Source of the DNA: Nitrospiraceae bacterium
GTDB lineage: Bacteria; Nitrospirota; Nitrospiria; Nitrospirales; Nitrospiraceae
Assembly: GCA_919902505.1 (NCBI GenBank)
Contig: CAKKRE010000016.1
Location: forward strand, 124,001 to 188,000
Reading direction: 5' to 3'
Length of the DNA stretch: 64,000 nucleotides
Shown: in pieces, positions 1-64,000 of the stretch
Position numbering within the stretch: position 1 is the stretch's first letter
How the letters are laid out: each line of letters begins with the position of its first letter
The notes under the pieces: generated by a model
Databases searched by the model: none
What the model was told of the DNA's origin: nothing
What the model saw: only the letters and a program-made list of their open reading frames with translations
Position numbers and translations under genes: made by a program

Positions 1-8
1 GCACGATC

Positions 9-1523
9 GTGGAACGGATGGCGGAGATGTTTCATGCGAAGTTCGGCCTGACCCGCGGCGACCGGATCGCCACCGTGCTGTTCAACCATGATCTGACGGC
101 GCTGATCTACTTCGCAGCCTGGACGTTGGGAGTCGCCGTCGTGCCGATCAATGTCGAAGAAACACCCGAGAAGAAGCGGTATATCCTCGAACATTCGGAG
201 GCCTCGGTTGCCCTCTGCTGGCAGGATGTCTACGAGGAACTCAACGCCCTTCAGTCCATGCTGCCGGCCTTGCGGGAAGTGGTCGCCCTGGGAGACGGTG
301 GCATCCTTGACGGGAAGGAAACCAGGGGAAAGAGCCGAAAGAACAGCCACGCCGTTGGAGCCCGCGTTGCCCCGGGCACCTCCCGACTCGACGATCCTGC
401 CTTGATCATTTACACATCCGGGACAACCGGGGCGCCGAAAGGCGTCATCCTGACGGTCGCCAATCTTCTGATCGATGCGGATGCCATCGCCGACCGGCAT
501 GGCTTCGGTCTCACCGACCGTTTGATGTGCGTCCTGCCCATCCACCATGTCAACGGCATCGTCGTCACGCTGATGACTCCGTTTTATTGTAAGGGAAGCG
601 TCGTGTTGAACCGGAAGTTCAAGACCGGCAGCTTCTGGCGACGACTCCACGAAGAGCAGGTGACCAGTGTCAGCGTCGTCCCCACCTTGCTTGAGTTTCT
701 TCTGGATGCCGACGAAGACCTCGCCGCCTATAGCCTGGATCGCTTCGGCGGTGTGATCTGCGGCGCCGGGCCGCTGCTGAAGGACACGGCCCTGCGCTTC
801 GAAGATCGTTTTGGCTTTCCGATCCGCCATGGATACGGTCTGTCTGAAACAACCTGCTATTCCTGTTTCCTCCCGAACGACCTCACACGGGAAGAACATC
901 GTCACTGGCTCACAGATTTTGATTTCCCCTCGATCGGAACGGCTCTGCGTCATAACGAGATGGCGGTTCTCGACGAATACGGGAAACCGGTTCCTGAGCA
1001 CAAGCGTGGAGAAATCTGCATCCGGGGACGCACAGTCTGCGCCGGCTATTTCAAACGGGATGACGCGAACGAGGCCGCCTTCCAGTGGGGTTGGTTCCGT
1101 TCAGGCGACGAAGGCTTTTATATCGCCGACGACCGGGGACGCGCGTTCTTGTTCATTTCAGGCCGCTTGAAAGAACTCATCGTTCGCGGCGGCGTCAATA
1201 TTTCCCCGTTGGAAATCGACGACGTGTTGAAGGGACACCCGGCCGTGCAGTTCGCCATGGCCATCCCCTTCGAAAATCGCTACTACGGCGAGGAGATCGC
1301 CGCCTATATCGTGCCGAAACACCCGGCATCCCCCCCGACAGAGGCGGACATCCTCTCCCATTGCCGCGGACGGTTGCCGTTTGCCAAACAACCGAAAGTG
1401 CTGTTGATGGGTACGGAGGTGCCTTACACCTCCACCGGGAAACCCAAGCGCTTGGAATTGGCATCCCGGTTGGCGGGCACCCTGGCTCAATATCGTGACA
1501 GACAATTCAAAGATCCTGGTTGA
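9..1523 (+). CDS. AMP-forming acyl-CoA synthetase / ligase (5' end probably outside window)
   Basis: Adenylate-forming enzyme (ANL superfamily) expected to activate a carboxylic acid, probably a fatty acid, to an acyl-AMP and then a thioester. Visible motifs are the phosphate-binding loop YTSGTTGAPKG at residues 135-145, a YGLSE motif after the first half, the hinge region SGD followed by GRLKELIVRGG near residue 385, and the C-terminal STGKPKR with the catalytic lysine near 478. The frame is open to the window edge; the GTG at position 9 has no visible ribosome site, so the true start is probably upstream. The stop is 21 bases before an acyl-CoA dehydrogenase gene, suggesting a lipid or acyl-chain operon. 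The substrate cannot be told from sequence alone. Confidence 0.85.
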   Translation: MERMAEMFHAKFGLTRGDRIATVLFNHDLTALIYFAAWTLGVAVVPINVEETPEKKRYILEHSEASVALCWQDVYEELNALQSMLPALREVVALGDGGILDGKETRGKSRKNSHAVGARVAPGTSRLDDPALIIYTSGTTGAPKGVILTVANLLIDADAIADRHGFGLTDRLMCVLPIHHVNGIVVTLMTPFYCKGSVVLNRKFKTGSFWRRLHEEQVTSVSVVPTLLEFLLDADEDLAAYSLDRFGGVICGAGPLLKDTALRFEDRFGFPIRHGYGLSETTCYSCFLPNDLTREEHRHWLTDFDFPSIGTALRHNEMAVLDEYGKPVPEHKRGEICIRGRTVCAGYFKRDDANEAAFQWGWFRSGDEGFYIADDRGRAFLFISGRLKELIVRGGVNISPLEIDDVLKGHPAVQFAMAIPFENRYYGEEIAAYIVPKHPASPPTEADILSHCRGRLPFAKQPKVLLMGTEVPYTSTGKPKRLELASRLAGTLAQYRDRQFKDPG

Positions 1524-1544
1524 CCGGATCGGGCGAGGTACCAC

Positions 1545-3542
1545 ATGAGCACCCTCTTTACAGGCTTCGAACGGATCGAAGAAGCCCGCGAGCGATTCAC
1601 CGGAAAGAGTTTCCTGGCCGGTCTCTATGACGGCCGGCCGGACTTCGACCTCTTGCTGATACCTCCCGAACCGCCGGAAGAGAAAGCCGCCGGCGAGGCC
1701 TTCTGCAAACAGGTTGAACACTTTCTGATCCACGAGGTGGACCCCGAGAAAATCGAACGCGAGGCCAAAATTCCCGAACGCGTTATCCGGGGGCTGTTCA
1801 AGCTCGGGGCCTTCGGCATGAAGATTCCCACAGAATATGGCGGGCTCGGCCTGTCCTATACGAACTACGGTCGCGTCCTGACCCTGATTGCCGGTTGGAG
1901 CAACATTCTGGCTCTGACGGTGGCAGTGCCGCAGTCCATCGGTATCGCCATGCCGATCCTCCTCTTCGGGAACGCAGACCAGAAGAGAAAATATCTCCCG
2001 CTCGTCGCGAAGGAGGCCATTTCAGCCTTTGCCCTCACCGAACCGATGACCGGCTCGGATGCGGCCAATGTGCGAACCGAGGCGGTCCTGGATTCCTCCG
2101 GCACCCATTTTCTGGTCAACGGCGAAAAACTCTGGTGCACGAACGGGCCGATTGCCCGGTACCTCACGCTCGTCGCTCGCGTGCCGGCTCTTCGGGTGGA
2201 GTGTGAGGGAAAGGTCGAATGGATTCCGGCACCGCAGGGGCAGCGGGCGGACGATCACGTCCACACGGCCTTTATTTTGGACATGGCGATACCAGGTGTG
2301 CTGGTGCGCCAACGTTGTCAGTTTGAAGGCTGTCGCGGGATTGAGAACGCCCATATCGCCTTGAAGAATGTGCAGGTGCCGATCGAACAGGTGATCGGCG
2401 ACATCGGCAAGGGATTGAAGTATGCCCTGACGATTCTGAACGTGGGGCGGGGCATCAGCATTCCCGCCATCTGCCTGGGCATGGCCAAACAGGCCTGGCA
2501 GCCGACTCTGGATCGAGCCAATAGCAGGGTCACGTTTCAAAAGCCGTTGGCAGAGCGGCAGACGCAGCAAATCCGGATCGGGGACATGGCCGGCCACCTG
2601 TTCGCCATGGAGGCACTGGCGTTGCTCGTCTGGCGTCTGGCCGATCAACACCGCTACGACATTCGCATCGAAGCCGCAGTCGCCAAGATCTTCTGTTCGG
2701 AACACACGATCCGGTTCATCCGCGACGCGCAGACGATTTTCGGAGGGATGGGGTACGAAACCGCCGACTCCAAGCACGCGCGCGGGGAAGCCGCCTTCGG
2801 CATCGAACAACTCGTTCGCGATGCGGAGATGTATCGAATCGGCGAAGGCGCCACCGATATCTTGCGCCCCTTCGTGGTCCGCGAAGGCTTGAGCCCTCAT
2901 CTGGATCGCGCCAAACGCTTCTATGCGGATGGTCTCTCCATACTCGAACAAGCCCGGCAGGCGATGAAGCTCATGCGCTTCTACCTGCCCTGGTACCTGC
3001 GACAATGGCGCAAACGGCCGTTGCCGGATCGAGGGGAACTCGCACACCTCCAAGTACGGCCGGCGGTTATCTATGTGGAACGAACCAGTCGGCGGCTGGC
3101 GCGAGCAATTTTCTACGCCTTGCTGCAATTCCAGGCCTCATTTAAAGACGAGCAGCGCCTGCAGAATAAAATCGAATCCGTCGGTGAAGATCTCCTTGCC
3201 ATGCTCGCCACGGTGCTCTATGCCGAACGACAGACCAGGCTCGACGGACATACCAGCGTGTGGGAATTGGCCGAGGCGTTCTGTGCTGCGGCGAAACAGC
3301 GAATTGAACAACGGATGAGAGAGTTCCGGCATCACGGGGACACCACTGCCGCGACCACCGGGCGGCAAGCCCTCAACGGTTACTATTCCACGCTGTCGGA
3401 GGGGATCATTCGCCGGCGGCTGGAGGATTATCGACGCGACCGGCACAAGACCGGAGCGCGCGAAGAATATGCGGAGGATGCTCTTTCCATCGGCATCAAA
3501 AGCGAGCAGGTCACCGCTCATGCTCCTGATATTCAGTCTTGA
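1545..3542 (+). CDS. Acyl-CoA dehydrogenase, long VLCAD/ACAD9-like form
   Basis: FAD-dependent alpha,beta-dehydrogenase of acyl-CoA thioesters, 665 residues. The N-terminal helical domain starts around residue 50; the middle beta domain carries FALTEPMTGSD, and the C-terminal helical domain has FGGMGYE and the segment RIGEGATDILRPFV. That segment matches the place where VLCAD-type enzymes keep the catalytic glutamate (E-G-x-x-D-I-L-R). About 190 extra residues follow the canonical domain, as in VLCAD/ACAD9, rather than the usual total of about 380. It follows the ligase gene after 21 bases, so the two probably act in sequence on the same acyl chain. Whether this is beta-oxidation or lipid biosynthesis is not shown. 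Confidence 0.85.
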   Translation: MSTLFTGFERIEEARERFTGKSFLAGLYDGRPDFDLLLIPPEPPEEKAAGEAFCKQVEHFLIHEVDPEKIEREAKIPERVIRGLFKLGAFGMKIPTEYGGLGLSYTNYGRVLTLIAGWSNILALTVAVPQSIGIAMPILLFGNADQKRKYLPLVAKEAISAFALTEPMTGSDAANVRTEAVLDSSGTHFLVNGEKLWCTNGPIARYLTLVARVPALRVECEGKVEWIPAPQGQRADDHVHTAFILDMAIPGVLVRQRCQFEGCRGIENAHIALKNVQVPIEQVIGDIGKGLKYALTILNVGRGISIPAICLGMAKQAWQPTLDRANSRVTFQKPLAERQTQQIRIGDMAGHLFAMEALALLVWRLADQHRYDIRIEAAVAKIFCSEHTIRFIRDAQTIFGGMGYETADSKHARGEAAFGIEQLVRDAEMYRIGEGATDILRPFVVREGLSPHLDRAKRFYADGLSILEQARQAMKLMRFYLPWYLRQWRKRPLPDRGELAHLQVRPAVIYVERTSRRLARAIFYALLQFQASFKDEQRLQNKIESVGEDLLAMLATVLYAERQTRLDGHTSVWELAEAFCAAAKQRIEQRMREFRHHGDTTAATTGRQALNGYYSTLSEGIIRRRLEDYRRDRHKTGAREEYAEDALSIGIKSEQVTAHAPDIQS

Positions 3543-3575
3543 AGGCACTCGGACTCAACGGGCCTTCTTTTATTG
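3541..3575 (+). terminator. Probable rho-independent terminator after the acyl-CoA dehydrogenase
   Basis: Inverted arms GAAGGC and GCCTTC separated by 15 bases and followed by TTTTATT, in the 40-base gap between the convergent dehydrogenase and mscS genes. The first arm overlaps the TGA stop. The loop is long, so strength is uncertain. Confidence 0.45.
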
Positions 3576-3582
3576 ATTCCCG

Positions 3583-4512
3583 CTAGACCTTCTGCATCCC
3601 CAGACCTGCAACCACCTCAACCTTGAACGGAGGACTGGCCTCTCCCATACACAACGTCTGATGCGGGAATGGGATCTCGATACCCTGCGCGTCGAACGCC
3701 TTCTTGAGCCGACGCCGGTATTCACGTCCGACCTTCCACTGTTCGAGCGGTTGTGTCTTGATGCGCGCGCGAATCGTCACGGCACTATCGGCAAAATTTT
3801 CAACACCCACCACTTCAATCGGCTCGATCATCAGCGAGCCCAGTTCCTGGTCGTGGCGCAATTCTTCACCGACCGCCTGCATCACCGCCACGACCCGATC
3901 CGTATCCTCTTTATAGGCCACTCCCATGTCCAGCACGAAGGCCGACCAATCCTTGCTCATATTGGACAGCGTGTTGATGCCGCCGTTGGGGAAAATGTGC
4001 ACGACGCCGGAAAAATCACGCAATGCGATCGTTCTGAAAGTAATGGTCTCGACGAGCCCGCCGGTCCCGTTGATCACGGCCACATCTCCCAGCCGGATCT
4101 GATCTTCGAGGATGATGAAGAATCCGCTGATCAGATCGCGTACCAGGTTCTGGGCTCCGAAGCCCACGGCCAGACCCAGGATACCGGCACCGGCCAGAAT
4201 CGGCGCAATGTCCAACCCTACCACCTGCAACGATTCGACGATGACGATCGCCCAAATCGCCGTGAGTGCGATGGTCCTGAGGATCCCCGTGAGTGTCGCG
4301 GCGCGTTTTTGAGCCGTTCCGGACTGTTGATCCTTGGCATCACTCGTGAGAAGCATCACCCGTTCGAGTTGTTGCAACCCCAAACGGGCAAATCGAATCG
4401 CGATATACCCAATCACAAACACCAGCGCAACCCGCAACAGGGCGATGCCTACGGTTGTGGCAATACTCAGGAGCCAGGGAAGGGCAGTCTGCAGGGACAC
4501 TCCAGTCATCAT
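3583..4512 (-). CDS. MscS-family mechanosensitive ion channel
   Basis: Inner-membrane channel of the small-conductance mechanosensitive family, 309 residues, which would release solutes on hypo-osmotic shock. There are two hydrophobic N-terminal segments (about residues 10-45 and 75-95), then the glycine/alanine-rich pore helix GILGLAVGFGAQ typical of MscS TM3, followed by the beta domain (LEDQIRLGD, then FPNGGI) and a mixed alpha/beta C-terminal vestibule. Length is near that of E. coli MscS (286). A GGGAGAT ribosome site precedes the ATG. It is transcribed alone and converges on the acyl-CoA dehydrogenase gene. Confidence 0.9.
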   Translation of the reverse strand: MMTGVSLQTALPWLLSIATTVGIALLRVALVFVIGYIAIRFARLGLQQLERVMLLTSDAKDQQSGTAQKRAATLTGILRTIALTAIWAIVIVESLQVVGLDIAPILAGAGILGLAVGFGAQNLVRDLISGFFIILEDQIRLGDVAVINGTGGLVETITFRTIALRDFSGVVHIFPNGGINTLSNMSKDWSAFVLDMGVAYKEDTDRVVAVMQAVGEELRHDQELGSLMIEPIEVVGVENFADSAVTIRARIKTQPLEQWKVGREYRRRLKKAFDAQGIEIPFPHQTLCMGEASPPFKVEVVAGLGMQKV

Positions 4513-4933
4513 ATCGATCTCCCTTGGTGAGGACGTCCAGCGCTTCCATTTCGCGCGGGGACCATGTCAGTCCCCGCGCAGACCGGCAAGAAGCTGCCGT
4601 AACAGCTTGGACACCGCTGGAATCGTGACGCCCGACATGAATGGCTACGTTGGCTCCGTCAGTCGTGGAGCACGCCTGTCAGTCTAGCGACATCACGCCC
4701 CTCCTGCCACTCTATCCGTGGCCAACCTCATAGGATACGGATGATACGGGAACGGCATGAGCCAATCATGACGAGGGCCAAATCACCCGGTCCCCGAGCT
4801 CACGGGATCCCGCCAACCGGTGGCGGAGGAGTTCGTCTGATCGAGAAAGAATTTCGTGCATCAGTCGGTAGACACTTCAACTCTTCTTCGGCTATTATTG
4901 CGGTTCACTTCGGCCGGTCACGCATCCTCCAGT
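4513..4933. other. Non-coding stretch between mscS and the tRNA
   Basis: About 420 bases holding the divergent upstream regions of mscS (minus) and the tRNA (plus). I see no convincing gene; the short open frames have no ribosome site and no recognisable product. A promoter for the tRNA must lie near the right end but no clear -35/-10 pair stands out. Confidence 0.5.
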
Positions 4934-5009
4934 GGCGGTGTAGCTCAGTTGGTAGAGCAGCGGACTCATAAGCCGCGGGTCACCCGTTCAATCCGGGTCA
5001 CCGCCACCA
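4934..5009 (+). tRNA. tRNA with CAT anticodon (elongator Met, or Ile2 needing lysidine)
   Basis: A complete 76-base cloverleaf. Acceptor arms GGCGGTG and CACCGCC are fully paired, the D-arm is GCTCAGTTGGTAGAGC, the anticodon loop is CTCATAA with CAT at 4967-4969, the T-arm is ACCCG TTCAATC CGGGT, and an encoded ACCA tail follows. The innermost anticodon-stem pair is A-G, a mismatch. The first acceptor pair is G-C, which argues against initiator tRNA-fMet. Elongator Met and Ile2 (C34 modified by TilS) share this anticodon and I cannot separate them by eye. Confidence 0.93.
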
Positions 5010-5249
5010 AATTTCTCCCGAAATCGACGATCAGCCTGCAGCGTAAACGCGCTTGCTCCGAACCCGAGTCTGATCGGTTCGACTAAGACAGCATCATCCC
5101 GCGCCCCTTCCTATTGGTCTTCCGGTCCAGGCGACCGAAAATGGAACCATTGTTTCCCTAGATCCGGAGGCATATAGTGAGGCCACTTAGCGGACTTTCA
5201 TGAACATGCCATTCCTAGTGGCACCTACTGAGGAGGCAGGGATCGACCT

Positions 5250-6383
5250 ATGCAGCCGACACGACGGCATCCTCTTACTCTGACCCATTTGGTGCTTCCT
5301 GCCCTGCTCCTCACCGCCTGTGCCCAGCCACACCCTTCTTTGGCTCCTCCTTCCAGCAGAGTGGTCGATATCACCGCAGGAGCTTCACATACCTGCATGC
5401 TGCTCGCCGGCGGGCAAATTCAATGCTGGGGCCTCAACGACAATGGCCAGCTGGGCGATGGCACATTAACGAACCGCGCTCTCCCTGAAGATGTCATCGG
5501 CATGATGGTCACAGCCAAAGCCATTGCTGCCGGGGAACGGCATACCTGTGCCGTGACCACCCGGGCTGGAGTCAAATGCTGGGGCAGCAACCATGACAAC
5601 CAACTTGGGGACGGCACGAACGTTGACAGGGTCGCGCCGACTGATGTGGCGGGGTTGACGGGCGGCATGCGAGCGGTCGCCGCCGGCGAACAGCATACGT
5701 GCGGGCTGACTGCAGCCGGAGGCGTCAAGTGTTGGGGCAGCAACCGGAAGGGGCAACTGGGGGATGGGACGGGCGTCGACAGAAACATCCCCGTGGATGT
5801 GGCAGGATTGACCTCCGGCGTGAGCGCCATCGCCACAGGCTGGCAACATACCTGTGCGGTGACCATTGCGGGCGAAGTCAAATGTTGGGGTGACAACCAG
5901 GACGGCCAACTCGGAGACGGCACGGCCATCGACAAAACCTTTCCGATTGACGTGACGGGGTTACACAGCGTCGTGAGGGCGATTGCGGCCGGAGCTCGAC
6001 ATACCTGCGTGTTGACCGTGGCAGGTGGAGTGAAATGCTGGGGCAATAACCAGAATGGTCAGTTGGGGGACGGATCGGTGACCGCCCGGGTGACGCCGTT
6101 GGATGTGGCAGGTTTGACCGGTAATGTCAGCGCGATTGCCGCAGGCAAGCAGCATAGCTGCGCATTGGAAACCTCGGGAACGGTGAAATGTTGGGGGGAT
6201 AACCGCCATCAGGAAGTGGCAGACGACGGCGAGTCGGAAACAATCAGGCCAATTGAGACCCGAGGGCACAGCCGCAACGCGCGAGCCCTTGCTGCCGGCG
6301 GCGAGCATACCTGCGCCCTCTCACAGGACAAGATCCATTGCTGGGGCAGTAACGTCTATGGACAACTCGGCAGGAAAGCCTAG
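5250..6383 (+). CDS. RCC1-repeat beta-propeller lipoprotein
   Basis: Secreted lipoprotein of 377 residues with a lipobox LLTAC (Cys near residue 24). The rest is seven tandem repeats of about 50 residues, each with the pattern A-A-G-x-x-H-T-C, then K/Q-C-W-G-x-N-x-x-G-Q-L-G-D-G. These are RCC1/ATS1-type repeats and predict one seven-bladed propeller anchored to the outer membrane or periplasmic face. Each blade carries two cysteines (HTC and CWG), so disulfides between strands are plausible. Blade 6 is degenerate in the GQLGDG part. The ribosome site GAGGAGG lies upstream of the ATG. Such propellers are usually binding scaffolds; no ligand or partner can be named. Confidence 0.85.
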   Translation: MQPTRRHPLTLTHLVLPALLLTACAQPHPSLAPPSSRVVDITAGASHTCMLLAGGQIQCWGLNDNGQLGDGTLTNRALPEDVIGMMVTAKAIAAGERHTCAVTTRAGVKCWGSNHDNQLGDGTNVDRVAPTDVAGLTGGMRAVAAGEQHTCGLTAAGGVKCWGSNRKGQLGDGTGVDRNIPVDVAGLTSGVSAIATGWQHTCAVTIAGEVKCWGDNQDGQLGDGTAIDKTFPIDVTGLHSVVRAIAAGARHTCVLTVAGGVKCWGNNQNGQLGDGSVTARVTPLDVAGLTGNVSAIAAGKQHSCALETSGTVKCWGDNRHQEVADDGESETIRPIETRGHSRNARALAAGGEHTCALSQDKIHCWGSNVYGQLGRKA

Positions 6384-6458
6384 CCCAGCGAAAGGCCTTT
6401 CGGCCACACGTCGACCTCTCGCCAAACGACGGTTTCGAGCAGGTAGAAGGAGCGTCTT

Positions 6459-6980
6459 ATGAGGAAGTGGTGGGTCGGGATCTTCTCGTTAGTCCTGGGC
6501 TGTAGTAGCCTCCATGGGGCGCCGAACCAGGAACGGACCGCCCTCTATATCCTGGAAACGGCAAAAGCGTTCCGCACCGTGTACGCGAACAGCGTGACGG
6601 AACAAACCAAACGGGCAGGTGTGATTCCCTTAGAAGAGTGGACCAAGGATGATCATGCGATCATGCTGCCTGTCCAGTTCATCAAGGCAGCAGGAGCGGA
6701 AATCAGGGATTTCGAACTGACCCTGATTGGCTTGACGCCTATTTATAAGTCGAACCTGCCAAAAACTCCGGCCGAAGCCGAGGCGCTCAAAACGCTTGTG
6801 AGCAATCCACAACAAAAGCTCCTAACGTTTTCAGAGGGGAACCAGTTCAAAGCGATTTCAGCAGACTTTGCCATTGCGCAGGCCTGTGCCGATTGCCACA
6901 ACAGTCATCCCGCCAGCTCCAAACGGGACTACAAACAAGGAGATCTGATGGGGGCGATCATCGTGCGACTGAACCAATAG
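6459..6980 (+). CDS. DUF3365 (Tll0287-like) c-type heme protein
   Basis: Small exported heme protein, 173 residues. An N-terminal hydrophobic leader ends in LVLGC, a possible lipobox, so it may be a lipoprotein. A single CADCH heme c attachment motif (CxxCH) lies near residue 146, followed by NSHPAS and a short tail ending in GAIIVRL. This spacing and the preceding PAS-like mixed fold match the DUF3365/Tll0287-like family, proposed to be heme-based redox or gas sensors. A GGAG site precedes the ATG. It lies 75 bases after the RCC1 lipoprotein gene on the same strand. Function in this organism is not known. Confidence 0.75.
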   Translation: MRKWWVGIFSLVLGCSSLHGAPNQERTALYILETAKAFRTVYANSVTEQTKRAGVIPLEEWTKDDHAIMLPVQFIKAAGAEIRDFELTLIGLTPIYKSNLPKTPAEAEALKTLVSNPQQKLLTFSEGNQFKAISADFAIAQACADCHNSHPASSKRDYKQGDLMGAIIVRLNQ

Positions 6981-7053
6981 GCTATCGCCGAATGGTGGTT
7001 CGCATGAGCGCTCGACTGAACGCCTGGCAGAGCCGGTACACCTGACTCTGGGC

Positions 7054-7236
7054 TCACCCGCAACAACCAGCTTCAAACTGCCGGCGCTGGTAGCTCAGCA
7101 CCAAACAACGGATGCACACCTCCCGCACCGCCTTCGCCTTCTCATCGAACAGCGGCGTTCGCCGTAACACCAGCTGCCCGCAATCAGCACAACATCCAGC
7201 CGTCACCGCATCAAGGTCAGAAGAGACAGAGATCAT
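7054..7236 (-). CDS. Small cysteine-rich protein, putative zinc ribbon
   Basis: A 60-residue protein with Cys pairs C-C-A-D-C near the start and C-I-R-C in the second half, a spacing that would suit a single zinc site, and a C-terminal CCG. I chose the ATG at 7236 because AGGAGG lies about 11 bases upstream; a TTG at 7245 would sit right on that site. It overlaps the end of the coiled-coil gene upstream and is the last gene of the repressor operon. No known family is recognised. Confidence 0.55.
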   Translation of the reverse strand: MISVSSDLDAVTAGCCADCGQLVLRRTPLFDEKAKAVREVCIRCLVLSYQRRQFEAGCCG

Positions 7237-7468
7237 GGCGTTCAATCCTCCTATTCTCTCGAATGGGATGCGAGGCGGACACGACCGGTTTCATTCCGCC
7301 GAAAAGAGTTCGCAAGCGCGAGCCGCCGGACCACCCCTGGAACGTCATCCCCTTGGTATGCTTCAGCTCGCGCTGTAGTTCCCCGATCCGTCCATTGAGC
7401 CGGACAATCATGCGCTCCAGTTCGTCCACACGCTCCACCATGGCTTGTTGCTGATGGCTCATCATCAT
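7217..7468 (-). CDS. Small coiled-coil protein in the LexA-like operon
   Basis: An 83-residue protein starting at a run of three ATG codons, preceded by AGGAGG. Residues from about 8 to 40 form a regular heptad coiled coil (MVERVDELERMIVRLNGRIG, then ELQREL); the rest is basic and glycine-rich without a recognised domain. It begins 14 bases after the repressor stop codon and its end overlaps the small cysteine-rich gene, so the three genes are one transcription unit and probably share the repressor's control. Function unknown. Confidence 0.6.
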   Translation of the reverse strand: MMMSHQQQAMVERVDELERMIVRLNGRIGELQRELKHTKGMTFQGWSGGSRLRTLFGGMKPVVSASHPIRENRRIERHDLCLF

Positions 7469-7482
7469 TATTCCTCCTTGAA

Positions 7483-8034
7483 TTACGCGTTCTCGCAATG
7501 ACGAATCACACCGACGAGCACCCCTTCGATGGAAAATTCATCCTCAGGTGTGACAACAAACGGTTTCATGGCAGCGTTGGCCGGATGGAGTTCAATGTGC
7601 CGGGCGTGCTTGAAATAGGTCTTGATGGTCGCTTCCCGGTTCACGAGCGCCACAACCGTCTGGCCATTCTGTGCCGTCGCCTGTTTGCGAACGACGACCA
7701 GGTCGCCCGGGAGAATCCCGTCCTCGATCATCGACTCCCCTTTCACACGGAGCGCAAAGGTGTCCCCCCGTCGCACCATGCCGGGAGGTACCTCGACCCA
7801 TTCCGACTGGGTCACCGGCTCAATCGGCAGACCCGCGGCAACCACCCCCGCCATGGGAATCTGTGTCCTGTTGGCCAGTTGCGTGATCGCGACCTGAACC
7901 GCGCCGCTGATCCGACGCATACCGGATTCATAACGAGCGACCGACACCCGCGTCGTCTGCAGTGCCGCGGCAAGCTGCTCCTGCGTAAGCCCCAATTGTT
8001 CACGGATCTGCCGAAACTCGCTCGACGTCATCAT
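7483..8034 (-). CDS. LexA-like transcriptional repressor: XRE helix-turn-helix plus S24 self-cleaving domain
   Basis: A 183-residue repressor. Residues 6-43 are an XRE/Cro-type helix-turn-helix (GLTQEQLAAAL, then TRVSVARYESG), not the winged helix of E. coli LexA. The C-terminal half is an S24 peptidase. A candidate cleavage site Ala67-Gly68 lies in VVAAGLP, nucleophile Ser102 in GESM, and general base Lys139 in ATIK; the Ser-Lys spacing of 37 equals that of E. coli LexA. It is expected to repress target genes until RecA-stimulated self-cleavage after DNA damage, as known for S24 repressors. The start codon overlaps a perfect palindrome, suggesting autoregulation. A phage-type CI repressor is an alternative, but no phage genes are nearby. 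Confidence 0.8.
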   Translation of the reverse strand: MMTSSEFRQIREQLGLTQEQLAAALQTTRVSVARYESGMRRISGAVQVAITQLANRTQIPMAGVVAAGLPIEPVTQSEWVEVPPGMVRRGDTFALRVKGESMIEDGILPGDLVVVRKQATAQNGQTVVALVNREATIKTYFKHARHIELHPANAAMKPFVVTPEDEFSIEGVLVGVIRHCENA

Positions 8035-8051
8035 GTAACCGATGGTTACAT
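8033..8051. promoter_or_regulatory. 19-bp palindromic operator at the repressor start codon
   Basis: Perfect inverted repeat ATGTAACC-GAT-GGTTACAT. It overlaps the first ATG of the LexA-like repressor and the predicted -10 element, where bound repressor would block its own transcription. I infer this is the repressor's operator; no second copy was noticed in the window. Confidence 0.6.
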
Positions 8052-8071
8052 AAAAATTGAGCCTCTGTCAA
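8043..8071 (-). promoter_or_regulatory. Predicted promoter of the LexA-like operon
   Basis: A perfect -35 TTGACA (8071-8066) is followed after 17 bases by TAACCA (8048-8043) as a weak -10. Transcription would then begin within a few bases of the ATG, so the mRNA would be leaderless or nearly so, consistent with no Shine-Dalgarno sequence before the ATG. Confidence 0.5.
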
Positions 8072-8547
8072 GCACTTGCCCATCATCTTTCTTGACTATT
8101 CCGGCAGCCTCTTCCAGTGCGGTTTTTACGATCCGAGCCTGTGCCATCTCCCGAGAAACGAAAACCTTCTGTGCATAAGTCAAGAGCCATATGGATCGTC
8201 TAAAAAAATAAAGCCACTATCCACAGTTCATTTTCAAAACACCTGGAGTCCGGGACAAATATGAATGCTAATACATACACATAAGCGGCCCACTACTAGA
8301 TATTGTGGTTCTGACAGCCATCATTCTCTATGCTCAATAAATAGGCAACCTGGTGCGAGGCATGAATTAGCGGGTCTATTCGCGGTCAACCGGGTGACTA
8401 TCAACAGAGATATCCACAGAATTTGGGGAGAGATTTTTTTGGCGGAATCTTCACTTTCTTGATTGAAACCTCTGATCCGTTCACCTAGAATCGCGCCGCG
8501 ACTTCCTCTCGCTTCTACGCGTAGCCGGCACTTCCGAGAAAGCACAG
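8052..8547. other. AT-rich intergenic region with DnaA-box-like motifs
   Basis: About 500 bases between the divergent repressor and the first TraT-like gene, clearly richer in A+T than its surroundings. It contains one perfect TTATNCACA match on the minus strand (8170-8178), two 8/9 matches on the plus strand, CTATCCACA at 8217-8225 and ATATCCACA at 8410-8418, and A- and T-tracts near 8200 and 8433. No gene is evident. Confidence 0.45.
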
Positions 8548-9267
8548 ATGACCGCAGGCTTCTTCCGCAGCTTGTTGGCAGGAATCCTCCTCTCCACCGG
8601 ATGTGCGGCCAACGTCCGGGATACCGACTTACTTGCCAGTAACAGCCTCATGCTGCCGCCGTCGACGGCGCGAACCGTCTTTCTCCAAAATCGGAACGCG
8701 TCGGACAATCAAGCCGTGTCGCTCAACGATCTGAAAGCACGGCTGAATCTCAAAGGGTATGAGGTTGTTCAAGATCCGCAGGCGGCGGCCTATGTCGTGC
8801 TGACCAATATCGTCTATTGCAATCAAACTAAGGTCGAACTGCCGGTTGAAGACCTGGTCGCAGGCGGCTATGGCTCAGGAATCGGCGGCTCGATCATGTC
8901 GGGGCTCCATGGGCTGACGGGGATGGCCGGCATGGCAGGTCCGCAGGGCGCCCTCATAGGAGGCGCAGCCGGAATGGGCCTCAATGCAGCAGAAGGACTC
9001 GGGAATGCCGTAGGCAATATGTTCGGCGGACCGTCACGGCCCGATGCCAATGAAAATATCAACTACGCCTGCGTGGCCGATCTCCAGATTACGGAGTTGG
9101 CAAGCACGGGTGGAACGCTGCCGGTTTCACCACCGGGGACAACGCCTCCTGCCGGTGTCTATCAAACCAGGCTGGCGGCCAGCGTGTACCAAAAGAAACT
9201 TGATGAGCAGGAAGCGACTCCATTGGTGCAGCAGCGATTGAGCGCGGCAGTGGCGGGACACTTCTAA
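8548..9267 (+). CDS. TraT-like outer-membrane lipoprotein, first copy
   Basis: A 239-residue lipoprotein with an N-terminal leader ending in LSTGC. The mature part follows the TraT family layout: LPPSTARTVFLQNRNASDN, then a KGYEVVQDP segment, a glycine/alanine/methionine-rich central stretch able to cross or line a membrane, and a C-terminal VYQKKL..EEATPLV-like end. TraT of F-type plasmids is an outer-membrane lipoprotein for surface exclusion and complement resistance; here, on a chromosome without transfer genes, the job is unknown. A paralogue follows at 9482. Its stop codon directly abuts a family A repeat. Confidence 0.75.
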   Translation: MTAGFFRSLLAGILLSTGCAANVRDTDLLASNSLMLPPSTARTVFLQNRNASDNQAVSLNDLKARLNLKGYEVVQDPQAAAYVVLTNIVYCNQTKVELPVEDLVAGGYGSGIGGSIMSGLHGLTGMAGMAGPQGALIGGAAGMGLNAAEGLGNAVGNMFGGPSRPDANENINYACVADLQITELASTGGTLPVSPPGTTPPAGVYQTRLAASVYQKKLDEQEATPLVQQRLSAAVAGHF

Positions 9268-9470
9268 CAGGATGCGGAAAAAGTCCGCCAGCGGCGTTCT
9301 CGCATCGCTCAGAGGCTCACCGTACGGCACGAGTACGATTCGCCTCTTCGCTTGCTGCGGCCTTGCTGGACGGCCTTTTTGCGCATCCTGCGGGTTATTG
9401 TGATACATGCACAGCGTATAAGTTGATCGTAGCCTCCTGCGCAACAATCGAGTTTTTCCACAGCCTGCTA
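9268..9470 (+). repeat. Family A palindromic element, copy A1
   Basis: About 203 bases. The core, 9268-9390, begins CAGGATGCGGAAAAAG and ends CTTTTTGCGCATCCTG; the outer end at 9470 reads inward as TAGCAGGCTGTGGAAAAACT. It starts directly after the TAA of the first TraT-like gene and separates the two paralogues. Other copies are at 10255-10454, 34049-34249 and 60483-60688. Confidence 0.85.
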
Positions 9471-9481
9471 AGCAACCGTTG

Positions 9482-10231
9482 ATGAACAGACGAGTGACCA
9501 GAACCCTCTCTCCTTGTATAGCGAGCGGATGGCTTGTTGCGCTGCTGTTGCTCACCGGCTGCAGCAACATCTTGCGTTCCGGGTTAGTCAACGACACCTC
9601 CATCCTCCTGCCACCCAGTACCGCGCGTACTATTTATGTGCAAATCCGTAATACGTCTGAAAATCAGAGCGCAACCCCTGCAGATATCCCGGCGAGGTTG
9701 ACGGCCAAGGGATACCAGGTCGTGAACGATCCCCTTGGGGCTGCCTACTGGCTCCAGACCCAGGTGGTGTACTGCCACAAAGCAGGAGAGGGGGTCAGAC
9801 CGGAAATGGTCGCCAAGGCCGGATTCGGTGCGGGGATCGGGAGTGGAGGCACCCCACTGGCCAACGCAGGCGGGCTCGACATGGACGCCATGGGCGGAAT
9901 GTTCGGTGGATTAGGGGGCGGCAGCATGAACATCCAAGCGCTACGCGGAATGGCAATGGGAGGCGGTGCGGCGCCGGACCTCAATGCCATGATGCGGATG
10001 GCCATGAGCGGCAGGGGCGGGTATCCGGGGATGGCACCACCGGAACAGAACCACGACAGTCTCTACCTCTGCGTGGCAGACGTGTTGGTCACCGAGCAGG
10101 TGAGAACCGACCAGCCGCGACTCTACAAAATGCGATCAGTGGCCCACGTGCTCCAAAAAAAGCTGAACATCGAGGAAGCGACGCCCATCGTGCGAGAGAA
10201 ATTCGGTGCCAGTATTACCGGTGCGTTTTAG
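9482..10231 (+). CDS. TraT-like outer-membrane lipoprotein, second copy
   Basis: A 249-residue paralogue of the preceding lipoprotein. The lipobox is LLTGC. It repeats the family blocks: LPPSTARTIYVQIRNTSEN, KGYQVVNDP, the motif Q-V-V-Y-C, a low-complexity Gly/Met/Ala segment (about residues 110-185), and the C-terminal VLQKKL and EEATPIV. The central segment differs most from copy one. I prefer the ATG at 9482 to the TTG one codon earlier. The gene is flanked by two family A elements in opposite orientation, so the pair may reflect an old duplication followed by element insertion. Confidence 0.75.
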   Translation: MNRRVTRTLSPCIASGWLVALLLLTGCSNILRSGLVNDTSILLPPSTARTIYVQIRNTSENQSATPADIPARLTAKGYQVVNDPLGAAYWLQTQVVYCHKAGEGVRPEMVAKAGFGAGIGSGGTPLANAGGLDMDAMGGMFGGLGGGSMNIQALRGMAMGGGAAPDLNAMMRMAMSGRGGYPGMAPPEQNHDSLYLCVADVLVTEQVRTDQPRLYKMRSVAHVLQKKLNIEEATPIVREKFGASITGAF

Positions 10232-10254
10232 CCCACACTGCCTATGAGCCGGCC

Positions 10255-10454
10255 GGCTGTTGAAAAACCATTTAACAGCCTCGAAACAGCGAACCGACCT
10301 CCCTCACAGGTAGTGGCCCACGTATGCGCAGGATGTTCAAAAAGGCCGTCCAGCAAGGCCGCAGCAAGCGAAGAGGCGAATCGTACTCGTGCCGTACGGT
10401 GAGCCTCTGAGCGATGCGAGAACGCCGCTGGCGGACTTTTTCAACATCCTGCTA
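10255..10454 (-). repeat. Family A palindromic element, copy A2
   Basis: The core is 10328-10452 and lies in inverse orientation to A1. Its right end reads, on the minus strand, TAGCAGGATGTTGAAAAAGT, where the TAG is the stop codon of modC. The left end GGCTGTTGAAAAACC is the counterpart of the outer end in A1. Both ends of this copy carry TTG where most others carry CGG. Confidence 0.8.
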
Positions 10455-11546
10455 CTCACCCTGTCTCGACACCAGATGGACGGAGCCTGCTTTGATCGCA
10501 GCCACCACGGGAACGCCGGATGACAGGCCGAACTCTTCGACCGTCGAACGAGTGACCATGGCGACGAGCGGAAACCCGCAATCGATCGTCACTTGCGCCA
10601 ATGCCCCAAGTACCGTGGCCGAGACGACGGTCCCGGCCAAGTGATTCCGCGCGCTGCTCGCGGTGGCTCGCTCACGTTCCAGCACCACATCCTCCGACCG
10701 GATACACACGAACACATCGGGGCCTGCCGATTCACCTTCCACGGCGGTCAACCTGGTCCCGTTCACGCTCACCTGCAACATACCGTCCGATGATCCGACC
10801 ACCCGCCCCTTCACAACGGTTTCAATCCCCACGACACGCGCAACATCCGCGTTGTGAGGCCGGCTGAACACCTCGATCGGCGGGCCTACCTGCAGCACGT
10901 TCCCTGCGCTGATGACAGCCATCACATCGCCGAACGTGAGGGCCTCCGTCCAATCGTGCGTGACGATGATCGACGGCAGCGCCAGCTGTTTCAGCAGACT
11001 CCGCAGTTCATCACGCAAGTGCACCCTGGTCGGCGCGTCCAATGCGGAAAGCGGTTCGTCCAACAACAGCAACAACGGTCGAGGCGCCACCGCGCGCGCG
11101 AGGGCCACCCGTTGTTGTTGTCCGCCGGACAGCTCCCGCGGCTTCGCCGTCTCCAGTCCACGCAGCTGGAACAACTCCACCATCTCATCGACACGCTTTT
11201 TGCGATCCTGTGCGGAGAGATGGTGGAGGCCGTACCCGATGTTTCCCGCCACCGTGTAGGTCGGGAAGAGCGCATAGTCCTGCGCCATGTAGCCGATGTG
11301 ACGATCTTGCGGCGCCACCCTGACCCCTGACGCGGTATCCAGCCACGTGCGCGACACAAATTGAATGGTGCCCTCTTCCGGCCATTCCAGCCCGGCCACC
11401 GATCGGAGGATCGTCGTTTTTCCGGAGCCTGACGGACCGAAGAGAATTAAGACTGTCGAAGCCTCGACCGGATATCGGATCCGCGCCTTGATCGGCGCAC
11501 GTCCGGGAAACGTCTTCACGAGTTGAATATCTATTTCTGCGGCCAT
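10452..11546 (-). CDS. modC: Molybdate ABC transporter ATP-binding protein
   Basis: Cytoplasmic ATPase of the molybdate/tungstate importer, 364 residues. Walker A GPSGSGKTT is at residues 37-45, the signature LSGGQQQRVALARA and Walker B LLLLDEPLSALD follow, and the H-loop is IVTHD. The C-terminal third is a TOBE/Mop-like domain, as in ModC proteins, where oxyanion binding can regulate transport. The start at 11546 lies inside the end of modB (16-base overlap), so the two are translationally coupled. The stop codon coincides with the end of a family A repeat. Confidence 0.92.
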   Translation of the reverse strand: MAAEIDIQLVKTFPGRAPIKARIRYPVEASTVLILFGPSGSGKTTILRSVAGLEWPEEGTIQFVSRTWLDTASGVRVAPQDRHIGYMAQDYALFPTYTVAGNIGYGLHHLSAQDRKKRVDEMVELFQLRGLETAKPRELSGGQQQRVALARAVAPRPLLLLLDEPLSALDAPTRVHLRDELRSLLKQLALPSIIVTHDWTEALTFGDVMAVISAGNVLQVGPPIEVFSRPHNADVARVVGIETVVKGRVVGSSDGMLQVSVNGTRLTAVEGESAGPDVFVCIRSEDVVLERERATASSARNHLAGTVVSATVLGALAQVTIDCGFPLVAMVTRSTVEEFGLSSGVPVVAAIKAGSVHLVSRQGE

Positions 11547-12205
11547 GCTGCCCACACGTTACGATTGACCGCATACACGAGGAGCAAGATGGCATACGAG
11601 ACGACTAAGAGGAAGAGCGCCGTCTTGGCAGCCCCGGCATAATTTAAGGCCTGCACCTCATCGTAAATATCGATCGACACGGTGCGCGTCTCACCCTCCA
11701 GGTTTCCTCCGACCATCAAGACGACTCCGAACTCTCCCATCGTATGGGCGAAGCTCAGCACGGCACCGGTCAGCAATCCGGCTTTAGACAGCGGCACAAT
11801 CAGCTTGAAGAACGTGCCGAGCTTCGACACGCCCAGCGTCCAGGAGGCTTCGATCAACCGCCGATCCACCTGCTCGAACGCCGCCGCGAACGGCTGCACG
11901 GCAAACGGGAGGCTATAGAGAATGGAAGCGAGCAGAAGGCCTTCGAAGGTAAAGGGCAGCGGATGCCCGACGAGTTCGTTGTAAAACCGTCCGAGCGGGC
12001 TGTGCGGCCCGATGGCGACGAGAATATAAAATCCCAGCACAGTCGGCGGCAACACCAATGGGAGCGCCACCACCGACTCGACGAGAAACTTCCAGCGCCG
12101 ACGCGAAAAGCTCACCCAATAGGCAATCGGGAGGCCGACGATCATGAGGACAAGCGCCGTGGAAGCAGCCAGCTTGAACGTCACCCAAATCGCAATCCAG
12201 TTCAT
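11531..12205 (-). CDS. modB: Molybdate ABC transporter permease
   Basis: Inner-membrane channel subunit, about 224 residues with five or six hydrophobic segments. The EAA loop that contacts ModC is recognisable as EASWTLGVSKLGTFFKLIVP, followed by the conserved GLLTGAVLSFAHTMGEFGVV typical of ModB/CysT permeases. The start is uncertain: a GTG at 12217 is possible, but the ATG at 12205 has a better-placed GAG. It sits between mop and modC in the same direction. Confidence 0.9.
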   Translation of the reverse strand: MNWIAIWVTFKLAASTALVLMIVGLPIAYWVSFSRRRWKFLVESVVALPLVLPPTVLGFYILVAIGPHSPLGRFYNELVGHPLPFTFEGLLLASILYSLPFAVQPFAAAFEQVDRRLIEASWTLGVSKLGTFFKLIVPLSKAGLLTGAVLSFAHTMGEFGVVLMVGGNLEGETRTVSIDIYDEVQALNYAGAAKTALFLLVVSYAILLLVYAVNRNVWAAWPQK

Positions 12206-12283
12206 GATCTCGTTCACGACCGATACTGTTGTACCGGTTCTACTCCTACCGGATGCTACCGCAGACGGACATGCGACAGAAAA

Positions 12284-12487
12284 CTATTTTCCGACGATGA
12301 CGTCGGTCGCCTTCACCGCAACCGTGACGGCATCGCCGACTTTGATCCCCATACTTTTGACAGAGCCTTCGGTAATTGCCGACACCACTTCCAAGTTACC
12401 GACCTTCACCACCACTTCTGCCATTGCCTGGCCCTCGGTGATTCGAACGACCTGGCCTTGGAATTGATTTCTCGCGCTGAGCTTCAT
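12284..12487 (-). CDS. mop: Molbindin (Mop/TOBE domain protein)
   Basis: A 67-residue single Mop domain (MKLSARNQFQGQVVRITEGQ at the start, then VVSAITEGSVKSMGIKVGD and VKATDVIVGK). Such proteins assemble into hexamers that store or buffer molybdate or tungstate in the cytoplasm. Its place just before modB supports that substrate class for the transporter. The usual length is 65-70 residues. Confidence 0.88.
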   Translation of the reverse strand: MKLSARNQFQGQVVRITEGQAMAEVVVKVGNLEVVSAITEGSVKSMGIKVGDAVTVAVKATDVIVGK

Positions 12488-12571
12488 AGCGTCGCCCTAG
12501 TCCGTTTCAGCTGAGGCATTTCAGCCGGTACGAGTGAACTCATTCACCCCAGGATCGTCCCTCCCGACACT

Positions 12572-12934
12572 CTATTTCCTGCCCGTAGTCCTATCGTCCC
12601 CGCCTGACTTACATTCGAACTGAATCCCCCACCGCCGTACCCCCTCCTCGCCCTCAGCCCCCTCCACGCTCGACCCGCTGCTGTAACTTTGCACCTGCCC
12701 GTCTTTCACCACGTGGTAGCCGGCAGGGCATTTCTCCGCCATCACCTTCAACGCTTCTCGCCGGTACGGCGATCCCATCGGACCACCTCGCTCATCTTTA
12801 TAAAGATAGGTCACTACACCGCCCTGGCCGGTTTCATGGGTCAACAACACGGCCTCCGAACAACCGGCGATCATCACGGCTGCGCCCAGTGCAAGCGCAG
12901 GCATCCAGCCACTAATTCGGCAGCGTGAATCCAT
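12572..12934 (-). CDS. Small hypothetical lipoprotein in the mod operon
   Basis: 120 residues with a signal peptide ending in the lipobox IAGC. The mature part has a motif G-G-V-V-T-Y-L-Y, a pair of cysteines (EKCPAGYHVV and QFECKS) that could form a disulfide, and a Ser/Gly-rich stretch between them. It overlaps the 3' end of modA by 23 bases, so it is translated from the same message. I do not recognise a characterised family; a role at the periplasmic face of the transporter is inference from position. Confidence 0.65.
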   Translation of the reverse strand: MDSRCRISGWMPALALGAAVMIAGCSEAVLLTHETGQGGVVTYLYKDERGGPMGSPYRREALKVMAEKCPAGYHVVKDGQVQSYSSGSSVEGAEGEEGVRRWGIQFECKSGGDDRTTGRK

Positions 12935-13673
12935 AACGAGTCATGACCTCCTGCCCTTGAGGGCTTTGCATAAACTGAAGAAAGTGTCGGGCCGCGTCCT
13001 GTTGTTTCGACTGTTTCATGATGACCGCGCCCTGCTCCAACGGCGGATGGGCCTCAGCCGGAATCAGCCAGTACGAGCCGGCGCTCTTCATGACCGGAGC
13101 CATCGCCAGGGACAGGGCAATGATGCCGACATCGCAGGCCCCGGACTCGATGAACTGCGCCGCCTGGGAGATGTTTTCTCCCAGCACCAGGCGATCTTTC
13201 ACATCTGCATACACCTGGCTCTGCTCCATGGCCGCTACCGCCGCACGACCGTAGGGCGCGTGTTTGGGATTGGCAATCGCAATCTTTCTCACCGCCGCGT
13301 CTCGAAGCACCGTCAACCCCTTCGCCACCTCGACCGGCGACTGCTTCGGCGCCCACAGCACGACTCGGCCCACGGCATACCGGTAGAGCGACCCTGGCAC
13401 CGTCAGACCGGCCTCCTCGAGTTTCTTCGGATACCCGATGTCCGCTGAAAAATAGAGGTCGAACGGCGCACCCTGCTGAAGCTGCGCGTAAAAATTCCCG
13501 GACGACCCCAGCGACAGTTTCACATGATGACCGGTTTGTTTCTCATACTCCACGATCAATTCCTTGATGGCGAAATGTAAGTCGGACGCGGCGGCCACCG
13601 CGATGTCATCGGCCAATGCTATGGCGGGCCGACACAGCAGCACCAACATCACACACAGTAGCAGACGTGCCAT
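12912..13673 (-). CDS. modA: Periplasmic molybdate-binding protein
   Basis: Type II periplasmic binding protein of 253 residues with a cleavable signal peptide (cut near ALA-DD). It shows the ModA pattern: VAAASDLHFAIKEL with the oxyanion-contacting Ser, KLSLGSSGNF with the second Ser pair, GAPFDLYFSAD, and the C-terminal domain motif NPKHAPYGRAA. It delivers molybdate or tungstate to ModBC encoded downstream. It follows the porin gene by 12 bases, linking outer-membrane entry with periplasmic capture in one operon. Confidence 0.9.
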   Translation of the reverse strand: MARLLLCVMLVLLCRPAIALADDIAVAAASDLHFAIKELIVEYEKQTGHHVKLSLGSSGNFYAQLQQGAPFDLYFSADIGYPKKLEEAGLTVPGSLYRYAVGRVVLWAPKQSPVEVAKGLTVLRDAAVRKIAIANPKHAPYGRAAVAAMEQSQVYADVKDRLVLGENISQAAQFIESGACDVGIIALSLAMAPVMKSAGSYWLIPAEAHPPLEQGAVIMKQSKQQDAARHFLQFMQSPQGQEVMTRYGFTLPN

Positions 13674-13685
13674 AGACGAGGCTCC

Positions 13686-15452
13686 TTAGAAAAAGATTTG
13701 ATACTGGATGCGGACGGCATTTTCAATCAACGTTCCGGCTCGCGAATCGAGCGGCACCGTCCCGGAAGGGAAGGTCGCGCCCACCGCCGGCAAAGGCGCG
13801 CTCCGCCCGATGGCGAACCCGTCCTGGCCCATCGCGATGTTGGAATAGGTCAACATGATTTGGTGGTCATAGGTCCCGCTGAGAAACCAGTTCAGGGAGA
13901 CATCCACTTGCTTGATCAGATCGCCGCCTGAGCGAGTATCAGGATCCCACCAGGCGTACCGCGCGGCGACTTCCACCTTTCTCGGAATCAGGTAGTAGCC
14001 GGACTGCACGGTCCAGCCGGTCGAATTGCCGAACTCCTGCGGCGCGAACACGGTACAGGGCCCTCCCGCCACGGCGGTTTGCATGCAGGGTAGCCCCTTG
14101 TTGTGGCGGGTCACATTTCTAAACCAATATTCCCCTTGCAGAGAAAAGCCGCGATATTTGAACACATAGTCCAAGGTCCAGGTCGAGAAATCCACCACCC
14201 CCTGGCCGAGCATTCGTCCATTACCCAGCGCCGCCAAGGACCGCCGCACATGCAAATTCGCCAGGTCGATTCCCACGAAGGCGTTGTTGCTGCTCGTATC
14301 GATCGACGGATTATAGGCATACCCGCCGCCCACCGCCATTTGCGGACTCTCCGAATAGGCGAGGTCGCCCTCACCGTATCCCGGCCGGCCCATGAGATTC
14401 GCCTGGAGTCGCGCCACGTACATCAGCTCATTCACATTGGTCCGGAGATTGGCGTTCAAGTTACGCGTATTCGTCGGACATCCAGCCGGTGACGGAAATG
14501 GATTGCCTCCTGTGGCGCCGCCCGGACACCCCACCGTCGCTTCTTCGCTGTTAAATTGAGCGAACCGGTTGACCAGCGGACCCACGCCATTAAAGACCCC
14601 CAGGTAGTAGTTGATCGGGTACACCTCTTCATCGTTCATGATCGTGAGCCCCACATCCCGGCGATTGATACCGCTCGCGGTAAAGGCATCCATGACCAGG
14701 GCACGACTCGCGAACTGCATGGAGGCGGTCGAGTTGATCTGCGATCGGTTGAAATAGACTTTATACTGCCCAAATTGGAGGTTCATCCACGGGAGATGGG
14801 TGCTCGTCACATTCATATCCAGCACGGACAAGGCACCAGGCGCCTGGGCATTTTCCGCCGTTTCCCCCGCCAATTGAATGTAGTATCTGAAATCCGGGCT
14901 GAACAGGTGCCCCATAAAATAGAGACGCGCAATCCGCAAATTGAACGTCGAGGACTGGTCGACGGACCGGCTGGCCCGGTAATCTCCGAAGACGCCCAGC
15001 AATTCGGGAAAATTCTTGGAGTCCCCGGATTCGCGGTAGGCGTCATTCCGGTATCGTTGCGTATAGCGCGTCGCAAACCTCGCACGGATCTTGAGAAAAA
15101 ACGCGTTGTCGTTCATTGATAAATTGAATCCGCGATCGTACCAGGCCCGAAAACTCGGCTGGAGGAGATAGGCGCGCTCTTGTGAAGCCCGCACCACCCC
15201 GTCGTATTCCTCCTGCGTGATCGTGCCCTGCTTCACAGCCCGCTCCAACAGCAGCTTCATCGCCGGATCCATACTCTCCACGAACACATATCGCCCGTCT
15301 TTCTCCACCAGCCGACCGGCCTCGGCCGAGATCGCGTCGGTCGAATGGAACAGACTCAGGCAGCACAGCAAGAGCCCCAGGCCCACACCGGATAGGCCGA
15401 AGCTGGAATAAGATCGAATGAGTAGTGACACGGGTGACGCCATCCTTTGCAT
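13686..15452 (-). CDS. Outer-membrane porin, phosphate-selective O/P type
   Basis: A 588-residue outer-membrane protein with a signal peptide (start ATG at 15452, preceded by GGAGG), an N-terminal helical stretch of about 80 residues, and a long beta-barrel with alternating aromatic/polar strands ending in IQYQIFF, a typical barrel terminus with final phenylalanine. Blocks such as SPDFRYYIQLAGE, LQFGQYKVYFNRSQ and YYLGVFNGVG resemble the porin O/P family, which forms anion-selective pores. In this operon, between an oxyanion-binding protein and modA, I infer a role in molybdate, tungstate or sulfate entry. Substrate specificity is not proven by sequence. Confidence 0.78.
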   Translation of the reverse strand: MQRMASPVSLLIRSYSSFGLSGVGLGLLLCCLSLFHSTDAISAEAGRLVEKDGRYVFVESMDPAMKLLLERAVKQGTITQEEYDGVVRASQERAYLLQPSFRAWYDRGFNLSMNDNAFFLKIRARFATRYTQRYRNDAYRESGDSKNFPELLGVFGDYRASRSVDQSSTFNLRIARLYFMGHLFSPDFRYYIQLAGETAENAQAPGALSVLDMNVTSTHLPWMNLQFGQYKVYFNRSQINSTASMQFASRALVMDAFTASGINRRDVGLTIMNDEEVYPINYYLGVFNGVGPLVNRFAQFNSEEATVGCPGGATGGNPFPSPAGCPTNTRNLNANLRTNVNELMYVARLQANLMGRPGYGEGDLAYSESPQMAVGGGYAYNPSIDTSSNNAFVGIDLANLHVRRSLAALGNGRMLGQGVVDFSTWTLDYVFKYRGFSLQGEYWFRNVTRHNKGLPCMQTAVAGGPCTVFAPQEFGNSTGWTVQSGYYLIPRKVEVAARYAWWDPDTRSGGDLIKQVDVSLNWFLSGTYDHQIMLTYSNIAMGQDGFAIGRSAPLPAVGATFPSGTVPLDSRAGTLIENAVRIQYQIFF

Positions 15453-15536
15453 CTCAGGTCCTCCGCACAGGCTCTCGCCCACACTATGATGTGATGACGG
15501 AACAGGGTTCCGCTGAATTGAATCGGCCCCGGAGGC

Positions 15537-16187
15537 CTACGGTGGCGGGAGCGTTTTGAGAAACGCCCGATAGTCCACCGCGCGCGAATCGGTCTTGGGG
15601 TCGGTGAGATAAAAGCGGCCCGGCTCGAAGTAGAGGAGATACGTATTGGGAGGAGTCCAGGGAGTGGGATAGTTGTAGTCGTAGGCGTCCGACTTTTCGA
15701 CCGGTTGTTGCGTATGGAAGTAGTCCATCGTGATATGCAGATATTGCTCACGAACGGCCAGCCAGCCTCCGGTCACGTCGCGGCGGTACCGGGGGTTCAC
15801 GCCAGGCGCGAACACCTCGAAATAGACACGCTCTTCCGGCCCCACCTGCTGCAGCGCCGCCGCAAGCTGAGGCGCCAAGACTTCGACCTCATCCTCACGA
15901 AAGACCCGGCGTGGGGGGACCTCCTCGGCAAACCAGCGAAGCGGCAGGCGCTGCTGCTCCCGCAAAGATAATCCGCGAAGAATGGCCGCGATATATGGCG
16001 GAGGGATCTCGACCGGATGCGAATATCCGGCCGGCGAGACTTCGGCCTGAAGTTTCACGGCCACCCGTTGGTCTTCATGCACAACCGTTTTGGTATAAGG
16101 CAGCCTGGCACACCCTGCCAGCATGAGAATCGCGAACACCACCCCGCACACATTCAGTAATCCTGTATGTTCACTTGATACCCGCAT
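15537..16187 (-). CDS. Lipoprotein of the oxyanion locus, paralogue of the one at 20.5 kb
   Basis: A 216-residue lipoprotein (lipobox LAGC). The start at 16187 is set by a GGAGG six bases upstream. It is clearly related to the lipoprotein at 20533-21264: both share an FREDEVEVLAPQLAAALQQV-like block, then E-R-V-Y-F, a G-G-W-L-A-V-R segment followed by LHIT, and a late YFEP motif. The family is unnamed to me. Its position between a binding protein and a porin suggests a periplasmic or outer-membrane accessory for oxyanion uptake; this is inference. Confidence 0.7.
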   Translation of the reverse strand: MRVSSEHTGLLNVCGVVFAILMLAGCARLPYTKTVVHEDQRVAVKLQAEVSPAGYSHPVEIPPPYIAAILRGLSLREQQRLPLRWFAEEVPPRRVFREDEVEVLAPQLAAALQQVGPEERVYFEVFAPGVNPRYRRDVTGGWLAVREQYLHITMDYFHTQQPVEKSDAYDYNYPTPWTPPNTYLLYFEPGRFYLTDPKTDSRAVDYRAFLKTLPPP

Positions 16188-16226
16188 GACCATCCTCCAA
16201 CTACTGACTCTCACATTGAGCACGCG

Positions 16227-17057
16227 TTACGGCTTCGTCGGCACGCCATACCCGAGCCGCTTCAACATAGTGCCGGCCTCAGCCGACTGCACATAGGCAA
16301 GAAAATCGTCGCACAGCGTACGGTTCGGGCAATATCGCTCCATCGCCATCGAATGAAGAATCGGACGCCCCTCCTTCTCCGATGCCACAGCGACCACTCG
16401 AACTCGATCGGCCTTTTCCACTGCGTCCGGGCCGAAAATAATCCCCACGTCGGCCTGCCCGTTCAGTACATGGTCCACCACCCCGCGGGCATCCGTCGCC
16501 ACATCCATCCGGTCGTTCAACAGGTCGGCAATCCCCAATGCCTTGAACAGGTCACGGGTCTTTTGGCCCAACAGAGTCATATCCGGATCCGCCACGGCCA
16601 CGCGCATACGCGTGTCGCGGGCCATGAGCTCGAATGACACGGGTGCCTCGACCAGCGATTCAGGGACGATCATCACCGGGGAGACGGTGGCATAGGGTCG
16701 TTTGGAACCGGGCAAGACATAATATTTTTGCTGGAGGCGGGTAATGAGTTCGTCGCCGCCCGGTGCAATGAGGTGGATCGGCCCCGTGCCGATGAAATAC
16801 TGCCCGGTCGGGCTATTCTCCATACCGGCGATCATCCGGCGAAGATCCAACCCGGAATCAAAATACAGTTTCACCTGCACATCGGGATGGGCGGCTTCAT
16901 AAGCCCTCGCCAACGCCTCAAGCGGTGTGGCAAGACTCGGTGACGCGGCGATGACCAGAGGCTCGGCAGACACACAGGGTGCGGGGATCAGACTCAGCAG
17001 TCCCATCAGGAAGGCAGCACAGAACAACAGTGGTTGTGAGCGGTGCTGACGTTTCAT
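16227..17057 (-). CDS. Periplasmic oxyanion-binding protein, ModA/PstS-like
   Basis: A 276-residue exported binding protein with a signal peptide ending CVSA-EP. The fold markers are LVIAASPSLATPLEALARAY, YFDSGLDLRRMIAG, a PVMIVPESL block and the lobe-closing GQADVGIIFG. It resembles ModA-type extracellular binding proteins but lacks the clear Ser-rich pocket motif of the modA gene in the same operon, so the ligand may differ. Its ATG overlaps the TGA of the upstream regulator (ATGA), so regulator and binding protein are translationally coupled. Confidence 0.78.
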   Translation of the reverse strand: MKRQHRSQPLLFCAAFLMGLLSLIPAPCVSAEPLVIAASPSLATPLEALARAYEAAHPDVQVKLYFDSGLDLRRMIAGMENSPTGQYFIGTGPIHLIAPGGDELITRLQQKYYVLPGSKRPYATVSPVMIVPESLVEAPVSFELMARDTRMRVAVADPDMTLLGQKTRDLFKALGIADLLNDRMDVATDARGVVDHVLNGQADVGIIFGPDAVEKADRVRVVAVASEKEGRPILHSMAMERYCPNRTLCDDFLAYVQSAEAGTMLKRLGYGVPTKP

Positions 17058-18244
17058 GACCGTAAGGCGTGGACCGTCCCGGTTTGGCTCATGTCATACC
17101 CGCCGAGCGCATCGATCTCCGTTCGAAACGGGCGACTGACGAGAATGTTGAGAAAGCTCTCGATACTCGGATGGTCGTTGATGTGAACATTGGGAATCAC
17201 GAGATCGTATCGGGCCTGTTGCAATGGAAGGAATTCCAGGCCGAACAGCTGCGCCGCCGCGCGAACGCCGAGCCCCACATCGGCATGTCCCTCGGCAATC
17301 GATCGCGCCACCTGAAAATGGGAGCGGGCGATCGTTGTGTACCCGGTGACACTCCCGGACGCAATCCCGGCGGCTGCCAGTTTCTGATCGAGGAGGAGAC
17401 GGGCACCGGCGCCGGCTTCACGATTGATGAATCGAATCTCCGGTCGTACCAGATCCTCAACGCCACGAACCGATTTGGGATTGCCGGCAGCTACCAGCAG
17501 CCCCTCTTCCCACACCGCAAAGGTGACGACGAGATAGTCGTTCCCTTTCAGGTGGCGGCGCAGGTAGGGCAAATTAGACTCTCCGGACTGCGCATCCACG
17601 ACATGCACGCCCGCAATGTGCACCTCTCCCCGCTTGAGCGCTTCGATTGCCGCGGTACTGCCGAGATTCCACCCCACCACAGTACAACTGTCCTGATGCC
17701 GCCGGAGATAATCACCGGCCAGAAAGACCGAGGGGTCACAACCAGCCACGGCGATCTCCTGCTCAATGACACGGCGGTCCCGAAGCAGACGGACCTGCAC
17801 GCGACACGGCGAAGCGGCGGCTCCTGTCCGGACCCCACGGGAGGGAACCAGAAGGCCGTCTGCGGGGACCGCATAATTGAGCGCCTCTCCCAGATCGACG
17901 ACGGGTCGGACAATGTATCGCGCACCCACCCGCGCGACCTTGACACGAATGGCTTCCTGCGGCGTCTTCTGAACCGTTGCCGAGTCCGACCATTGACCCT
18001 CAACGATGTCTTCTTGAGGAAGCAGCCGGAAGAGATCTTCCACACGGCAGCCCAGAGCATCCGCAAGGCGGAGCGCTACCGCTGTAGTGGGAAGGTATTG
18101 ATTCGTTTCGATGGCATGGACGGCTTGCCGCGTAATACCGGCTTGCGAGGCAAGCTCGACGCGTGACAAGCCCTTGGCTTGGCGTATGTGTGCCAACAGA
18201 TTCTCAACCGGAATAGAGCGTTCAGCAGCAGGCGTCTTCTTCAT
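17054..18244 (-). CDS. XRE-family regulator fused to a periplasmic-binding-protein-like sensor domain
   Basis: A 396-residue regulator. Residues about 15-75 are an XRE helix-turn-helix (GLSRVELASQAGITRQAVHA, then LADALGC). The C-terminal part, from about residue 180, looks like a PBP_like domain (GCDPSVFLAGDYL, GSTAAIEALKRGEVHIAGVH, then NREAGAGARLLLDQ and ADVGLGVRAAA), as in molybdate-responsive regulators whose ligand-binding lobe descends from ModA-type proteins. The ATG at 18244 is preferred to a TTG at 18283; a TTGACA lies at 18283-18278 on the minus strand and may belong to its promoter. It heads the operon ending in modC and probably controls it in response to an oxyanion or a molybdenum cofactor. 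Confidence 0.8.
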   Translation of the reverse strand: MKKTPAAERSIPVENLLAHIRQAKGLSRVELASQAGITRQAVHAIETNQYLPTTAVALRLADALGCRVEDLFRLLPQEDIVEGQWSDSATVQKTPQEAIRVKVARVGARYIVRPVVDLGEALNYAVPADGLLVPSRGVRTGAAASPCRVQVRLLRDRRVIEQEIAVAGCDPSVFLAGDYLRRHQDSCTVVGWNLGSTAAIEALKRGEVHIAGVHVVDAQSGESNLPYLRRHLKGNDYLVVTFAVWEEGLLVAAGNPKSVRGVEDLVRPEIRFINREAGAGARLLLDQKLAAAGIASGSVTGYTTIARSHFQVARSIAEGHADVGLGVRAAAQLFGLEFLPLQQARYDLVIPNVHINDHPSIESFLNILVSRPFRTEIDALGGYDMSQTGTVHALRS

Positions 18245-18323
18245 GACGGGACGAAAAATGACAGAATACTTTACTTGTGTCAAGCATTAACTCCACACAG
18301 CAAAACAAGTTTCATGAGCACAT

Positions 18324-19651
18324 CAGTAGTGTCCGGTTAAAACGAGCCCCATGATCTGGAAACCAAGAACTGGAGCTGAATTTAAAGCGATGCCGGGTGG
18401 TGTCGATTTGAATGTTGCGGGGTGGTTCGGACAGTCTTCCGGTTTTTTCTCCCGGAGGCCGCCATGAACATCGGCAAGACCCTGCTCGCCCAGTTGATGG
18501 ACTTCCTGCCCTGGACGACCTTCACGCGCCTCGTCACTCGTTACGGCGGCGACCGTTACGTCAAGTCGCTGACCTGTGCCGAACCATTCCGCGTCATGGC
18601 CTTTGCGCAACTGACGTACCGCGAGAGGCTGCGCGACATCGAGGTCTGCCTCGCTGCGCAGTCGGCCAAGCGCTACCACATGGGATTCCGGCAGGAGCTC
18701 AAGCGATCCACTCTGGCCGATGCCAACGAGTTGCGGGACTGGCGGATCTACGCCGAGTTTGCGCAGCGCCTGGTCTGATTGTGCAGGCTCGCACGCTCTA
18801 CCTCGGCGAGCGCCTTGGGATCGAACTGGAGAACACCGCCTAGGCACTGGACTCGACGACCATCGACCTGTGCCTGTCGGTGTTTCCGTGGGCACCATTC
18901 CGCACGACCAAGGCGGCGGTCAAGATGCACACGCGGCTCGATCTGCGCGGCAGCATTCCCAGCTTCATCCACATCTCGGATGGCACGCTGCAGGACGTCA
19001 ACGTGCTCGACGTCCTGATTCCAGAAGTTGGAGCGATCTACGTCATGGATCGCGGCTATCTGGACGTCGAACGGTTGTACGCGTTGCCTCAAGCCCTGGC
19101 CTTCTTCGTCACTCGCGCCCAATCGAATCTCGACGCCCGGCGTGTCTACTCGGCGGTGACCGACCGAGCAACGGGCATCATCTGCGACCAGACCATCACG
19201 CTCAACGGCGACCACAGCCGTCAGCATTACCCGGCGCACATGCGGCGCATCCGCTTCAAGGCCCCCGAATCCGGCAAGACGCGGGTGTTCCTCACCCACA
19301 ACTTCACGCTGCCGGCAGCGACCGTCTGTGCGCGCTACCAGAGCCGCTGGCAGGTGGAGCGGTTCTTCAAATGGATCCAACCGCATCTTCGTATCAAGCC
19401 GTTCCTCGGCACGTCGGAGAATGCGGTGAAGTCGCAGCTCTGGATCGCCGTCTCGGTCTAGGTCCTCGTGGCCATCGTCAAGAAGCGGCTCACGCTCGAT
19501 GCGCCGCTCTACACATTGCTACAGATTCTGTCTCTCCCCCTGTTCGAGAAGATGCCCGTGCAGCAAGCCTTTCCGGGCAACAACCATATTTCCGAACAGG
19601 GTCCCAACAGCAACCAACTGAATCTATTCGCGTTTTAACCGGACACTACTG
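18324..19651 (+). mobile_element. Decayed IS4-family insertion sequence
   Basis: A 1328-bp element bounded by perfect 21-bp inverted repeats beginning CAGTAGTGTCCGGTTAAAAC. It holds one transposase gene, now broken. No convincing target-site duplication is seen (left flank ends CACAT, right flank begins ATCCA). It sits between the divergent XRE/PBP regulator and the second modA, so it has split what was probably a shared control region. Confidence 0.9.
18464..19638 (+). pseudogene. IS4-family transposase, broken by a frameshift and two amber codons
   Basis: Reading continuously, residues 1-103 (18464-18772) form the N-terminal IS4 domain (MNIGKTLLAQLMDFLPWTTF). A frameshift of about 4 extra bases occurs near 18772, then the frame continues through LIVQARTLYLGERLG to a TAG at 18841-18843. 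It goes on with ALDSTTIDL (first catalytic Asp), YVMDRGY (second Asp) and the YREK signature YQSRWQVERFFKWI (Glu), meets a second TAG at 19459-19461, and ends with NLFAF and TAA at 19636. Both TAGs probably replace tyrosine codons, judged from the flanking family pattern. Inactive without suppression. Confidence 0.88.
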
Positions 19652-19711
19652 ATCCAATATCAGTTCTTTTTCTAAACAACCTGAACACGCGACAGTCACG
19701 GGAAGACGATC

Positions 19712-20536
19712 ATGACACGACGAAACACATTCTTCGGCATCTGGCTCTTCTTCAGTATGCTGATCGGCATCACCGGAGTGGTGCCGTCGGCGCAGGCCCA
19801 GCCGGAGACATTGACCATTGCCGCCGCCAACAGCTTGAAGGACGCACTGCGGAAAGTGCTGCCACGCTTTGAGGCCGAGCACCCTGCAATCAACGTGCGG
19901 GTGATCTACGGCCCCTCACAAAGCCTCCGCAAGCAGATCGAAGAGGGCGCGCCGGTCGACATTTTCCTGCCGTCGCTCTTTGACGAAATCGATCAGCTCG
20001 AAACGAAGGGACTGATCATTCAAGGCACGAAACGCGCCTTCGCCGGCACCTCGCTGGTCCTGATCACCGGATCCGCCCTTCCGGCACCGGTTCGGACGAT
20101 CCATGACCTCGAAACCGTACCGGTCCGGCGAATTGCAATCGGCGATCCCAAAACGTCATCGGTGGGAAAAGTCGCCGCTCAATTCCTCAAACACAGCAAA
20201 CGCGAATCCGCCCTGAAGTCGCAATACATCTTCGGTGAACATTCTCGTGCCGTGCTGGATCTCGTGGCCAAGGGCGAAGCCGAGGTGGGCGTGGTGTATC
20301 GCACCGATGCCGCCCTTAACGACAAGGTCCGCATCCTGGATACGGCCCCGGTGGAATCCCACACACCAGTCCGCTACGGCGTTGCAGCCGTATGGACGGC
20401 GAAGAACGTCTCCGGCGCAGGGGACTTCATCGAGTTTTTGCTCGCGCCTCAAACCCAAGCCCTTTTTCAGGAATACGGATTCGATCGTGTCACGGGAGAC
20501 GTCGGTCTCGTTCAGCGGCAGGAGGTGAAACCATGA
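19712..20536 (+). CDS. modA: Second molybdate-type periplasmic binding protein
   Basis: A 274-residue exported ModA-family protein with a signal peptide ending AQA-QPE. Motifs are LTIAAANSLKDALRKVLPRF, VIYGPSQSLRKQIEEGAPVD, IAIGDPKTSSVGKVAAQFL and the late VGVVYRTDAAL. It is distinct from the modA at 12.9 kb and has no permease of its own nearby on this strand, so it may feed the same ModBC or act as a sensor. It overlaps the following lipoprotein gene by four bases (ATGA). Confidence 0.85.
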   Translation: MTRRNTFFGIWLFFSMLIGITGVVPSAQAQPETLTIAAANSLKDALRKVLPRFEAEHPAINVRVIYGPSQSLRKQIEEGAPVDIFLPSLFDEIDQLETKGLIIQGTKRAFAGTSLVLITGSALPAPVRTIHDLETVPVRRIAIGDPKTSSVGKVAAQFLKHSKRESALKSQYIFGEHSRAVLDLVAKGEAEVGVVYRTDAALNDKVRILDTAPVESHTPVRYGVAAVWTAKNVSGAGDFIEFLLAPQTQALFQEYGFDRVTGDVGLVQRQEVKP

Positions 20537-21264
20537 GCGGTATCCGGAACACAGCACAACAGACCCATCCTTTCTCGAAACGGGTGATGCTCGCACTCAT
20601 CGGACTGACATTGGTCGCCGGTTGCGCCAGCGGGCCGGTGACGCCGCCTAAGACCGTCTATCAGTCAGGATTGAACCAGGTACGAGTGGAACATGACCCG
20701 GCCTCGACCTCCAATGCGCATCCCGCGGCGCTGACGGCAACCGAGGTCGGAACCCTGCTCCGAGGAGTCCGCGCATGGGAGCGGCGAAACGTCATTCATC
20801 GGTTGTTTGTCGGGGAAGCGGATCGCACGAGGGCCTTCCGGAACGAAGAAATCACCGCCTTGGCGCCGCCTCTCGCGAAGGGCCTCGCACAGGCCGGGCC
20901 GTCGGAGAGGGTCTACTTCCACCTGAGCCAGGCCACGGACCAGGGGGATGAAGAAACGACGACCGGCTGGATCTCCATCAGAGGTCCCATCCTGCACCTC
21001 ACCATCAGCGGGGTACATGACCGGCACAGCCCCGGTCCCGATATCAGCAAATACGACCGGCAACTGCCGAACATTCCGGAAGCCTCGGCCGCGCACGATG
21101 TGACATTCGAGCCGGAAGAATTTCTGGTCAAGGTCAGTTCCGGCAGCCGCCTGTTCGCCCCCGATCAACGGGAAGAGATCCAGATCCGCTATCGCGAGGC
21201 GCTGTCGTCCATGCCCGTACAGCCAGGGCTGGAACGCGGAAGCGAGAAACATTCACAACCCTAG
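20533..21264 (+). CDS. Lipoprotein of the oxyanion locus, paralogue of the one at 15.5 kb
   Basis: A 243-residue lipoprotein: leader, then the lipobox VAGC. The start at 20533 overlaps the modA stop and has GGAGGTG eight bases upstream. Shared blocks with the 15.5-kb paralogue are FRNEEITALAPPLAKGLAQA, E-R-V-Y-F-H-L, TGWISIRGPILHLTIS and FEPEEF. Each paralogue sits next to a molybdate-type binding protein, on opposite strands, so a conserved binding-protein/lipoprotein pair has been duplicated. The TAG stop codon is also the first three bases of a family B repeat. Function unknown. Confidence 0.72.
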   Translation: MSGIRNTAQQTHPFSKRVMLALIGLTLVAGCASGPVTPPKTVYQSGLNQVRVEHDPASTSNAHPAALTATEVGTLLRGVRAWERRNVIHRLFVGEADRTRAFRNEEITALAPPLAKGLAQAGPSERVYFHLSQATDQGDEETTTGWISIRGPILHLTISGVHDRHSPGPDISKYDRQLPNIPEASAAHDVTFEPEEFLVKVSSGSRLFAPDQREEIQIRYREALSSMPVQPGLERGSEKHSQP

Positions 21265-21440
21265 CCCGGACTATTCATGAATACCTGCTCCGGCGTCCGA
21301 TCCTCTCGTCCGGCGGGGTTTTTCTCGTTCGGCCTCCTCGACGGACTGCGCGTACACCTGCGTCGGCCTTACGTGCGAGAAACCCCGGCGGGCTTCAGTC
21401 TCAAACACCTCGCGACGGCCTTCATGAATAATCCGGGCTA
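21262..21440 (+). repeat. Family B palindromic element, copy B1
   Basis: A 179-bp element with 21-bp terminal inverted repeats TAGCCCGGACTATTCATGAA and its complement (one mismatch). The interior has smaller inverted segments around CCTCCTCGACGGACTGC. The first TAG is the stop codon of the preceding lipoprotein. Other copies: 26100-26278 and 35239-35416. Confidence 0.85.
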
Positions 21441-21470
21441 GTCCATCCGGCACGAGAGAAAGGGCACCCC

Positions 21471-21773
21471 ATGGCAATCCTGGTCGTCGGCGGCGATTCG
21501 GTGGATGCAATCACACAACGGGCACGTGCCGGCGGCCATGGATGCGTCGAACATTGGAGCGGGCGCAAGACCAGGGATCAGATGAGGTCCATTCCCAAAG
21601 ATACGGAGGCCGTGGTGCTGGTGCTGGATCGCATGAACCATACGTTGGCGAGAAAGGTCCGGACCGAAGCGACACGTCGTGGCCTTCCCGTCTTTTTCCA
21701 GAAACGGGGGCGTCAAGTCCGAGCGACCGGTGACCGGCCGCTCGACCTGATGCGCTGGCTCGACAGGAAATAG
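21471..21773 (+). CDS. DUF2325 family protein
   Basis: A 100-residue cytoplasmic protein that starts with a Rossmann-like strand (MAILVVGGDSVDAI) followed by a basic and histidine-bearing segment (GGHGCVEHWSGRKT) and VVLVLDRMNH. This matches the small DUF2325 family, whose function is not established. It lies between the lipoprotein and the sulfate-type binding protein genes, separated from the former by repeat B1. Confidence 0.75.
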   Translation: MAILVVGGDSVDAITQRARAGGHGCVEHWSGRKTRDQMRSIPKDTEAVVLVLDRMNHTLARKVRTEATRRGLPVFFQKRGRQVRATGDRPLDLMRWLDRK

Positions 21774-21815
21774 TCAGCAACCGATTTTGTACGGATCACA
21801 GGAGTGGGTATCAAC

Positions 21816-22841
21816 ATGAACATCAAGACCCTCAGCGGCCTCACGGCACTTGTATCACTCTTGGTAATCCTACCGGCGATCGCCGGCGCCGAGACCCGAG
21901 AGCTCCTGCTCGCGGCCTACAGCGTGCCGAAAGAGGCCTACGAAAAACGAATCATTCCCGCCTTCATCCGGCAGTGGAAGCAGAAGACAGGGGAAACCAT
22001 TCAGGTCCGGAGTTCATTCGCTGCATCCGGTGCGCAAGCACGAGCCGTCGTCGGAGGGCTCGAGGCGGATATCGCCGCCCTGTCGTTGGAGAGCGATCTG
22101 CAGCAGTTGGTGAAGGCCGGCCTCGTGACCTACGACTGGAAGCAAGGAGCGCAAAAAGGCATCGTGACGACATCGATCGTCGCACTAGGGGTCCGCAAAG
22201 GAAACCCCAAATCCATCCAAGGCTGGGAAGATCTCACCAAGCCAGGCGTTGAAGTCCTCTATCCGAGCCCGAAAACATCCGGCGGGGCGATGTGGGACGT
22301 CATTGCGGTCTACGGGGCGGGCCTCAACCAGGGAAAACAAAAAGGGCTCGCCGGCGCGGCGGTGGATCAGCATGCCGCCGATCTTGTCAGGCGCGTGCAA
22401 CGTAACGTCAAGGTCATGGACAAGAGCGGACGTGAATCGGTCACGACATTCGAGCGCGGCGTGGGCGATGTCATCGTGACCTATGAAAACGAATTACTGC
22501 CGCGGATCAAACAAGGCCGTCCTTACGAGTTGATCTTTCCGGCCGAAACAGTCGTGGTCGAAAACCCTATCGCGGTGATCGATCGAAACGCCGACCGGCA
22601 CCATGTGCGGGATCTGGCCGATGCCTTCGTCTCGTTCCTCAACGGGGAAGAAGCCCAACAGGCCTTTGTGGAATTCGGTTTCCGGCCGGCGAACGAGGCC
22701 GTCGCCAGGGCCTCTGCATCTGCCTTCGTCCATCCACCGCATGTATTTACGATCGAAGATCTCGGCGGATGGGACCGGGTCTTCGCCGCACTGTTCAGTC
22801 CGCAAGGAGCCTGGACGAAAGCGGTGGAGGAAACACGATAG
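21816..22841 (+). CDS. Periplasmic sulfate/thiosulfate-type binding protein
   Basis: A 341-residue exported binding protein of the sulfate-binding (Sbp/CysP) family. The signal peptide ends AGA-ET. Family blocks are LLLAAYSVPKEAYEKRIIPA, FAASGAQARAV, GLEADIAALSLESD, RKGNPKSIQGWEDL, YPSPKTSGGAMWD and GVGDVIVTYENE. The ATG at 21816 has GGAG 12 bases upstream; an in-frame GTG at 21804 is too close to it. There is no CysTWA permease here, so it may share ModBC or work with the kinase gene that follows. Confidence 0.85.
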   Translation: MNIKTLSGLTALVSLLVILPAIAGAETRELLLAAYSVPKEAYEKRIIPAFIRQWKQKTGETIQVRSSFAASGAQARAVVGGLEADIAALSLESDLQQLVKAGLVTYDWKQGAQKGIVTTSIVALGVRKGNPKSIQGWEDLTKPGVEVLYPSPKTSGGAMWDVIAVYGAGLNQGKQKGLAGAAVDQHAADLVRRVQRNVKVMDKSGRESVTTFERGVGDVIVTYENELLPRIKQGRPYELIFPAETVVVENPIAVIDRNADRHHVRDLADAFVSFLNGEEAQQAFVEFGFRPANEAVARASASAFVHPPHVFTIEDLGGWDRVFAALFSPQGAWTKAVEETR

Positions 22842-23064
22842 CCGCGGATTGTCCAACTATTCGGAACGCGTGGCGCGCGCATGCACCTGTGTCGAAGCGG
22901 GCCACGCCATCTTCCCGCCCGTCTCGGAGGCAAGTCTTTCGAACAGCGGTTCATTGGCGGACATACACGGAAGGCGATGCCGTCCGTGGCCGCCTATTCG
23001 GCATGAACCTTACTGGCACCACACCAGTCACTGTGATACCGTAGGCCCTCACCACGAGGCCTGC

Positions 23065-24651
23065 ATGCGCTGGCTCCACGACCGCTCGATCGGACAAAAA
23101 TTCTTCATCTCCTTCGGAGTCATCCTCAGCCTGCTGGCCTTGAGCCTCACAGCGCTGCTCGTATACCTCAGCCGCATCAACAGCTATGTGGATCGCCACA
23201 AACGCATTACGGTCCCCGCCATCGTGACAGCGGCCACCATGCAACGTTCCGCCTATGAAATGAACCTCACGCTGCATCTGTTTCTGGAGCAGATCACGAA
23301 GGCCGATGCCGCCGACACACTTGCCCGGCTCAGCCGCCACGCCGAACAGATCCGCAGTTCGCTCGACCTGTATCGTTCCACCCATGCGGCCCGCACCCAC
23401 CCGATTCTCCTGGGCATGCTGACCCAGCATCAACGCATGGATCTCGCCGACCAGGAAGATCGCGCCATCGCCCGGCTCGATCGGATCCTGCAGGAGCTGT
23501 CCACCTTGTGGCAGTCCGCGCTCACCGGACCTCAACGCGCCGGCGTGGCACCCTCACCGGTCGCGAAGACCGACGGCCTCATCGTGGAACTGATGAACAA
23601 TCTCGACCAACTGGTCGCCGCCCATCGGGATATCGATGTGGAAATGAAAGTGGAAGGCGATCTGCTGCTCCAACAGGCGCGGCTGATTGCGTTAAGCCTG
23701 GTCGCCGTGCTCGGTCTGGTGATCACCGTGATCTATGTCTCCGTCAATCGGCAGATCGCCAAACCGCTCCAACGTCTCTCCGTCACGGCCGACCGTGTCG
23801 CTCACCACGACCTGACCGCGCAATTCGAATCCTGGCCAGGCCGTGACGAAGTCGGCGCCTTGGCCGCCTCCCTCTCGTCCATGGTCACCAGCCTCCGCGA
23901 GCAGACCGCCGCGACCGCCCGGAAGACCAAAGAGCTTGAAGCCTTTACCTATTCCGTCGCGCACGACCTCAAAGGCCCGTTGCGAGAAATCGAGGGCTTC
24001 TCCTCCCTGCTGGAGAAACAATTCGCCGACGGCGGCGACGCGCAGACCCGGCACCAGATCGATGTGATCCGGCGCTCCGCGCTGCGCCTCACGCACATGA
24101 TCGACGCCCTGCTCAAATATTCCCGGCTGGAGCAACAAGATCTACCTCGTCAGCGCTTCAATGTGTTGGAAATGATCACGACCCTCCTCACCGACCGGGT
24201 CAGCGGACTCCAGGGCCCGAAACCGAAAATCCAGGTCGCCCTGCCGTTTGCCGATCTCTACGGTGAACCGGTGAGCATCCGCCAAGCCATTGCAAACCTC
24301 CTCGACAATGCGGCGAAGTTCTCCCGCCACGCCTCACCTCCGACCATCACCATCGGCGGCAGCCGGACGGAACGTGAACGCATCCTGTGGGTTCAGGATA
24401 ACGGGATCGGCTTCGACCCGTCTCACTACGACAAGATCTTCGGGCTCTTCGAGCGGCTCCACAGCCCGCAGGAATACGAGGGCACGGGCGTGGGCCTCGC
24501 GATCGTGAAACTCGTCATGGACAAACATGACGGCCGGGTCTGGGTGGAATCCACTCCCGGAGCGGGCAGCACATTCTATCTGGCCTTTCCGGAGCGCGCC
24601 GAATCCGTCGTCGACCGGCCCTCCTCTTCACCTCATCCTGCTTCAGCGTGA
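23065..24651 (+). CDS. Membrane sensor histidine kinase
   Basis: A 528-residue two-component kinase. One membrane segment lies at about residues 13-35, a helical periplasmic sensor of about 180 residues follows, and a second membrane segment (LIALSLVAVLGLVITVIYV) precedes a HAMP domain. The phosphoacceptor His is in SVAHDLKGPLREIEGF (HisKA). The ATPase domain has the N-box NLLDNAAKFS, the G1 box VQDNGIGFD and the G2 box GTGVGLAIVK. The long upstream open frame is ignored because the domain pattern begins at this ATG. It is followed after four bases by a sigma-54 response regulator gene, its likely partner. Confidence 0.88.
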   Translation: MRWLHDRSIGQKFFISFGVILSLLALSLTALLVYLSRINSYVDRHKRITVPAIVTAATMQRSAYEMNLTLHLFLEQITKADAADTLARLSRHAEQIRSSLDLYRSTHAARTHPILLGMLTQHQRMDLADQEDRAIARLDRILQELSTLWQSALTGPQRAGVAPSPVAKTDGLIVELMNNLDQLVAAHRDIDVEMKVEGDLLLQQARLIALSLVAVLGLVITVIYVSVNRQIAKPLQRLSVTADRVAHHDLTAQFESWPGRDEVGALAASLSSMVTSLREQTAATARKTKELEAFTYSVAHDLKGPLREIEGFSSLLEKQFADGGDAQTRHQIDVIRRSALRLTHMIDALLKYSRLEQQDLPRQRFNVLEMITTLLTDRVSGLQGPKPKIQVALPFADLYGEPVSIRQAIANLLDNAAKFSRHASPPTITIGGSRTERERILWVQDNGIGFDPSHYDKIFGLFERLHSPQEYEGTGVGLAIVKLVMDKHDGRVWVESTPGAGSTFYLAFPERAESVVDRPSSSPHPASA

Positions 24652-24655
24652 CCTG

Positions 24656-26014
24656 ATGACCATGGAACACATGCGCGCCCTCATTGTCGACGACGAGGAA
24701 TTTGTCCGTCTCGTCGTGGAACAGGCGCTCCGCGAGGAAGGGTGCGACACGCAGACGGCGGGCGGCGGGCAGGAAGGCCTCGATCGACTCCGTACGGCCT
24801 CCTTCGACTGCATCATCACCGATCTCCGCATGCCCGGTCTCGACGGCCGGGCGATCTTGCGCTGGGTGAAGGAGCATCAACCGGACGTCGATGTGATTGT
24901 CCTGACCGGCCATGGCGACGTCAAAGACGCCGTGGCTGCAATGAAAGACGGCGCGTGGGATTTCCTCATCAAGGACACCCCGTTCGACGGCGCGGCCGTG
25001 AAAGCCGCTCTCGCAAGACTTCGCACGGTGCGGGAGCTTCGCCGCGAGAATCTGGCGGCGCGGCACGGCGGGTATCGCCAGGACACGATCGTCGAGGGGA
25101 CCAGCCAGGCCTGGCGGACGGTGAAGACACAGATCGCGCAAGTGGCGCCATCGCAGGCCCCGGTGCTGATTCAGGGGGAAACCGGTTCCGGGAAAGACGT
25201 GGTCGCGCGCCTGCTGCACACGCACAGCCGTCGGACCGGCGGGCCCTTCATCGCCGTCAATTGCGGAGCGGTGAGTCGAGAGTTGCTGGAGAGCGAGTTA
25301 TTCGGCTACGAGAAAGGCGCGTTTACCGGCGCCGCCCAGGCCAAACCCGGACTGATCGCCGCCGCCGAAGGCGGCTCGTTGTTTCTGGACGAGATCGGCG
25401 AAATGCCGGGGCCGATGCAGGTCAGCCTGCTGCGCTTTCTCGACCGGAAGGAATACCGCCCTGTCGGCAGTACGCGCACCCTCCGGGCCGATGTCCGGAT
25501 CATCTGCGCCACGAATCGGGACATCCAGGAACTCGTATTGCAAGGCCGGTTTCGAGACGATCTCCTGTATCGTATCAACACGGTGACGCTGCATGTGCCG
25601 CCGTTGCGCGAACGACCGGAAGATCTTGCCGTGCTGGCCGATCATATTCTGCACCACCTTCGCATCCCGGGCACCGCAACGAGAACGCTCAGCCCGGAAG
25701 CCCTCGCACACCTGGCTACCTACCGCTGGCCGGGAAACGTGCGCGAACTTCGCAATGTGATCGAACGCATTGTCCTGATGAGTCCGAACTCCGGACCGAT
25801 CACCCGCGAAGAAGTCCTGCAGGTGCTCCCTCGGGCGGCATCGGCATCATCACCCGACGACCGGTCGAACCTGCCCCTCGACGAGATCGAACGCCAGCAT
25901 ATTGAACGGGTGTTGCAATCCAGCGGCGGCAACAAAACCAAAGCCGCCCAAACCCTCCGGATCGACTACAAAACGCTGTCGGCGAAACTGAAGAAGTACG
26001 AAGGCGGGGGCTAA
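24656..26014 (+). CDS. NtrC-family sigma-54-dependent response regulator
   Basis: A 452-residue regulator. Residues 1-125 are a receiver domain (acidic DDEE near the start, phospho-Asp in IITDLRMPG, Lys in LIKD). The AAA+ domain has Walker A GETGSGKD, the sigma-54 contact loop GAFTGA and a Walker B region LFLDEIGEM. The C-terminus is a Fis-type helix-turn-helix (NKTKAAQTLRIDYKTLSAKL). It would activate sigma-54 promoters after phosphorylation by the kinase encoded just upstream. Several ATGs lie within 15 bases; the first is given. Targets are unknown but may include the oxyanion genes next door. Confidence 0.9.
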   Translation: MTMEHMRALIVDDEEFVRLVVEQALREEGCDTQTAGGGQEGLDRLRTASFDCIITDLRMPGLDGRAILRWVKEHQPDVDVIVLTGHGDVKDAVAAMKDGAWDFLIKDTPFDGAAVKAALARLRTVRELRRENLAARHGGYRQDTIVEGTSQAWRTVKTQIAQVAPSQAPVLIQGETGSGKDVVARLLHTHSRRTGGPFIAVNCGAVSRELLESELFGYEKGAFTGAAQAKPGLIAAAEGGSLFLDEIGEMPGPMQVSLLRFLDRKEYRPVGSTRTLRADVRIICATNRDIQELVLQGRFRDDLLYRINTVTLHVPPLRERPEDLAVLADHILHHLRIPGTATRTLSPEALAHLATYRWPGNVRELRNVIERIVLMSPNSGPITREEVLQVLPRAASASSPDDRSNLPLDEIERQHIERVLQSSGGNKTKAAQTLRIDYKTLSAKLKKYEGGG

Positions 26015-26520
26015 GCGGGTCTTTTTACACTTCTCCACGACAACACTCATCGACAGCGCCGGCGTGCATGAGGGACAATCACCTCTGCAGCACCCGTCTT
26101 AGCCCGGACTATTCATGAATGTCTGCTCCGTCGTCCGATCCTCTCGCCCGGCGAGGCTGTTCTCGTTCGGCCTCCTCGACGGACTGCCAGTACGCCTGCG
26201 TCGGCCTCGCTTGCGAGAAGCCCCGGCGGGCTTCAGGCTCAAACGCCTCGCGACGGCATTCATGAATAGTCCGGGTTAGACATATTCCACAAGGAGCCGT
26301 CGAAAGAGCCGACCATCCGCGGACAGACCAGATCCGTGAAGGGAGTCGAGCGCGGCAGGTCCGACGTATCCATATCAACCGAACCTGCCTGCTGCCCATC
26401 ATAATCCGTTCTCTCCCCTTCTGCGCTGCAAACGCGGAATCCTTGATCCACGCTGCTCCACGCCGGGACTCGACAACACGATCCTGCAGACCTGCGCCCA
26501 AGACCTACGAATCTGCGCCT
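26015..26520. other. Non-coding stretch containing repeat B2
   Basis: About 500 bases between the response regulator and the convergent protoglobin gene. Repeat B2 occupies 26100-26278; the rest shows no plausible gene. The sequence after the regulator stop has a short T-run (GTCTTTTTAC) but no clear stem before it. Confidence 0.5.
26100..26278 (+). repeat. Family B palindromic element, copy B2
   Basis: 179 bp, same orientation as B1 and nearly the same sequence throughout, with termini TAGCCCGGACTATTCATGAA and TTCATGAATAGTCCGGGTTA. It does not abut a gene. Confidence 0.85.
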
Positions 26521-27120
26521 CTAGAAATCGCCCTCTTTGACATAGGGATAACTCCAGAGTATCACTTGCAACAACACAGACTTGATCCACGCCTGGTGCA
26601 TGGCACTGACTTCAGCTTGGCTATGACCCTGCTTCGCCAGAAAGGGCCGAAGAGTTGCCGTCACCGGATAGAGCAGCGCAGGAAGATAACGGAAGGGAAT
26701 ATGCGGTGCGGCCGCCACCTTGTCCGTCGTGTTCTTCCCGACGCGATGGTGCCGGCGCCCGATCTCAAACTGGTAATCCAACCACGTCTGATCATACGTA
26801 CCACCAGCCGTATCGAGAATCCACTGGCCAAACCGTTTGCGCACGGCCTCCAAATACTCCATATCCGGCTGACCGTCCAACACACGGACAAAGGTGCTCA
26901 CGAGATGGGGATTCGACCCCACAAATCCAGACCACACGTCGAGGATAGCCTCGACCTGATCCTTTACCACTGCCTTCGACTGCTGGAGCGCCTTCACATC
27001 GTCCTCACCGAACAGCACCGTCTTCTTCAGTAATTCGAACTCCTCCATCGAAATCGATGCACGCTGAACAGCCGGAGTGCCATAGGTGTACCCGGGAATC
27101 GTTGGGTTGAGGCTCATCAT
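26521..27120 (-). CDS. Protoglobin
   Basis: A 199-residue single-domain globin of the protoglobin family (PYMxIPGYxYG-like opening: IPGYTYGT), with blocks FELLKKTVLFGEDD, WSGFVGSNPHLV and the long segment DYQFEIGRRHH that carries the likely proximal His. Protoglobins bind O2, CO and NO; here it is the last gene of the MarR/globin group, 143 bases after the truncated globin. The gap may hold a second promoter. A role in NO or oxygen handling is an inference from the family and the neighbour. Confidence 0.85.
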   Translation of the reverse strand: MMSLNPTIPGYTYGTPAVQRASISMEEFELLKKTVLFGEDDVKALQQSKAVVKDQVEAILDVWSGFVGSNPHLVSTFVRVLDGQPDMEYLEAVRKRFGQWILDTAGGTYDQTWLDYQFEIGRRHHRVGKNTTDKVAAAPHIPFRYLPALLYPVTATLRPFLAKQGHSQAEVSAMHQAWIKSVLLQVILWSYPYVKEGDF

Positions 27121-27263
27121 TATTCTCCTTCATGTAGATCTCGTCATCACAATCATGCATAAGTTGTGCGCCAATCCCGTCGAGGTCACATTCGTGCCCG
27201 ATGGGATTGAGACACACACTGGTGCGAGGGCTCGCCCGGCGAGAAATCTCCCCCCCGGCTGGC

Positions 27264-27707
27264 TTACTTCTTTTCGACGATATCGCTCTTCATCTGGCCG
27301 AGCAGAGCCAACAGGTCGCGCTTCTCGGTCTTGCCGACCTTATGATGATCTAACGCCGCCACCAGATCTTCAACCAACGCCCCGAACGCGGCATCGTGCA
27401 CACCCATCCCCTTATGCGTCTGCTTCATGGTGCGCCCGGTGTATGTGCAGGGGCCGCCACTTGCTCCACAGATCTGATTGACAAGGTGCATCTTAAGGTT
27501 CGCGAGATCCGTGCTCGCGAAAAAGCCGTTGATGCGCTTGTCGCCGCCGACTTTGCCTACAAAAGTCTCCACCACCGCCGTGATGGCAGCCTTGCCGCCC
27601 AATCGATCATACAGCAACTGACCCTTGCCTCCATCAGCTGCATGGGCCGATCCGGCCACCACCATCAGACTCACGAGCACCAGATTCACAAATGTATGCA
27701 GTTTCAT
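27264..27707 (-). CDS. Exported group 1 truncated hemoglobin
   Basis: A 147-residue protein. The ATG at 27707 has AGGAGGAGA upstream. An N-terminal leader (MKLHTFVNLVLVSLMVVAGS) ending AHA-AD directs export, which is unusual because most truncated globins are cytoplasmic. The globin part shows LYDRLGGKAAITAVV, a FFASTDLANLKMHLV segment, the proximal-His region KGMGVHDAAFGALV, and a Cys pair in QICGASGGPCTYTG that is typical of this subgroup. It probably binds O2 or NO in the periplasm. It lies 33 bases after the MarR regulator gene. Confidence 0.85.
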   Translation of the reverse strand: MKLHTFVNLVLVSLMVVAGSAHAADGGKGQLLYDRLGGKAAITAVVETFVGKVGGDKRINGFFASTDLANLKMHLVNQICGASGGPCTYTGRTMKQTHKGMGVHDAAFGALVEDLVAALDHHKVGKTEKRDLLALLGQMKSDIVEKK

Positions 27708-27740
27708 CACTCTCCTCCTGTGATTAAACAAACTCAGGGC

Positions 27741-28409
27741 TTAGTGCCCCTCCCCGCCGCGGAGAAACTCCTGCGACCGACGCGCCTGATCTGGCTGCGA
27801 ACCCGGAATAAAATCCGAGCACTCAAGCCGTAGCTGCCCATCCCCCATCGGCTTATTCACAAACCCGCAGTGGTGCGGCCGTGCCGAATCCATATGAGCA
27901 TAGGCCTGAAAGTAGGTACAGCCGACACACATCCGAGCGACCGAAATCACACCCTGCTCTTGCAGCGAGTACATGACCTTGGTCAGTCCTCGCAAAAACA
28001 CCGCCTGCTCCTCCGTCGTCAGGCTCCTGACTCCGGCGCGCACGACCTCGGTCCATCCTGCAGTCTGTTGCGCCTCGCGTCGTCCTGCTGCCGTCAACGT
28101 GAGGACAAGCACCCGCTGGTCGTCGGGGGATCGCTCTTTCTTGACTAGTTTCTTCTCCACAAGGGTCATCACTGCATCGCTCGCTGTCGCCGCCGTCAAA
28201 CACAACTCGCTCGCCACGTCGTTCAGGCGAATGGCTTTCGTCGCCCGCTCGGCCAGCAAGACAAGGATTTGACCTTGAGTCGGAGTGAGCTTGCGTACAC
28301 TTCCTCCTTCCCAGGCCTGGCTCCGCAACGCAGCTGCGACCTTAGTCAATCCGGTCGTAATATGATCAACGACGGTCTTTTCTCCTTGCAGTGGAAGCTG
28401 TTTTCCCAT
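27741..28409 (-). CDS. MarR-family regulator with a four-cysteine C-terminal extension
   Basis: A 222-residue winged-helix regulator. The DNA-binding part (about 25-140) has LNDVASELCLTAATASDAV and the wing with SPDDQRVLVLTLT. It is longer than typical MarR proteins (about 145) because of a C-terminal region with Cys161, Cys164, Cys181 and Cys197 (C-x2-C-x16-C-x15-C) and nearby His residues. Such a set could hold an iron-sulfur cluster or zinc. With two globins downstream, a redox, oxygen or NO signal is plausible but unproven. The gene follows DUF2024 by 12 bases and the pair is preceded by a perfect palindrome. Confidence 0.82.
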   Translation of the reverse strand: MGKQLPLQGEKTVVDHITTGLTKVAAALRSQAWEGGSVRKLTPTQGQILVLLAERATKAIRLNDVASELCLTAATASDAVMTLVEKKLVKKERSPDDQRVLVLTLTAAGRREAQQTAGWTEVVRAGVRSLTTEEQAVFLRGLTKVMYSLQEQGVISVARMCVGCTYFQAYAHMDSARPHHCGFVNKPMGDGQLRLECSDFIPGSQPDQARRSQEFLRGGEGH

Positions 28410-28421
28410 GTCGCCGCTCCT

Positions 28422-28676
28422 TTATGCAGACAGCTGCACGATGAATCCACCCACTGTCAGGAACTCGTTCTGCTGATGTTGGGAGAACATGGCCAGAGGT
28501 TCCTGGTGACAAAACCGGCATTCTTCCGCTGTCACGGCAATCGCCGCATACCCCTGGGCCGCAACATACTCATTCGCCAACCTCAGTGCCGTCGCCTGAT
28601 CTAAGGTCATCACGTCGAAATGCAGGGTCTTCCCTGGCACCTCCACCCATGTGTCGAACACCTTCAGTGCATTCAT
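28422..28676 (-). CDS. DUF2024 family protein
   Basis: An 84-residue protein beginning with a FDTWVEVPGKTLHFDV strand pair and containing the ECRFCHQEP motif, the marks of the small DUF2024 family. Function is not established; the C-x2-C-H sequence may bind a metal. It is the first gene of the MarR/globin operon, with AGGAGGAAAG upstream of the start. Confidence 0.78.
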   Translation of the reverse strand: MNALKVFDTWVEVPGKTLHFDVMTLDQATALRLANEYVAAQGYAAIAVTAEECRFCHQEPLAMFSQHQQNEFLTVGGFIVQLSA

Positions 28677-28708
28677 TCTTTCCTCCTTTCTGGCATTGCC
28701 GCAGGATA

Positions 28709-28729
28709 ATAGTTAGGACTCCTAACTAT
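28709..28729. promoter_or_regulatory. Perfect 21-bp palindrome, probable MarR operator
   Basis: Ten-base arms ATAGTTAGGA and TCCTAACTAT around a single C, 33 bases upstream of the DUF2024 start. It overlaps the predicted -10 element. Dyads of this length just behind a promoter are typical for MarR regulators, and one is encoded in the operon. Confidence 0.7.
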
Positions 28730-28755
28730 ATAGCAAAGACCACGACACCGGTCAA
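28727..28755 (-). promoter_or_regulatory. Predicted sigma-70 promoter of the MarR/globin operon
   Basis: -35 TTGACC (28755-28750), a 17-base spacer, then -10 TATATA (28732-28727). The start point would fall inside the 21-bp palindrome. Confidence 0.65.
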
Positions 28756-29064
28756 GACCCTACGTTGGCAGAGACCAGCACCGCACACCCCGACTCTTTG
28801 CCGTGCGTGTGGATCGGAGCGCAATCATATGCGTTCCACTGAGCAGAAAGAATGAGCGGGTCAAGGACCTGATCGACTAGTCCGACACTTCAAGATAGGG
28901 TGGGAGTGAGAACACCCCGCCTAGCCCCATGGCCATGCGCAGGACTCGAGACACCCGAGACATCAGCGGCCCGCACCATGCAGAAAGCACACGCCTTATC
29001 CCGGATTATTCATGTTGGGCAGGAGCTCACGCTCGATAAGGAATTCTAAGACTGGTGAACCTCA
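28756..29064. other. Non-coding stretch between the globin operon and tex
   Basis: Just over 300 bases. It contains a fragment of a family B end (28995-29014) and nothing else recognisable. The tex gene ends at its right border. Confidence 0.5.
28995..29014 (+). repeat. Fragment of a family B terminus
   Basis: CTTATCCCGGATTATTCATG matches one terminal arm of family B (TAGCCCGGATTATTCATGAA) with small changes. No second arm or interior is present, so this is a remnant. Confidence 0.55.
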
Positions 29065-31467
29065 TCATGCCTGCTTCTCCTTCGCGCGGGCCAGGGCCAG
29101 GGCAAATGCCCCGACGGGCTGAGGCTCACGGGATCCACCCCGCTGCTGCTCGGCGGGGCGTCGGTCGCGCGTGTCACGCGGCCCTCCGGCACGGGGATCA
29201 GGCTGTGAGGCCGGCGTCGCGGCATCCTCCATACGCATGGTCAGAGAAATCCGCTGTCGCGGCACATCGACGGCCAGCACCTTCACCTTCACGATCTGGC
29301 CCGGTTTCACGACTTCATGCGGATCTTTGACGAACTTGTTCGCCAACGCAGACACATGCACGAGGCCGTCCTGATGCACGCCGATATCGACGAATGCGCC
29401 GAAGGCCGCGACATTGGTCACCACTCCTTCGAGCACCATCCCGGCTTGCAGATCGGCAAGCGACTCGACGCCGTCCCGGAAAGTGGCCGTCTTGAACTCC
29501 GGACGCGGATCGCGGCCGGGTTTTTCCAGCTCCGTGAGGATATCGCGCACCGTCGGCAGACCGAAGGTCTCGTCGGTAAATTCCGCCGACGAGAGTTCCT
29601 TCAGCGCAGCCGGCTTCCCCATGACTTCGGCAATGCCTTTATTCAGCCGCGCCAGCATACGCTCGACCACCGGGTAGGCTTCCGGATGGACGGCGGAACG
29701 ATCCAGCGGATTGTCGCCGTCGTTGATCCGCAGAAACCCCGCCGCCTGCTCGAATGTCTTCTCGCCCAGCCGCGGTACTTTGAGGATCATATGCCGGTTC
29801 TGGAACCGACCGTGGGTGTCACGGTACTCCACGATGTTTTGCGCCAGCACGCGATTCAAGCCGGATACCCTCGCCAGCAACGGAGCCGACGCGGTGTTCA
29901 CGTCCACACCCACCGCATTCACGCAATCTTCAACCGTCGCATCGAGGGATCGGGCCAGGGCCCGCTGATTGACATCGTGCTGGTACTGGCCGACGCCGAT
30001 TGATTTGGGATCGATCTTGACCAGTTCGGCCAGCGGATCCTGCAGCCGTCTGGCAATCGACACCGCGCCGCGTAGACTCACGTCCAAGGCCGGAAATTCC
30101 GCGGCGGCAAAGGCCGAGGCCGAATAGACGGAGGCGCCGGCTTCACTCACGACGATCTTCGCCAGCTTCTGTTCCGGCTTCTGCTCCGCTACCAGCTTGA
30201 CGACCTCCACGGCAAATTTATCGGTTTCACGGCTGGCCGTACCGTTGCCGATCGAGATCAATTCGACACCGTGCCGAAGCACCAACTGGGTGATCGTCGC
30301 CAAGGCCCCCTGCCAATCGTTGCGGGGTTGATGCGGGTAGATCGTCGCCGTGTCCAGCAATTTCCCGGTCGCATCCACGACCGCCACTTTACAGCCGGTG
30401 CGGAGACCAGGATCGAGACCGAGCACGGCTTTCGGGCCGGCCGGTGCCGCTAACAGTAACTCATGAAGATTCCGTCCGAAAATCTTGATTGCCTCCGCTT
30501 CGGCGGCTTCGCGCACCTGCAACAACAGCTCCGTGCTCAGATGCAGATGCACCTTCACACGCCAGGCCCAATAGCAGACATCGGTCAGCCATTTGTCGGC
30601 ACGGCGACCGCGATGCTCAATACCGAAGTGGGCGGCAATCATCGCCGCGCAGGGATGCGGCACGATGGCGTCGAGACTGTCGCCTAACCCGAGGTCGAGC
30701 TTCAACACACCCAACGTGCGGCCGCGAAACATCGCCAGGGCGCGATGCGAGGGAATGGTACGGATGGTTTCCGAATAGGCGTAGTAATCGCGGAACTTTT
30801 CTTCTTCCGCCGTTTCCTTGCCGGGCATGACCGTGGAGGTCACGATGCCTTCGTTCCACAATTTTGCGCGCAAGGTCGCGAGCAGCTCGGCGGTTTCAGC
30901 GAATCGTTCGACCAGAATATCGCGGGCGCCTTCGAGCGCGGTCTTCGCGTCGGGCACATTGATGGCGTCCACACCTTCCGCCGCAAGCACCACCTTCACA
31001 TACTTGGCGGCTTCCTGGTCCGGATCGAGCGTCGGGTCGGCGAGGAGCGCGTTCGCCAATGGCTCCAGTCCGGCCTCGCGCGCGATCTGCGCTTTGGTGC
31101 GACGTTTGGGTTTATAGGGCAGATAGATATCTTCCACGGCTTGTTTCGTCGCAGCCTGCTCGACCGCCCGGCGCAGCTCGTCGGTTAACTTCCCCTGCTC
31201 CTCGATCGACGCGAGAATCGTCTGCCGCCGCTCTTCCAATTCACGGAGATACAAGAGGCGCTCTTCCAGGGTGCGCAGGTGCGTGTCGTCCAAGTTGTTG
31301 GTGGCCTCTTTGCGATAACGCGCGATAAAGGGCACCGTCGCTCCACCGTCCAGCAACGTCACCGCGGCCGCAATCTGCGGGGCGGTCACTCCAAGTTCCT
31401 TGGCGATGAGATCGACGATGCGTTGCTGGGCTGCGGATGAAATGGTCGGTGTCGTTGGAGAAGTCAT
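29065..31467 (-). CDS. tex: Tex-type S1 RNA-binding protein
   Basis: An 800-residue nucleic-acid-binding protein of the Tex/Spt6 family. It has an N-terminal helical domain ([17 protein letters not shown]), a YqgF/RNase H-like domain ([17 protein letters not shown]), helix-hairpin-helix motifs ([20 protein letters not shown] and the following [13 protein letters not shown]), and a C-terminal S1 domain ([28 protein letters not shown]). The tail after the S1 domain is Arg/Gly/Pro-rich. Length is normal for the family (about 770). Tex is associated with transcription and RNA metabolism. It appears to be monocistronic. Confidence 0.93.
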
Positions 31468-31788
31468 AGGTGCGTATTGGGCTTTCCGAAAGCGAGACCT
31501 GGCGGGAGGCTCCCCCCGGTCTCAGCGGCTTTCTTGTGAGATGAATTCAAAGACTTGGCCGGCGCGACTCCTATGATCGTTCGCACGGGCCGACGGGGAA
31601 TCTAGCAGAAGATTCGCGCAACTTCCAGGCCGGATGCGCAGCCACTCACCTCTCTCCACATGGGAACAGAGGCTGCGGTTTACGACGCCCTGCGGAACCA
31701 ACCGGCATCCTTTCACCCAACATGGTATAGTTCGACTCGACGCAGCACAGGACTCTCGCGAATACGGTTCAGGCCCTGCCACTGATCC
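31468..31788. other. Divergent intergenic region between tex and kup
   Basis: About 320 bases containing the upstream regions of tex (minus) and kup (plus). No gene, strong promoter or repeat was recognised. Confidence 0.45.
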
Positions 31789-33672
31789 ATGCCGAAGCAT
31801 CTCAACAACCAATCTTCTTCCGTCTCCCTCACCGTGGCCGCCATGGGAGTGGTCTATGGCGACATCGGCACCAGCCCGCTGTATGCCCTGCGCGAATGTT
31901 TTCACGAATCGCATGGCCTGTCGGTCACTCCCGGCAACGTGCTGGGGATCCTGTCCATGATCGTGTGGTCGCTCGTACTCGTCGTCACGGTGAAATATCT
32001 GCTGTTCGTGATGAAGGCGGACAACGAGGGCGAAGGAGGCATGCTGGCGCTCATGGCGCTCAGCCAGCGGTCCCGCCCGGTCGATCTCCGCAAAGGGCTC
32101 AACGTGGTCGTCACGCTCGGCTTGATCGGCGTGGCGTTTCTCTATAGCGACGGCATCATTACGCCGGCCATTTCGGTCCTCAGCGCGGTCGAAGGGCTCA
32201 CGCTGACCACCGATGTGTTCACCCCCTACATCCTGCCTCTGACCGTCGCGCTGGTCGCCTTGTTGTTCATCATCCAACGCCGTGGCTCCGGGACGATCGG
32301 CAGCATCTTCGGCCCCATCATGCTGCTCTGGTTTGTCACCATGGCCCTGCTCGGGCTCCACAGTTTGATCCAAACCCCGGAGGTTCTGCGTGCCGCCAAT
32401 CCGCTGTATGCGATCCAGTTTTTGATTCGTCATGCAGGAGTCGGCATCCTGGTGCTGGGCAGTGTGTTTCTGGTCCTCACGGGAGCTGAAGCCCTGTATG
32501 CCGACATGGGTCACTTCGGACGCCGACCGATCCAACTCGGCTGGTTTGTGGTGGCCCTGCCCGCCCTTCTGCTCCAGTACTTCGGCCAGGGTGCGCTTCT
32601 CATGCGGACCCCGGCGGCTCTGGCCAATCCCTTTTACTTCCTGGCCCCCGACTGGATGCTGTACCCCTTGATCGCGCTGGCGACCATGGCCACGGTCATC
32701 GCATCGCAAGCCATGCTGTCCGGGGCCTTCTCGTTGACCTTGCAAGCCGTTCAATTAGGCTATCTGCCGCCGTTGCGGATTACCCACACATCCGCTGAGC
32801 AACATGGTCAAATCTACTTTGGCCTGTTGAATTGGTTCATGTTCATCGGGACCGTCGGTCTGATCCTTTCATTCGGATCGTCCAGTAATCTGGCCGCAGC
32901 CTATGGCATCGCCGTCTCGGGTTCCATGATCATCACGACCCTCCTGATGTATCGCGTGGTCCAGGCCCATTGGCAATGGAGCCCGCTACCGGCCGCCATG
33001 GCGGTCGGGATATTCCTCCTCATCGATCTCGCCTTCTTTCTCGCGAATGCCCAAAAAATTCCCCATGGCGGATGGTTCCCGCTGCTGCTCGGCGCGGCCG
33101 TGTTCACCGTCATGAGTACCTGGGCGCGAGGACGCGCGATTGTGGCGGACCACTTGCGCGAGCAGTTTCCTCCCCTCCTTCAGTTCGTCCAGGATGTGTT
33201 GTCGCAGGTGCCATGCAGAACCGCCGGGCGCGCCGTATTTTTATCTCAACATCCCGATATCACCCCGCCCGCCTTGCTGCAAAATGTCCGGCACAACAAA
33301 TCTCTGCACGAGCAGGTCTATATCCTCACCGTCCGCACAGAGCCTGTGCCCTATGTTCCGTCAGGAGGCCCGCTGGAAATCACCACCATCCAGGAGAACC
33401 TGTTTCAAGTGGTCGCCAGATGCGGATTCATGGAAACTCCGGACATCCCACGTGTACTCACCTACCTCGCAGCCCATGGCCATACCCTCCCTGTCGAGGA
33501 GACCACGTTCTTCCTGAGCAGACTGACCTTTCTGGCGACGCCGAAACCGGGGATGGCCATCTGGCGGGAAAAAATATTTGTCTTCCTGTCGCGGAATACC
33601 CAGCGAGCGAGTTCCTACTTCCACCTCCCGGCGAAACAGGTGGTTGAAATCGGACTGGTGCTGGAGATTTGA
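31789..33672 (+). CDS. kup: Kup-type potassium uptake protein
   Basis: A 627-residue inner-membrane K+/H+ symporter. The family signature is at the start (AAMGVVYGDIGTSPLYALRE), followed by the conserved MKADNEGEGGMLAL and SDGIITPAISVLSAVEGL blocks, about 12 membrane segments, and a cytoplasmic C-terminal domain of about 160 residues. Length is typical. It is alone on this strand. Confidence 0.94.
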   Translation: MPKHLNNQSSSVSLTVAAMGVVYGDIGTSPLYALRECFHESHGLSVTPGNVLGILSMIVWSLVLVVTVKYLLFVMKADNEGEGGMLALMALSQRSRPVDLRKGLNVVVTLGLIGVAFLYSDGIITPAISVLSAVEGLTLTTDVFTPYILPLTVALVALLFIIQRRGSGTIGSIFGPIMLLWFVTMALLGLHSLIQTPEVLRAANPLYAIQFLIRHAGVGILVLGSVFLVLTGAEALYADMGHFGRRPIQLGWFVVALPALLLQYFGQGALLMRTPAALANPFYFLAPDWMLYPLIALATMATVIASQAMLSGAFSLTLQAVQLGYLPPLRITHTSAEQHGQIYFGLLNWFMFIGTVGLILSFGSSSNLAAAYGIAVSGSMIITTLLMYRVVQAHWQWSPLPAAMAVGIFLLIDLAFFLANAQKIPHGGWFPLLLGAAVFTVMSTWARGRAIVADHLREQFPPLLQFVQDVLSQVPCRTAGRAVFLSQHPDITPPALLQNVRHNKSLHEQVYILTVRTEPVPYVPSGGPLEITTIQENLFQVVARCGFMETPDIPRVLTYLAAHGHTLPVEETTFFLSRLTFLATPKPGMAIWREKIFVFLSRNTQRASSYFHLPAKQVVEIGLVLEI

Positions 33673-33722
33673 AACAATGGCGATGAGTGTCTGCCGGAGA
33701 GGATCTCGGTTACGACGGGACA

Positions 33723-34037
33723 CTACAAATCTTCGTGCATATTCACATTTTCGAGAAATGTGCCAAGGTCAGGATTCGCTTGGGGGCCAAATGCATCGGC
33801 AATGGTCCCGCGAGTGCCGTCCCGGGCTTCGATGGCGTATACCACGGCCATGTCACCCGGATCACTGGCTCCTTCAAACCGATGATGCTCAACGATCGTG
33901 AGCTGATCGGCCGTGAATGTCCGGCCACTATTCACCGCCAGGAACGTCTTGTTGAGCAGTTCAAAGTTCGCCGCAAACCCTCTTTCCCTGAGCCCCTCAA
34001 TGGCTTCGGCAAGCGTCTTGTATCCTGTTTGTGCCAT
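33723..34037 (-). CDS. Small conserved protein (Phosphoribosylpyrophosphate-synthetase-labelled family, function unknown)
   Basis: A 104-residue protein starting MAQTGYKTLAEAIEGLRERG and containing VEHHRFEGASDPGDMAVVYA. Similar 100-residue proteins in databases are sometimes labelled phosphoribosylpyrophosphate synthetase, but the protein is far too short for that enzyme and has none of its motifs, so the label should not be used for function. The start at 34037 avoids running into repeat A3, which begins 12 bases upstream. Confidence 0.65.
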   Translation of the reverse strand: MAQTGYKTLAEAIEGLRERGFAANFELLNKTFLAVNSGRTFTADQLTIVEHHRFEGASDPGDMAVVYAIEARDGTRGTIADAFGPQANPDLGTFLENVNMHEDL

Positions 34038-34048
34038 ACAGGCTCTCT

Positions 34049-34249
34049 CAGGATGCGGAAAAAGTCCGCCAGCGGCGTTCTCGCATCGCTCAGACGCACC
34101 GTACAGCACGAGTACGATTCGCCTCTTCGCTCGCTACGGCCTTGCTGGACGGCCTTTTTGCGCATCCTGCGGGCGATTCTGACGCCGACACGGAACGTGA
34201 GCTAATCGCGACGTATTGCGCAAAAAACGAGTTTTTCCGTAGCCTGCTA
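34049..34249 (+). repeat. Family A palindromic element, copy A3
   Basis: The core is 34049-34170 and the full length about 201 bases. The right end reads on the minus strand TAGCAGGCTACGGAAAAACT, and that TAG is the stop codon of the GDSL-type lipoprotein gene. Confidence 0.85.
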
Positions 34250-34933
34250 TTTCACATCTAACTTCGCTAAGATCGCCTTTAGAAACAGTCGAGCGATCTC
34301 GCGATGGCCGGCGTCATTCGGATGAAAACCATCCACGTCGAAGATGAGTTCCTCACGAACCGGTTGCGCAAACAAGTCGACGACGGACGCCTTCACATCG
34401 CTCGCTTCCTGCGCAATGGCTTCGTTATAGGCATTGACCCGTGCCGGGGTCACGCGTGGATCTGGGGCCCGCTGAAAACGGGGAAGCCGGGTGAGATCGG
34501 GAAGATTGCCGATCACAATGTGTGACGAAACCTCTTCCCGGAGTGTTTGAAGAATAAACCGCAGATCCTGCCGAAAGGTCTTCGGGTCGTCACCGTGCAC
34601 GAGATCGTTCGCGCCGGTCCAGAGCGTCACGAGATGCGCCTTGGTGCCGAGTTGCTTCGCGACGCGCACCTGCTCCTTGATCAAGTCTATACGCGCCCCG
34701 GGTATCCCAAGATTGATCAAGAAGACTCCGGACATCCGCCGATCCAATTCTTGCTTGATGAGAAACACGTACCCTTCAGTGAGTGGCGTGGCTCCCACCC
34801 CGGTTGCGTCACTGGCACCGAGCGCGAGATACACAAACTCGATCTTTTTCTCGCGTGGTCCACTCCCACAGCTCGCGAGGCTCACACAGAGGACTGCTGC
34901 CATGGCAACGGTGATGAGTTGGACCGTCTTCAT
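34247..34933 (-). CDS. SGNH/GDSL-type hydrolase lipoprotein
   Basis: A 228-residue exported esterase-like protein. The start at 34933 is set by a following leader with lipobox LASC and an AAGGAG-like site upstream. The SGNH blocks are partly unusual: block I, normally GDS, appears as LGASDATG, so Ser is kept but shifted in context (G-A-S-D). Block III is WTGANDLVHG (Asn), and block V FDVDGFHPNDAGH holds Asp and His. It probably hydrolyses an ester or lipid at the cell envelope. Its stop codon is shared with repeat A3. Confidence 0.78.
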   Translation of the reverse strand: MKTVQLITVAMAAVLCVSLASCGSGPREKKIEFVYLALGASDATGVGATPLTEGYVFLIKQELDRRMSGVFLINLGIPGARIDLIKEQVRVAKQLGTKAHLVTLWTGANDLVHGDDPKTFRQDLRFILQTLREEVSSHIVIGNLPDLTRLPRFQRAPDPRVTPARVNAYNEAIAQEASDVKASVVDLFAQPVREELIFDVDGFHPNDAGHREIARLFLKAILAKLDVK

Positions 34934-35576
34934 GGGAACCTTGTTCTCCTTCCTCCTTGCTTGGTTATTATGGAACAGGGAGCGACCTTGTGCAACCGAT
35001 CCTGCTTGCGGGACATCTGCATACACGGAGGATCGAAGCTGTATCTCTTCCGATACCGATGGGGCATCATTTGGATACGACGCCTACCTTGCGCTCCCCC
35101 TTCCAAAAATACACGCATTTCGTATCCCAATTATAAAACTGGCAAAGACGCTCCATCACTCTCATGGCACATCGTTTGCTGTTTGTATTGATGTTTGAGA
35201 CTGGGCACTCTGTCGTTGAGCCTGAAATGGCAAACCACTAGCCCGGATTATTCATGAATGCCGTCGCGAGGCGTTCGAGACTGATGCCCGCCGGGGCTTC
35301 TCGCAAGCGAGGCCGATGTAGGCGTACGTGCAGTCCGTCGAGGAGGCCGAACGAGAACAGCCTCGCCGGGCGAGAGGATCGGACGACGGAGCAGACATTC
35401 ATGAATAGTCCGGGTTGGAGGCCCACATGCCACCCCGCAACCGACAAATATCGCCACGCCATAACGGCGTACCACACAAAAATGAATGTCGCTTCTGTTC
35501 GACTTCAAAACGTGTGGGATGGAAGCGCATCACCTTCGATCAACCATCGCAATGTTCAGAAAGTTGCAGGAGGAGT
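34934..35576. other. Intergenic region upstream of the conflict-system cluster
   Basis: About 640 bases. The left part (34980-35238) is relatively A+T-rich with no clear gene; 35239-35416 is repeat B3; the final 160 bases must hold the promoter of the cluster, though no good -35/-10 pair is visible. An AGGAGG at 35568-35573 is the ribosome site of the next gene. Confidence 0.5.
35239..35416 (-). repeat. Family B palindromic element, copy B3
   Basis: 178 bases, inverted relative to B1 and B2, with the same terminal arms (TAGCCCGGATTATTCATGAA on the left). It marks the left border of the conflict-system cluster, 160 bases before its first gene. Confidence 0.85.
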
Positions 35577-35579
35577 ATG

Positions 35580-37652
35580 ATGCGGCCCCAGCCTATTCCT
35601 AATACGCAGGCTTTCGTACGTGACTCTCGAATCGGCCGGGTATTGCGCTCACCATCGGAGACCCGCATGAAGCCACATGCCTTTGTCGCCATGCCGTTCG
35701 GCGTGAAGCCAGACAGTCACGGCCACGAGATTGATTTTAACCGTGTCTATGCTGAGCTGATCGAGCCAGCCCTGGAAGCGGCAGGGCTGGAACCCTTTCG
35801 GGCCGACCAGGAATTACGCGCCGGTGACATACGCACCGACATGTTCCAGGAACTCCTCATCGCCGACCTCGTCGTGGCGGACCTCACCCTGGATAATCCC
35901 AACGTCTGGTACGAACTGGGCGTGCGCCATGCGCTGCGCGCCCGCGGCGTCGTCTTGACCTGCGGCGGACGAGTGCCCACCGCCTTCGACCTCTATACCG
36001 ATCGGAAGCTCCGCTACAGCATCAAGGACCGTGGGCCGGATCCCGCGACAGTCGAGGCAGACAAGAAGAATCTCGCCGACATGGTCACAGCGACGATGGA
36101 GTCATGGCACGGCCGCAAGGTGAGTCCGGTCTATCAGCTCATGCCAAATCTCCAGGAACCGGACTGGAAATCGCTCCGCATCGGCAACGTGCAGGAATTC
36201 TGGCAGCAGCACCAAGCATGGGAGGACCGCATCGCCTTGGCGCGAAAAGCGGGGCACATCGGTGATGTCCTGGTCCTTGCGGACGAGGCGCCGATCGCGG
36301 CGTTTCGAGCCGAGGCTTGGATCAAGGCCGGCGAGGCCTTGCGCAAGGCCGAACGTTTCGGCTTTGCCTTGGAACAGCTCGAACGAGGCCTAGCTGTCGA
36401 GCCGCGCAATCTCAAGGGCCTGCGTGAGCAGGGTATCTGCCTGCAACGGCTGGCCTTAGCCGGCCGCCCAGGCTATTCGTTGGACCGTGCGCGTGCGCAT
36501 TACCGGAAAATCTTGGAGCTGTATCCGCAAGACCCAGAAACTTGGGCCTTGCTCGGTCGAGTCGATAAGGATGCCTGGATCGCCGCCTGGCGGCGGTCCG
36601 GCAACAGCCCGGAGCAGATGCAAGACGAAGCGGCCTACGAAGATGCCCTGCTGCGCGCCGCCATCGACAGCTACGCGACCGCCTATCGCCGCAACCCCGG
36701 TCATTACTACTCCGGCATCAACGCGCTCACCTTGATGCACCTCCATCGCCACCTCATCATCAAAGATCCGCGCTACGACGGCGAAATGGACGCCATGGCC
36801 GGGGCCGTCCGATTTGCGGCGGAGTCCGAGCCGGATGAACAGCAACGCTTCTGGTCGAACATGACCCTGGGCGATCTGGACGTGCTGGTCGGCACGCCGG
36901 AGGCGGCACAGGCAGCTTACAAGGAAGCCCTGGCAAAAAATGACAAGGACTGGTTTGCGCTCAACTCCAGTCGTGCCCAGCTGCAACTGCTCAAGGACCT
37001 GGGCTTCCGTCCGAAAAACGTCGAGGCTGGCATCGCGACCTTCGACCGCGCCTTGCAAAAACTTCAGAAGCCAAAAGACTGCCAACCGCGACAGGTAATC
37101 CTCTTCAGCGGCCACATGATCGACAGACCGGATCGAGCCACCAAGCGTTTTCCAGCCGAGAAAGAATCGATCGCGGCACAAAACATCGCCGCGGCGTTGG
37201 ACCAACTGGGCGCCGGACCGGAAGACCTCGCACTCACCCAGGGGGCCAGCGGAGGGGATTTGCTGTTTCTCGAAGCCTGCCGACAACGAAACGTACGGCT
37301 GCAGCTCTTGCTGCCGCTCCCGGAGCCGGAATTCATCCAGCGCTCGATCCTTCCCTCTGCCGATGGCGACAAGTGGCGTGAGCGGTTCTACCGCCTCAAA
37401 TCAGGCCTGAAGGACGAGCCGCGCATCATGCCGGACGAACTCGGCCCGCTACCGAAAGATGCAAATCCATTCGAACGCTGCAACCGGTGGCTGCTCTATA
37501 CCGCCCTGTCCTATGGCATCAACAAAGTGCGGTTCATTTGCTTGTGGGACGGAGGCGGCAGCGACGGACCGGGCGGCACAGCCCACATGTACGAGGAGGT
37601 CAAACGCAGGACGGGACAGGTGACGTGGCTGGATATTCGATCGATACGGTGA
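35580..37652 (+). CDS. Multidomain protein: deoxyribosyltransferase-like domain, TPR-type sensor region, SLOG-like C-terminal domain
   Basis: 690 residues. From about residue 30, MKPHAFVAMPFG opens an alpha/beta domain with ELIEPALEAAGLEPFRADQE, LLIADLVVADLTLDNPNVWY and ELGVRHALRARG, the pattern of nucleoside 2-deoxyribosyltransferase-like (TIR/SLOG-type Rossmann) domains. Residues about 200-490 are helical repeats, as in the TRAFs-binding/TPR region related to ASK kinases. The last 190 residues have QVILFSGHMIDRPDR, then TQGASGGDLLFLEACRQRNV and LLLPLPEPEF, a glycine-loop Rossmann domain I infer to be SLOG-like. Such proteins are known from bacterial conflict systems as proposed nucleotide sensors. 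AGGAGG lies six bases before the ATG. It heads the TIR/STAND/patatin cluster. Confidence 0.72.
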   Translation: MRPQPIPNTQAFVRDSRIGRVLRSPSETRMKPHAFVAMPFGVKPDSHGHEIDFNRVYAELIEPALEAAGLEPFRADQELRAGDIRTDMFQELLIADLVVADLTLDNPNVWYELGVRHALRARGVVLTCGGRVPTAFDLYTDRKLRYSIKDRGPDPATVEADKKNLADMVTATMESWHGRKVSPVYQLMPNLQEPDWKSLRIGNVQEFWQQHQAWEDRIALARKAGHIGDVLVLADEAPIAAFRAEAWIKAGEALRKAERFGFALEQLERGLAVEPRNLKGLREQGICLQRLALAGRPGYSLDRARAHYRKILELYPQDPETWALLGRVDKDAWIAAWRRSGNSPEQMQDEAAYEDALLRAAIDSYATAYRRNPGHYYSGINALTLMHLHRHLIIKDPRYDGEMDAMAGAVRFAAESEPDEQQRFWSNMTLGDLDVLVGTPEAAQAAYKEALAKNDKDWFALNSSRAQLQLLKDLGFRPKNVEAGIATFDRALQKLQKPKDCQPRQVILFSGHMIDRPDRATKRFPAEKESIAAQNIAAALDQLGAGPEDLALTQGASGGDLLFLEACRQRNVRLQLLLPLPEPEFIQRSILPSADGDKWRERFYRLKSGLKDEPRIMPDELGPLPKDANPFERCNRWLLYTALSYGINKVRFICLWDGGGSDGPGGTAHMYEEVKRRTGQVTWLDIRSIR

Positions 37653-37685
37653 ATTTCGAGACAATCGGCAAGGAACACATAAGAG

Positions 37686-37799
37686 ATGACTAACGTACGT
37701 CACCGCATTTTCCTCAACTATCGCCGTGATGATACCCGCGGTGCCGGCAGTCAGCTCTACGACCGCTGCGCATCGCTCGCACCACGCTCTAATCCTTGA
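37686..37799 (+). pseudogene. 37-codon remnant of a TIR-domain gene
   Basis: The frame MTNVRHRIFLNYRRDDTRGA, followed by GSQLYDR, matches the first strand and helix of a bacterial TIR domain (I-F-x-x-Y-R-R-x-D-x-x-x-x-x-x-x-L), then loses similarity and stops at TGA 37797. It lies just before an intact TIR gene, so it is probably what is left of a second or replaced TIR gene. It may still be translated as a short peptide. Confidence 0.6.
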
Positions 37800-37807
37800 G
37801 GGTGCCG

Positions 37808-39259
37808 ATGGCTGGAATCTTCATCAGTTACCGTCGCGAACCCGCTGTGAGTTGGGCCGGACGCCTATTTGCAGACCTTTGCGAGTGCTTCGGCGCTTCA
37901 CAGGTTTTCATGGATATAAACGGCGGCATTCCGGGGGGAAGTATTTTCGACCTCGCGATCACAAAGGCCCTTTCGACTTGTGACGTTCTCTTGGCCTTGA
38001 TCCACAAAGAGTGGGTTAGTTGCAAGCATGCAGACGACCGTCGAAGGTTGGATGATCCGAATGACTGGGTAAGAAGGGAGATCGCAAGTGCCTTGCGGTG
38101 GAATAGACCCATCATACTAGTTCTTCTCGGTGGCGCCCAATTACCCAAAGAGGAAGAGCTTCCCGACGAGATTCGGTCATTGTGTAAGTACCAGACACGT
38201 GAGATCTCTGACACGCGGTGGAATTACGACTTCAATGAACTGGTGAAAGATTTAGTACGGCTACCAGGCCTGAAGCCCTTGGAGGGGGATGACATTGCGT
38301 CCACGAACACCGGTCTTCGTCTACTTCTGGAACTGAACAAAAACCCCGCAGTGGCCGACGTAGTAAGCCGTTCAAGAGAGGTATTTGAGAACACCTACCG
38401 CCAGACTGTAAAGCTGGAGCTGTTCAAGACCATTCATGATGCACTCCATAACATAGAGTTCGACTGCGTTCGAGTCATCGAGGAAGGGAAGGCGACGAAC
38501 CCACTGCGCCCGATGAAAATCAACTTCGCAACACAGGCCCGTTCCATTAGGCAGGCATTCGAAAGCAAACATATGGATTCGTATCCGTCGCTGCGCACGG
38601 CTGTAGAGGACCGGCTTAAATCCGTCGATACCACATTCCAGGGGGCTGTGGATGCACCGGGGGATGCCGTTTCTTATGAGCAATTGAAAGGTGAATTGAA
38701 CACCCTTCTGTCCCTCCTTCCTCCTCTGGTCAATGTCCGCATTGTCACAGCGGCGGAAGATTTGAACCTTAACCGCCTCGTGGAACTCATGAATAAAGTG
38801 CAAGAGCAAGCCTCTACTGCCTCCCTGGGAGACGATCCGAAGCTGAAGCCGTTTCTTCAGGGGATTGATGCGCTTCAGCGGCTGCGTGACGAACTCTCAC
38901 GGAGGGTGAACGAGCATGCTCAGCTGCAGGGCCTGGATTCAAAACTGCGGACCGTGTGCAATGCAAAAACACCTCCTGGGGAATTGGCCAAAGAGTGGGG
39001 GCGGATAAAAACGGAGCGTTCCCGTTTACTGCCTCCATTCTTCCCGGAACTGGAGGAGGCAAACAAGGACCTGATTGCCCTTGAGGCCGACGTTGAGACG
39101 ACAGTGGCCGGAGGCGACGGACCTGCTGCACTCGATTCAATGAGGGCCTATTGCCACGCTATCGCAACGGTGTTCCGCGCCGAAGATACCAGTCTGAAAA
39201 ATTTCTGCAGTCGGCTGAGCGAAGTAAGCCAGCCGCTCAAGGCGATTCTCGAGGGGTAA
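37808..39259 (+). CDS. TIR-domain protein with long helical C-terminal region
   Basis: 483 residues. Residues 1-150 form a TIR domain: AGIFISYRREPAVSWAGRLF, then QVFMDINGGIPGGSIFD, CDVLLALIHKEWV, the DWVRREIASAL helix and IILVLLGGAQLP. Bacterial TIR domains commonly degrade NAD+ or make cyclic-ADPR-like signals using a Glu near the G-x-x-F element; here that spot reads F-D-L-A-I, with no Glu, so catalysis is in doubt. The remaining 330 residues are charged helices, possibly coiled coil, with no recognised domain. ATG at 37808 follows GAGGGTG. Codon and base use looks less GC-biased than its neighbours. It is 14 bases before the STAND gene. Confidence 0.78.
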   Translation: MAGIFISYRREPAVSWAGRLFADLCECFGASQVFMDINGGIPGGSIFDLAITKALSTCDVLLALIHKEWVSCKHADDRRRLDDPNDWVRREIASALRWNRPIILVLLGGAQLPKEEELPDEIRSLCKYQTREISDTRWNYDFNELVKDLVRLPGLKPLEGDDIASTNTGLRLLLELNKNPAVADVVSRSREVFENTYRQTVKLELFKTIHDALHNIEFDCVRVIEEGKATNPLRPMKINFATQARSIRQAFESKHMDSYPSLRTAVEDRLKSVDTTFQGAVDAPGDAVSYEQLKGELNTLLSLLPPLVNVRIVTAAEDLNLNRLVELMNKVQEQASTASLGDDPKLKPFLQGIDALQRLRDELSRRVNEHAQLQGLDSKLRTVCNAKTPPGELAKEWGRIKTERSRLLPPFFPELEEANKDLIALEADVETTVAGGDGPAALDSMRAYCHAIATVFRAEDTSLKNFCSRLSEVSQPLKAILEG

Positions 39260-39273
39260 TCAAGGAGTTCGAT

Positions 39274-42200
39274 ATGCACGATGCAGAACTCATGGTGATG
39301 GCGCCATTCGAGAGCGCGAGCGAACTGCAGGAGGCTCACACGAACCTTCTGGAAGCGCTCGACAGACAGATTGGGTCGGATGCCAGCGCAGCCAATGCAA
39401 CAGCGGCGCTGGCCCAGCTTGAAACGCAGATCAGGCAGTTTCTGGAGCACGGGGCTGCTACCGGGGTCTATCTCGATGAGATTACGGACCGCACAAGCTG
39501 CCAAGTACTGTTGGACTATTGGGTTTCCAGTCTGTCGCACGCGAGGCTGGAGGTGAGCGGCATCCGCCTCGCCCGGTTCGATGGGCTGAAGTTGCCCGAT
39601 CTGAAGGACAAGCCCTGCCCGTATGTCGGCCTCGACGCGTTTCGAAATCAGGACTTTTTCTTCGGTCGGGAGGCCGACACGCAGCAACTCCTGAGACAAA
39701 TTCGTGAAGCCCCACTAGTCGTTGTGCTGGGTGCGTCAGGGAGCGGCAAGTCTTCTCTCGTCATGGGCGGTGTGCTGCCGGCGCTGCCTGGGTCAGAAGC
39801 GGGGCCTGGGCTCCTTGTTGTTCCACCGTTTGTGCCTGGGAATGCTGTGCTCGATAGTTTGGCAAAAGCCGTCCTGCAAAGCGTTCCGGACGGAGGCAAT
39901 CATGTCCGTGAGGCTGCGGAGTTGCTGCTGCAGAATCCACGGCACTTATCTCTGATGGTGGGCGGCGTGGAGGCACCATCAACGCTGATCACCATCGACC
40001 AGTTCGAGGAGGTGTTCACGCTCGCCACCCCCACGGATCGCGAGGCATTGGTGTCGAACCTTGGGCAGCTATTGGAGGCCGGCCGAGGTCACCGTGTCAT
40101 TCTGACGGTACGTGAAGAGTTCAGAAGCCGGATTGTCGAACTCCGCGCCCTGAGCCCATATCTGGACAAGGCATGGCACTCGATGCGGCCCATGAGTTAC
40201 GAGGAGTTGAAGGCAGCCGTGGAACGGCCCGCTGCGCTGGTGAACCTGCAGTTCCAGCCAGGAATCGTGGACGACCTGGTCAAAAAGGTGCTCGGCCAGC
40301 CCGCAGCGCTTCCGTTGTTGCAGTTTACCCTGCGAATGCTCTGGGAGAAGCGCGATCGCAATCGCATCACTCGCGAGGTGTACCAGAAAGTGGGCGACCC
40401 CCTGAATGCACTCACGGCAAACGCCGATGCGTTTTATGATCGCCAGGCGCCGCAGACTCAGAATGAGATCAAACGCATCTTGCTGGAGTTGGTACGGATC
40501 GATGAGCTGCTCGAGGCCTATCGCCAACCGGTCCCGCAGAGTCACCTCATGCGTGCAGGGAAAGCGAATACGGAAGCGGTACTCGAACTGTTGGACGAGA
40601 ACGACTATGTGCGGATCAGTCGTGACACCACGGGGACCGACGCGGTGGTGGAGGTCAAACACGAGTCGTTGATCCGTAACTGGCCACGCTTCGTCGCTTG
40701 GATCGACGAAAAGCGCCTGCAGCGACGTCAGCGTCTTGCGCTCACCCAGGCAGCGGAACGATGGGCGAAAAATAGAACCTCTCGGGAAGGGCTGCTGACG
40801 GGGTGGCAACTGTACGAAGCAAAAGAGGAGTCTGACCTTCTGGAAATTGAACAGGAATTTATTCAAGCCAGCACTGAAGCGGCTGATGATCTGCAGCGCA
40901 AGAAGGAAGAAGAGCAGGCTCACGCGACCAGGGTGAAAATTATTGCTCAGTCATTCGCCGTTATCGCGCTCGTCTGCGTGGCTTTTGTATTCCGCTTGAA
41001 CATCGCCCGTGATGCGGCAGAACGTGCCCAGCAGGATGCCGAAGAGGCTCAACAGCATGCGGCAAACGCCCAACAGGATGCGGAAGATTTGCTCGGTTTT
41101 CTGCTCGGCGAACAGTTTCTCGGAGAAATCCGAGACGTCGGACGTAGCGCGATGCTTCAGCAAGTGCGAGATAACGTGCAAGTATATATAGATAAAGACA
41201 ATACGGATAAAGACACTCAAAGCCTGGCGCTGATTCGAGGTCGTGCCAGACGCAATGCCGGCGACCTTGAGCGAACGCGCGGTTCTCTCTCAGAATCTGT
41301 TACTGAATTTAAGGAGGCGCTACGTGTTATTGAAAGCAGCCACAATACTCCCACTCGTGCACGCGAGGTCGCCAGAACCCGTGAGCGGATGGGAGAAGCC
41401 TTGGCTGAACAAGGACATGTGTCTCAGGCGCTGGAGCACTATACAACTGCCGTAGAGGCCTGGCGTCAGGTGGTCGCTAGTGCTGAAGTTGAAGTGAGCG
41501 ATTGCACCAGCCTTGCCGACAGCCTGGTGTCGGCCGGCGAACTGCAAAGGCGCATGGGACAGGCGACCCGTGCAAGTCAGGACGTAGATCAAGCCATCAC
41601 TCTTGTAACAACCTTGCCGTTTGGGCGCTGCGGGTCAATGGCAAGCGCAGCTGAGCCTTATCCGGACGCGAAAGCGCTGGCCGTCCTCAGTCGCGCCAGG
41701 ATGTTACGAGCGAACATCTTCAATTTTGAGGAGGATTACGAAGGGGCTGTGAAACTGGCCCGTGAGGCGCAACAGCTGAAGCCAGGGTCAGCTTCGGCCA
41801 AGATACAAAACGCCTCCGCGTTCGCGCTGCGGGCCAGCAGTAAGACTTTTGACAAGCCGCAGCAGGCGTTGGAAGATTACCGTCGCGTCATGGCAGAGTT
41901 CGACTTGTTACGACGTCTGGATCCTACCAATCGACTATGGGAGCGAGAACAGGCAGCAGTTCAACTACTGATAGCTCAAGGGATCGTAGCCTGCCACCAG
42001 AGCAAGACAAAGGATTGTAAACCGATACCCTCGCTCGGAGAAGCTGCACTCGCAAGCTTAAAGGCAACTATCACGCTCCGCGAGTTAGCGAAAAGTGATC
42101 CCAGCAATGTGTTGTGGCAACGCGATTTCGGCTGGGCGACGCAGGTTCGTGGAAAAGTGCTTGCAGCGCAAGGTCGATCAGCCGAGAGTCTGGAAGTATT

Positions 42201-43353
42201 CCGGGACTCCGAACGACTCCACAGCGCGAATATTCCAGACCGTTCAGATGGGGACTTGGTGTGGTCGCTTGGCTCTATACTGTTGGACCAAGCCAGCGCT
42301 CTGGCGGAGATCAAGAGATTGCCCGAGGCCAAAGCCACGATACGCAGAGCGATCACTCTGTCTGACCAGCTTGAGAAAGAGGGTGGGGCTCAAGGCGACA
42401 AGCTGATCATCGTGGGTTATTTGTGGAATGCCAGAACTGAGGAAGGCAAAATCCTGCGAAAGGCAAAGGACAAGAAAGGAGCCGATTTGGCCGAGCAGGA
42501 AGGAAAGCGATTGGAAGAGCAATACAAGAATCTTTCCCTAGACCTCGCTGAACACAACGAGCAAGAAGCCAAGAAACTCAATGATTCGTATATCGCCAGT
42601 GTGAACCAAGGTGCCAAACTGTTCAAGGAGGAGAACTACGCCGCCGCCCTTCGCGAGTTCAATGCTGCGGAATCAGCCATGAAACATTACATAGACCTCG
42701 AGCCTACCGCCTATCATGGATACGACAACCTCCGCAACATCTATAGTTGGATTCGCTCAACGGAGCAACGGCTCCAGAATGCCAGTAAAGCGGCTTCAAC
42801 TGGGAGTGTTATGGTGGACGTGGCACAGATCGCCTCACTGCTCGCGCCCGAAGATCGTACGCAGTCACTGGATGAGAATTTGCGCAACGCCCATCAGGCA
42901 CGAGGCCTCGCCCTGTATAACAGCCAGGACTTCCTGCAACATATTGATGAGACGCTGGCCGCTGTACAGAAGGAAATTGTCTACAACGAAACAACCCTCC
43001 AAAAGGATCCGACAAACGTGCACCATCTATCAGCCCTAGCTAACGCTCATTTTGGGCATGGGTTGGTCCTGAGAGGAGGCCGCAAAGACGGGTGGGAAGA
43101 AGCAATTCGCATCGGCATCGTTTATCTGCAAAGGGCTGCAGCAACCGACAAGAAAAATCCACAATATCCCAAGGAATTGGGTGGTATGCAGAAATACCTT
43201 GCCGATGAACTTCACGCCGACGGCCTCACGGATAAAGCCTCAGCCGAGTATCCCCGTGCATTAGCGGCCTATGAACAGGCAGCGAGTCTTTCCCCGAATA
43301 ACAAGGAGATTAAGGATGCCATCAAAGATCTCAAAGACCGCGAAGTTCGATAG
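39274..43353 (+). CDS. STAND-type NTPase with membrane segment and helical-repeat (TPR-like) C-terminus
   Basis: 1359 residues. AAGGAG precedes the ATG at 39274. Residues 1-110 are a helical N-terminal domain that may contact a partner effector. From 115 comes PYVGLDAFRNQDFFFGREAD, the entry motif of the nSTAND group, then Walker A GASGSGKSS (153-161) and Walker B LITIDQFEE (238-246, Asp242). A winged-helix-like region ends near 540 (VVEVKHESLIRNWPRF). A membrane segment lies at about 556-576, then an Ala/Gln/Asp-rich coiled coil with repeats of AQQDAEEAQQHAANAQQDAE type, then some 700 residues of TPR-like helices. STAND proteins are switch ATPases that oligomerise on sensing a ligand. Here the repeats would sense and the TIR or patatin would act. 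Confidence 0.85.
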   Translation: MHDAELMVMAPFESASELQEAHTNLLEALDRQIGSDASAANATAALAQLETQIRQFLEHGAATGVYLDEITDRTSCQVLLDYWVSSLSHARLEVSGIRLARFDGLKLPDLKDKPCPYVGLDAFRNQDFFFGREADTQQLLRQIREAPLVVVLGASGSGKSSLVMGGVLPALPGSEAGPGLLVVPPFVPGNAVLDSLAKAVLQSVPDGGNHVREAAELLLQNPRHLSLMVGGVEAPSTLITIDQFEEVFTLATPTDREALVSNLGQLLEAGRGHRVILTVREEFRSRIVELRALSPYLDKAWHSMRPMSYEELKAAVERPAALVNLQFQPGIVDDLVKKVLGQPAALPLLQFTLRMLWEKRDRNRITREVYQKVGDPLNALTANADAFYDRQAPQTQNEIKRILLELVRIDELLEAYRQPVPQSHLMRAGKANTEAVLELLDENDYVRISRDTTGTDAVVEVKHESLIRNWPRFVAWIDEKRLQRRQRLALTQAAERWAKNRTSREGLLTGWQLYEAKEESDLLEIEQEFIQASTEAADDLQRKKEEEQAHATRVKIIAQSFAVIALVCVAFVFRLNIARDAAERAQQDAEEAQQHAANAQQDAEDLLGFLLGEQFLGEIRDVGRSAMLQQVRDNVQVYIDKDNTDKDTQSLALIRGRARRNAGDLERTRGSLSESVTEFKEALRVIESSHNTPTRAREVARTRERMGEALAEQGHVSQALEHYTTAVEAWRQVVASAEVEVSDCTSLADSLVSAGELQRRMGQATRASQDVDQAITLVTTLPFGRCGSMASAAEPYPDAKALAVLSRARMLRANIFNFEEDYEGAVKLAREAQQLKPGSASAKIQNASAFALRASSKTFDKPQQALEDYRRVMAEFDLLRRLDPTNRLWEREQAAVQLLIAQGIVACHQSKTKDCKPIPSLGEAALASLKATITLRELAKSDPSNVLWQRDFGWATQVRGKVLAAQGRSAESLEVFRDSERLHSANIPDRSDGDLVWSLGSILLDQASALAEIKRLPEAKATIRRAITLSDQLEKEGGAQGDKLIIVGYLWNARTEEGKILRKAKDKKGADLAEQEGKRLEEQYKNLSLDLAEHNEQEAKKLNDSYIASVNQGAKLFKEENYAAALREFNAAESAMKHYIDLEPTAYHGYDNLRNIYSWIRSTEQRLQNASKAASTGSVMVDVAQIASLLAPEDRTQSLDENLRNAHQARGLALYNSQDFLQHIDETLAAVQKEIVYNETTLQKDPTNVHHLSALANAHFGHGLVLRGGRKDGWEEAIRIGIVYLQRAAATDKKNPQYPKELGGMQKYLADELHADGLTDKASAEYPRALAAYEQAASLSPNNKEIKDAIKDLKDREVR

Positions 43354-44530
43354 GGAATGCCTCCCCCCTACCTGCCCTAAGAAAAGGAAAATCCTTGCCT
43401 GTGACGGCGGGGGAATCCTGGGCCTGATAAGCGTGGAGGTTCTGGCCAAGCTGGAGGCCGAACTCCGCGCACAACTCGGCAAACCGGACTTGGTCCTGGC
43501 CGACTGGTTCGACTTCGTCTGTGGAACCAGCACCGGCGCCATCATCGCCGCCTGCATTTCGGCCGGCATGCCCGTGGAGAAGATCCGGACATTCTATGTC
43601 GCGAGCGGCGAACAAATGTTCGACAAGGCCTCGGTCTTCAAGCGGCTGCGTTACAGTTACAACGATGAACCGCTGGCCGCGAAACTACGCGCTGAACTCA
43701 ACCAAGCGCTCGGCTATCCAAACGACGCACCACCCGCCACCCTCGGAGATGCGGGACTGCGCACCTTGCTGATGATGGTATTGCGCAACCACAGCACGGA
43801 TTCACCCTGGCCAATCTGGAATAACCCAAAAGCCAAGTACAACCAGCTCAAGCGCAAGAACTGCAATCTTCATTTGCCGCTCTGGCAACTGGTGCGCGCC
43901 AGCACCGCTGCGCCGACTTTCTTCCCTCCCGAGGTGGTGACCTTCGCGGCCGGCACCCCGGAGGAGTATCAGTTCGTGTTCGTCGATGGCGGAGTGACCA
44001 CCTACAACAATCCGGCGTTCCTCGCCTTCCAGATGGCGACGGCTACGCCCTACCAACTCAACTGGCCCACTGGACCGGACAGGATGTTGATCGTCTCGGT
44101 CGGCACGGGAAACGCCGCCTTCGCACGCCCTGAACTGCAGGCGGACGATCTCTGGTTATATGACCATGCGAGGCATGTTCCGCGTGCCTTGATGAATGCG
44201 GCCTGCGCCGGATGGGACATGGCCTGCCGCCTATTGGGCGACTGCCGTTTCGGTGCGCAGATCGACCGCGAAATCGGCGACATGGTGGCGACGACAGACG
44301 CAGCGACATCCAACTGGACCGGCGCAAAACAGTTCACCTATGTGCGTTATGATCCCGACGTGAGCCAGACCGGCTTAGAAACCTTGGGTCTCGGAAACCT
44401 GTCAGCAGAACATGTGCAAGTGATGGACTCGGTGAAGTACATCCCTGATATTCAACGTGTTGGTGAGGCCTACGCGCAAAAACATGTGCGCTTGAGCCAT
44501 CTGCATCCATTTTCACAGACCAGCGCCTGA
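43316..44530 (+). CDS. Patatin-like phospholipase
   Basis: A 404-residue lipid acyl hydrolase. The oxyanion loop DGGGILG is at 30-36, the nucleophile motif GTSTG at 70-74 (Ser72), and the catalytic Asp224 lies in FVDGGV. The start at 43316 has AAGGAG at 43302-43307 and lies 38 bases inside the STAND gene, in another frame, so the two are translationally coupled. Patatins act as membrane-attacking effectors in several known defence systems (for example with CBASS). Here the coupling to a STAND ATPase suggests that it is the effector; this is inference. Confidence 0.88.
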   Translation: MPSKISKTAKFDRECLPPTCPKKRKILACDGGGILGLISVEVLAKLEAELRAQLGKPDLVLADWFDFVCGTSTGAIIAACISAGMPVEKIRTFYVASGEQMFDKASVFKRLRYSYNDEPLAAKLRAELNQALGYPNDAPPATLGDAGLRTLLMMVLRNHSTDSPWPIWNNPKAKYNQLKRKNCNLHLPLWQLVRASTAAPTFFPPEVVTFAAGTPEEYQFVFVDGGVTTYNNPAFLAFQMATATPYQLNWPTGPDRMLIVSVGTGNAAFARPELQADDLWLYDHARHVPRALMNAACAGWDMACRLLGDCRFGAQIDREIGDMVATTDAATSNWTGAKQFTYVRYDPDVSQTGLETLGLGNLSAEHVQVMDSVKYIPDIQRVGEAYAQKHVRLSHLHPFSQTSA

Positions 44531-44547
44531 GCGACGCCAGCACGAGC

Positions 44548-44577
44548 AGAGGAATTCTGTTTTTTCTGCTGCAGCCT
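44548..44577 (+). terminator. Possible terminator after the patatin gene
   Basis: The sequence GAGCAGAGGAATTCTGTTTTTTCTGCTGCAG contains short inverted arms (AGCAGA/TCTGCT, or CAGA/TCTG) and a run of six T. It lies in the gap between the convergent patatin and trmL genes. The stem is weak. Confidence 0.3.
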
Positions 44578-44615
44578 ATCGTCCACAAGCCATAGGCTAT
44601 GTGCTCTTCACTTCG

Positions 44616-45080
44616 TTACAGGCTCTTTCCAAACTGGACTTGCCGCCACGCTTCGTAGAGCACCACCGCGACCGAGTTGGAGAGGTTGAGGCTGCGGCTT
44701 CCCGGCACCATCGGTACGCGCAGGCACTGCTGTTCAGGGACGCTGCCAAGAATCTCCGCCGGCAATCCACGGCTTTCCGGGCCAAAGACAAACGCATCGC
44801 CTTCGATGTAACGAACCAGATCGTACCGCTGTCTGCCCTTCGTGGATACGGCGAAAATTCGGCGCCCTTCCATGCGTGCTAGGCACTCGGCCCACCCCTC
44901 GTGCACCGTGATCGAGGCGAATTCGTGATAATCCAGTCCGGCTCGCAGCAACTGTTTGTCTTCCAGCGTAAAGCCCAACGGCTTGACCAGATGCAACGAG
45001 GCACCGGTGTTGGCGCAGAGACGGATGATGTTCCCCGTGTTCGGAGGAATTTCCGGCTGGTACAGAATCACGTTAAACAT
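44616..45080 (-). CDS. trmL: tRNA (cytidine/uridine-34 2'-O)-methyltransferase
   Basis: A 154-residue SPOUT-class methyltransferase that methylates the wobble base of tRNA-Leu. Motifs are YQPEIPPNTGNIIRLCANTG at the N-terminus, FGPESRGLP and the knotted C-terminal PMVPGSRSLNLSNSVAVVLY that binds S-adenosylmethionine. Length matches the family. It ends the region of the conflict cluster and marks the return to housekeeping genes. Confidence 0.93.
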   Translation of the reverse strand: MFNVILYQPEIPPNTGNIIRLCANTGASLHLVKPLGFTLEDKQLLRAGLDYHEFASITVHEGWAECLARMEGRRIFAVSTKGRQRYDLVRYIEGDAFVFGPESRGLPAEILGSVPEQQCLRVPMVPGSRSLNLSNSVAVVLYEAWRQVQFGKSL

Positions 45081-45154
45081 GAAGGCAGGGTCATGGGTAA
45101 CGGTGAGTGGCCGGCTTCAATGCGCGGCAGCAATCGGCGTAGTGGATCATGACG

Positions 45155-45182
45155 AAAACCTGGTCCGGAACTCCGGACCAGG
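45155..45182 (-). terminator. Rho-independent terminator of the ferritin-like gene
   Basis: Perfect ten-base arms CCTGGTCCGG and CCGGACCAGG around a four-base loop, followed on the minus strand by TTTTCGT, 27 bases after the stop codon of the ferritin-like gene. Confidence 0.75.
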
Positions 45183-45208
45183 CCTGTGCCGTCAGGCAGC
45201 GTGAATAG

Positions 45209-45664
45209 TTAGGACTTGAAGGCCTGCACATCGCCCGACTTGCGGAGCATCTTATTCACTTCGTCCAGATGCAGTTCTTCCCCGACGATCATCTCGCGGG
45301 CATACTCTTCCAACAACACGGACTTGCCCTCACTCAGTTTCAGCAATTCGTAATATGAGGCAACGGCGGCTTTCTCGTGCTCCAGACTCTCCCGCAGAAT
45401 ATCCCCCACATCATGCTTCTCCGTTTCGAGCAGGGTACCGATCTTCAACGAAGGATGGCCGCCCAATAGAGTCACCAGCTCACCGGCTTTGTGGGCATGG
45501 GCCAGACTCTCATCCGCATTGCCCTTCAGCCAGGACACAATCGGGATACGGTTGTACCCGTAGACCATCAGCGCGTAGTGCGTATACCGCACGACGCCTG
45601 CCAACTCATGTTCCATAATTCTGTTGAGAATCGCTACGGCTCGCTGTGTGTCTTGTTCGTTCAC
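45209..45664 (-). CDS. Ferritin-like (bacterioferritin-type) protein
   Basis: A 151-residue four-helix ferritin-like protein. Helix A has ILNRIMEHELAGVVRYTHYA, with the metal Glu; helix B has NADESLAHAHKAGELV (ESxxHA); helix C has ESLEHEKAAVASYYELL (ExxxH type) and helix D EEYAREMIVGEELHLDEV. These supply the di-iron ligands of the bacterioferritin/Dps-like superfamily. The GTG at 45664 is chosen because GGAGATC lies six bases upstream; the longer frame from 45706 adds a basic tail without a site. It may store or detoxify iron. Confidence 0.8.
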   Translation of the reverse strand: MNEQDTQRAVAILNRIMEHELAGVVRYTHYALMVYGYNRIPIVSWLKGNADESLAHAHKAGELVTLLGGHPSLKIGTLLETEKHDVGDILRESLEHEKAAVASYYELLKLSEGKSVLLEEYAREMIVGEELHLDEVNKMLRKSGDVQAFKS

Positions 45665-45721
45665 GTTGGATCTCCGATCAGGCAAGCAAACCCTGCCTCG
45701 TAACATGGTAAAAGAGCGCCG

Positions 45722-46813
45722 CTAGACGTTGAACCGGAAGTGCATCACGTCGCCGTCCTGCACCACGTACTCCTTCCCTTCCAGCCGCATCTTCCCTTTT
45801 TCCTTCGCCCCCGCTTCGCCTTTGCAGGCGATGAAGTCGTTGTAGCCGATCACTTCCGCGCGAATGAACCCCTTCTCGAAATCGCCGTGAATGACGCCGG
45901 CGGCCTGCGGCGCCGTATCGCCGATGTGAATCGTCCAGGCGCGGACTTCTTTCACGCCGGCGGTAAAATACGTCTGTAAGCCCAGGAGTTGGTATGCCGC
46001 GCGGATCAGTCGATTCAGCCCCGGTTCGGTCATGCCGATGTCGGCCAGGAATTCCCGCTTCTCTTCGTCTGAGAGCACCGCGATTTCGGACTCCAGTGCG
46101 GCGCAGATGGCGACGACCGGCGCCCCCTCGTGCGCAGCATATTCTTCCACCCGCGTCAGCAGCGGATTGTTGGCAAACCCTTTTTCAGCCACATTGGCCA
46201 CATACATCACAGGCTTCATCGTAAGCAGACACAAGGGCTTCAACAAGGCGCGCTGCGCCGGGTCGAGTTTCAAGGTGCGCGCCGGCTTCCCCTCGTTCAA
46301 ACAGGCAGCCACCTGCACCAGCAACTCGCCTAGCTTCGCGGCATCTTTATCGCCCGAGCGCACGAGCTTCACGTTCCGTTCCTGAGCTTTTTCCACCGTG
46401 GTGAGGTCGGCCAGCGCGAGTTCCGTCACAATGGTCGCGATGTCGGAAATCGGATCGACCTTCCCTGCCACGTGGACGACGTTGTCATCTTCAAAACAGC
46501 GCACGACATTCACAATCCCGTCGGTCTCGCGAATAGTGGCCAAAAACTGGTTGCCCAGGCCTTCCCCTTTCGAGGCTCCGGCCACTAACCCGGCGATGTC
46601 CACGAATTCGGTCGTCGCATACTGCATCCGCTGCGGCTTCACGATGTCCGCCAGCGCCTGCATCCGCGCATCCGGCACCTCCACAATGCCGATATTCGGC
46701 TCGATCGTGCAGAACGGATAGTTCTCGGCTGCGATCCCGGACTTGGTCAGCGCATTGAACAGGGTGGACTTGCCCACATTCGGCAGCCCGACGATTCCAC
46801 ATTTCACACTCAT
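45722..46813 (-). CDS. ychF: Redox-regulated/ribosome-associated ATPase YchF
   Basis: A 363-residue Obg-family P-loop protein. G1 is [15 protein letters not shown]3 [17 protein letters not shown], and the nucleotide-specificity motif reads NVAE instead of NKxD, which is why YchF binds ATP. The C-terminal TGS domain has [20 protein letters not shown] and [19 protein letters not shown]. Length is normal. The protein binds ribosomes in other bacteria. Confidence 0.95.
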
Positions 46814-47222
46814 GACGATCCCTTCCTAGTCAGCCCACTGTTGTTTCAGCCCTGTCGTTTCCCACCCCCTCACGGCTGGAGGGGGTGAGCACCGCGGAGG
46901 CGCATTCTACGTGTTCCAGGCCGGTCCGGTCCACTCCCGAGTGCCGGGATGAGGAGACTCGACGCGTACCTCAAGTTTAAGGCGCCATCCGCCGACATGG
47001 AGACGAGGGGAGCCTATGCGGCAAGAGGCGTGAACCAGCGCGACGAATACTGGATCAACAGCGTGAGCCACCGTCAAAGAATACGACACCGACATGACGC
47101 CGGGCCTGCAAGCCGAGTGGCAGCAAGCCTTGCACGCTGAGGTTCACTCCATCGTGATGCAGGGCACAACGACAGGCTCATCCATACAGGGGTGAGCGCC
47201 CGTGTTTCCCGGAGAATTCTTG
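46814..47222. other. Divergent intergenic region between ychF and the carbonic anhydrase
   Basis: About 410 bases. It holds a hairpin at 46862-46888 and no gene I can support. The short open frames lack ribosome sites. Confidence 0.45.
46862..46888. other. GC-rich hairpin upstream of ychF
   Basis: Arms CACCCCCTC and GAGGGGGTG around a seven-base loop, about 50 bases upstream of the ychF start. It may sit in the 5' leader of ychF. There is no adjacent T-run, so it is not called a terminator. Confidence 0.45.
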
Positions 47223-47921
47223 ATGCCTCGATCCTTGCCCCTCTCACTCAGCCTGAGCCTGAGCCTGAACCTGCTCCTCATCGGCATCACGCTGGTCGGC
47301 TGGGTAGCCCCCAACGTTCCCACCACATTTAATCCCCACGTCGCTGTGCCGACGATTGCCGCATCGGCACGCATTCATCCCCTGGCGGCGGTCATTGGAT
47401 CCGTGACTATCGGCGAGTTGATTTTCATCGCACCGGGCGCTTCGGTCCGCGGCGATGAAGGACAGAACATTTATGTCGGGGATCACAGTAACGTGCAGGA
47501 CGGGGTTGTCATGCATGGACTGGAAACGTTCGAAGGGGACCATGAATTGCCGGAGAACGAAGTGCAGGTCTCGGGCAGGACCTATTCCGTCTATATCGGC
47601 AAGCGCGTCTCACTGGCCCACCAATCGCAAGTACATGGACCAGCCAGAATCGGTGACGATACCTTCGTCGGCATGCAGGCCCTTGTTTTTCGCACCGAAC
47701 TCGGTGACCACGTGGTGGTCGAACCGGGCGCGAAGCTGATCGGGGTCAAAGTCGCTTCAGGCCGGTATGTGCCGGCGCTCACCCTCGTGACCACACAGGA
47801 ACAAGCCGATGCCCTCCCTCTGATCACCTCGGCCTACCCCTATCGTAATCTCAATGAGGGAGTCGTGACCGTGAATGTGCAGTTAGCCAAAGCAGGGCAG
47901 CCCAAACAGATCGGCCGTTAA
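47223..47921 (+). CDS. cam: Periplasmic gamma-class carbonic anhydrase, Cam type
   Basis: A 232-residue exported left-handed beta-helix enzyme that interconverts CO2 and bicarbonate. It follows the Cam layout closely: SVRGDEG (catalytic Glu), NVQDGVVMHGLE (zinc His and Glu), an acidic-loop insertion (EGDHELPENE), and SLAHQSQVHGPA with the other two zinc His. The acidic loop distinguishes Cam from the shorter CamH enzymes. An N-terminal leader exports it. The start at 47223 has CGGAGAA upstream. The leader contains a tandem AGCCTG repeat encoding SLSLSL. Confidence 0.9.
   Translation: MPRSLPLSLSLSLSLNLLLIGITLVGWVAPNVPTTFNPHVAVPTIAASARIHPLAAVIGSVTIGELIFIAPGASVRGDEGQNIYVGDHSNVQDGVVMHGLETFEGDHELPENEVQVSGRTYSVYIGKRVSLAHQSQVHGPARIGDDTFVGMQALVFRTELGDHVVVEPGAKLIGVKVASGRYVPALTLVTTQEQADALPLITSAYPYRNLNEGVVTVNVQLAKAGQPKQIGR
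47250..47273 (+). repeat. Hexanucleotide repeat in the carbonic anhydrase signal peptide
   Basis: Four tandem copies of AGCCTG (the last is AACCTG). They encode alternating Ser-Leu in the hydrophobic core of the signal peptide; slippage would change its length in steps of two residues without a frameshift. Confidence 0.7.
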
Positions 47922-48088
47922 CCCGGCTCACCATGACACAGCGGAACCGGCAGGCGTTCCCCTCGCGCCGGACCCTGACATCTCGCCCGGAAGTGACGTT
48001 GCCCTTCTGTCAGGGAGCCGTCCGGCCATGTCCCGCCATAGAGCGATCGAAGCACCGACAGCATGGGCCTGCCCCTTTCGCTCCGCCC

Positions 48089-49360
48089 CTATTTAGGGGT
48101 CGTGAGTGCATCCTGCGCCACGTGGCCAGCCATCGATTTCTCCTGGATATTATGCTGAATTTCCAGGGCGATCACGCGCGCCAATTGCTCCGCCGAGAGC
48201 GCGCCCATGGGCAGCCCCTGCGTGTCCGGATAAAACGGGTCATCGGGCGCAGCCGTTCGATAGGTATTCACCAAGATTGCGGCCGGCTGAATGCGTTGGT
48301 CGTGCCCTCCCACCACGACGGCCTTCTCCTCGGGGAGTACCCTGGTCCGAGTGGCCCAATCACGTTGATCAATGTTTACGAACGCGACAGTCCACACCTT
48401 CCCATTCAGCAAGCTTCTGACTGCCTTCGGCGTACGTTCCCAGAAGAACGTTTCCCTGACGATCTTCTGCAGAGCCTCACGAACCCGGATCTCATAGAGC
48501 TTGGTCGTCGAATCCGGATGAGTCGGCGCGAGCAATGCGGTGCTGCCGACTTCATAGTAGGACTGGCCGTCAAGGCTTCTCTGATCATCTACCGTTCGCA
48601 GATACGAGCCGAGTAGCTGCTGAAGGAGACGCACCCGCTCCTCCCCGGAGAGGGCCGCGATGTCCTGGTCCGTGCGAATCGGCGCCGACTTCAACGCTCG
48701 TTCACCTGCCACCATTTTTGACTTCGGCGCGGTGTCCGCCTTGCTGGCCACCCATTGAAATTCTCTTGCCAGCACCGGAGCCAGGGTATCGGGGTGATGC
48801 AGATACCCGTTCTCCTTCAGTGACGACGCGCTGATCAGCAGTGTGACTCGTCCCGGCTGTGTGGTTCGGGCGACGAGGAACGGAAATGCTTTTCCCTCGT
48901 CATTCACCACGGTCGTCTCAATTACGACCCTGGCCAGTGCCTCTTTCTTGAGGCTTTCATCGACACGCGGATAGTCGTTCCGATGTTGTAAGAGAACAGC
49001 GAACGCTTCTCTCACCGTTTCAAGGGCGGCGCTCCTGTCTGCCTGAGTCAGACCGGTCTCTTCTGCGGCATCGTTGCCTGGCTCCATGAAAATCTGAAAG
49101 GACGCGCCAGGAATCGAGTGCCCAGCTCCCACCGTGGTATGAGCCTCGCCATCCGGATGGCTTACGTGCCCTTGGTGGTTCGCATGAACCGCCGGCACGA
49201 ATAAGAGAGCGCACGCGACTGCACCGGCACCGATTGCCCATGACGCACCCCGGGACACCAGGATGATGAGACCCGCCCGGAGTAGAAGGGCAGTGGTACG
49301 CAGAACGCTCACCTGTCGACAATCGAGCACTGGCTCACTCTGTAGGCCGATCGTGTTCAT
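48089..49360 (-). CDS. Exported protein of unknown function, His-rich after the signal peptide
   Basis: 423 residues. The start at 49360 follows GGGGGATC. A long hydrophobic leader ends VHA-NH, and the mature protein opens with a His-rich stretch (NHQGHVSHPDGEAH) that could bind metal. The rest is soluble alpha/beta with blocks FPFLVARTTQPGRVTLLISA and VWTVAFVNIDQRDWATRTRV. I do not recognise a family. It lies 40 bases from the end of galE and may be cotranscribed with it. Confidence 0.6.
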   Translation of the reverse strand: MNTIGLQSEPVLDCRQVSVLRTTALLLRAGLIILVSRGASWAIGAGAVACALLFVPAVHANHQGHVSHPDGEAHTTVGAGHSIPGASFQIFMEPGNDAAEETGLTQADRSAALETVREAFAVLLQHRNDYPRVDESLKKEALARVVIETTVVNDEGKAFPFLVARTTQPGRVTLLISASSLKENGYLHHPDTLAPVLAREFQWVASKADTAPKSKMVAGERALKSAPIRTDQDIAALSGEERVRLLQQLLGSYLRTVDDQRSLDGQSYYEVGSTALLAPTHPDSTTKLYEIRVREALQKIVRETFFWERTPKAVRSLLNGKVWTVAFVNIDQRDWATRTRVLPEEKAVVVGGHDQRIQPAAILVNTYRTAAPDDPFYPDTQGLPMGALSAEQLARVIALEIQHNIQEKSMAGHVAQDALTTPK

Positions 49361-49401
49361 CCGAAGATCCCCCGACTCACAGCGCTCGCCCCGCTGAACC
49401 C

Positions 49402-50421
49402 TCAGCCCGCATACCCCTTTGGATTCGAACTTTGCCAACGCCAGGCATCGGCACACATCTCATTCAGCCCACGCGCGGCCTCCCACCCTAACGACTTCAA
49501 GGCTTGCTTGGGATCGGCATAACAGGAGGCCACGTCACCGGGCCTACGGGGAGCGACTTTGTAAGGAACCGGCTTTCCACTTGCGGCTTCAAACGCCCGC
49601 ACGATCTCCAACACGCTGTATCCATTCCCCGTCCCGAGATTCACCGTCAAACATTCGCCCGGACGGTCCAGCCGATCGAGCGTTTCCAGCGCCTTGAGAT
49701 GGCCCAGTGCCAGGTCCACCACATGAATATAATCCCGCACCCCGGTGCCGTCCGGCGTCGAATAATCGTTGCCCCACACGTTCAAACATTCCCGCCGCCC
49801 CACCGCCACCTGCGCCACGAACGGCAAGAGATTATTCGGCGTCCCCTGTGGATCCTCTCCGATCAGTCCGCTGGCATGCGCCCCGACAGGGTTGAAATAG
49901 CGGAGAATGCAGATTCGCCAGGAGGCATCACTGCGCTGAAGATCGCGCAAGACCTCCTCCACCATGAGCTTCGTTCTGCCGTAGGGATTCGTAGCCGACA
50001 ACGGATGGTCCTCCGTAAGCGGGAGACGCTGAGGATCGCCATAGACCGTAGCAGAGGAGCTGAACACCAGCTGCTTCACGCCGCACTCACCCATGGCGTC
50101 CAACAGTCGCAGTGACCCAACGACATTGTTGTCATAGTAGGCCAACGGCTGCTGCACCGACTCCCCCACCGCCTTCAGACCGGCGAAGTGAATCACCGCC
50201 GTCGCCCGGGACTCATGCAAGGCCGCCACCAGAGCTGCGCGATCACGGCAATCCCCGCGTATCAGGCGAACAGACTTTCCGGTAATCCGCTCCACGCGAG
50301 CCAACGATTCGGGATGGCTGTTGGAAAAGTTATCGAAGACCGTGACCGCACAGCCGGCGTTGAGCAATTCCACACAGGTGTGTGAACCGATATAGCCGGC
50401 ACCGCCGGTAACCAAAATCAT
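49402..50421 (-). CDS. galE: UDP-glucose 4-epimerase
   Basis: A 339-residue NAD-dependent epimerase of the short-chain dehydrogenase superfamily, interconverting UDP-glucose and UDP-galactose. The Rossmann motif is GGAGYIGSH, the catalytic residues lie in FSSSATVYG and YGRTK (Tyr-x3-Lys), and RYFNPVGAH is the substrate loop. The start at 50421 is favoured over the ATG two codons earlier because CGGAGG is then eight bases away. It supplies sugars for envelope polysaccharides; galM lies 5 kb away. Confidence 0.94.
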
Positions 50422-50618
50422 GAGCATCGCCTCCGATGGAATTTACAGCAGGAATAATTTGGCCCTGACCTACGATACACCGCGGACAATTTTCCCACAA
50501 TGGCGAACCCGCATTGCGCGCGCTGAATCCATCCACGACTCATGTCGACCCCGATCATGCGGGCTAGCGCTTCCCTGTCGCACTCCGCTACACTTCATGG
50601 ACTCGAACAGGACACCGC

Positions 50619-51479
50619 ATGCGGGACGAACGGACCACGAACTACTACGCCATCCTGGAACTCTCTCCCGGCGCGTCAGACGCGGAGATCAAACGAGCCT
50701 GGCATGAACACATGCAGGTCTGGCATCCCGATCGCTTTGTGCATTCGCCGACCCTGCACCGGAAGGCCGAGGCCCGCACGCAGCTGATCAACCAGGCCTA
50801 TCAAACCCTCAGCGACCCCGCAGCCCGCGCCCGGTACGACGCCGGCAGACAACATCCTTCCTCACCGACGCCACCTCCACGCCCCTCACCGACACCCCGT
50901 CCGCAAGCCGCTCCGCGACCGCGCCAGGAACTGCGCGGGCCACAAACGATGCTGAACGTCACCCGGTTCAGTCATCCCAAAATCATGGTGCCGGCCATCC
51001 ATATGCTGGTCGACAGCCGTGAACATCAGCCCTACGAATTCAAGGGACTCGTGCGCATCGCCGGAACGCTGAAACAGACGCTGCCGGCCGGTGACTATGC
51101 GATTGCGGAAGCCCCGGCTATTTTTTGCGTGGAACGCCGCCGCGTAGAGGAGTTCAACACCATCTTCTCCAACCCGTCCGACAATCGTCCGCGCTTTCTC
51201 CGTGAGCTCGAACCGCTTCTCGCGTACCCGCATCGCTTTCTGGTGATCGAAGGCACAATCCAGTACAACCGCGGCGGAGGGCGGCTCGGCCAATATCACC
51301 GCAACGGCATGGTGGATTTTCTGGATGCCCTGACGGCCAGATTCGGACTGCAGATCATCTATTCAGACAGTCGCGAAGATGCCGAGGAGCGTGTGGCGAA
51401 CCTGGCGGCGCTCCACTATGCCTACCATCTCGCCGAACAGCAGGGCCTCGGTCGCTGCCTCACGGAGAACGACGCCTAG
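50619..51479 (+). CDS. J-domain protein fused to an ERCC4-type nuclease domain
   Basis: 286 residues. Residues 8-75 are a J-domain with the HPD motif at 36-38. A proline-rich linker covers 81-103. From 125 the sequence LVDSREHQPYEF opens an ERCC4/XPF-type nuclease fold, with Asp132, Glu135, GDY at 158-160 and VERRRVEEF at 171-179 in place of the usual ERKxxxD, so the catalytic Lys is Arg. The J-domain would recruit an Hsp70. I do not recall this fusion as a described family. A Ycf46-like ATPase gene follows after 65 bases. A role in DNA repair or protein-DNA remodelling is speculative. Confidence 0.75.
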   Translation: MRDERTTNYYAILELSPGASDAEIKRAWHEHMQVWHPDRFVHSPTLHRKAEARTQLINQAYQTLSDPAARARYDAGRQHPSSPTPPPRPSPTPRPQAAPRPRQELRGPQTMLNVTRFSHPKIMVPAIHMLVDSREHQPYEFKGLVRIAGTLKQTLPAGDYAIAEAPAIFCVERRRVEEFNTIFSNPSDNRPRFLRELEPLLAYPHRFLVIEGTIQYNRGGGRLGQYHRNGMVDFLDALTARFGLQIIYSDSREDAEERVANLAALHYAYHLAEQQGLGRCLTENDA

Positions 51480-51544
51480 GCCGGAAGAAAACAAACACCC
51501 CTTTTCTTGGTCAGGCGAGTGCCTCGTGTTAGCATTTCACTCCT

Positions 51545-53107
51545 ATGGCGTTATCGACGAGCGTGCATGACCTCCGCACATTGATTCGCTCCTGCCACCC
51601 CCTGATCGTCATCGAGACGGTCGAAGAAGAGCGGGTGCTGGCCTTGCTCCAATCCGTGGCGGCGCAGGAACGCATGCCGCTGTTCGAATGGTCGATTACC
51701 AGGGGCCTCACCAGGCAGGACGATGGGCAAGCCATCAGCAAGATGACGGCCACCCCTCTGGCAGTCCTTCAACACCTCAACGGACTGACCGTAGAAGCCC
51801 TGTTCTGGCTCAAAGATCTTGCGCCGCACCTGCAGGACGCCGCCGTGGCCCGCCAGTTACGCGAAGTCAGTCATCACTTCGGCCGTTCTCGTACGACCTG
51901 TGTGCTCACCGGCCATCCCATCGTCCTTCCGTCCGACATCGAACAGATTGCGGTCCGGCTCGACCTGCAGCTGCCGGATCGTGATGAACTGCAGTCCATG
52001 CTCCACAGTGTGCTGCAGTCACTCGGCACGAGAACGTCGCCGCGCCGCCCCGGCTCCACCACCGTGATGCAGAGTATTCTTCACTCGCTCGCCGACTCCA
52101 AACCGACGCAGTCTGGCCCCTCGACACAGGAATGCGACGCCATCCTCCGCGCCTTGCAGGGATTGACGTTGCATCAAGCCCGACAGGTCATCACGCAATG
52201 CATCGTCGAGGACGGCAGACTGTCTGCTGCTGACGTACAGACCATCCTGAAACGCAAGGTCCAGGCGATCAAGGACGGCGGGTTGCTGGAATATTATCCC
52301 CTCGAAGACAACCGGTTCGAATTAGGCGGATTCGTGAATCTGAAATCCTGGCTGGAACGGGCGAAGGTGGGATTCACAGCAGAAGCCAAGGCGCTCAACC
52401 TGACGCCGCCGCGCGGCATCATGCTGGTAGGTGTGCCGGGCTGCGGCAAATCGCTCGCGGCAAAAGCCATTGCGCGCGAGTGGCAACTCCCGCTGCTCAA
52501 ACTCGATGCCGGGCGGCTCTTCGACAAATTCGTCGGCGAATCGGAGAAGAATTTCCGGAAGGCGATCGAAATGGCGGAATCCCTCTCGCCGATCGTGCTC
52601 TGGATCGATGAAATAGAGAAGGCGATGGTGGCCGGCGGCGGGAGCGGAGACGCCGATGCCGGATTGAGCCGCCGGCTCTTCGGCGCCTTTCTCACCTGGC
52701 TGCAGGAAAAGAAGCAGGAGGTATTCGTCGTCGCCACGGCAAACAACCTCGCCTCCCTCCCGCCGGAACTGCTGCGCAAAGGACGGTTCGACGAAATCTT
52801 CTTCGTGGACTTACCTGACGACCACGAACGGACCGCCATCTGGAAGATCCACCTGGCGCTCCGCAAACAGGACAGCGCGGGATTCGACCTCGAGAAAATC
52901 GTCAGCGCCAGTGATGGTTTCAGCGGCTCGGAAATCGAGCAGGCGGTCGTCGCCGCACTCTACCGGGCCTTACATTACAAGACCCCGCTGACGACCGATC
53001 TCTTGATTCAAGAATTGTCCAGCACCGTGCCGCTCTCGGTCACTCGCCACGAAGACATCGATCAGCTTCGAACCATGGCTCACGGCTGTTTCGTCAACGT
53101 GCGGTAA
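51545..53107 (+). CDS. AAA+ ATPase, Ycf46-like
   Basis: A 520-residue ATPase. The N-terminal 240 residues form the degenerate AAA-like half seen in Ycf46 proteins (starting LRTLIRSCHPLIVIETVEEE); the C-terminal half is a full AAA+ domain with Walker A GVPGCGKSLAAKA, Walker B IVLWIDEIEKA, sensor 1 ATANN and Arg-finger region LRKGRFDEIFFVDLP. Ycf46 is known from cyanobacteria and plastids, where it is linked to inorganic-carbon stress; function elsewhere is not known. It pairs with the J-domain/nuclease gene upstream, which suggests a chaperone-like machine. Confidence 0.85.
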   Translation: MALSTSVHDLRTLIRSCHPLIVIETVEEERVLALLQSVAAQERMPLFEWSITRGLTRQDDGQAISKMTATPLAVLQHLNGLTVEALFWLKDLAPHLQDAAVARQLREVSHHFGRSRTTCVLTGHPIVLPSDIEQIAVRLDLQLPDRDELQSMLHSVLQSLGTRTSPRRPGSTTVMQSILHSLADSKPTQSGPSTQECDAILRALQGLTLHQARQVITQCIVEDGRLSAADVQTILKRKVQAIKDGGLLEYYPLEDNRFELGGFVNLKSWLERAKVGFTAEAKALNLTPPRGIMLVGVPGCGKSLAAKAIAREWQLPLLKLDAGRLFDKFVGESEKNFRKAIEMAESLSPIVLWIDEIEKAMVAGGGSGDADAGLSRRLFGAFLTWLQEKKQEVFVVATANNLASLPPELLRKGRFDEIFFVDLPDDHERTAIWKIHLALRKQDSAGFDLEKIVSASDGFSGSEIEQAVVAALYRALHYKTPLTTDLLIQELSSTVPLSVTRHEDIDQLRTMAHGCFVNVR

Positions 53108-53410
53108 GCGGATTCGATTCCGCTCCGTTGAGACAACCGCTTCGGTGACTGCATTCACCGGCTGACCGGGACTCTCCCGACAGGATGCGCCTCGTGCCCG
53201 CCCACAGCCGGATCAGTCCGGGGCACCTCGCAGAGCCTGGCCATCGTACAGTAAGATAATCCATTGTGCCTGGGGCCGCTGAGGGCGACGAATCCTTCTC
53301 CCTCAGGATGCCTCTAATCGAATACAGGCAGGCTCGGAAACACCTCTATCTACCCGGTGTCTCGCCTGACAATGGAAGGGACTTGTTCATCTCAACCAGA
53401 GACTCACGTC
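53108..53410. other. Intergenic region before the TPR protein
   Basis: About 300 bases with no gene, repeat or clear promoter recognised. Confidence 0.4.
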
Positions 53411-55165
53411 ATGATGATCCATACATGTTCGCCCGTTCGCGCGCCGCAGCCGTTCATCCGGCTGACCTATCACATCATTGGATTCCTTCTCCTGCTCCTG
53501 CTCCTCACGCTGACAGACGCCCACAGGGCCATGGCGAACGACCAGGCCCCCCACTCGGAAAGCCAGGTCGCCCAACGCGCCAAAACCGCATGGGAACAGG
53601 GTACGACAGACTTGGCCCTCGGCATTCTGGAGCAAGGCATTCATGAGAACCCGCAGGCGTTCGCGCTGCACCGACTCCGTGGCGACATGCTGGCCACCTC
53701 ACGCCACACCGAAGCGGCCCTTGAGTCCTATGAAACCGTCCTGGCGAGTATTCCCACGGCATTGGACGTGCGATGGGCGAAGTGGAGCGTGCTGGTTCGG
53801 TCCGGGCAGGTGGAAGAAGCGGTCACTGAATTGCAGCGCATTGCCGCCATCGATCCCCAGAATCCGCTGATCCATTTGCGACTGGCCCGTGAGCTCCGGA
53901 AACTCGACCGGCTGGAAGAATCCTTCAAGTCCTATCAGCAGGCCGTAGAGCTGGGACCCGACATGCTCAACTGGCGGTTAGCGATGGCCCGCGCGCGATT
54001 CGATATGTTGGATTACGAAGGCGCAGATCGCGAGGTGCAATCTGTGTTGCAACAAGTCTCGCCCGGTTCCCCGCTGGAGCTGTCCGCCAAGAATCTGCTG
54101 ACCGTGTTCTACGGATCGACGGAGCGAGGCCGCCGCTTTGCCCCCATGATGAGCCCGGACGCGAACCCGAAACAACTCAGAGACTGGTCGATGATTCGCC
54201 ACGACGCCTACGCGCTCTTCGAGGCCGGGCGCTATCAGGACGCCGAACCGATGTACCGGCAACTCCTGCTCCTCAATCCGATGGACCCCCTCGCCACGCA
54301 GCACCTCGGACTGATCCTCATGAACCTGGGCCGCTGCAAAGAGGCGATCAGCATCATCCCCAAAATGGAGGGCCTCGATCCCCTCGACGAAGACTATGCG
54401 GCGACCGTCTATCGCCTGGGTCAATGTCTGGTGGATTTGGGGAAATGGGAAGACGCGTACATTCAATTCAAGATTCTCTACGACACGACCGTGGCATTTG
54501 AACAGTCGACGAGGGAGGTCGAACTTCCAGTCGGAACCAGAGTGCTGGATAAAAATAAGTTGCTGCGATGGTTAGACAAGATCCGTCCGCATGTCCCCGA
54601 ACTGGCCAAGGAAATCGAGCTGGAGGACGCCGCCCCGGTCACACCGGCGGCGCCGGTCGTTCCCTCGGAAGCAGAGCTCGCCGCGAAGGCCATGGAGAAC
54701 TTGAAGCCACAGAACACCCTGGATACGGCGACCTCCCTGGTCGGACGGGATGCCGATTTTGCCTGGTTTCGATTCGTCATTCCCGCAAAGAAAGTCATGC
54801 GGGACGATTCGCCCACCGGCGCGCACGACTTTATTCCCCTGGACCCTGGAATCAGCTTTCCCGCTACCCAGCAGGACATTTACCTGGTGTTCGGATTGGT
54901 GACGGCGTCATACGACGAAGTTCCCTTGGCAGCGCGTTGCTTCAAAGAGCGCACGGAGCTGACCGGCGCGCAGCCGGCGGTGGTGCAGGATCGGCTCATC
55001 ATGTCCACCAACGACCAATCCGGGTACTTTGTCCTGTCGCGTCCCTCCACCGGCTGGACGACGGGACTCTACCGATGCGGGTTATTCGCAGGGGAGCAAA
55101 CCTCAGCCTACACCCAGGTGGATGAAGTGCGATTCCGCATCGTTGAATCGACGAAGCCGTCGTAA
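53411..55165 (+). CDS. Exported TPR-repeat protein
   Basis: 584 residues. After a signal or anchor segment with seven leucines in a row, about residues 60-340 contain at least seven TPR-like helical pairs (for example ALGILEQGIHENPQAFALH and YRQLLLLNPMDPLATQHLG). The C-terminal 200 residues form a separate globular domain with DFAWFRFVIPAKKV and YFVLSRPSTGWTTGLYRCG. The start is chosen at the ATG pair at 53411 so that the leader is near the N-terminus; a longer frame begins at 53357. It may be a periplasmic scaffold. Not assigned to a named family. Confidence 0.68.
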   Translation: MMIHTCSPVRAPQPFIRLTYHIIGFLLLLLLLTLTDAHRAMANDQAPHSESQVAQRAKTAWEQGTTDLALGILEQGIHENPQAFALHRLRGDMLATSRHTEAALESYETVLASIPTALDVRWAKWSVLVRSGQVEEAVTELQRIAAIDPQNPLIHLRLARELRKLDRLEESFKSYQQAVELGPDMLNWRLAMARARFDMLDYEGADREVQSVLQQVSPGSPLELSAKNLLTVFYGSTERGRRFAPMMSPDANPKQLRDWSMIRHDAYALFEAGRYQDAEPMYRQLLLLNPMDPLATQHLGLILMNLGRCKEAISIIPKMEGLDPLDEDYAATVYRLGQCLVDLGKWEDAYIQFKILYDTTVAFEQSTREVELPVGTRVLDKNKLLRWLDKIRPHVPELAKEIELEDAAPVTPAAPVVPSEAELAAKAMENLKPQNTLDTATSLVGRDADFAWFRFVIPAKKVMRDDSPTGAHDFIPLDPGISFPATQQDIYLVFGLVTASYDEVPLAARCFKERTELTGAQPAVVQDRLIMSTNDQSGYFVLSRPSTGWTTGLYRCGLFAGEQTSAYTQVDEVRFRIVESTKPS

Positions 55166-55247
55166 CGGAGTCTGCGCGGACAAGAGCACATGGCTGATAG
55201 TGTAGAGCGGGTGACGGAAGAGGACGACACACACCGAGCAAGGAGCA

Positions 55248-56201
55248 TTACAGAAGACGATGCATGACGCGATACCGGCCGGTGAAGGTTTCATCGGGCT
55301 GCAGTCGCTTCAACCCCCACTCGGGATGATTGAAGGCATCGGTCGCGCAGGTCATCGGCTCAATCGCCAGCGCGCGGCGCGGCGCATCGACGATCGCATC
55401 GCCGGTGTAGACGACGATCGCGGAGAACGAACGATCCATCACCACGTCGATCCTGCGGCCGGTGTCCTGGTGCTGCAGGGATGCCGTCGCCATCCCATCC
55501 GCATCACGCTCCAACCCGACATAGCAGTGATTGAAGCGGAGGTTGCCGATCCGGCGACACTCGCGAAAATCCCACTCGGTCCCATTCGCGTCGAGGACCT
55601 TCCCGGTCGGCGCGAGCCGGTCATTGAACTCAAGGTATCCGGAAGCGGGGATCCGGGCTTCCGCTTCATCTACCAGCGCAGTCCCGACCGTGAAATAGGG
55701 ATGAAATCCGACTCCGACCGGCGCAGCCTCATGCCCTACATTGCGAACGGCGAACGAGCAGGTCAATCCCTGCGTATCTACCCGATACGCGACACGAACC
55801 GCGAGCGAGAAGGGATAGCCTCTCGGCGCATAGCTCTCCGCGTCCAGACGAACTTCAAAGGCGACGCTGTTCGAATCGACCTCGTGTGTGGTCCACGGCA
55901 GGCTCCGGACAAATCCGTGGATCGCGTTCGGACCTTCTTTGTCGTTCTGTTCAAGCTGCAACTGCCGCCCATCGAAGGCGTAGCGCCCCGCCGCCACACG
56001 CCCAGGAAAGGGAATGAGCACATCTCCCTGCCCACCCTTTTTGCGCGCGCCGCCTGCATAGCCCCAGACAATGTCGGTTTCACTCCCGTTGCCTTCAAGC
56101 AGGTAGTACCGGCGTAACGCCGCACCCCAGGGTGAGACCAGCGCGCGCTGCTGTCCACAGGCGAGAGCAATTTCTGTATCCGGTGTCGTTTCACTCGTCA
56201 T
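55248..56201 (-). CDS. galM: Aldose 1-epimerase (galactose mutarotase)
   Basis: A 317-residue beta-sandwich mutarotase. Characteristic parts are NAIHGFVRSLPW with the catalytic-region His, GVGFHPYFTVG with the second His, and FNHCYVG. It converts beta- to alpha-hexoses, feeding sugar phosphorylation. It lies downstream of the phosphofructokinase gene on the same strand (51-base gap). Confidence 0.88.
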   Translation of the reverse strand: MTSETTPDTEIALACGQQRALVSPWGAALRRYYLLEGNGSETDIVWGYAGGARKKGGQGDVLIPFPGRVAAGRYAFDGRQLQLEQNDKEGPNAIHGFVRSLPWTTHEVDSNSVAFEVRLDAESYAPRGYPFSLAVRVAYRVDTQGLTCSFAVRNVGHEAAPVGVGFHPYFTVGTALVDEAEARIPASGYLEFNDRLAPTGKVLDANGTEWDFRECRRIGNLRFNHCYVGLERDADGMATASLQHQDTGRRIDVVMDRSFSAIVVYTGDAIVDAPRRALAIEPMTCATDAFNHPEWGLKRLQPDETFTGRYRVMHRLL

Positions 56202-56252
56202 GCCGCTCTACGTCACAGCAGATGGGGCGAGGTCCAATCCCTCGCGACGCTC

Positions 56253-57518
56253 TCACAGATCCTTGCCCATCAGATATTCGAACCGTTTCCGGAAATCATC
56301 CACGGCCAGACCGGCCGTGGTCGCCAAGCGGACCAGCTCCTGAGGCTGACTGAAATCATCCGGAGTCAATCGAATCATGTACTGCCTTGCAATGGCGTAC
56401 GACTCAGACTCCACATCCACCATACGCACCCTGGTACGGCCGGTCGCCGGGTCCAGAATGTCGCCGAACGGAATGGGAATGAACCGGCCGTTTTGAATCG
56501 ACACCATCGCGGCATTCCCGCCCTCCAGGAGAAACTGGGCCGCGCAATAACCGAGATCGCGGGTATATTCCATATCGAACGAAATGGGATCGGCACAGCG
56601 AAGCTCGTACCCGATGTTCTTATCGACAATGGTGGTCTTCATGCCGAAAGAACGCAGTTCCTTCTCGACTGCGCGCTTGAGCACGAAGCCGAAGTTGATC
56701 TCCGCCAGCCGCACATGTCCGTGCTGGTCCCGCTCCACATCCTGCAGACCGTCGAGATCTTGTTGATCGAGGCTTTCCACGAGACCTTCCGCCAGGACCG
56801 CCACGCCGTCCGATCGGCCGGCATTGAGCCGCTTGATGAACGCGCCGACCAGGGTATCGACCAGCGTTTTCAGGCGAAGTGGCTTCTGTCGAAACTCCTC
56901 GGGAATGACCGTCAACGTGGCGCCGGCGGCCTTGCCGATGCCGAGAGCCAGATGCCCGGCCTTGCGGCCCATCGTCACCACGAAATACCAGCGTGAGGTC
57001 GTTTCCGCATCCACCATCAAACTCTTCACGAGCTCCACGCCGATGTGGCGCGCCGTCTGAAATCCGAATGTCGGAATGCCGTGCGGCAGGTCCAGATCGT
57101 TGTCGATGGTCTTCGGCACATGCACGACCTGGAGGCGACCGGCAGCCCGCTGTTCCAGCTTCAGCGCGGAGAACGCGGTATCGTCACCTCCGATCGTGAT
57201 CAATCGAGTCACACCGAGTGCGTTCAGACTCGTCACGCAGGCGTCAAGATGTTCGGTTTTCTGTGTGGGGTTCGCGCGCGCCGTGCCGAGGCAGGAGCCG
57301 CCACTGAAGTGAATCCGACTGATGTCCTCGATCGACAGGCGCTTGACCTTAGTGGTTTGGCCGTCCATGATCCATTTGAAGCCGTCTTGAATGCCGATCA
57401 CGTCGCAGCCGCCGAGAATACTCCTAATCGTGGCGGCCCCGATGACACTATTAATGCCGGGCGCCGGACCGCCACTCACAAGAATTGCCACCATCGGTCG
57501 TTGCTTACTGCTTCCCAT
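56253..57518 (-). CDS. pfp: 6-phosphofructokinase, pyrophosphate-type active site
   Basis: A 421-residue phosphofructokinase. The start at 57518 has GGAGATC about ten bases upstream. Motifs are the phosphate loop SGGPAPGINSVI, then GGDDTAFSA and VPKTIDNDL. ATP enzymes have GGDG at the first position; GGDD, together with PKT before IDND, indicates pyrophosphate as the phosphoryl donor, which makes the step reversible. The acidic pocket for fructose 6-phosphate is seen in MGRKAGHLALG. The donor assignment rests on these two motifs. Confidence 0.85.
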   Translation of the reverse strand: MGSSKQRPMVAILVSGGPAPGINSVIGAATIRSILGGCDVIGIQDGFKWIMDGQTTKVKRLSIEDISRIHFSGGSCLGTARANPTQKTEHLDACVTSLNALGVTRLITIGGDDTAFSALKLEQRAAGRLQVVHVPKTIDNDLDLPHGIPTFGFQTARHIGVELVKSLMVDAETTSRWYFVVTMGRKAGHLALGIGKAAGATLTVIPEEFRQKPLRLKTLVDTLVGAFIKRLNAGRSDGVAVLAEGLVESLDQQDLDGLQDVERDQHGHVRLAEINFGFVLKRAVEKELRSFGMKTTIVDKNIGYELRCADPISFDMEYTRDLGYCAAQFLLEGGNAAMVSIQNGRFIPIPFGDILDPATGRTRVRMVDVESESYAIARQYMIRLTPDDFSQPQELVRLATTAGLAVDDFRKRFEYLMGKDL

Positions 57519-57715
57519 CTGCGCTGGATCTCCTCTAAGCCGTGGAAGGTTTTCCTTGCCCCTACTCAATAGCGCGTCAGCCCTCACACCATTCTGGAAC
57601 GTCTCGTGCTGGGACCCTACACGGAGACGGAGAACGCGTCAAGAACCGGGACACGCCCTTACTGAGCGACAGAACGATCGATGTGGTTCGAGTACTCGTG
57701 ACGACGATTCAGCAC

Positions 57716-57763
57716 AGAGCGGCGGGAGCACAGCCGGCTTCAAGCCGGCTGCCCCGCCGCTCT
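57716..57763. other. 48-base two-tier palindrome downstream of the FKBP gene
   Basis: Outer arms AGAGCGGCGGG and CCGCCGCTCT enclose inner arms CAGCCGGC and GCCGGCTG around TTCAA. It lies 17 bases beyond the stop of the SlyD-like gene and could stop or protect its transcript, but no T-run follows on the minus strand. Confidence 0.6.
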
Positions 57764-57779
57764 GGTGAAGAGAGAGCGT

Positions 57780-58313
57780 TTAGGGGGTCTTGCTTGCAGG
57801 GGCGTCCGCGGCATCGCCTTTTTCGACCTTGAGGATATTCACATCGAAGGTGAGCGTCTTTCCAGCCAATGGATGGTTGAGATCGATCAACACCTTCTTG
57901 TCATTCACTTCGAGGACCTTCACCAGCCGGTTATCCGACGCCTGCAAAATGTCCCCGACCTTGACGTCCTTGGGAAGCTTCTCTTTGTCCACGCTCTGGC
58001 GTAGCTTGTTGTTGTAGGGACCGTAGGCGTCCTGCGCCGCCACCTCGATGCGCCGTTTCTGTCCGGCCTTCATGCCGTCGAGAGCCTTTTCGAGGCCGGG
58101 GACAATTTCATGAGCCCCCTGCACGAAGACGATCGGCTCCTGCCCGACATTCGAATCGGCGACGGACTTGTCGGGAAGCGTCAGAATGTACTCCAACGAC
58201 ACTTTCACCCCGTCGGCAATGGCGAGATCGCCTTGCGCGTAGGCGCCCGCCCCCATCAACTGACCACCGACGGCCAGCAGCATGCCCAGCAACAGACTCC
58301 GTCCAGCTTTCAT
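57780..58313 (-). CDS. Periplasmic FKBP-type (SlyD-like) peptidyl-prolyl isomerase
   Basis: 177 residues. The signal peptide ends AYA-QG. The mature part is a SlyD-type FKBP: VKVSLEYILTLPDKSVADSN, VPGLEKALDGMKAGQ, an inserted flap domain, and LIDLNHPLAGKTLTFDV, which carries the NHPLAG signature. SlyD is cytoplasmic in E. coli, so an exported version is notable; it would catalyse proline isomerisation and help fold periplasmic proteins. Confidence 0.9.
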   Translation of the reverse strand: MKAGRSLLLGMLLAVGGQLMGAGAYAQGDLAIADGVKVSLEYILTLPDKSVADSNVGQEPIVFVQGAHEIVPGLEKALDGMKAGQKRRIEVAAQDAYGPYNNKLRQSVDKEKLPKDVKVGDILQASDNRLVKVLEVNDKKVLIDLNHPLAGKTLTFDVNILKVEKGDAADAPASKTP

Positions 58314-58369
58314 CGACGCGTCCTCCTAATCATGCCGGTCCAGCAATCCCTGCCGAACCATGCGGTTCT

Positions 58370-59722
58370 TCAACTGTTGCCACGGCGCGGGGCGGCGGGA
58401 CGATCCGCACGCCAACCTCGACGGCCCTGCCCGCCTCTCGTATCCTGAGGCATGGAGTTTTGGCGCTCTCCGGCACGACGGGGTCGGGCATCGCGCCCCC
58501 GTCCATCATGCCTGGATTGGCCGTTCGACTCAGGCTCATGCGCAGGAGGCGGCAGTACCGCCAGTGCGGGCAACGTCAGGCGCTTCGCTTGGATTCGCAA
58601 ACGGCGCACCATCGCCAAGTATTCATGCTCTTCCTGCGGAGAGAGAATCAAGAGCGTCGCGCCGGATCGTTCAGCCCGACCCGTTCGGCCGGTGCGATGT
58701 ACGTAGGACGTGGGGTTGCCGGGCAGTTCGTAATGAATGACCTGCGACACCGACGGCACATCCAATCCGCGAGCCGCGACATCGGTCGCAACCAGGGTGC
58801 GCAGCCGGCCCGATCGGAACGCCGTGAGGGTCCGTTCCCGCTGGGCCTGCGAGTGGTTTCCGGTAATGGCACCGACCGAGGCCGGCTCTCCGCCCAGACG
58901 GGCAGCCAACCGTTTCACTTTGTATTTCTGATCGCAAAAGACCATCGACTGATCACCGGACTCCGGAGACTGGAGCAGTGTGTGAATCAACTGCACCCGC
59001 GAGGATTCGCTTGGCACCACGTAGTACGCGTGGGTAATCGTGGTCGGCGTATTCACGCCGGGATCCACCGCCGTTCGAGCCGGATTCTTCAGCATCGATT
59101 CCGCGAGCGTCAGAATTTCAGGCGAGAAGGTTGCCGAAAACAGCATGGTCTGCCGTTGGGTGGGAAGCAATTGCAGAATACGCTGAATGTCGCGCAGGAA
59201 TCCGCGATCCAACATTTGATCCGCTTCATCCATGACCACATATTCGACACCGCGCAGGTCCAAATGGCGGGTCCCCGCCACGTCCAACAAACGCCCCGGC
59301 GTTCCAATCACGATCAACGGCGGTTGGCGCAAGGCGCGGTAGTGCCGCTCGATGGGGACACCACCGTACACGGCCAGCGACGTGACTGACGGCGGCGCAT
59401 ACTTGCGCAATTCCATTTCAATTTGAAGGGCCAGCTCACGGGTCGGCGCGAGCACGAGCGCCCGCGGCGATCGGGCGGATCCGGCATGCGACGCGGAGGC
59501 ATGACCGGCAGGCTTCCAGCCTTCTTTGACGGCCCGTTCGATTAAGGGGATGAGAAAGGCCAGCGTTTTCCCGCTGCCAGTCTTGGCCTGAGCCAACAAA
59601 TCGCGCCCCTCTAACGCCAGCGGAATCGCCGCGCTCTGAATGGGAGTCGGCGCGGTAAACCCGGCCTGTTGTAAACGGTCAGCGAGAAACGATGTAAGAG
59701 ACAATTCGGCAAACGACACCAT
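58370..59722 (-). CDS. rhlE: DEAD-box ATP-dependent RNA helicase, RhlE-like
   Basis: A 450-residue RNA helicase. The Q motif is TAPTPIQSAAIPLALEGRDL, Walker A QAKTGSGKT, Walker B VMDEADQML, motif III FSATF, and motifs V and VI ATDVAARGLDVP and YVHRTGRTGRAE. The C-terminal 80 residues are Arg/Gly-rich and disordered, as in RhlE. It lies downstream of an RRM protein gene, a common pairing of cold-response RNA proteins, but a terminator lies between them. Confidence 0.93.
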   Translation of the reverse strand: MVSFAELSLTSFLADRLQQAGFTAPTPIQSAAIPLALEGRDLLAQAKTGSGKTLAFLIPLIERAVKEGWKPAGHASASHAGSARSPRALVLAPTRELALQIEMELRKYAPPSVTSLAVYGGVPIERHYRALRQPPLIVIGTPGRLLDVAGTRHLDLRGVEYVVMDEADQMLDRGFLRDIQRILQLLPTQRQTMLFSATFSPEILTLAESMLKNPARTAVDPGVNTPTTITHAYYVVPSESSRVQLIHTLLQSPESGDQSMVFCDQKYKVKRLAARLGGEPASVGAITGNHSQAQRERTLTAFRSGRLRTLVATDVAARGLDVPSVSQVIHYELPGNPTSYVHRTGRTGRAERSGATLLILSPQEEHEYLAMVRRLRIQAKRLTLPALAVLPPPAHEPESNGQSRHDGRGRDARPRRAGERQNSMPQDTRGGQGRRGWRADRPAAPRRGNS

Positions 59723-59807
59723 GCAACGACACTCCTAAATCTCAATCTTGGGAAAACAGGGGCAGATAACCTGATGGCCCTGCAGACCAGAGAGAGGACA
59801 ACACGGT

Positions 59808-59844
59808 AAGAAAAACGCAGGGGCTACCCTGGCGGCAGCCCCTG
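59808..59844 (-). terminator. Rho-independent terminator between the RRM gene and the helicase gene
   Basis: On the minus strand arms CAGGGGCT and AGCCCCTG with an eleven-base loop are followed by CGTTTTTCTT, 27 bases after the RRM stop codon. The helicase is 85 bases further on, so read-through here would set its level. Confidence 0.8.
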
Positions 59845-59870
59845 AATAGGTATAGCGAAACGAGCGCAGC

Positions 59871-60170
59871 TTAGTGCTGGCCCCCGCCCATTCCACGTCC
59901 TCCGCCACCACCGGAGCGGGGCTCCTGCGGGCGGGCTTCATTCACAGTCAACGTGCGGCCACCGAATTGTGTCCCGTTCAACGCGTTGATCGCCGCCTGC
60001 GCCTCGGAATCTCCCGACATTTCGACGAAGCCGAAGCCCCGCGACTGGCCGGTGAATTTGTCCGTGATGATGCGCGCCGACGTCACCGCCCCGTGCACCG
60101 CAAACAGGTCACTCAGCTGTTGCTCGGTGGTCGAATATGGCAAGCCGCCAACGTAGATCTTCGAACCCAT
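59871..60170 (-). CDS. RRM-type RNA-binding protein
   Basis: A 99-residue single RNA-recognition-motif protein. RNP2 is IYVGGLP and RNP1 is RGFGFVEM, followed by a glycine-rich tail. Cyanobacteria and other bacteria have such cold-inducible glycine-rich proteins. AGGAGG lies before the ATG. A long untranslated region upstream might serve in regulation. Confidence 0.93.
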   Translation of the reverse strand: MGSKIYVGGLPYSTTEQQLSDLFAVHGAVTSARIITDKFTGQSRGFGFVEMSGDSEAQAAINALNGTQFGGRTLTVNEARPQEPRSGGGGGRGMGGGQH

Positions 60171-60685
60171 TGGGTTCCTCCTTTGAGAATAAAATGGTGT
60201 TGTCTGGGACTCGAGAAAGAAACGAGGAAGGAATGGGGCGAAGATGCAAACACGGCGGCAATCTTAGCTCTGGCTTCCGAAATTCCCGGGAAGAACCCAC
60301 AACAACATCGAAACGAGCCCTGTAACTGTTCTCCTACTTCACCGCCAAGGCTCTTCGCAATGAAGCACCTTCACTGTATCCTACCGAAATAGGAAAGGCA
60401 AGCGTGAAATTGTCTCCGGCCGAATCGGTCCTCAGCCACCGCAACGTAGGATGCAACCAACGAGCTGTTCCTCTGCCTCCAAAGCAAGCTACGGAAAAAC
60501 TCGATTGTTACACCATCAGCAGCAATCAGCGCCTCTTTATGGTATCAGCATTGAAGTAATACGCAGGATGCGCAAAAAGACCGTCCAGCAAGGCCGCAGC
60601 AAGCAAAGAGGCGAATCGTACTCAGCCGTACGGTGAGCCTCTGAGCGACGCGAGAACACCGCTGGCGGGCTTTTTCCGCATCCTG
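60171..60685. other. Region upstream of the RRM gene, containing repeat A4
   Basis: About 515 bases. Repeat A4 fills the right part; the left part (60171-60480) must hold the RRM promoter and leader. No gene is evident. Confidence 0.5.
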
Positions 60686-60688
60686 CTA
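60483..60688 (-). repeat. Family A palindromic element, copy A4
   Basis: The core is 60563-60686 and the full length about 206 bases. The right end reads on the minus strand TAGCAGGATGCGGAAAAAGC, where TAG is the stop codon of the next gene; the left end begins AGCAAGCTACGGAAAAACTC. Confidence 0.85.
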
Positions 60689-61453
60689 GTAGGCGGCCGG
60701 CGCCGACAAGGGACGGCTGGAATACAATGGCGAGGCGTTGAAATTATCGAATCGCGCAGTCGCCTGCCCACGCACCAGAATCCCCACCTGTCCGACGCCA
60801 AGCGTTTGATCCTCAACAGAAAGCGCCAGGCTCCCATCGAAGAAGGTCTCCACAAAATCCTTACTGATGATGGTGTTCCGTTGGACCCGGAGCGTATGCC
60901 ATTCAACCGGCTTCGACTTAATCACCGCCCGGCCTAAAATCGACTCGTTGCCTTCGATCACCCGCACCACCTCTATGGACTTCTGCGACAAATCCACCAC
61001 GGTCGCATAATAATTCTTCGGATCTTTCAGGCCGAACACCACTCCAATCTGCCCGGACGTGGCATCGGCTCCCTGACGAATCCGGACGACCAGCTCAGGA
61101 TACTCATACTGAAATCCTTGCGCGACCAACAACTCGACACAGGCGGGACAGGAAGATGCCCCCAGCACGACATTGGGCGAGGAAGGTGCCGCCGATTGCG
61201 CTTCAACTTTCCACTCCCCGCCTGGTTGATCGCCCGAAGCCACGGCGAGAAACCCCTTTGGAACCCCTCCCGCTTGATCCTTATCGAACGTCCAATTGTT
61301 GAAGAGCTGGGGATTCGCCTGTTGGCGCAAATGCTCCGCCTTTTCCGTAGACGTTTCCTTCGGCACCGCCAGCACCGATTCCGCCCCACCCACCGACACC
61401 ATGGTCAACACGATGATACCGATGTATCTCCCGATATTCCTGAGATGCGCCAT
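60686..61453 (-). CDS. Exported protein with a concanavalin-like (DUF1080-type) domain
   Basis: 255 residues. The start at 61453 is favoured because a signal peptide follows at once (IGIIVLTMVSVGGAESVLA). The mature part contains NNWTFDKDQAGGVPKGFLAV, VVFGLKDPKNYYATVVDL, a WHTLRVQR segment and VGQVGILVRGQATARFDNF, the strand pattern of LamG/3-keto-disaccharide hydrolase-like jelly rolls. SCPACVE is a possible disulfide or metal pair. A carbohydrate-related role is likely but the substrate is not known. The stop codon lies in repeat A4. Confidence 0.7.
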   Translation of the reverse strand: MAHLRNIGRYIGIIVLTMVSVGGAESVLAVPKETSTEKAEHLRQQANPQLFNNWTFDKDQAGGVPKGFLAVASGDQPGGEWKVEAQSAAPSSPNVVLGASSCPACVELLVAQGFQYEYPELVVRIRQGADATSGQIGVVFGLKDPKNYYATVVDLSQKSIEVVRVIEGNESILGRAVIKSKPVEWHTLRVQRNTIISKDFVETFFDGSLALSVEDQTLGVGQVGILVRGQATARFDNFNASPLYSSRPLSAPAAY

Positions 61454-61542
61454 AGAAAGCGACTGCCTGTCACGGAGCAACTCTATCTGCCTTACCAGCT
61501 CGTTTCCATACTGCACGGGAGCACTCCTCCTTCGAGCGGATC

Positions 61543-61788
61543 TTACGATTTCGGCTGGGGCGGCTTGATCCGGATGATCTCCTGTTGAAATCGATCGCGT
61601 TCTGCCAGGATCTTTTTTCGACGCCAGCCGCGCAACGTCCACCACTGTATCTTGTCCATGAACGTCACCACGGGAGGAGGCACGCTCCCGGCAGGCCCGT
61701 GCTGAAATTCATAACCCTGATGTGTGCCTTGATTCTCGCGAAACCGTCCGTACTGATGGTCGTACAGACCCTTCCCCTGCTCTGCCAT
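61543..61788 (-). CDS. Small conserved-looking protein of unknown function
   Basis: An 81-residue basic protein with an aromatic-rich N-terminus (GLYDHQYGRFRENQGTHQGY) and a helical, Trp/Arg-rich second half (WWTLRGWRRKKILAERDRF). No domain or signal peptide recognised. It lies 90 bases upstream of the exported protein gene on the same strand. Moderate support only. Confidence 0.45.
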   Translation of the reverse strand: MAEQGKGLYDHQYGRFRENQGTHQGYEFQHGPAGSVPPPVVTFMDKIQWWTLRGWRRKKILAERDRFQQEIIRIKPPQPKS

Positions 61789-61986
61789 AGGTCCTACCTC
61801 TCGCCTCGCTCGTCGATCTGTGCCCAGCGTCCCACAGAGTATCGGCTCCTGAAAGAAAGGGGCCGACGCTCACTTGATGGCCGATAGTACATTGAGCCCT
61901 CGGCTCTCTGCAATGGGATCGACCGGGTATGCTATAGTGTCCACTGTTCGCAAAAACCTCTCCTACCCAGGGTTATGAGGCACCGC

Positions 61987-62424
61987 ATGGACCTATCCCA
62001 GCAGCCACCGCGACGATGGAGTGACACCCTGGCAGGCCTAATGTGGCTGCCACGGTTGATCGATAAGGTGCGCGCCTTTCAGGCCGGCACGCTCGGAACC
62101 TATGCCTACCCCTCCGCACTGGACCAGTCCTTCATGCGCCGGTTCCAGCTGACGCCTGCCTACATCGAACCGCTGGTCCGTGAAGCGGCATCCGATGAGG
62201 CCATCGGAACTGCGATCCGGGCGCGCATCCAGCTGAGCGACGAGGAGGTGCAACACCGCTGCGCGATCTTCCGGGACAAGTACCGGCTGGCATTCGCCGT
62301 GCTGGACCGGGATGACGGCTATGTCCGCGGCCTGGGCTATCCGATCCCCCGCTTCCTGCAGCCACCGCTCTGGCGATGGTATCAACGCTGGTCGGCACAA
62401 AAGGCCTCTGCCACGTCTATCTGA
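61987..62424 (+). CDS. DUF5069 family protein
   Basis: A 145-residue protein. It opens with MDLSQQPPRRWSDTLAGLMW, followed by LPRLIDKVRA, GTYAYPSALDQSF and, later, IQLSDEEVQ, the markers of DUF5069. Function is not established. Its TGA overlaps the ATG of the following peptidase gene by one base, so they are translationally linked. Confidence 0.75.
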   Translation: MDLSQQPPRRWSDTLAGLMWLPRLIDKVRAFQAGTLGTYAYPSALDQSFMRRFQLTPAYIEPLVREAASDEAIGTAIRARIQLSDEEVQHRCAIFRDKYRLAFAVLDRDDGYVRGLGYPIPRFLQPPLWRWYQRWSAQKASATSI

Positions 62425-64000
62425 TGCCCTGCGATCGCTCCATACCACGTGCGCCTTGCCGGCGAAACACCAGGCGCAGTGAATCGTCATACATTGGTCT
62501 CCTCCCGTTCCAGCTACTGTTCATCTTATGTCTGGCCCTGTCCGCCGGCCAGAGTATCGCCGCAGAGACGGGCGCCCCGTCCACAGCGCTGACGCAGGCA
62601 TTGAGCCTGATTTCCAGTGAGCGCATGCTGGCGGATATTCGCACGTTGAGCGGACCGGCATTCAACGGACGCCAGACCGGAACACCTGACGACCTTGCCT
62701 CCGCGGAGTTTGTGCAACAGCGATTCCTGGAGCTACAGCAGCATCGCTCACCGGGGTCCGAATCTCCCGGCGCGCCCGCTCGAAGTCCCATACACACCCA
62801 GATTCAGTCCGCCTCCGTCCGCACAACGAAGATCGACGATGATTCACTGCTCCAGATTGGAGGGATCGGTGAGAGTCAACCTGCCGCGATCGGCACCGAC
62901 TATCTACCGATCCTCGATTCTCCTTCAGCAGAGCTGGAGGCTTCGATCGTTTTTGTCGGATATGGAATCTCCGATCCGGCCGGCGGGGTCGATGACTATG
63001 CCGGGATCGACGTCCGGAACAAGGTGGTGCTGTTTCTCCGGGGAAAACCCGAAGGGTATGCCAAACAGGTTTCTCACGCCGACAAAGCGCACATGGCCCA
63101 CGCACATGGCGCCATCGGCTACCTGACCGCAACCGGCCCGATCCTCAACGCCTATGAAACCCGCCGTGGGGTCACGGGTCGGCCGAGCGCCTTCTACGGA
63201 CTCACGGACCCTCACCGGACAATCCCCGGCGCATGGATCAGTACCGCTCTCGCCTCAGCTATCCTCAGCGCCCAACAGCCCGGCGAGGACAACCGGTTGC
63301 GGCGCTTGCAGCAGCAACTCAACGACACCATGGCCCCACAATCCATGACCACCGACGTCTCGATTCGAGTGCAGTGGCACAGTACGCAACAAAACGGCAC
63401 GCTGCAGAACGTCGTCGCACTCCTTCCCGGACAGGATGCCGCACATCAGCACGACGCCATCCTGATCGGAGCTCACCGCGATCATTTTGGGAAACAAGGG
63501 GGGCTGCTCTTTGCCGGAGCCGACGACAACGCATCAGGCACCGCCCTGATCCTGGAGGTCGCCCGGGTGCTCACCTCCATGCCCGTCGGCCCGAAACGTT
63601 CGGTTCTATTGGTGTCGTTCAGCGGAGAAGAACAGGGATTGCTGGGATCGAAGCTGTACGTGAGTCAACCGGTTATGCCGCTGACCTCTACCGTGGCCAT
63701 GATCAACGTGGACCATGCAGCGGTCGGCAACGGACGGCTTACCATCGGGGTGACCGGTTTAGACAAACCGGCTGCGCAACAGGCAGGCGAACGGGCGGGA
63801 CTTGCGGAACGGATCGACCTGTTCGGCTTTTTCCCTGGGGGAGACCATGTGCCGTTTAAGGAAGCGGGAGTGCCCACCGTAACCGTGGTGAGCGGCGGAA
63901 TCCATCCGCACTTCCATCAGCCGACCGACCGGGCGGACACCGTCAATGCGGATATTCTCTCAGCCGCCGCGCGCTACGTACTCGCCATAGCCTGGCAACT
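62424..64000 (+). CDS. M28-family metallopeptidase, exported (3' end outside window)
   Basis: At least 525 codons, open to the window end. A basic N-terminus is followed by a hydrophobic segment ending in IAA-ET. A PA-domain-like part (IVFVGYGISDPAGG, VDDYAGIDVRNKVVLFL) precedes the M28 domain, whose first zinc His lies in GAHRDHFG, with GADDNASGTALILEVAR (Asp bridging the zincs), SFSGEEQGLLGS (catalytic Glu pair) and INVDHAAVG. Here the usual HxD of M28 is H-R-D. It would cleave amino acids from peptides in the periplasm. Confidence 0.85.
   Translation, partial: MPCDRSIPRAPCRRNTRRSESSYIGLLPFQLLFILCLALSAGQSIAAETGAPSTALTQALSLISSERMLADIRTLSGPAFNGRQTGTPDDLASAEFVQQRFLELQQHRSPGSESPGAPARSPIHTQIQSASVRTTKIDDDSLLQIGGIGESQPAAIGTDYLPILDSPSAELEASIVFVGYGISDPAGGVDDYAGIDVRNKVVLFLRGKPEGYAKQVSHADKAHMAHAHGAIGYLTATGPILNAYETRRGVTGRPSAFYGLTDPHRTIPGAWISTALASAILSAQQPGEDNRLRRLQQQLNDTMAPQSMTTDVSIRVQWHSTQQNGTLQNVVALLPGQDAAHQHDAILIGAHRDHFGKQGGLLFAGADDNASGTALILEVARVLTSMPVGPKRSVLLVSFSGEEQGLLGSKLYVSQPVMPLTSTVAMINVDHAAVGNGRLTIGVTGLDKPAAQQAGERAGLAERIDLFGFFPGGDHVPFKEAGVPTVTVVSGGIHPHFHQPTDRADTVNADILSAAARYVLAIAWQ

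Follow-up and report, generated by a model that had tools for sequence, protein, structure and literature searches.

A family of J-domain proteins in Nitrospira with an XPF/ERCC4-type fold as a candidate client-binding module

J-ERCC4 is a protein of 286 aa in which a J-domain is joined to an XPF/ERCC4-type fold. Its gene is located at 50619..51479 (+ strand) of the window, i.e. the whole stretch of 64,000 nt from a Nitrospiraceae bacterium that was analyzed. With somewhat better than even confidence, the protein is regarded as a specialized J-protein of class C in which an ERCC4 fold, once that of a mobile-element-type nuclease, would have become a client-binding module for DnaK. Since the cutting site has decayed repeatedly and the rest of the domain is under selection, J-ERCC4 is probably no DNA cutter and instead directs the chaperone to some target. 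A more specific reading is offered tentatively: in Nitrospira, a bacterial XPF/ERCC1-type pseudonuclease may be the client-recognition module of an Hsp70 co-chaperone and direct DnaK to particular DNA structures or nucleoprotein complexes.

The domain calls were judged against the curated cut-offs of Pfam, which are exceeded by both halves of the protein. The J-domain (PF00226, aa 8-74; 50640..50840, + strand) scores 61.3 bits against a cut-off of 27.8 (E 9.2e-17) and is matched by T. thermophilus DnaJ (4j7z) in Foldseek. Its HPD motif at aa 36-38 (50724..50732, + strand) can be read directly from the sequence and is invariant in the 67 full-length homologues. The J-domain is followed by a Pro/Arg-rich linker (aa 77-109; 50847..50945, + strand) with a net charge of about +5, for which model confidence is low and whose C-terminal end is a conserved RGP (aa 106-108). 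The second half is an ERCC4 domain (XPF-type, restriction-endonuclease-like; aa 124-286; 50988..51476, + strand) that is slightly acidic (pI 6.4) and assigned by PF02732 over aa 131-261 (39.2 bits against a cut-off of 24, E 8.2e-10). In a single-sequence phmmer search, Hef of P. furiosus (1j22) also matches this half (E 5e-4), and the alignment places D132 (DSRE), D159 (GDY) and E172-R173-R174 (ERK in Hef) at the active site. An AlphaFold model of the whole protein, for which 67 homologues served as input, matches DnaJ and Hef in Foldseek, each with E 5.5e-5 and a probability of 1.00; its mean pLDDT is 68, the linker being disordered and aa 131-158 poorly modeled. A profile search of the PDB returned nothing, whereas single-sequence phmmer and Foldseek did find matches. 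An earlier note, made from the sequence alone, had described a J-domain with an intact HPD, a proline linker and an XPF/ERCC4-type half with DxRE, GDY and ERRR, in which the usual catalytic Lys is Arg. All of these elements are found in place, with DxRE reading DSRE, and profile, sequence and fold agree on the ERCC4-like nature of the second half.

By its sequence, the window protein qualifies as a J-domain protein of class C (type III); stimulation of Hsp70 ATPase activity is predicted. Like HscB, auxilin and AtcJ, J-ERCC4 has a J-domain with HPD and no zinc finger or DnaJ C-terminal domains. In the window protein, Pfam finds DnaJ and ERCC4 and nothing else; a G/F region is missing as well, the linker being rich in Pro and Arg. 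Class C proteins are specialists that are defined by their extra domains (PMC13254874), and here as in the other members the extra domain is expected to choose the client. J-ERCC4 differs from them in that this domain is an XPF/ERCC4-type fold, which is undescribed for any J-protein in the literature searched. The combination, which the earlier note had singled out as unfamiliar, is indeed unusual: no paper was found on ERCC4 with a J-domain or on ERCC4 with Nitrospira, in a search of mainly openly accessible literature. Hsp70 is supplied by two full-length PF00012 genes in the window's own genome. The interaction with Hsp70 may be unusual, given a conserved Glu30 in the J-domain that, by inspection, sits at a position where helix II of E. 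coli DnaJ carries a basic residue, close to the contact with DnaK.

The homologues of J-ERCC4 comprise 82 distinct sequences, all from Nitrospira-type genomes, and both halves are kept except in a few truncated members. A chance fusion or a gene-calling artefact is ruled out, as the fusion recurs in nearly all of these sequences. Members without a J-domain are mostly affected by contig edges, N-runs or frame problems (L135, L165, L175, L142, L170), and two more (L125 and L167) are apparently truncated. The gene is found in 67 of 118 sampled genomes of the family and in 10 of its 22 genera. Within the window's genus, a full or nearly full copy is present in 24 of 29 genomes and a tail at a contig end in a 25th; three near-complete single-contig genomes (G004, G021, G022) are without it. 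A scan of 84,980 prokaryotic species with two family-tuned peptide patterns, which is blind to relatives elsewhere without those peptides, yielded 69 loci. These are titled Nitrospira, Nitrospiraceae or Nitrospirae, and the few exceptions look misassigned, e.g. one 'Gaiellales' MAG contig. Given this distribution, the fusion is old and stable, and it was probably invented in the Nitrospira family.

The contig labeled 'Gaiellales bacterium' (L135) encodes a Nitrospira-type J-ERCC4 with 70% identity and probably reflects a binning error, and a locus labeled Nitrosospira (L114) looks like Nitrospira. One genome with an intact gene also contains a second, broken fragment (G017:C7:13938-14102; 64% identity, one stop). 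No J-ERCC4 was found in phages, plasmids or viral contigs. A phage origin of the whole fusion is rejected for lack of any match in the phages and viral contigs scanned.

Unlike the HPD motif, the catalytic residues vary across the family. D132 of DxRE (51012..51014, + strand), the first acidic residue of the ancestral active site, is retained in 78 of 80 sequences, and E135 is near-invariant as well. D159 of GDY (51093..51095, + strand) is present in the window and is D in 51 of 81 sequences. The equivalent of the catalytic ERK, E172-R173-R174 (51132..51140, + strand; direct reading and family alignment), carries Arg in place of Lys in the window; family-wide, position 172 is E in 41 of 82 sequences, and position 174 is K in 18 and R in 32. 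The set D132/D159/E172/K174 is complete in 8 of 82 sequences and the strict DxRE/GD/ERK pattern occurs in only 4, while D159 or E172 is missing in 41, through losses in at least three lineages. D132, D159 and E172 together with a basic residue at position 174 are retained in 40 of 82 members, the window included. The window protein nevertheless fails the GDXnERKX3D motif, reading GD...ERRx3E, and does not satisfy the sequence definition of an XPF nuclease. The Arg of its DxRE is replaced by His, Gln or Cys in close relatives.

In a tree built without the catalytic columns, losses of E172 are located in separate groups: E to L in the L131/L088 group, E to V in L096 and L148, and E to K in a clade of 29 members that has also lost D159 and carries I, L or M instead of K174. 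The clade of the window (about 31 members) has Arg at position 174 and keeps D132, D159 and E172. Taken together, D159, E172 and K174 are more variable than random columns of the ERCC4 domain (P 0.025); adding D132 weakens this excess, which is then not significant (P 0.09). Near-invariant columns make up 51 of the 162 columns of the domain. D233-F-L-D236, R252 and E256-R258 are among its conserved residues and mark a region that may be a dimer interface. For the ERCC4 domain, dN/dS amounts to 0.086 among the 29 decayed members and to 0.095 in the clade of the window. With these values of about 0.09, mere pseudogenisation is ruled out; the fold and many non-catalytic residues are under strong purifying selection. 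A model of the domain from the decayed clade (pLDDT 81, pTM 0.78) matches Hef (TM 0.72-0.74) and also EME1, the ERCC1 central domain and FAAP24 in Foldseek. The signature of a pseudonuclease, a kept fold with lost catalytic residues, is clear in half of the family; the window keeps D, D and E and has only Lys replaced by Arg. With the catalytic residues decayed in half of the sequences and HPD invariant in the full-length members, a working nuclease is doubtful for the family as a whole.

The closest sequence relatives found are stand-alone ERCC4 nucleases of plasmids and haloviruses (phrog_3490; Rhodoferax WP_011458674, HRTV-27 gp75). In contrast to J-ERCC4, these proteins have no J-domain and an intact GD...ERK. 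Since GD and ERK are kept in nine of nine stand-alone relatives, an intact catalytic site is most simply read as ancestral. The Rhodoferax protein WP_011458674 shares 34% identity with J-ERCC4 over 162 aa, and a C-terminal GxGRxLxExDL tail is common to both. A conjugative plasmid of Rhodoferax ferrireducens encodes a stand-alone ERCC4 protein (L188:5926-6498) that has this tail and an intact site; haloarchaeal tailed viruses carry similar small ERCC4 nucleases. A scan of viral contigs with the Rhodoferax ERCC4 protein found no relatives. Two other families of the phylum have longer ERCC4 proteins of about 355 aa (L090, L093, L094), which lack a J-domain and keep the site intact; similar long ERCC4 proteins are found on plasmids of Rhodococcus and Mycobacterium.

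With the nucleases Hef, XPF and Mus81 (PF02732; 1j22, 2bgw), J-ERCC4 shares the fold and the positions of the DxRE/GDY/ERK motifs. It differs from them in the decay of catalytic residues in half of the family and the Lys to Arg exchange in the window, and in that a J-domain is fused and helicase and (HhH)2 domains are missing, neither of which has a Pfam match in the window protein. In its working, J-ERCC4 would be most like the eukaryotic ERCC4 pseudonucleases, minus their (HhH)2 domains and active partner. In the ERCC1 central domain, FAAP24, FANCM and EME1, the ERCC4 fold likewise outlives the catalytic residues. J-ERCC4, in contrast, is bacterial, fused to a J-domain and without (HhH)2, and it has no active ERCC4 partner in the window's own genome, in which one ERCC4 match is found genome-wide and no second ERCC4 protein. 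The central domain of ERCC1 has LFL in place of ERK and binds both XPA and ssDNA (PMC6320978), and the pseudonuclease domain of FANCM binds dsDNA (PMC12263834).

Under the favored explanation, an active mobile-element-type ERCC4 nuclease would have been captured beside a J-domain in an ancestor of the Nitrospira family and would then have become a pseudonuclease that serves for binding, much as the central domain of ERCC1 or the pseudonuclease domain of FANCM does. This module would bind a particular nucleic-acid structure or nucleoprotein, or else a protein attached to such a client; the J-domain would make DnaK grip and remodel the client chosen by the ERCC4 half. The full catalytic set in 8 of the 82 members counts against a pure-binding reading, and the near-invariant D132 and E135 are not obviously required by pure binding. 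Weak nuclease activity is possible in the window's clade, which keeps D132, D159 and E172 with only Lys changed to Arg.

It appears rather unlikely that J-ERCC4, at least that of the window's clade and of the D/E/K-intact clade, cuts DNA as a structure-specific endonuclease, with DnaK controlling its assembly, turnover or recruitment via the J-domain. Such a role is consistent with the three acidic residues and basic position 174 in nearly half of the sequences, the complete set in a few, the near-invariance of D132 and E135, and stand-alone relatives that all look active. However, other clades have lost catalytic positions independently with selection on the domain unrelaxed, the DxRE Arg is exchanged in close relatives of the window, whose whole clade has Arg for the catalytic Lys, and neither an (HhH)2 or helicase domain nor a second ERCC4 subunit is at hand. 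Two observations would also fit a domesticated mobile-element or defence protein, with the ERCC4 half as a sensor or trap for invading DNA or rival nucleases and the J-domain as the recruiter of DnaK: the nearest stand-alone relatives belong to a conjugative plasmid of Rhodoferax and to tailed viruses of haloarchaea, and an AbrB/PIN gene pair adjoins J-ERCC4 in several genomes. We consider such a role improbable, given that the gene is not found in phages, viral contigs or plasmids, that its neighbors are housekeeping genes and form no defence island, and that its evolution is slow and vertical-looking. No PADLOC model matches J-ERCC4, and a known anti-phage defence system is rejected for this reason.

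The earlier note had further proposed that J-ERCC4 and its neighbor form a remodeling machine for damaged DNA or protein-DNA complexes. The adjacent ORF does encode a Ycf46-like AAA ATPase of 520 aa (51545..53107, + strand; PF00004, E 2e-31). It lies on the same strand as J-ERCC4, 66 bp apart, and positions 50619-53107 take in both ORFs. The ATPase belongs to a widespread full-length family: over 95-99% of its length it is 33-40% identical to products of genes annotated 'AAA family ATPase' on plasmids, some of them cyanobacterial. Among the 25 genomes of the window's genus with J-ERCC4, the ATPase gene is directly downstream in 19 (in 3 of them as judged across contig ends). In another 4 it follows after a gap of about 2 kb, which contains an AbrB-like/PIN pair and an opposite-strand gene; G015 and G009 have J-ERCC4 without an ATPase orthologue. 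Both genes are missing together from G004, G021 and G022, but a single deletion of linked genes would yield the same co-absence. Outside the genus, J-ERCC4 is found in 42 and the ATPase in 42 of 89 genomes, with both in 19 against 19.8 expected (Fisher p 0.83), and by contig position the two are linked in none of these 19. The pair is thus linked within the genus and not conserved outside it. With adjacency limited to one genus and co-occurrence elsewhere at chance, the partnership is rejected, and a single DNA or protein-DNA remodeling machine made of both proteins is very improbable. The ATPase is judged to be a genus-limited neighbor outside the system, which J-ERCC4 would not need.

That an ERCC4 nuclease can turn into a binding module is already known from eukaryotic DNA repair (ERCC1, FAAP24, FANCM, EME1), and the decay seems to have been repeated several times within one bacterial family. 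Apparently intact, Lys to Arg and fully decayed members coexist, so that the transition is open to stepwise study. If the module binds DNA, it would provide a direct physical route that brings Hsp70 to DNA structures. Should the reading as a client-binding module for DnaK be true, a conserved gene in nitrifiers of central ecological importance would have its function assigned.

The most constant downstream neighbor of J-ERCC4 across genera is a TPR-repeat protein, encoded in the window at 53357..55165 (+ strand) with an N-terminal hydrophobic (signal-like) segment. It is given as context only and is not counted as a partner, because it looks exported and is often separated from J-ERCC4 by other genes. 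In several genomes from two genera (L186:5381-6036, L187, L106, L104, L105, L088), J-ERCC4 is followed at a distance of 60-500 bp by a same-strand pair of an AbrB-like and a PIN-domain gene (toxin-antitoxin-like), which is absent from the window. Where the AAA ATPase gene is present, the pair is found between it and J-ERCC4, and the PIN gene is truncated in some cases.
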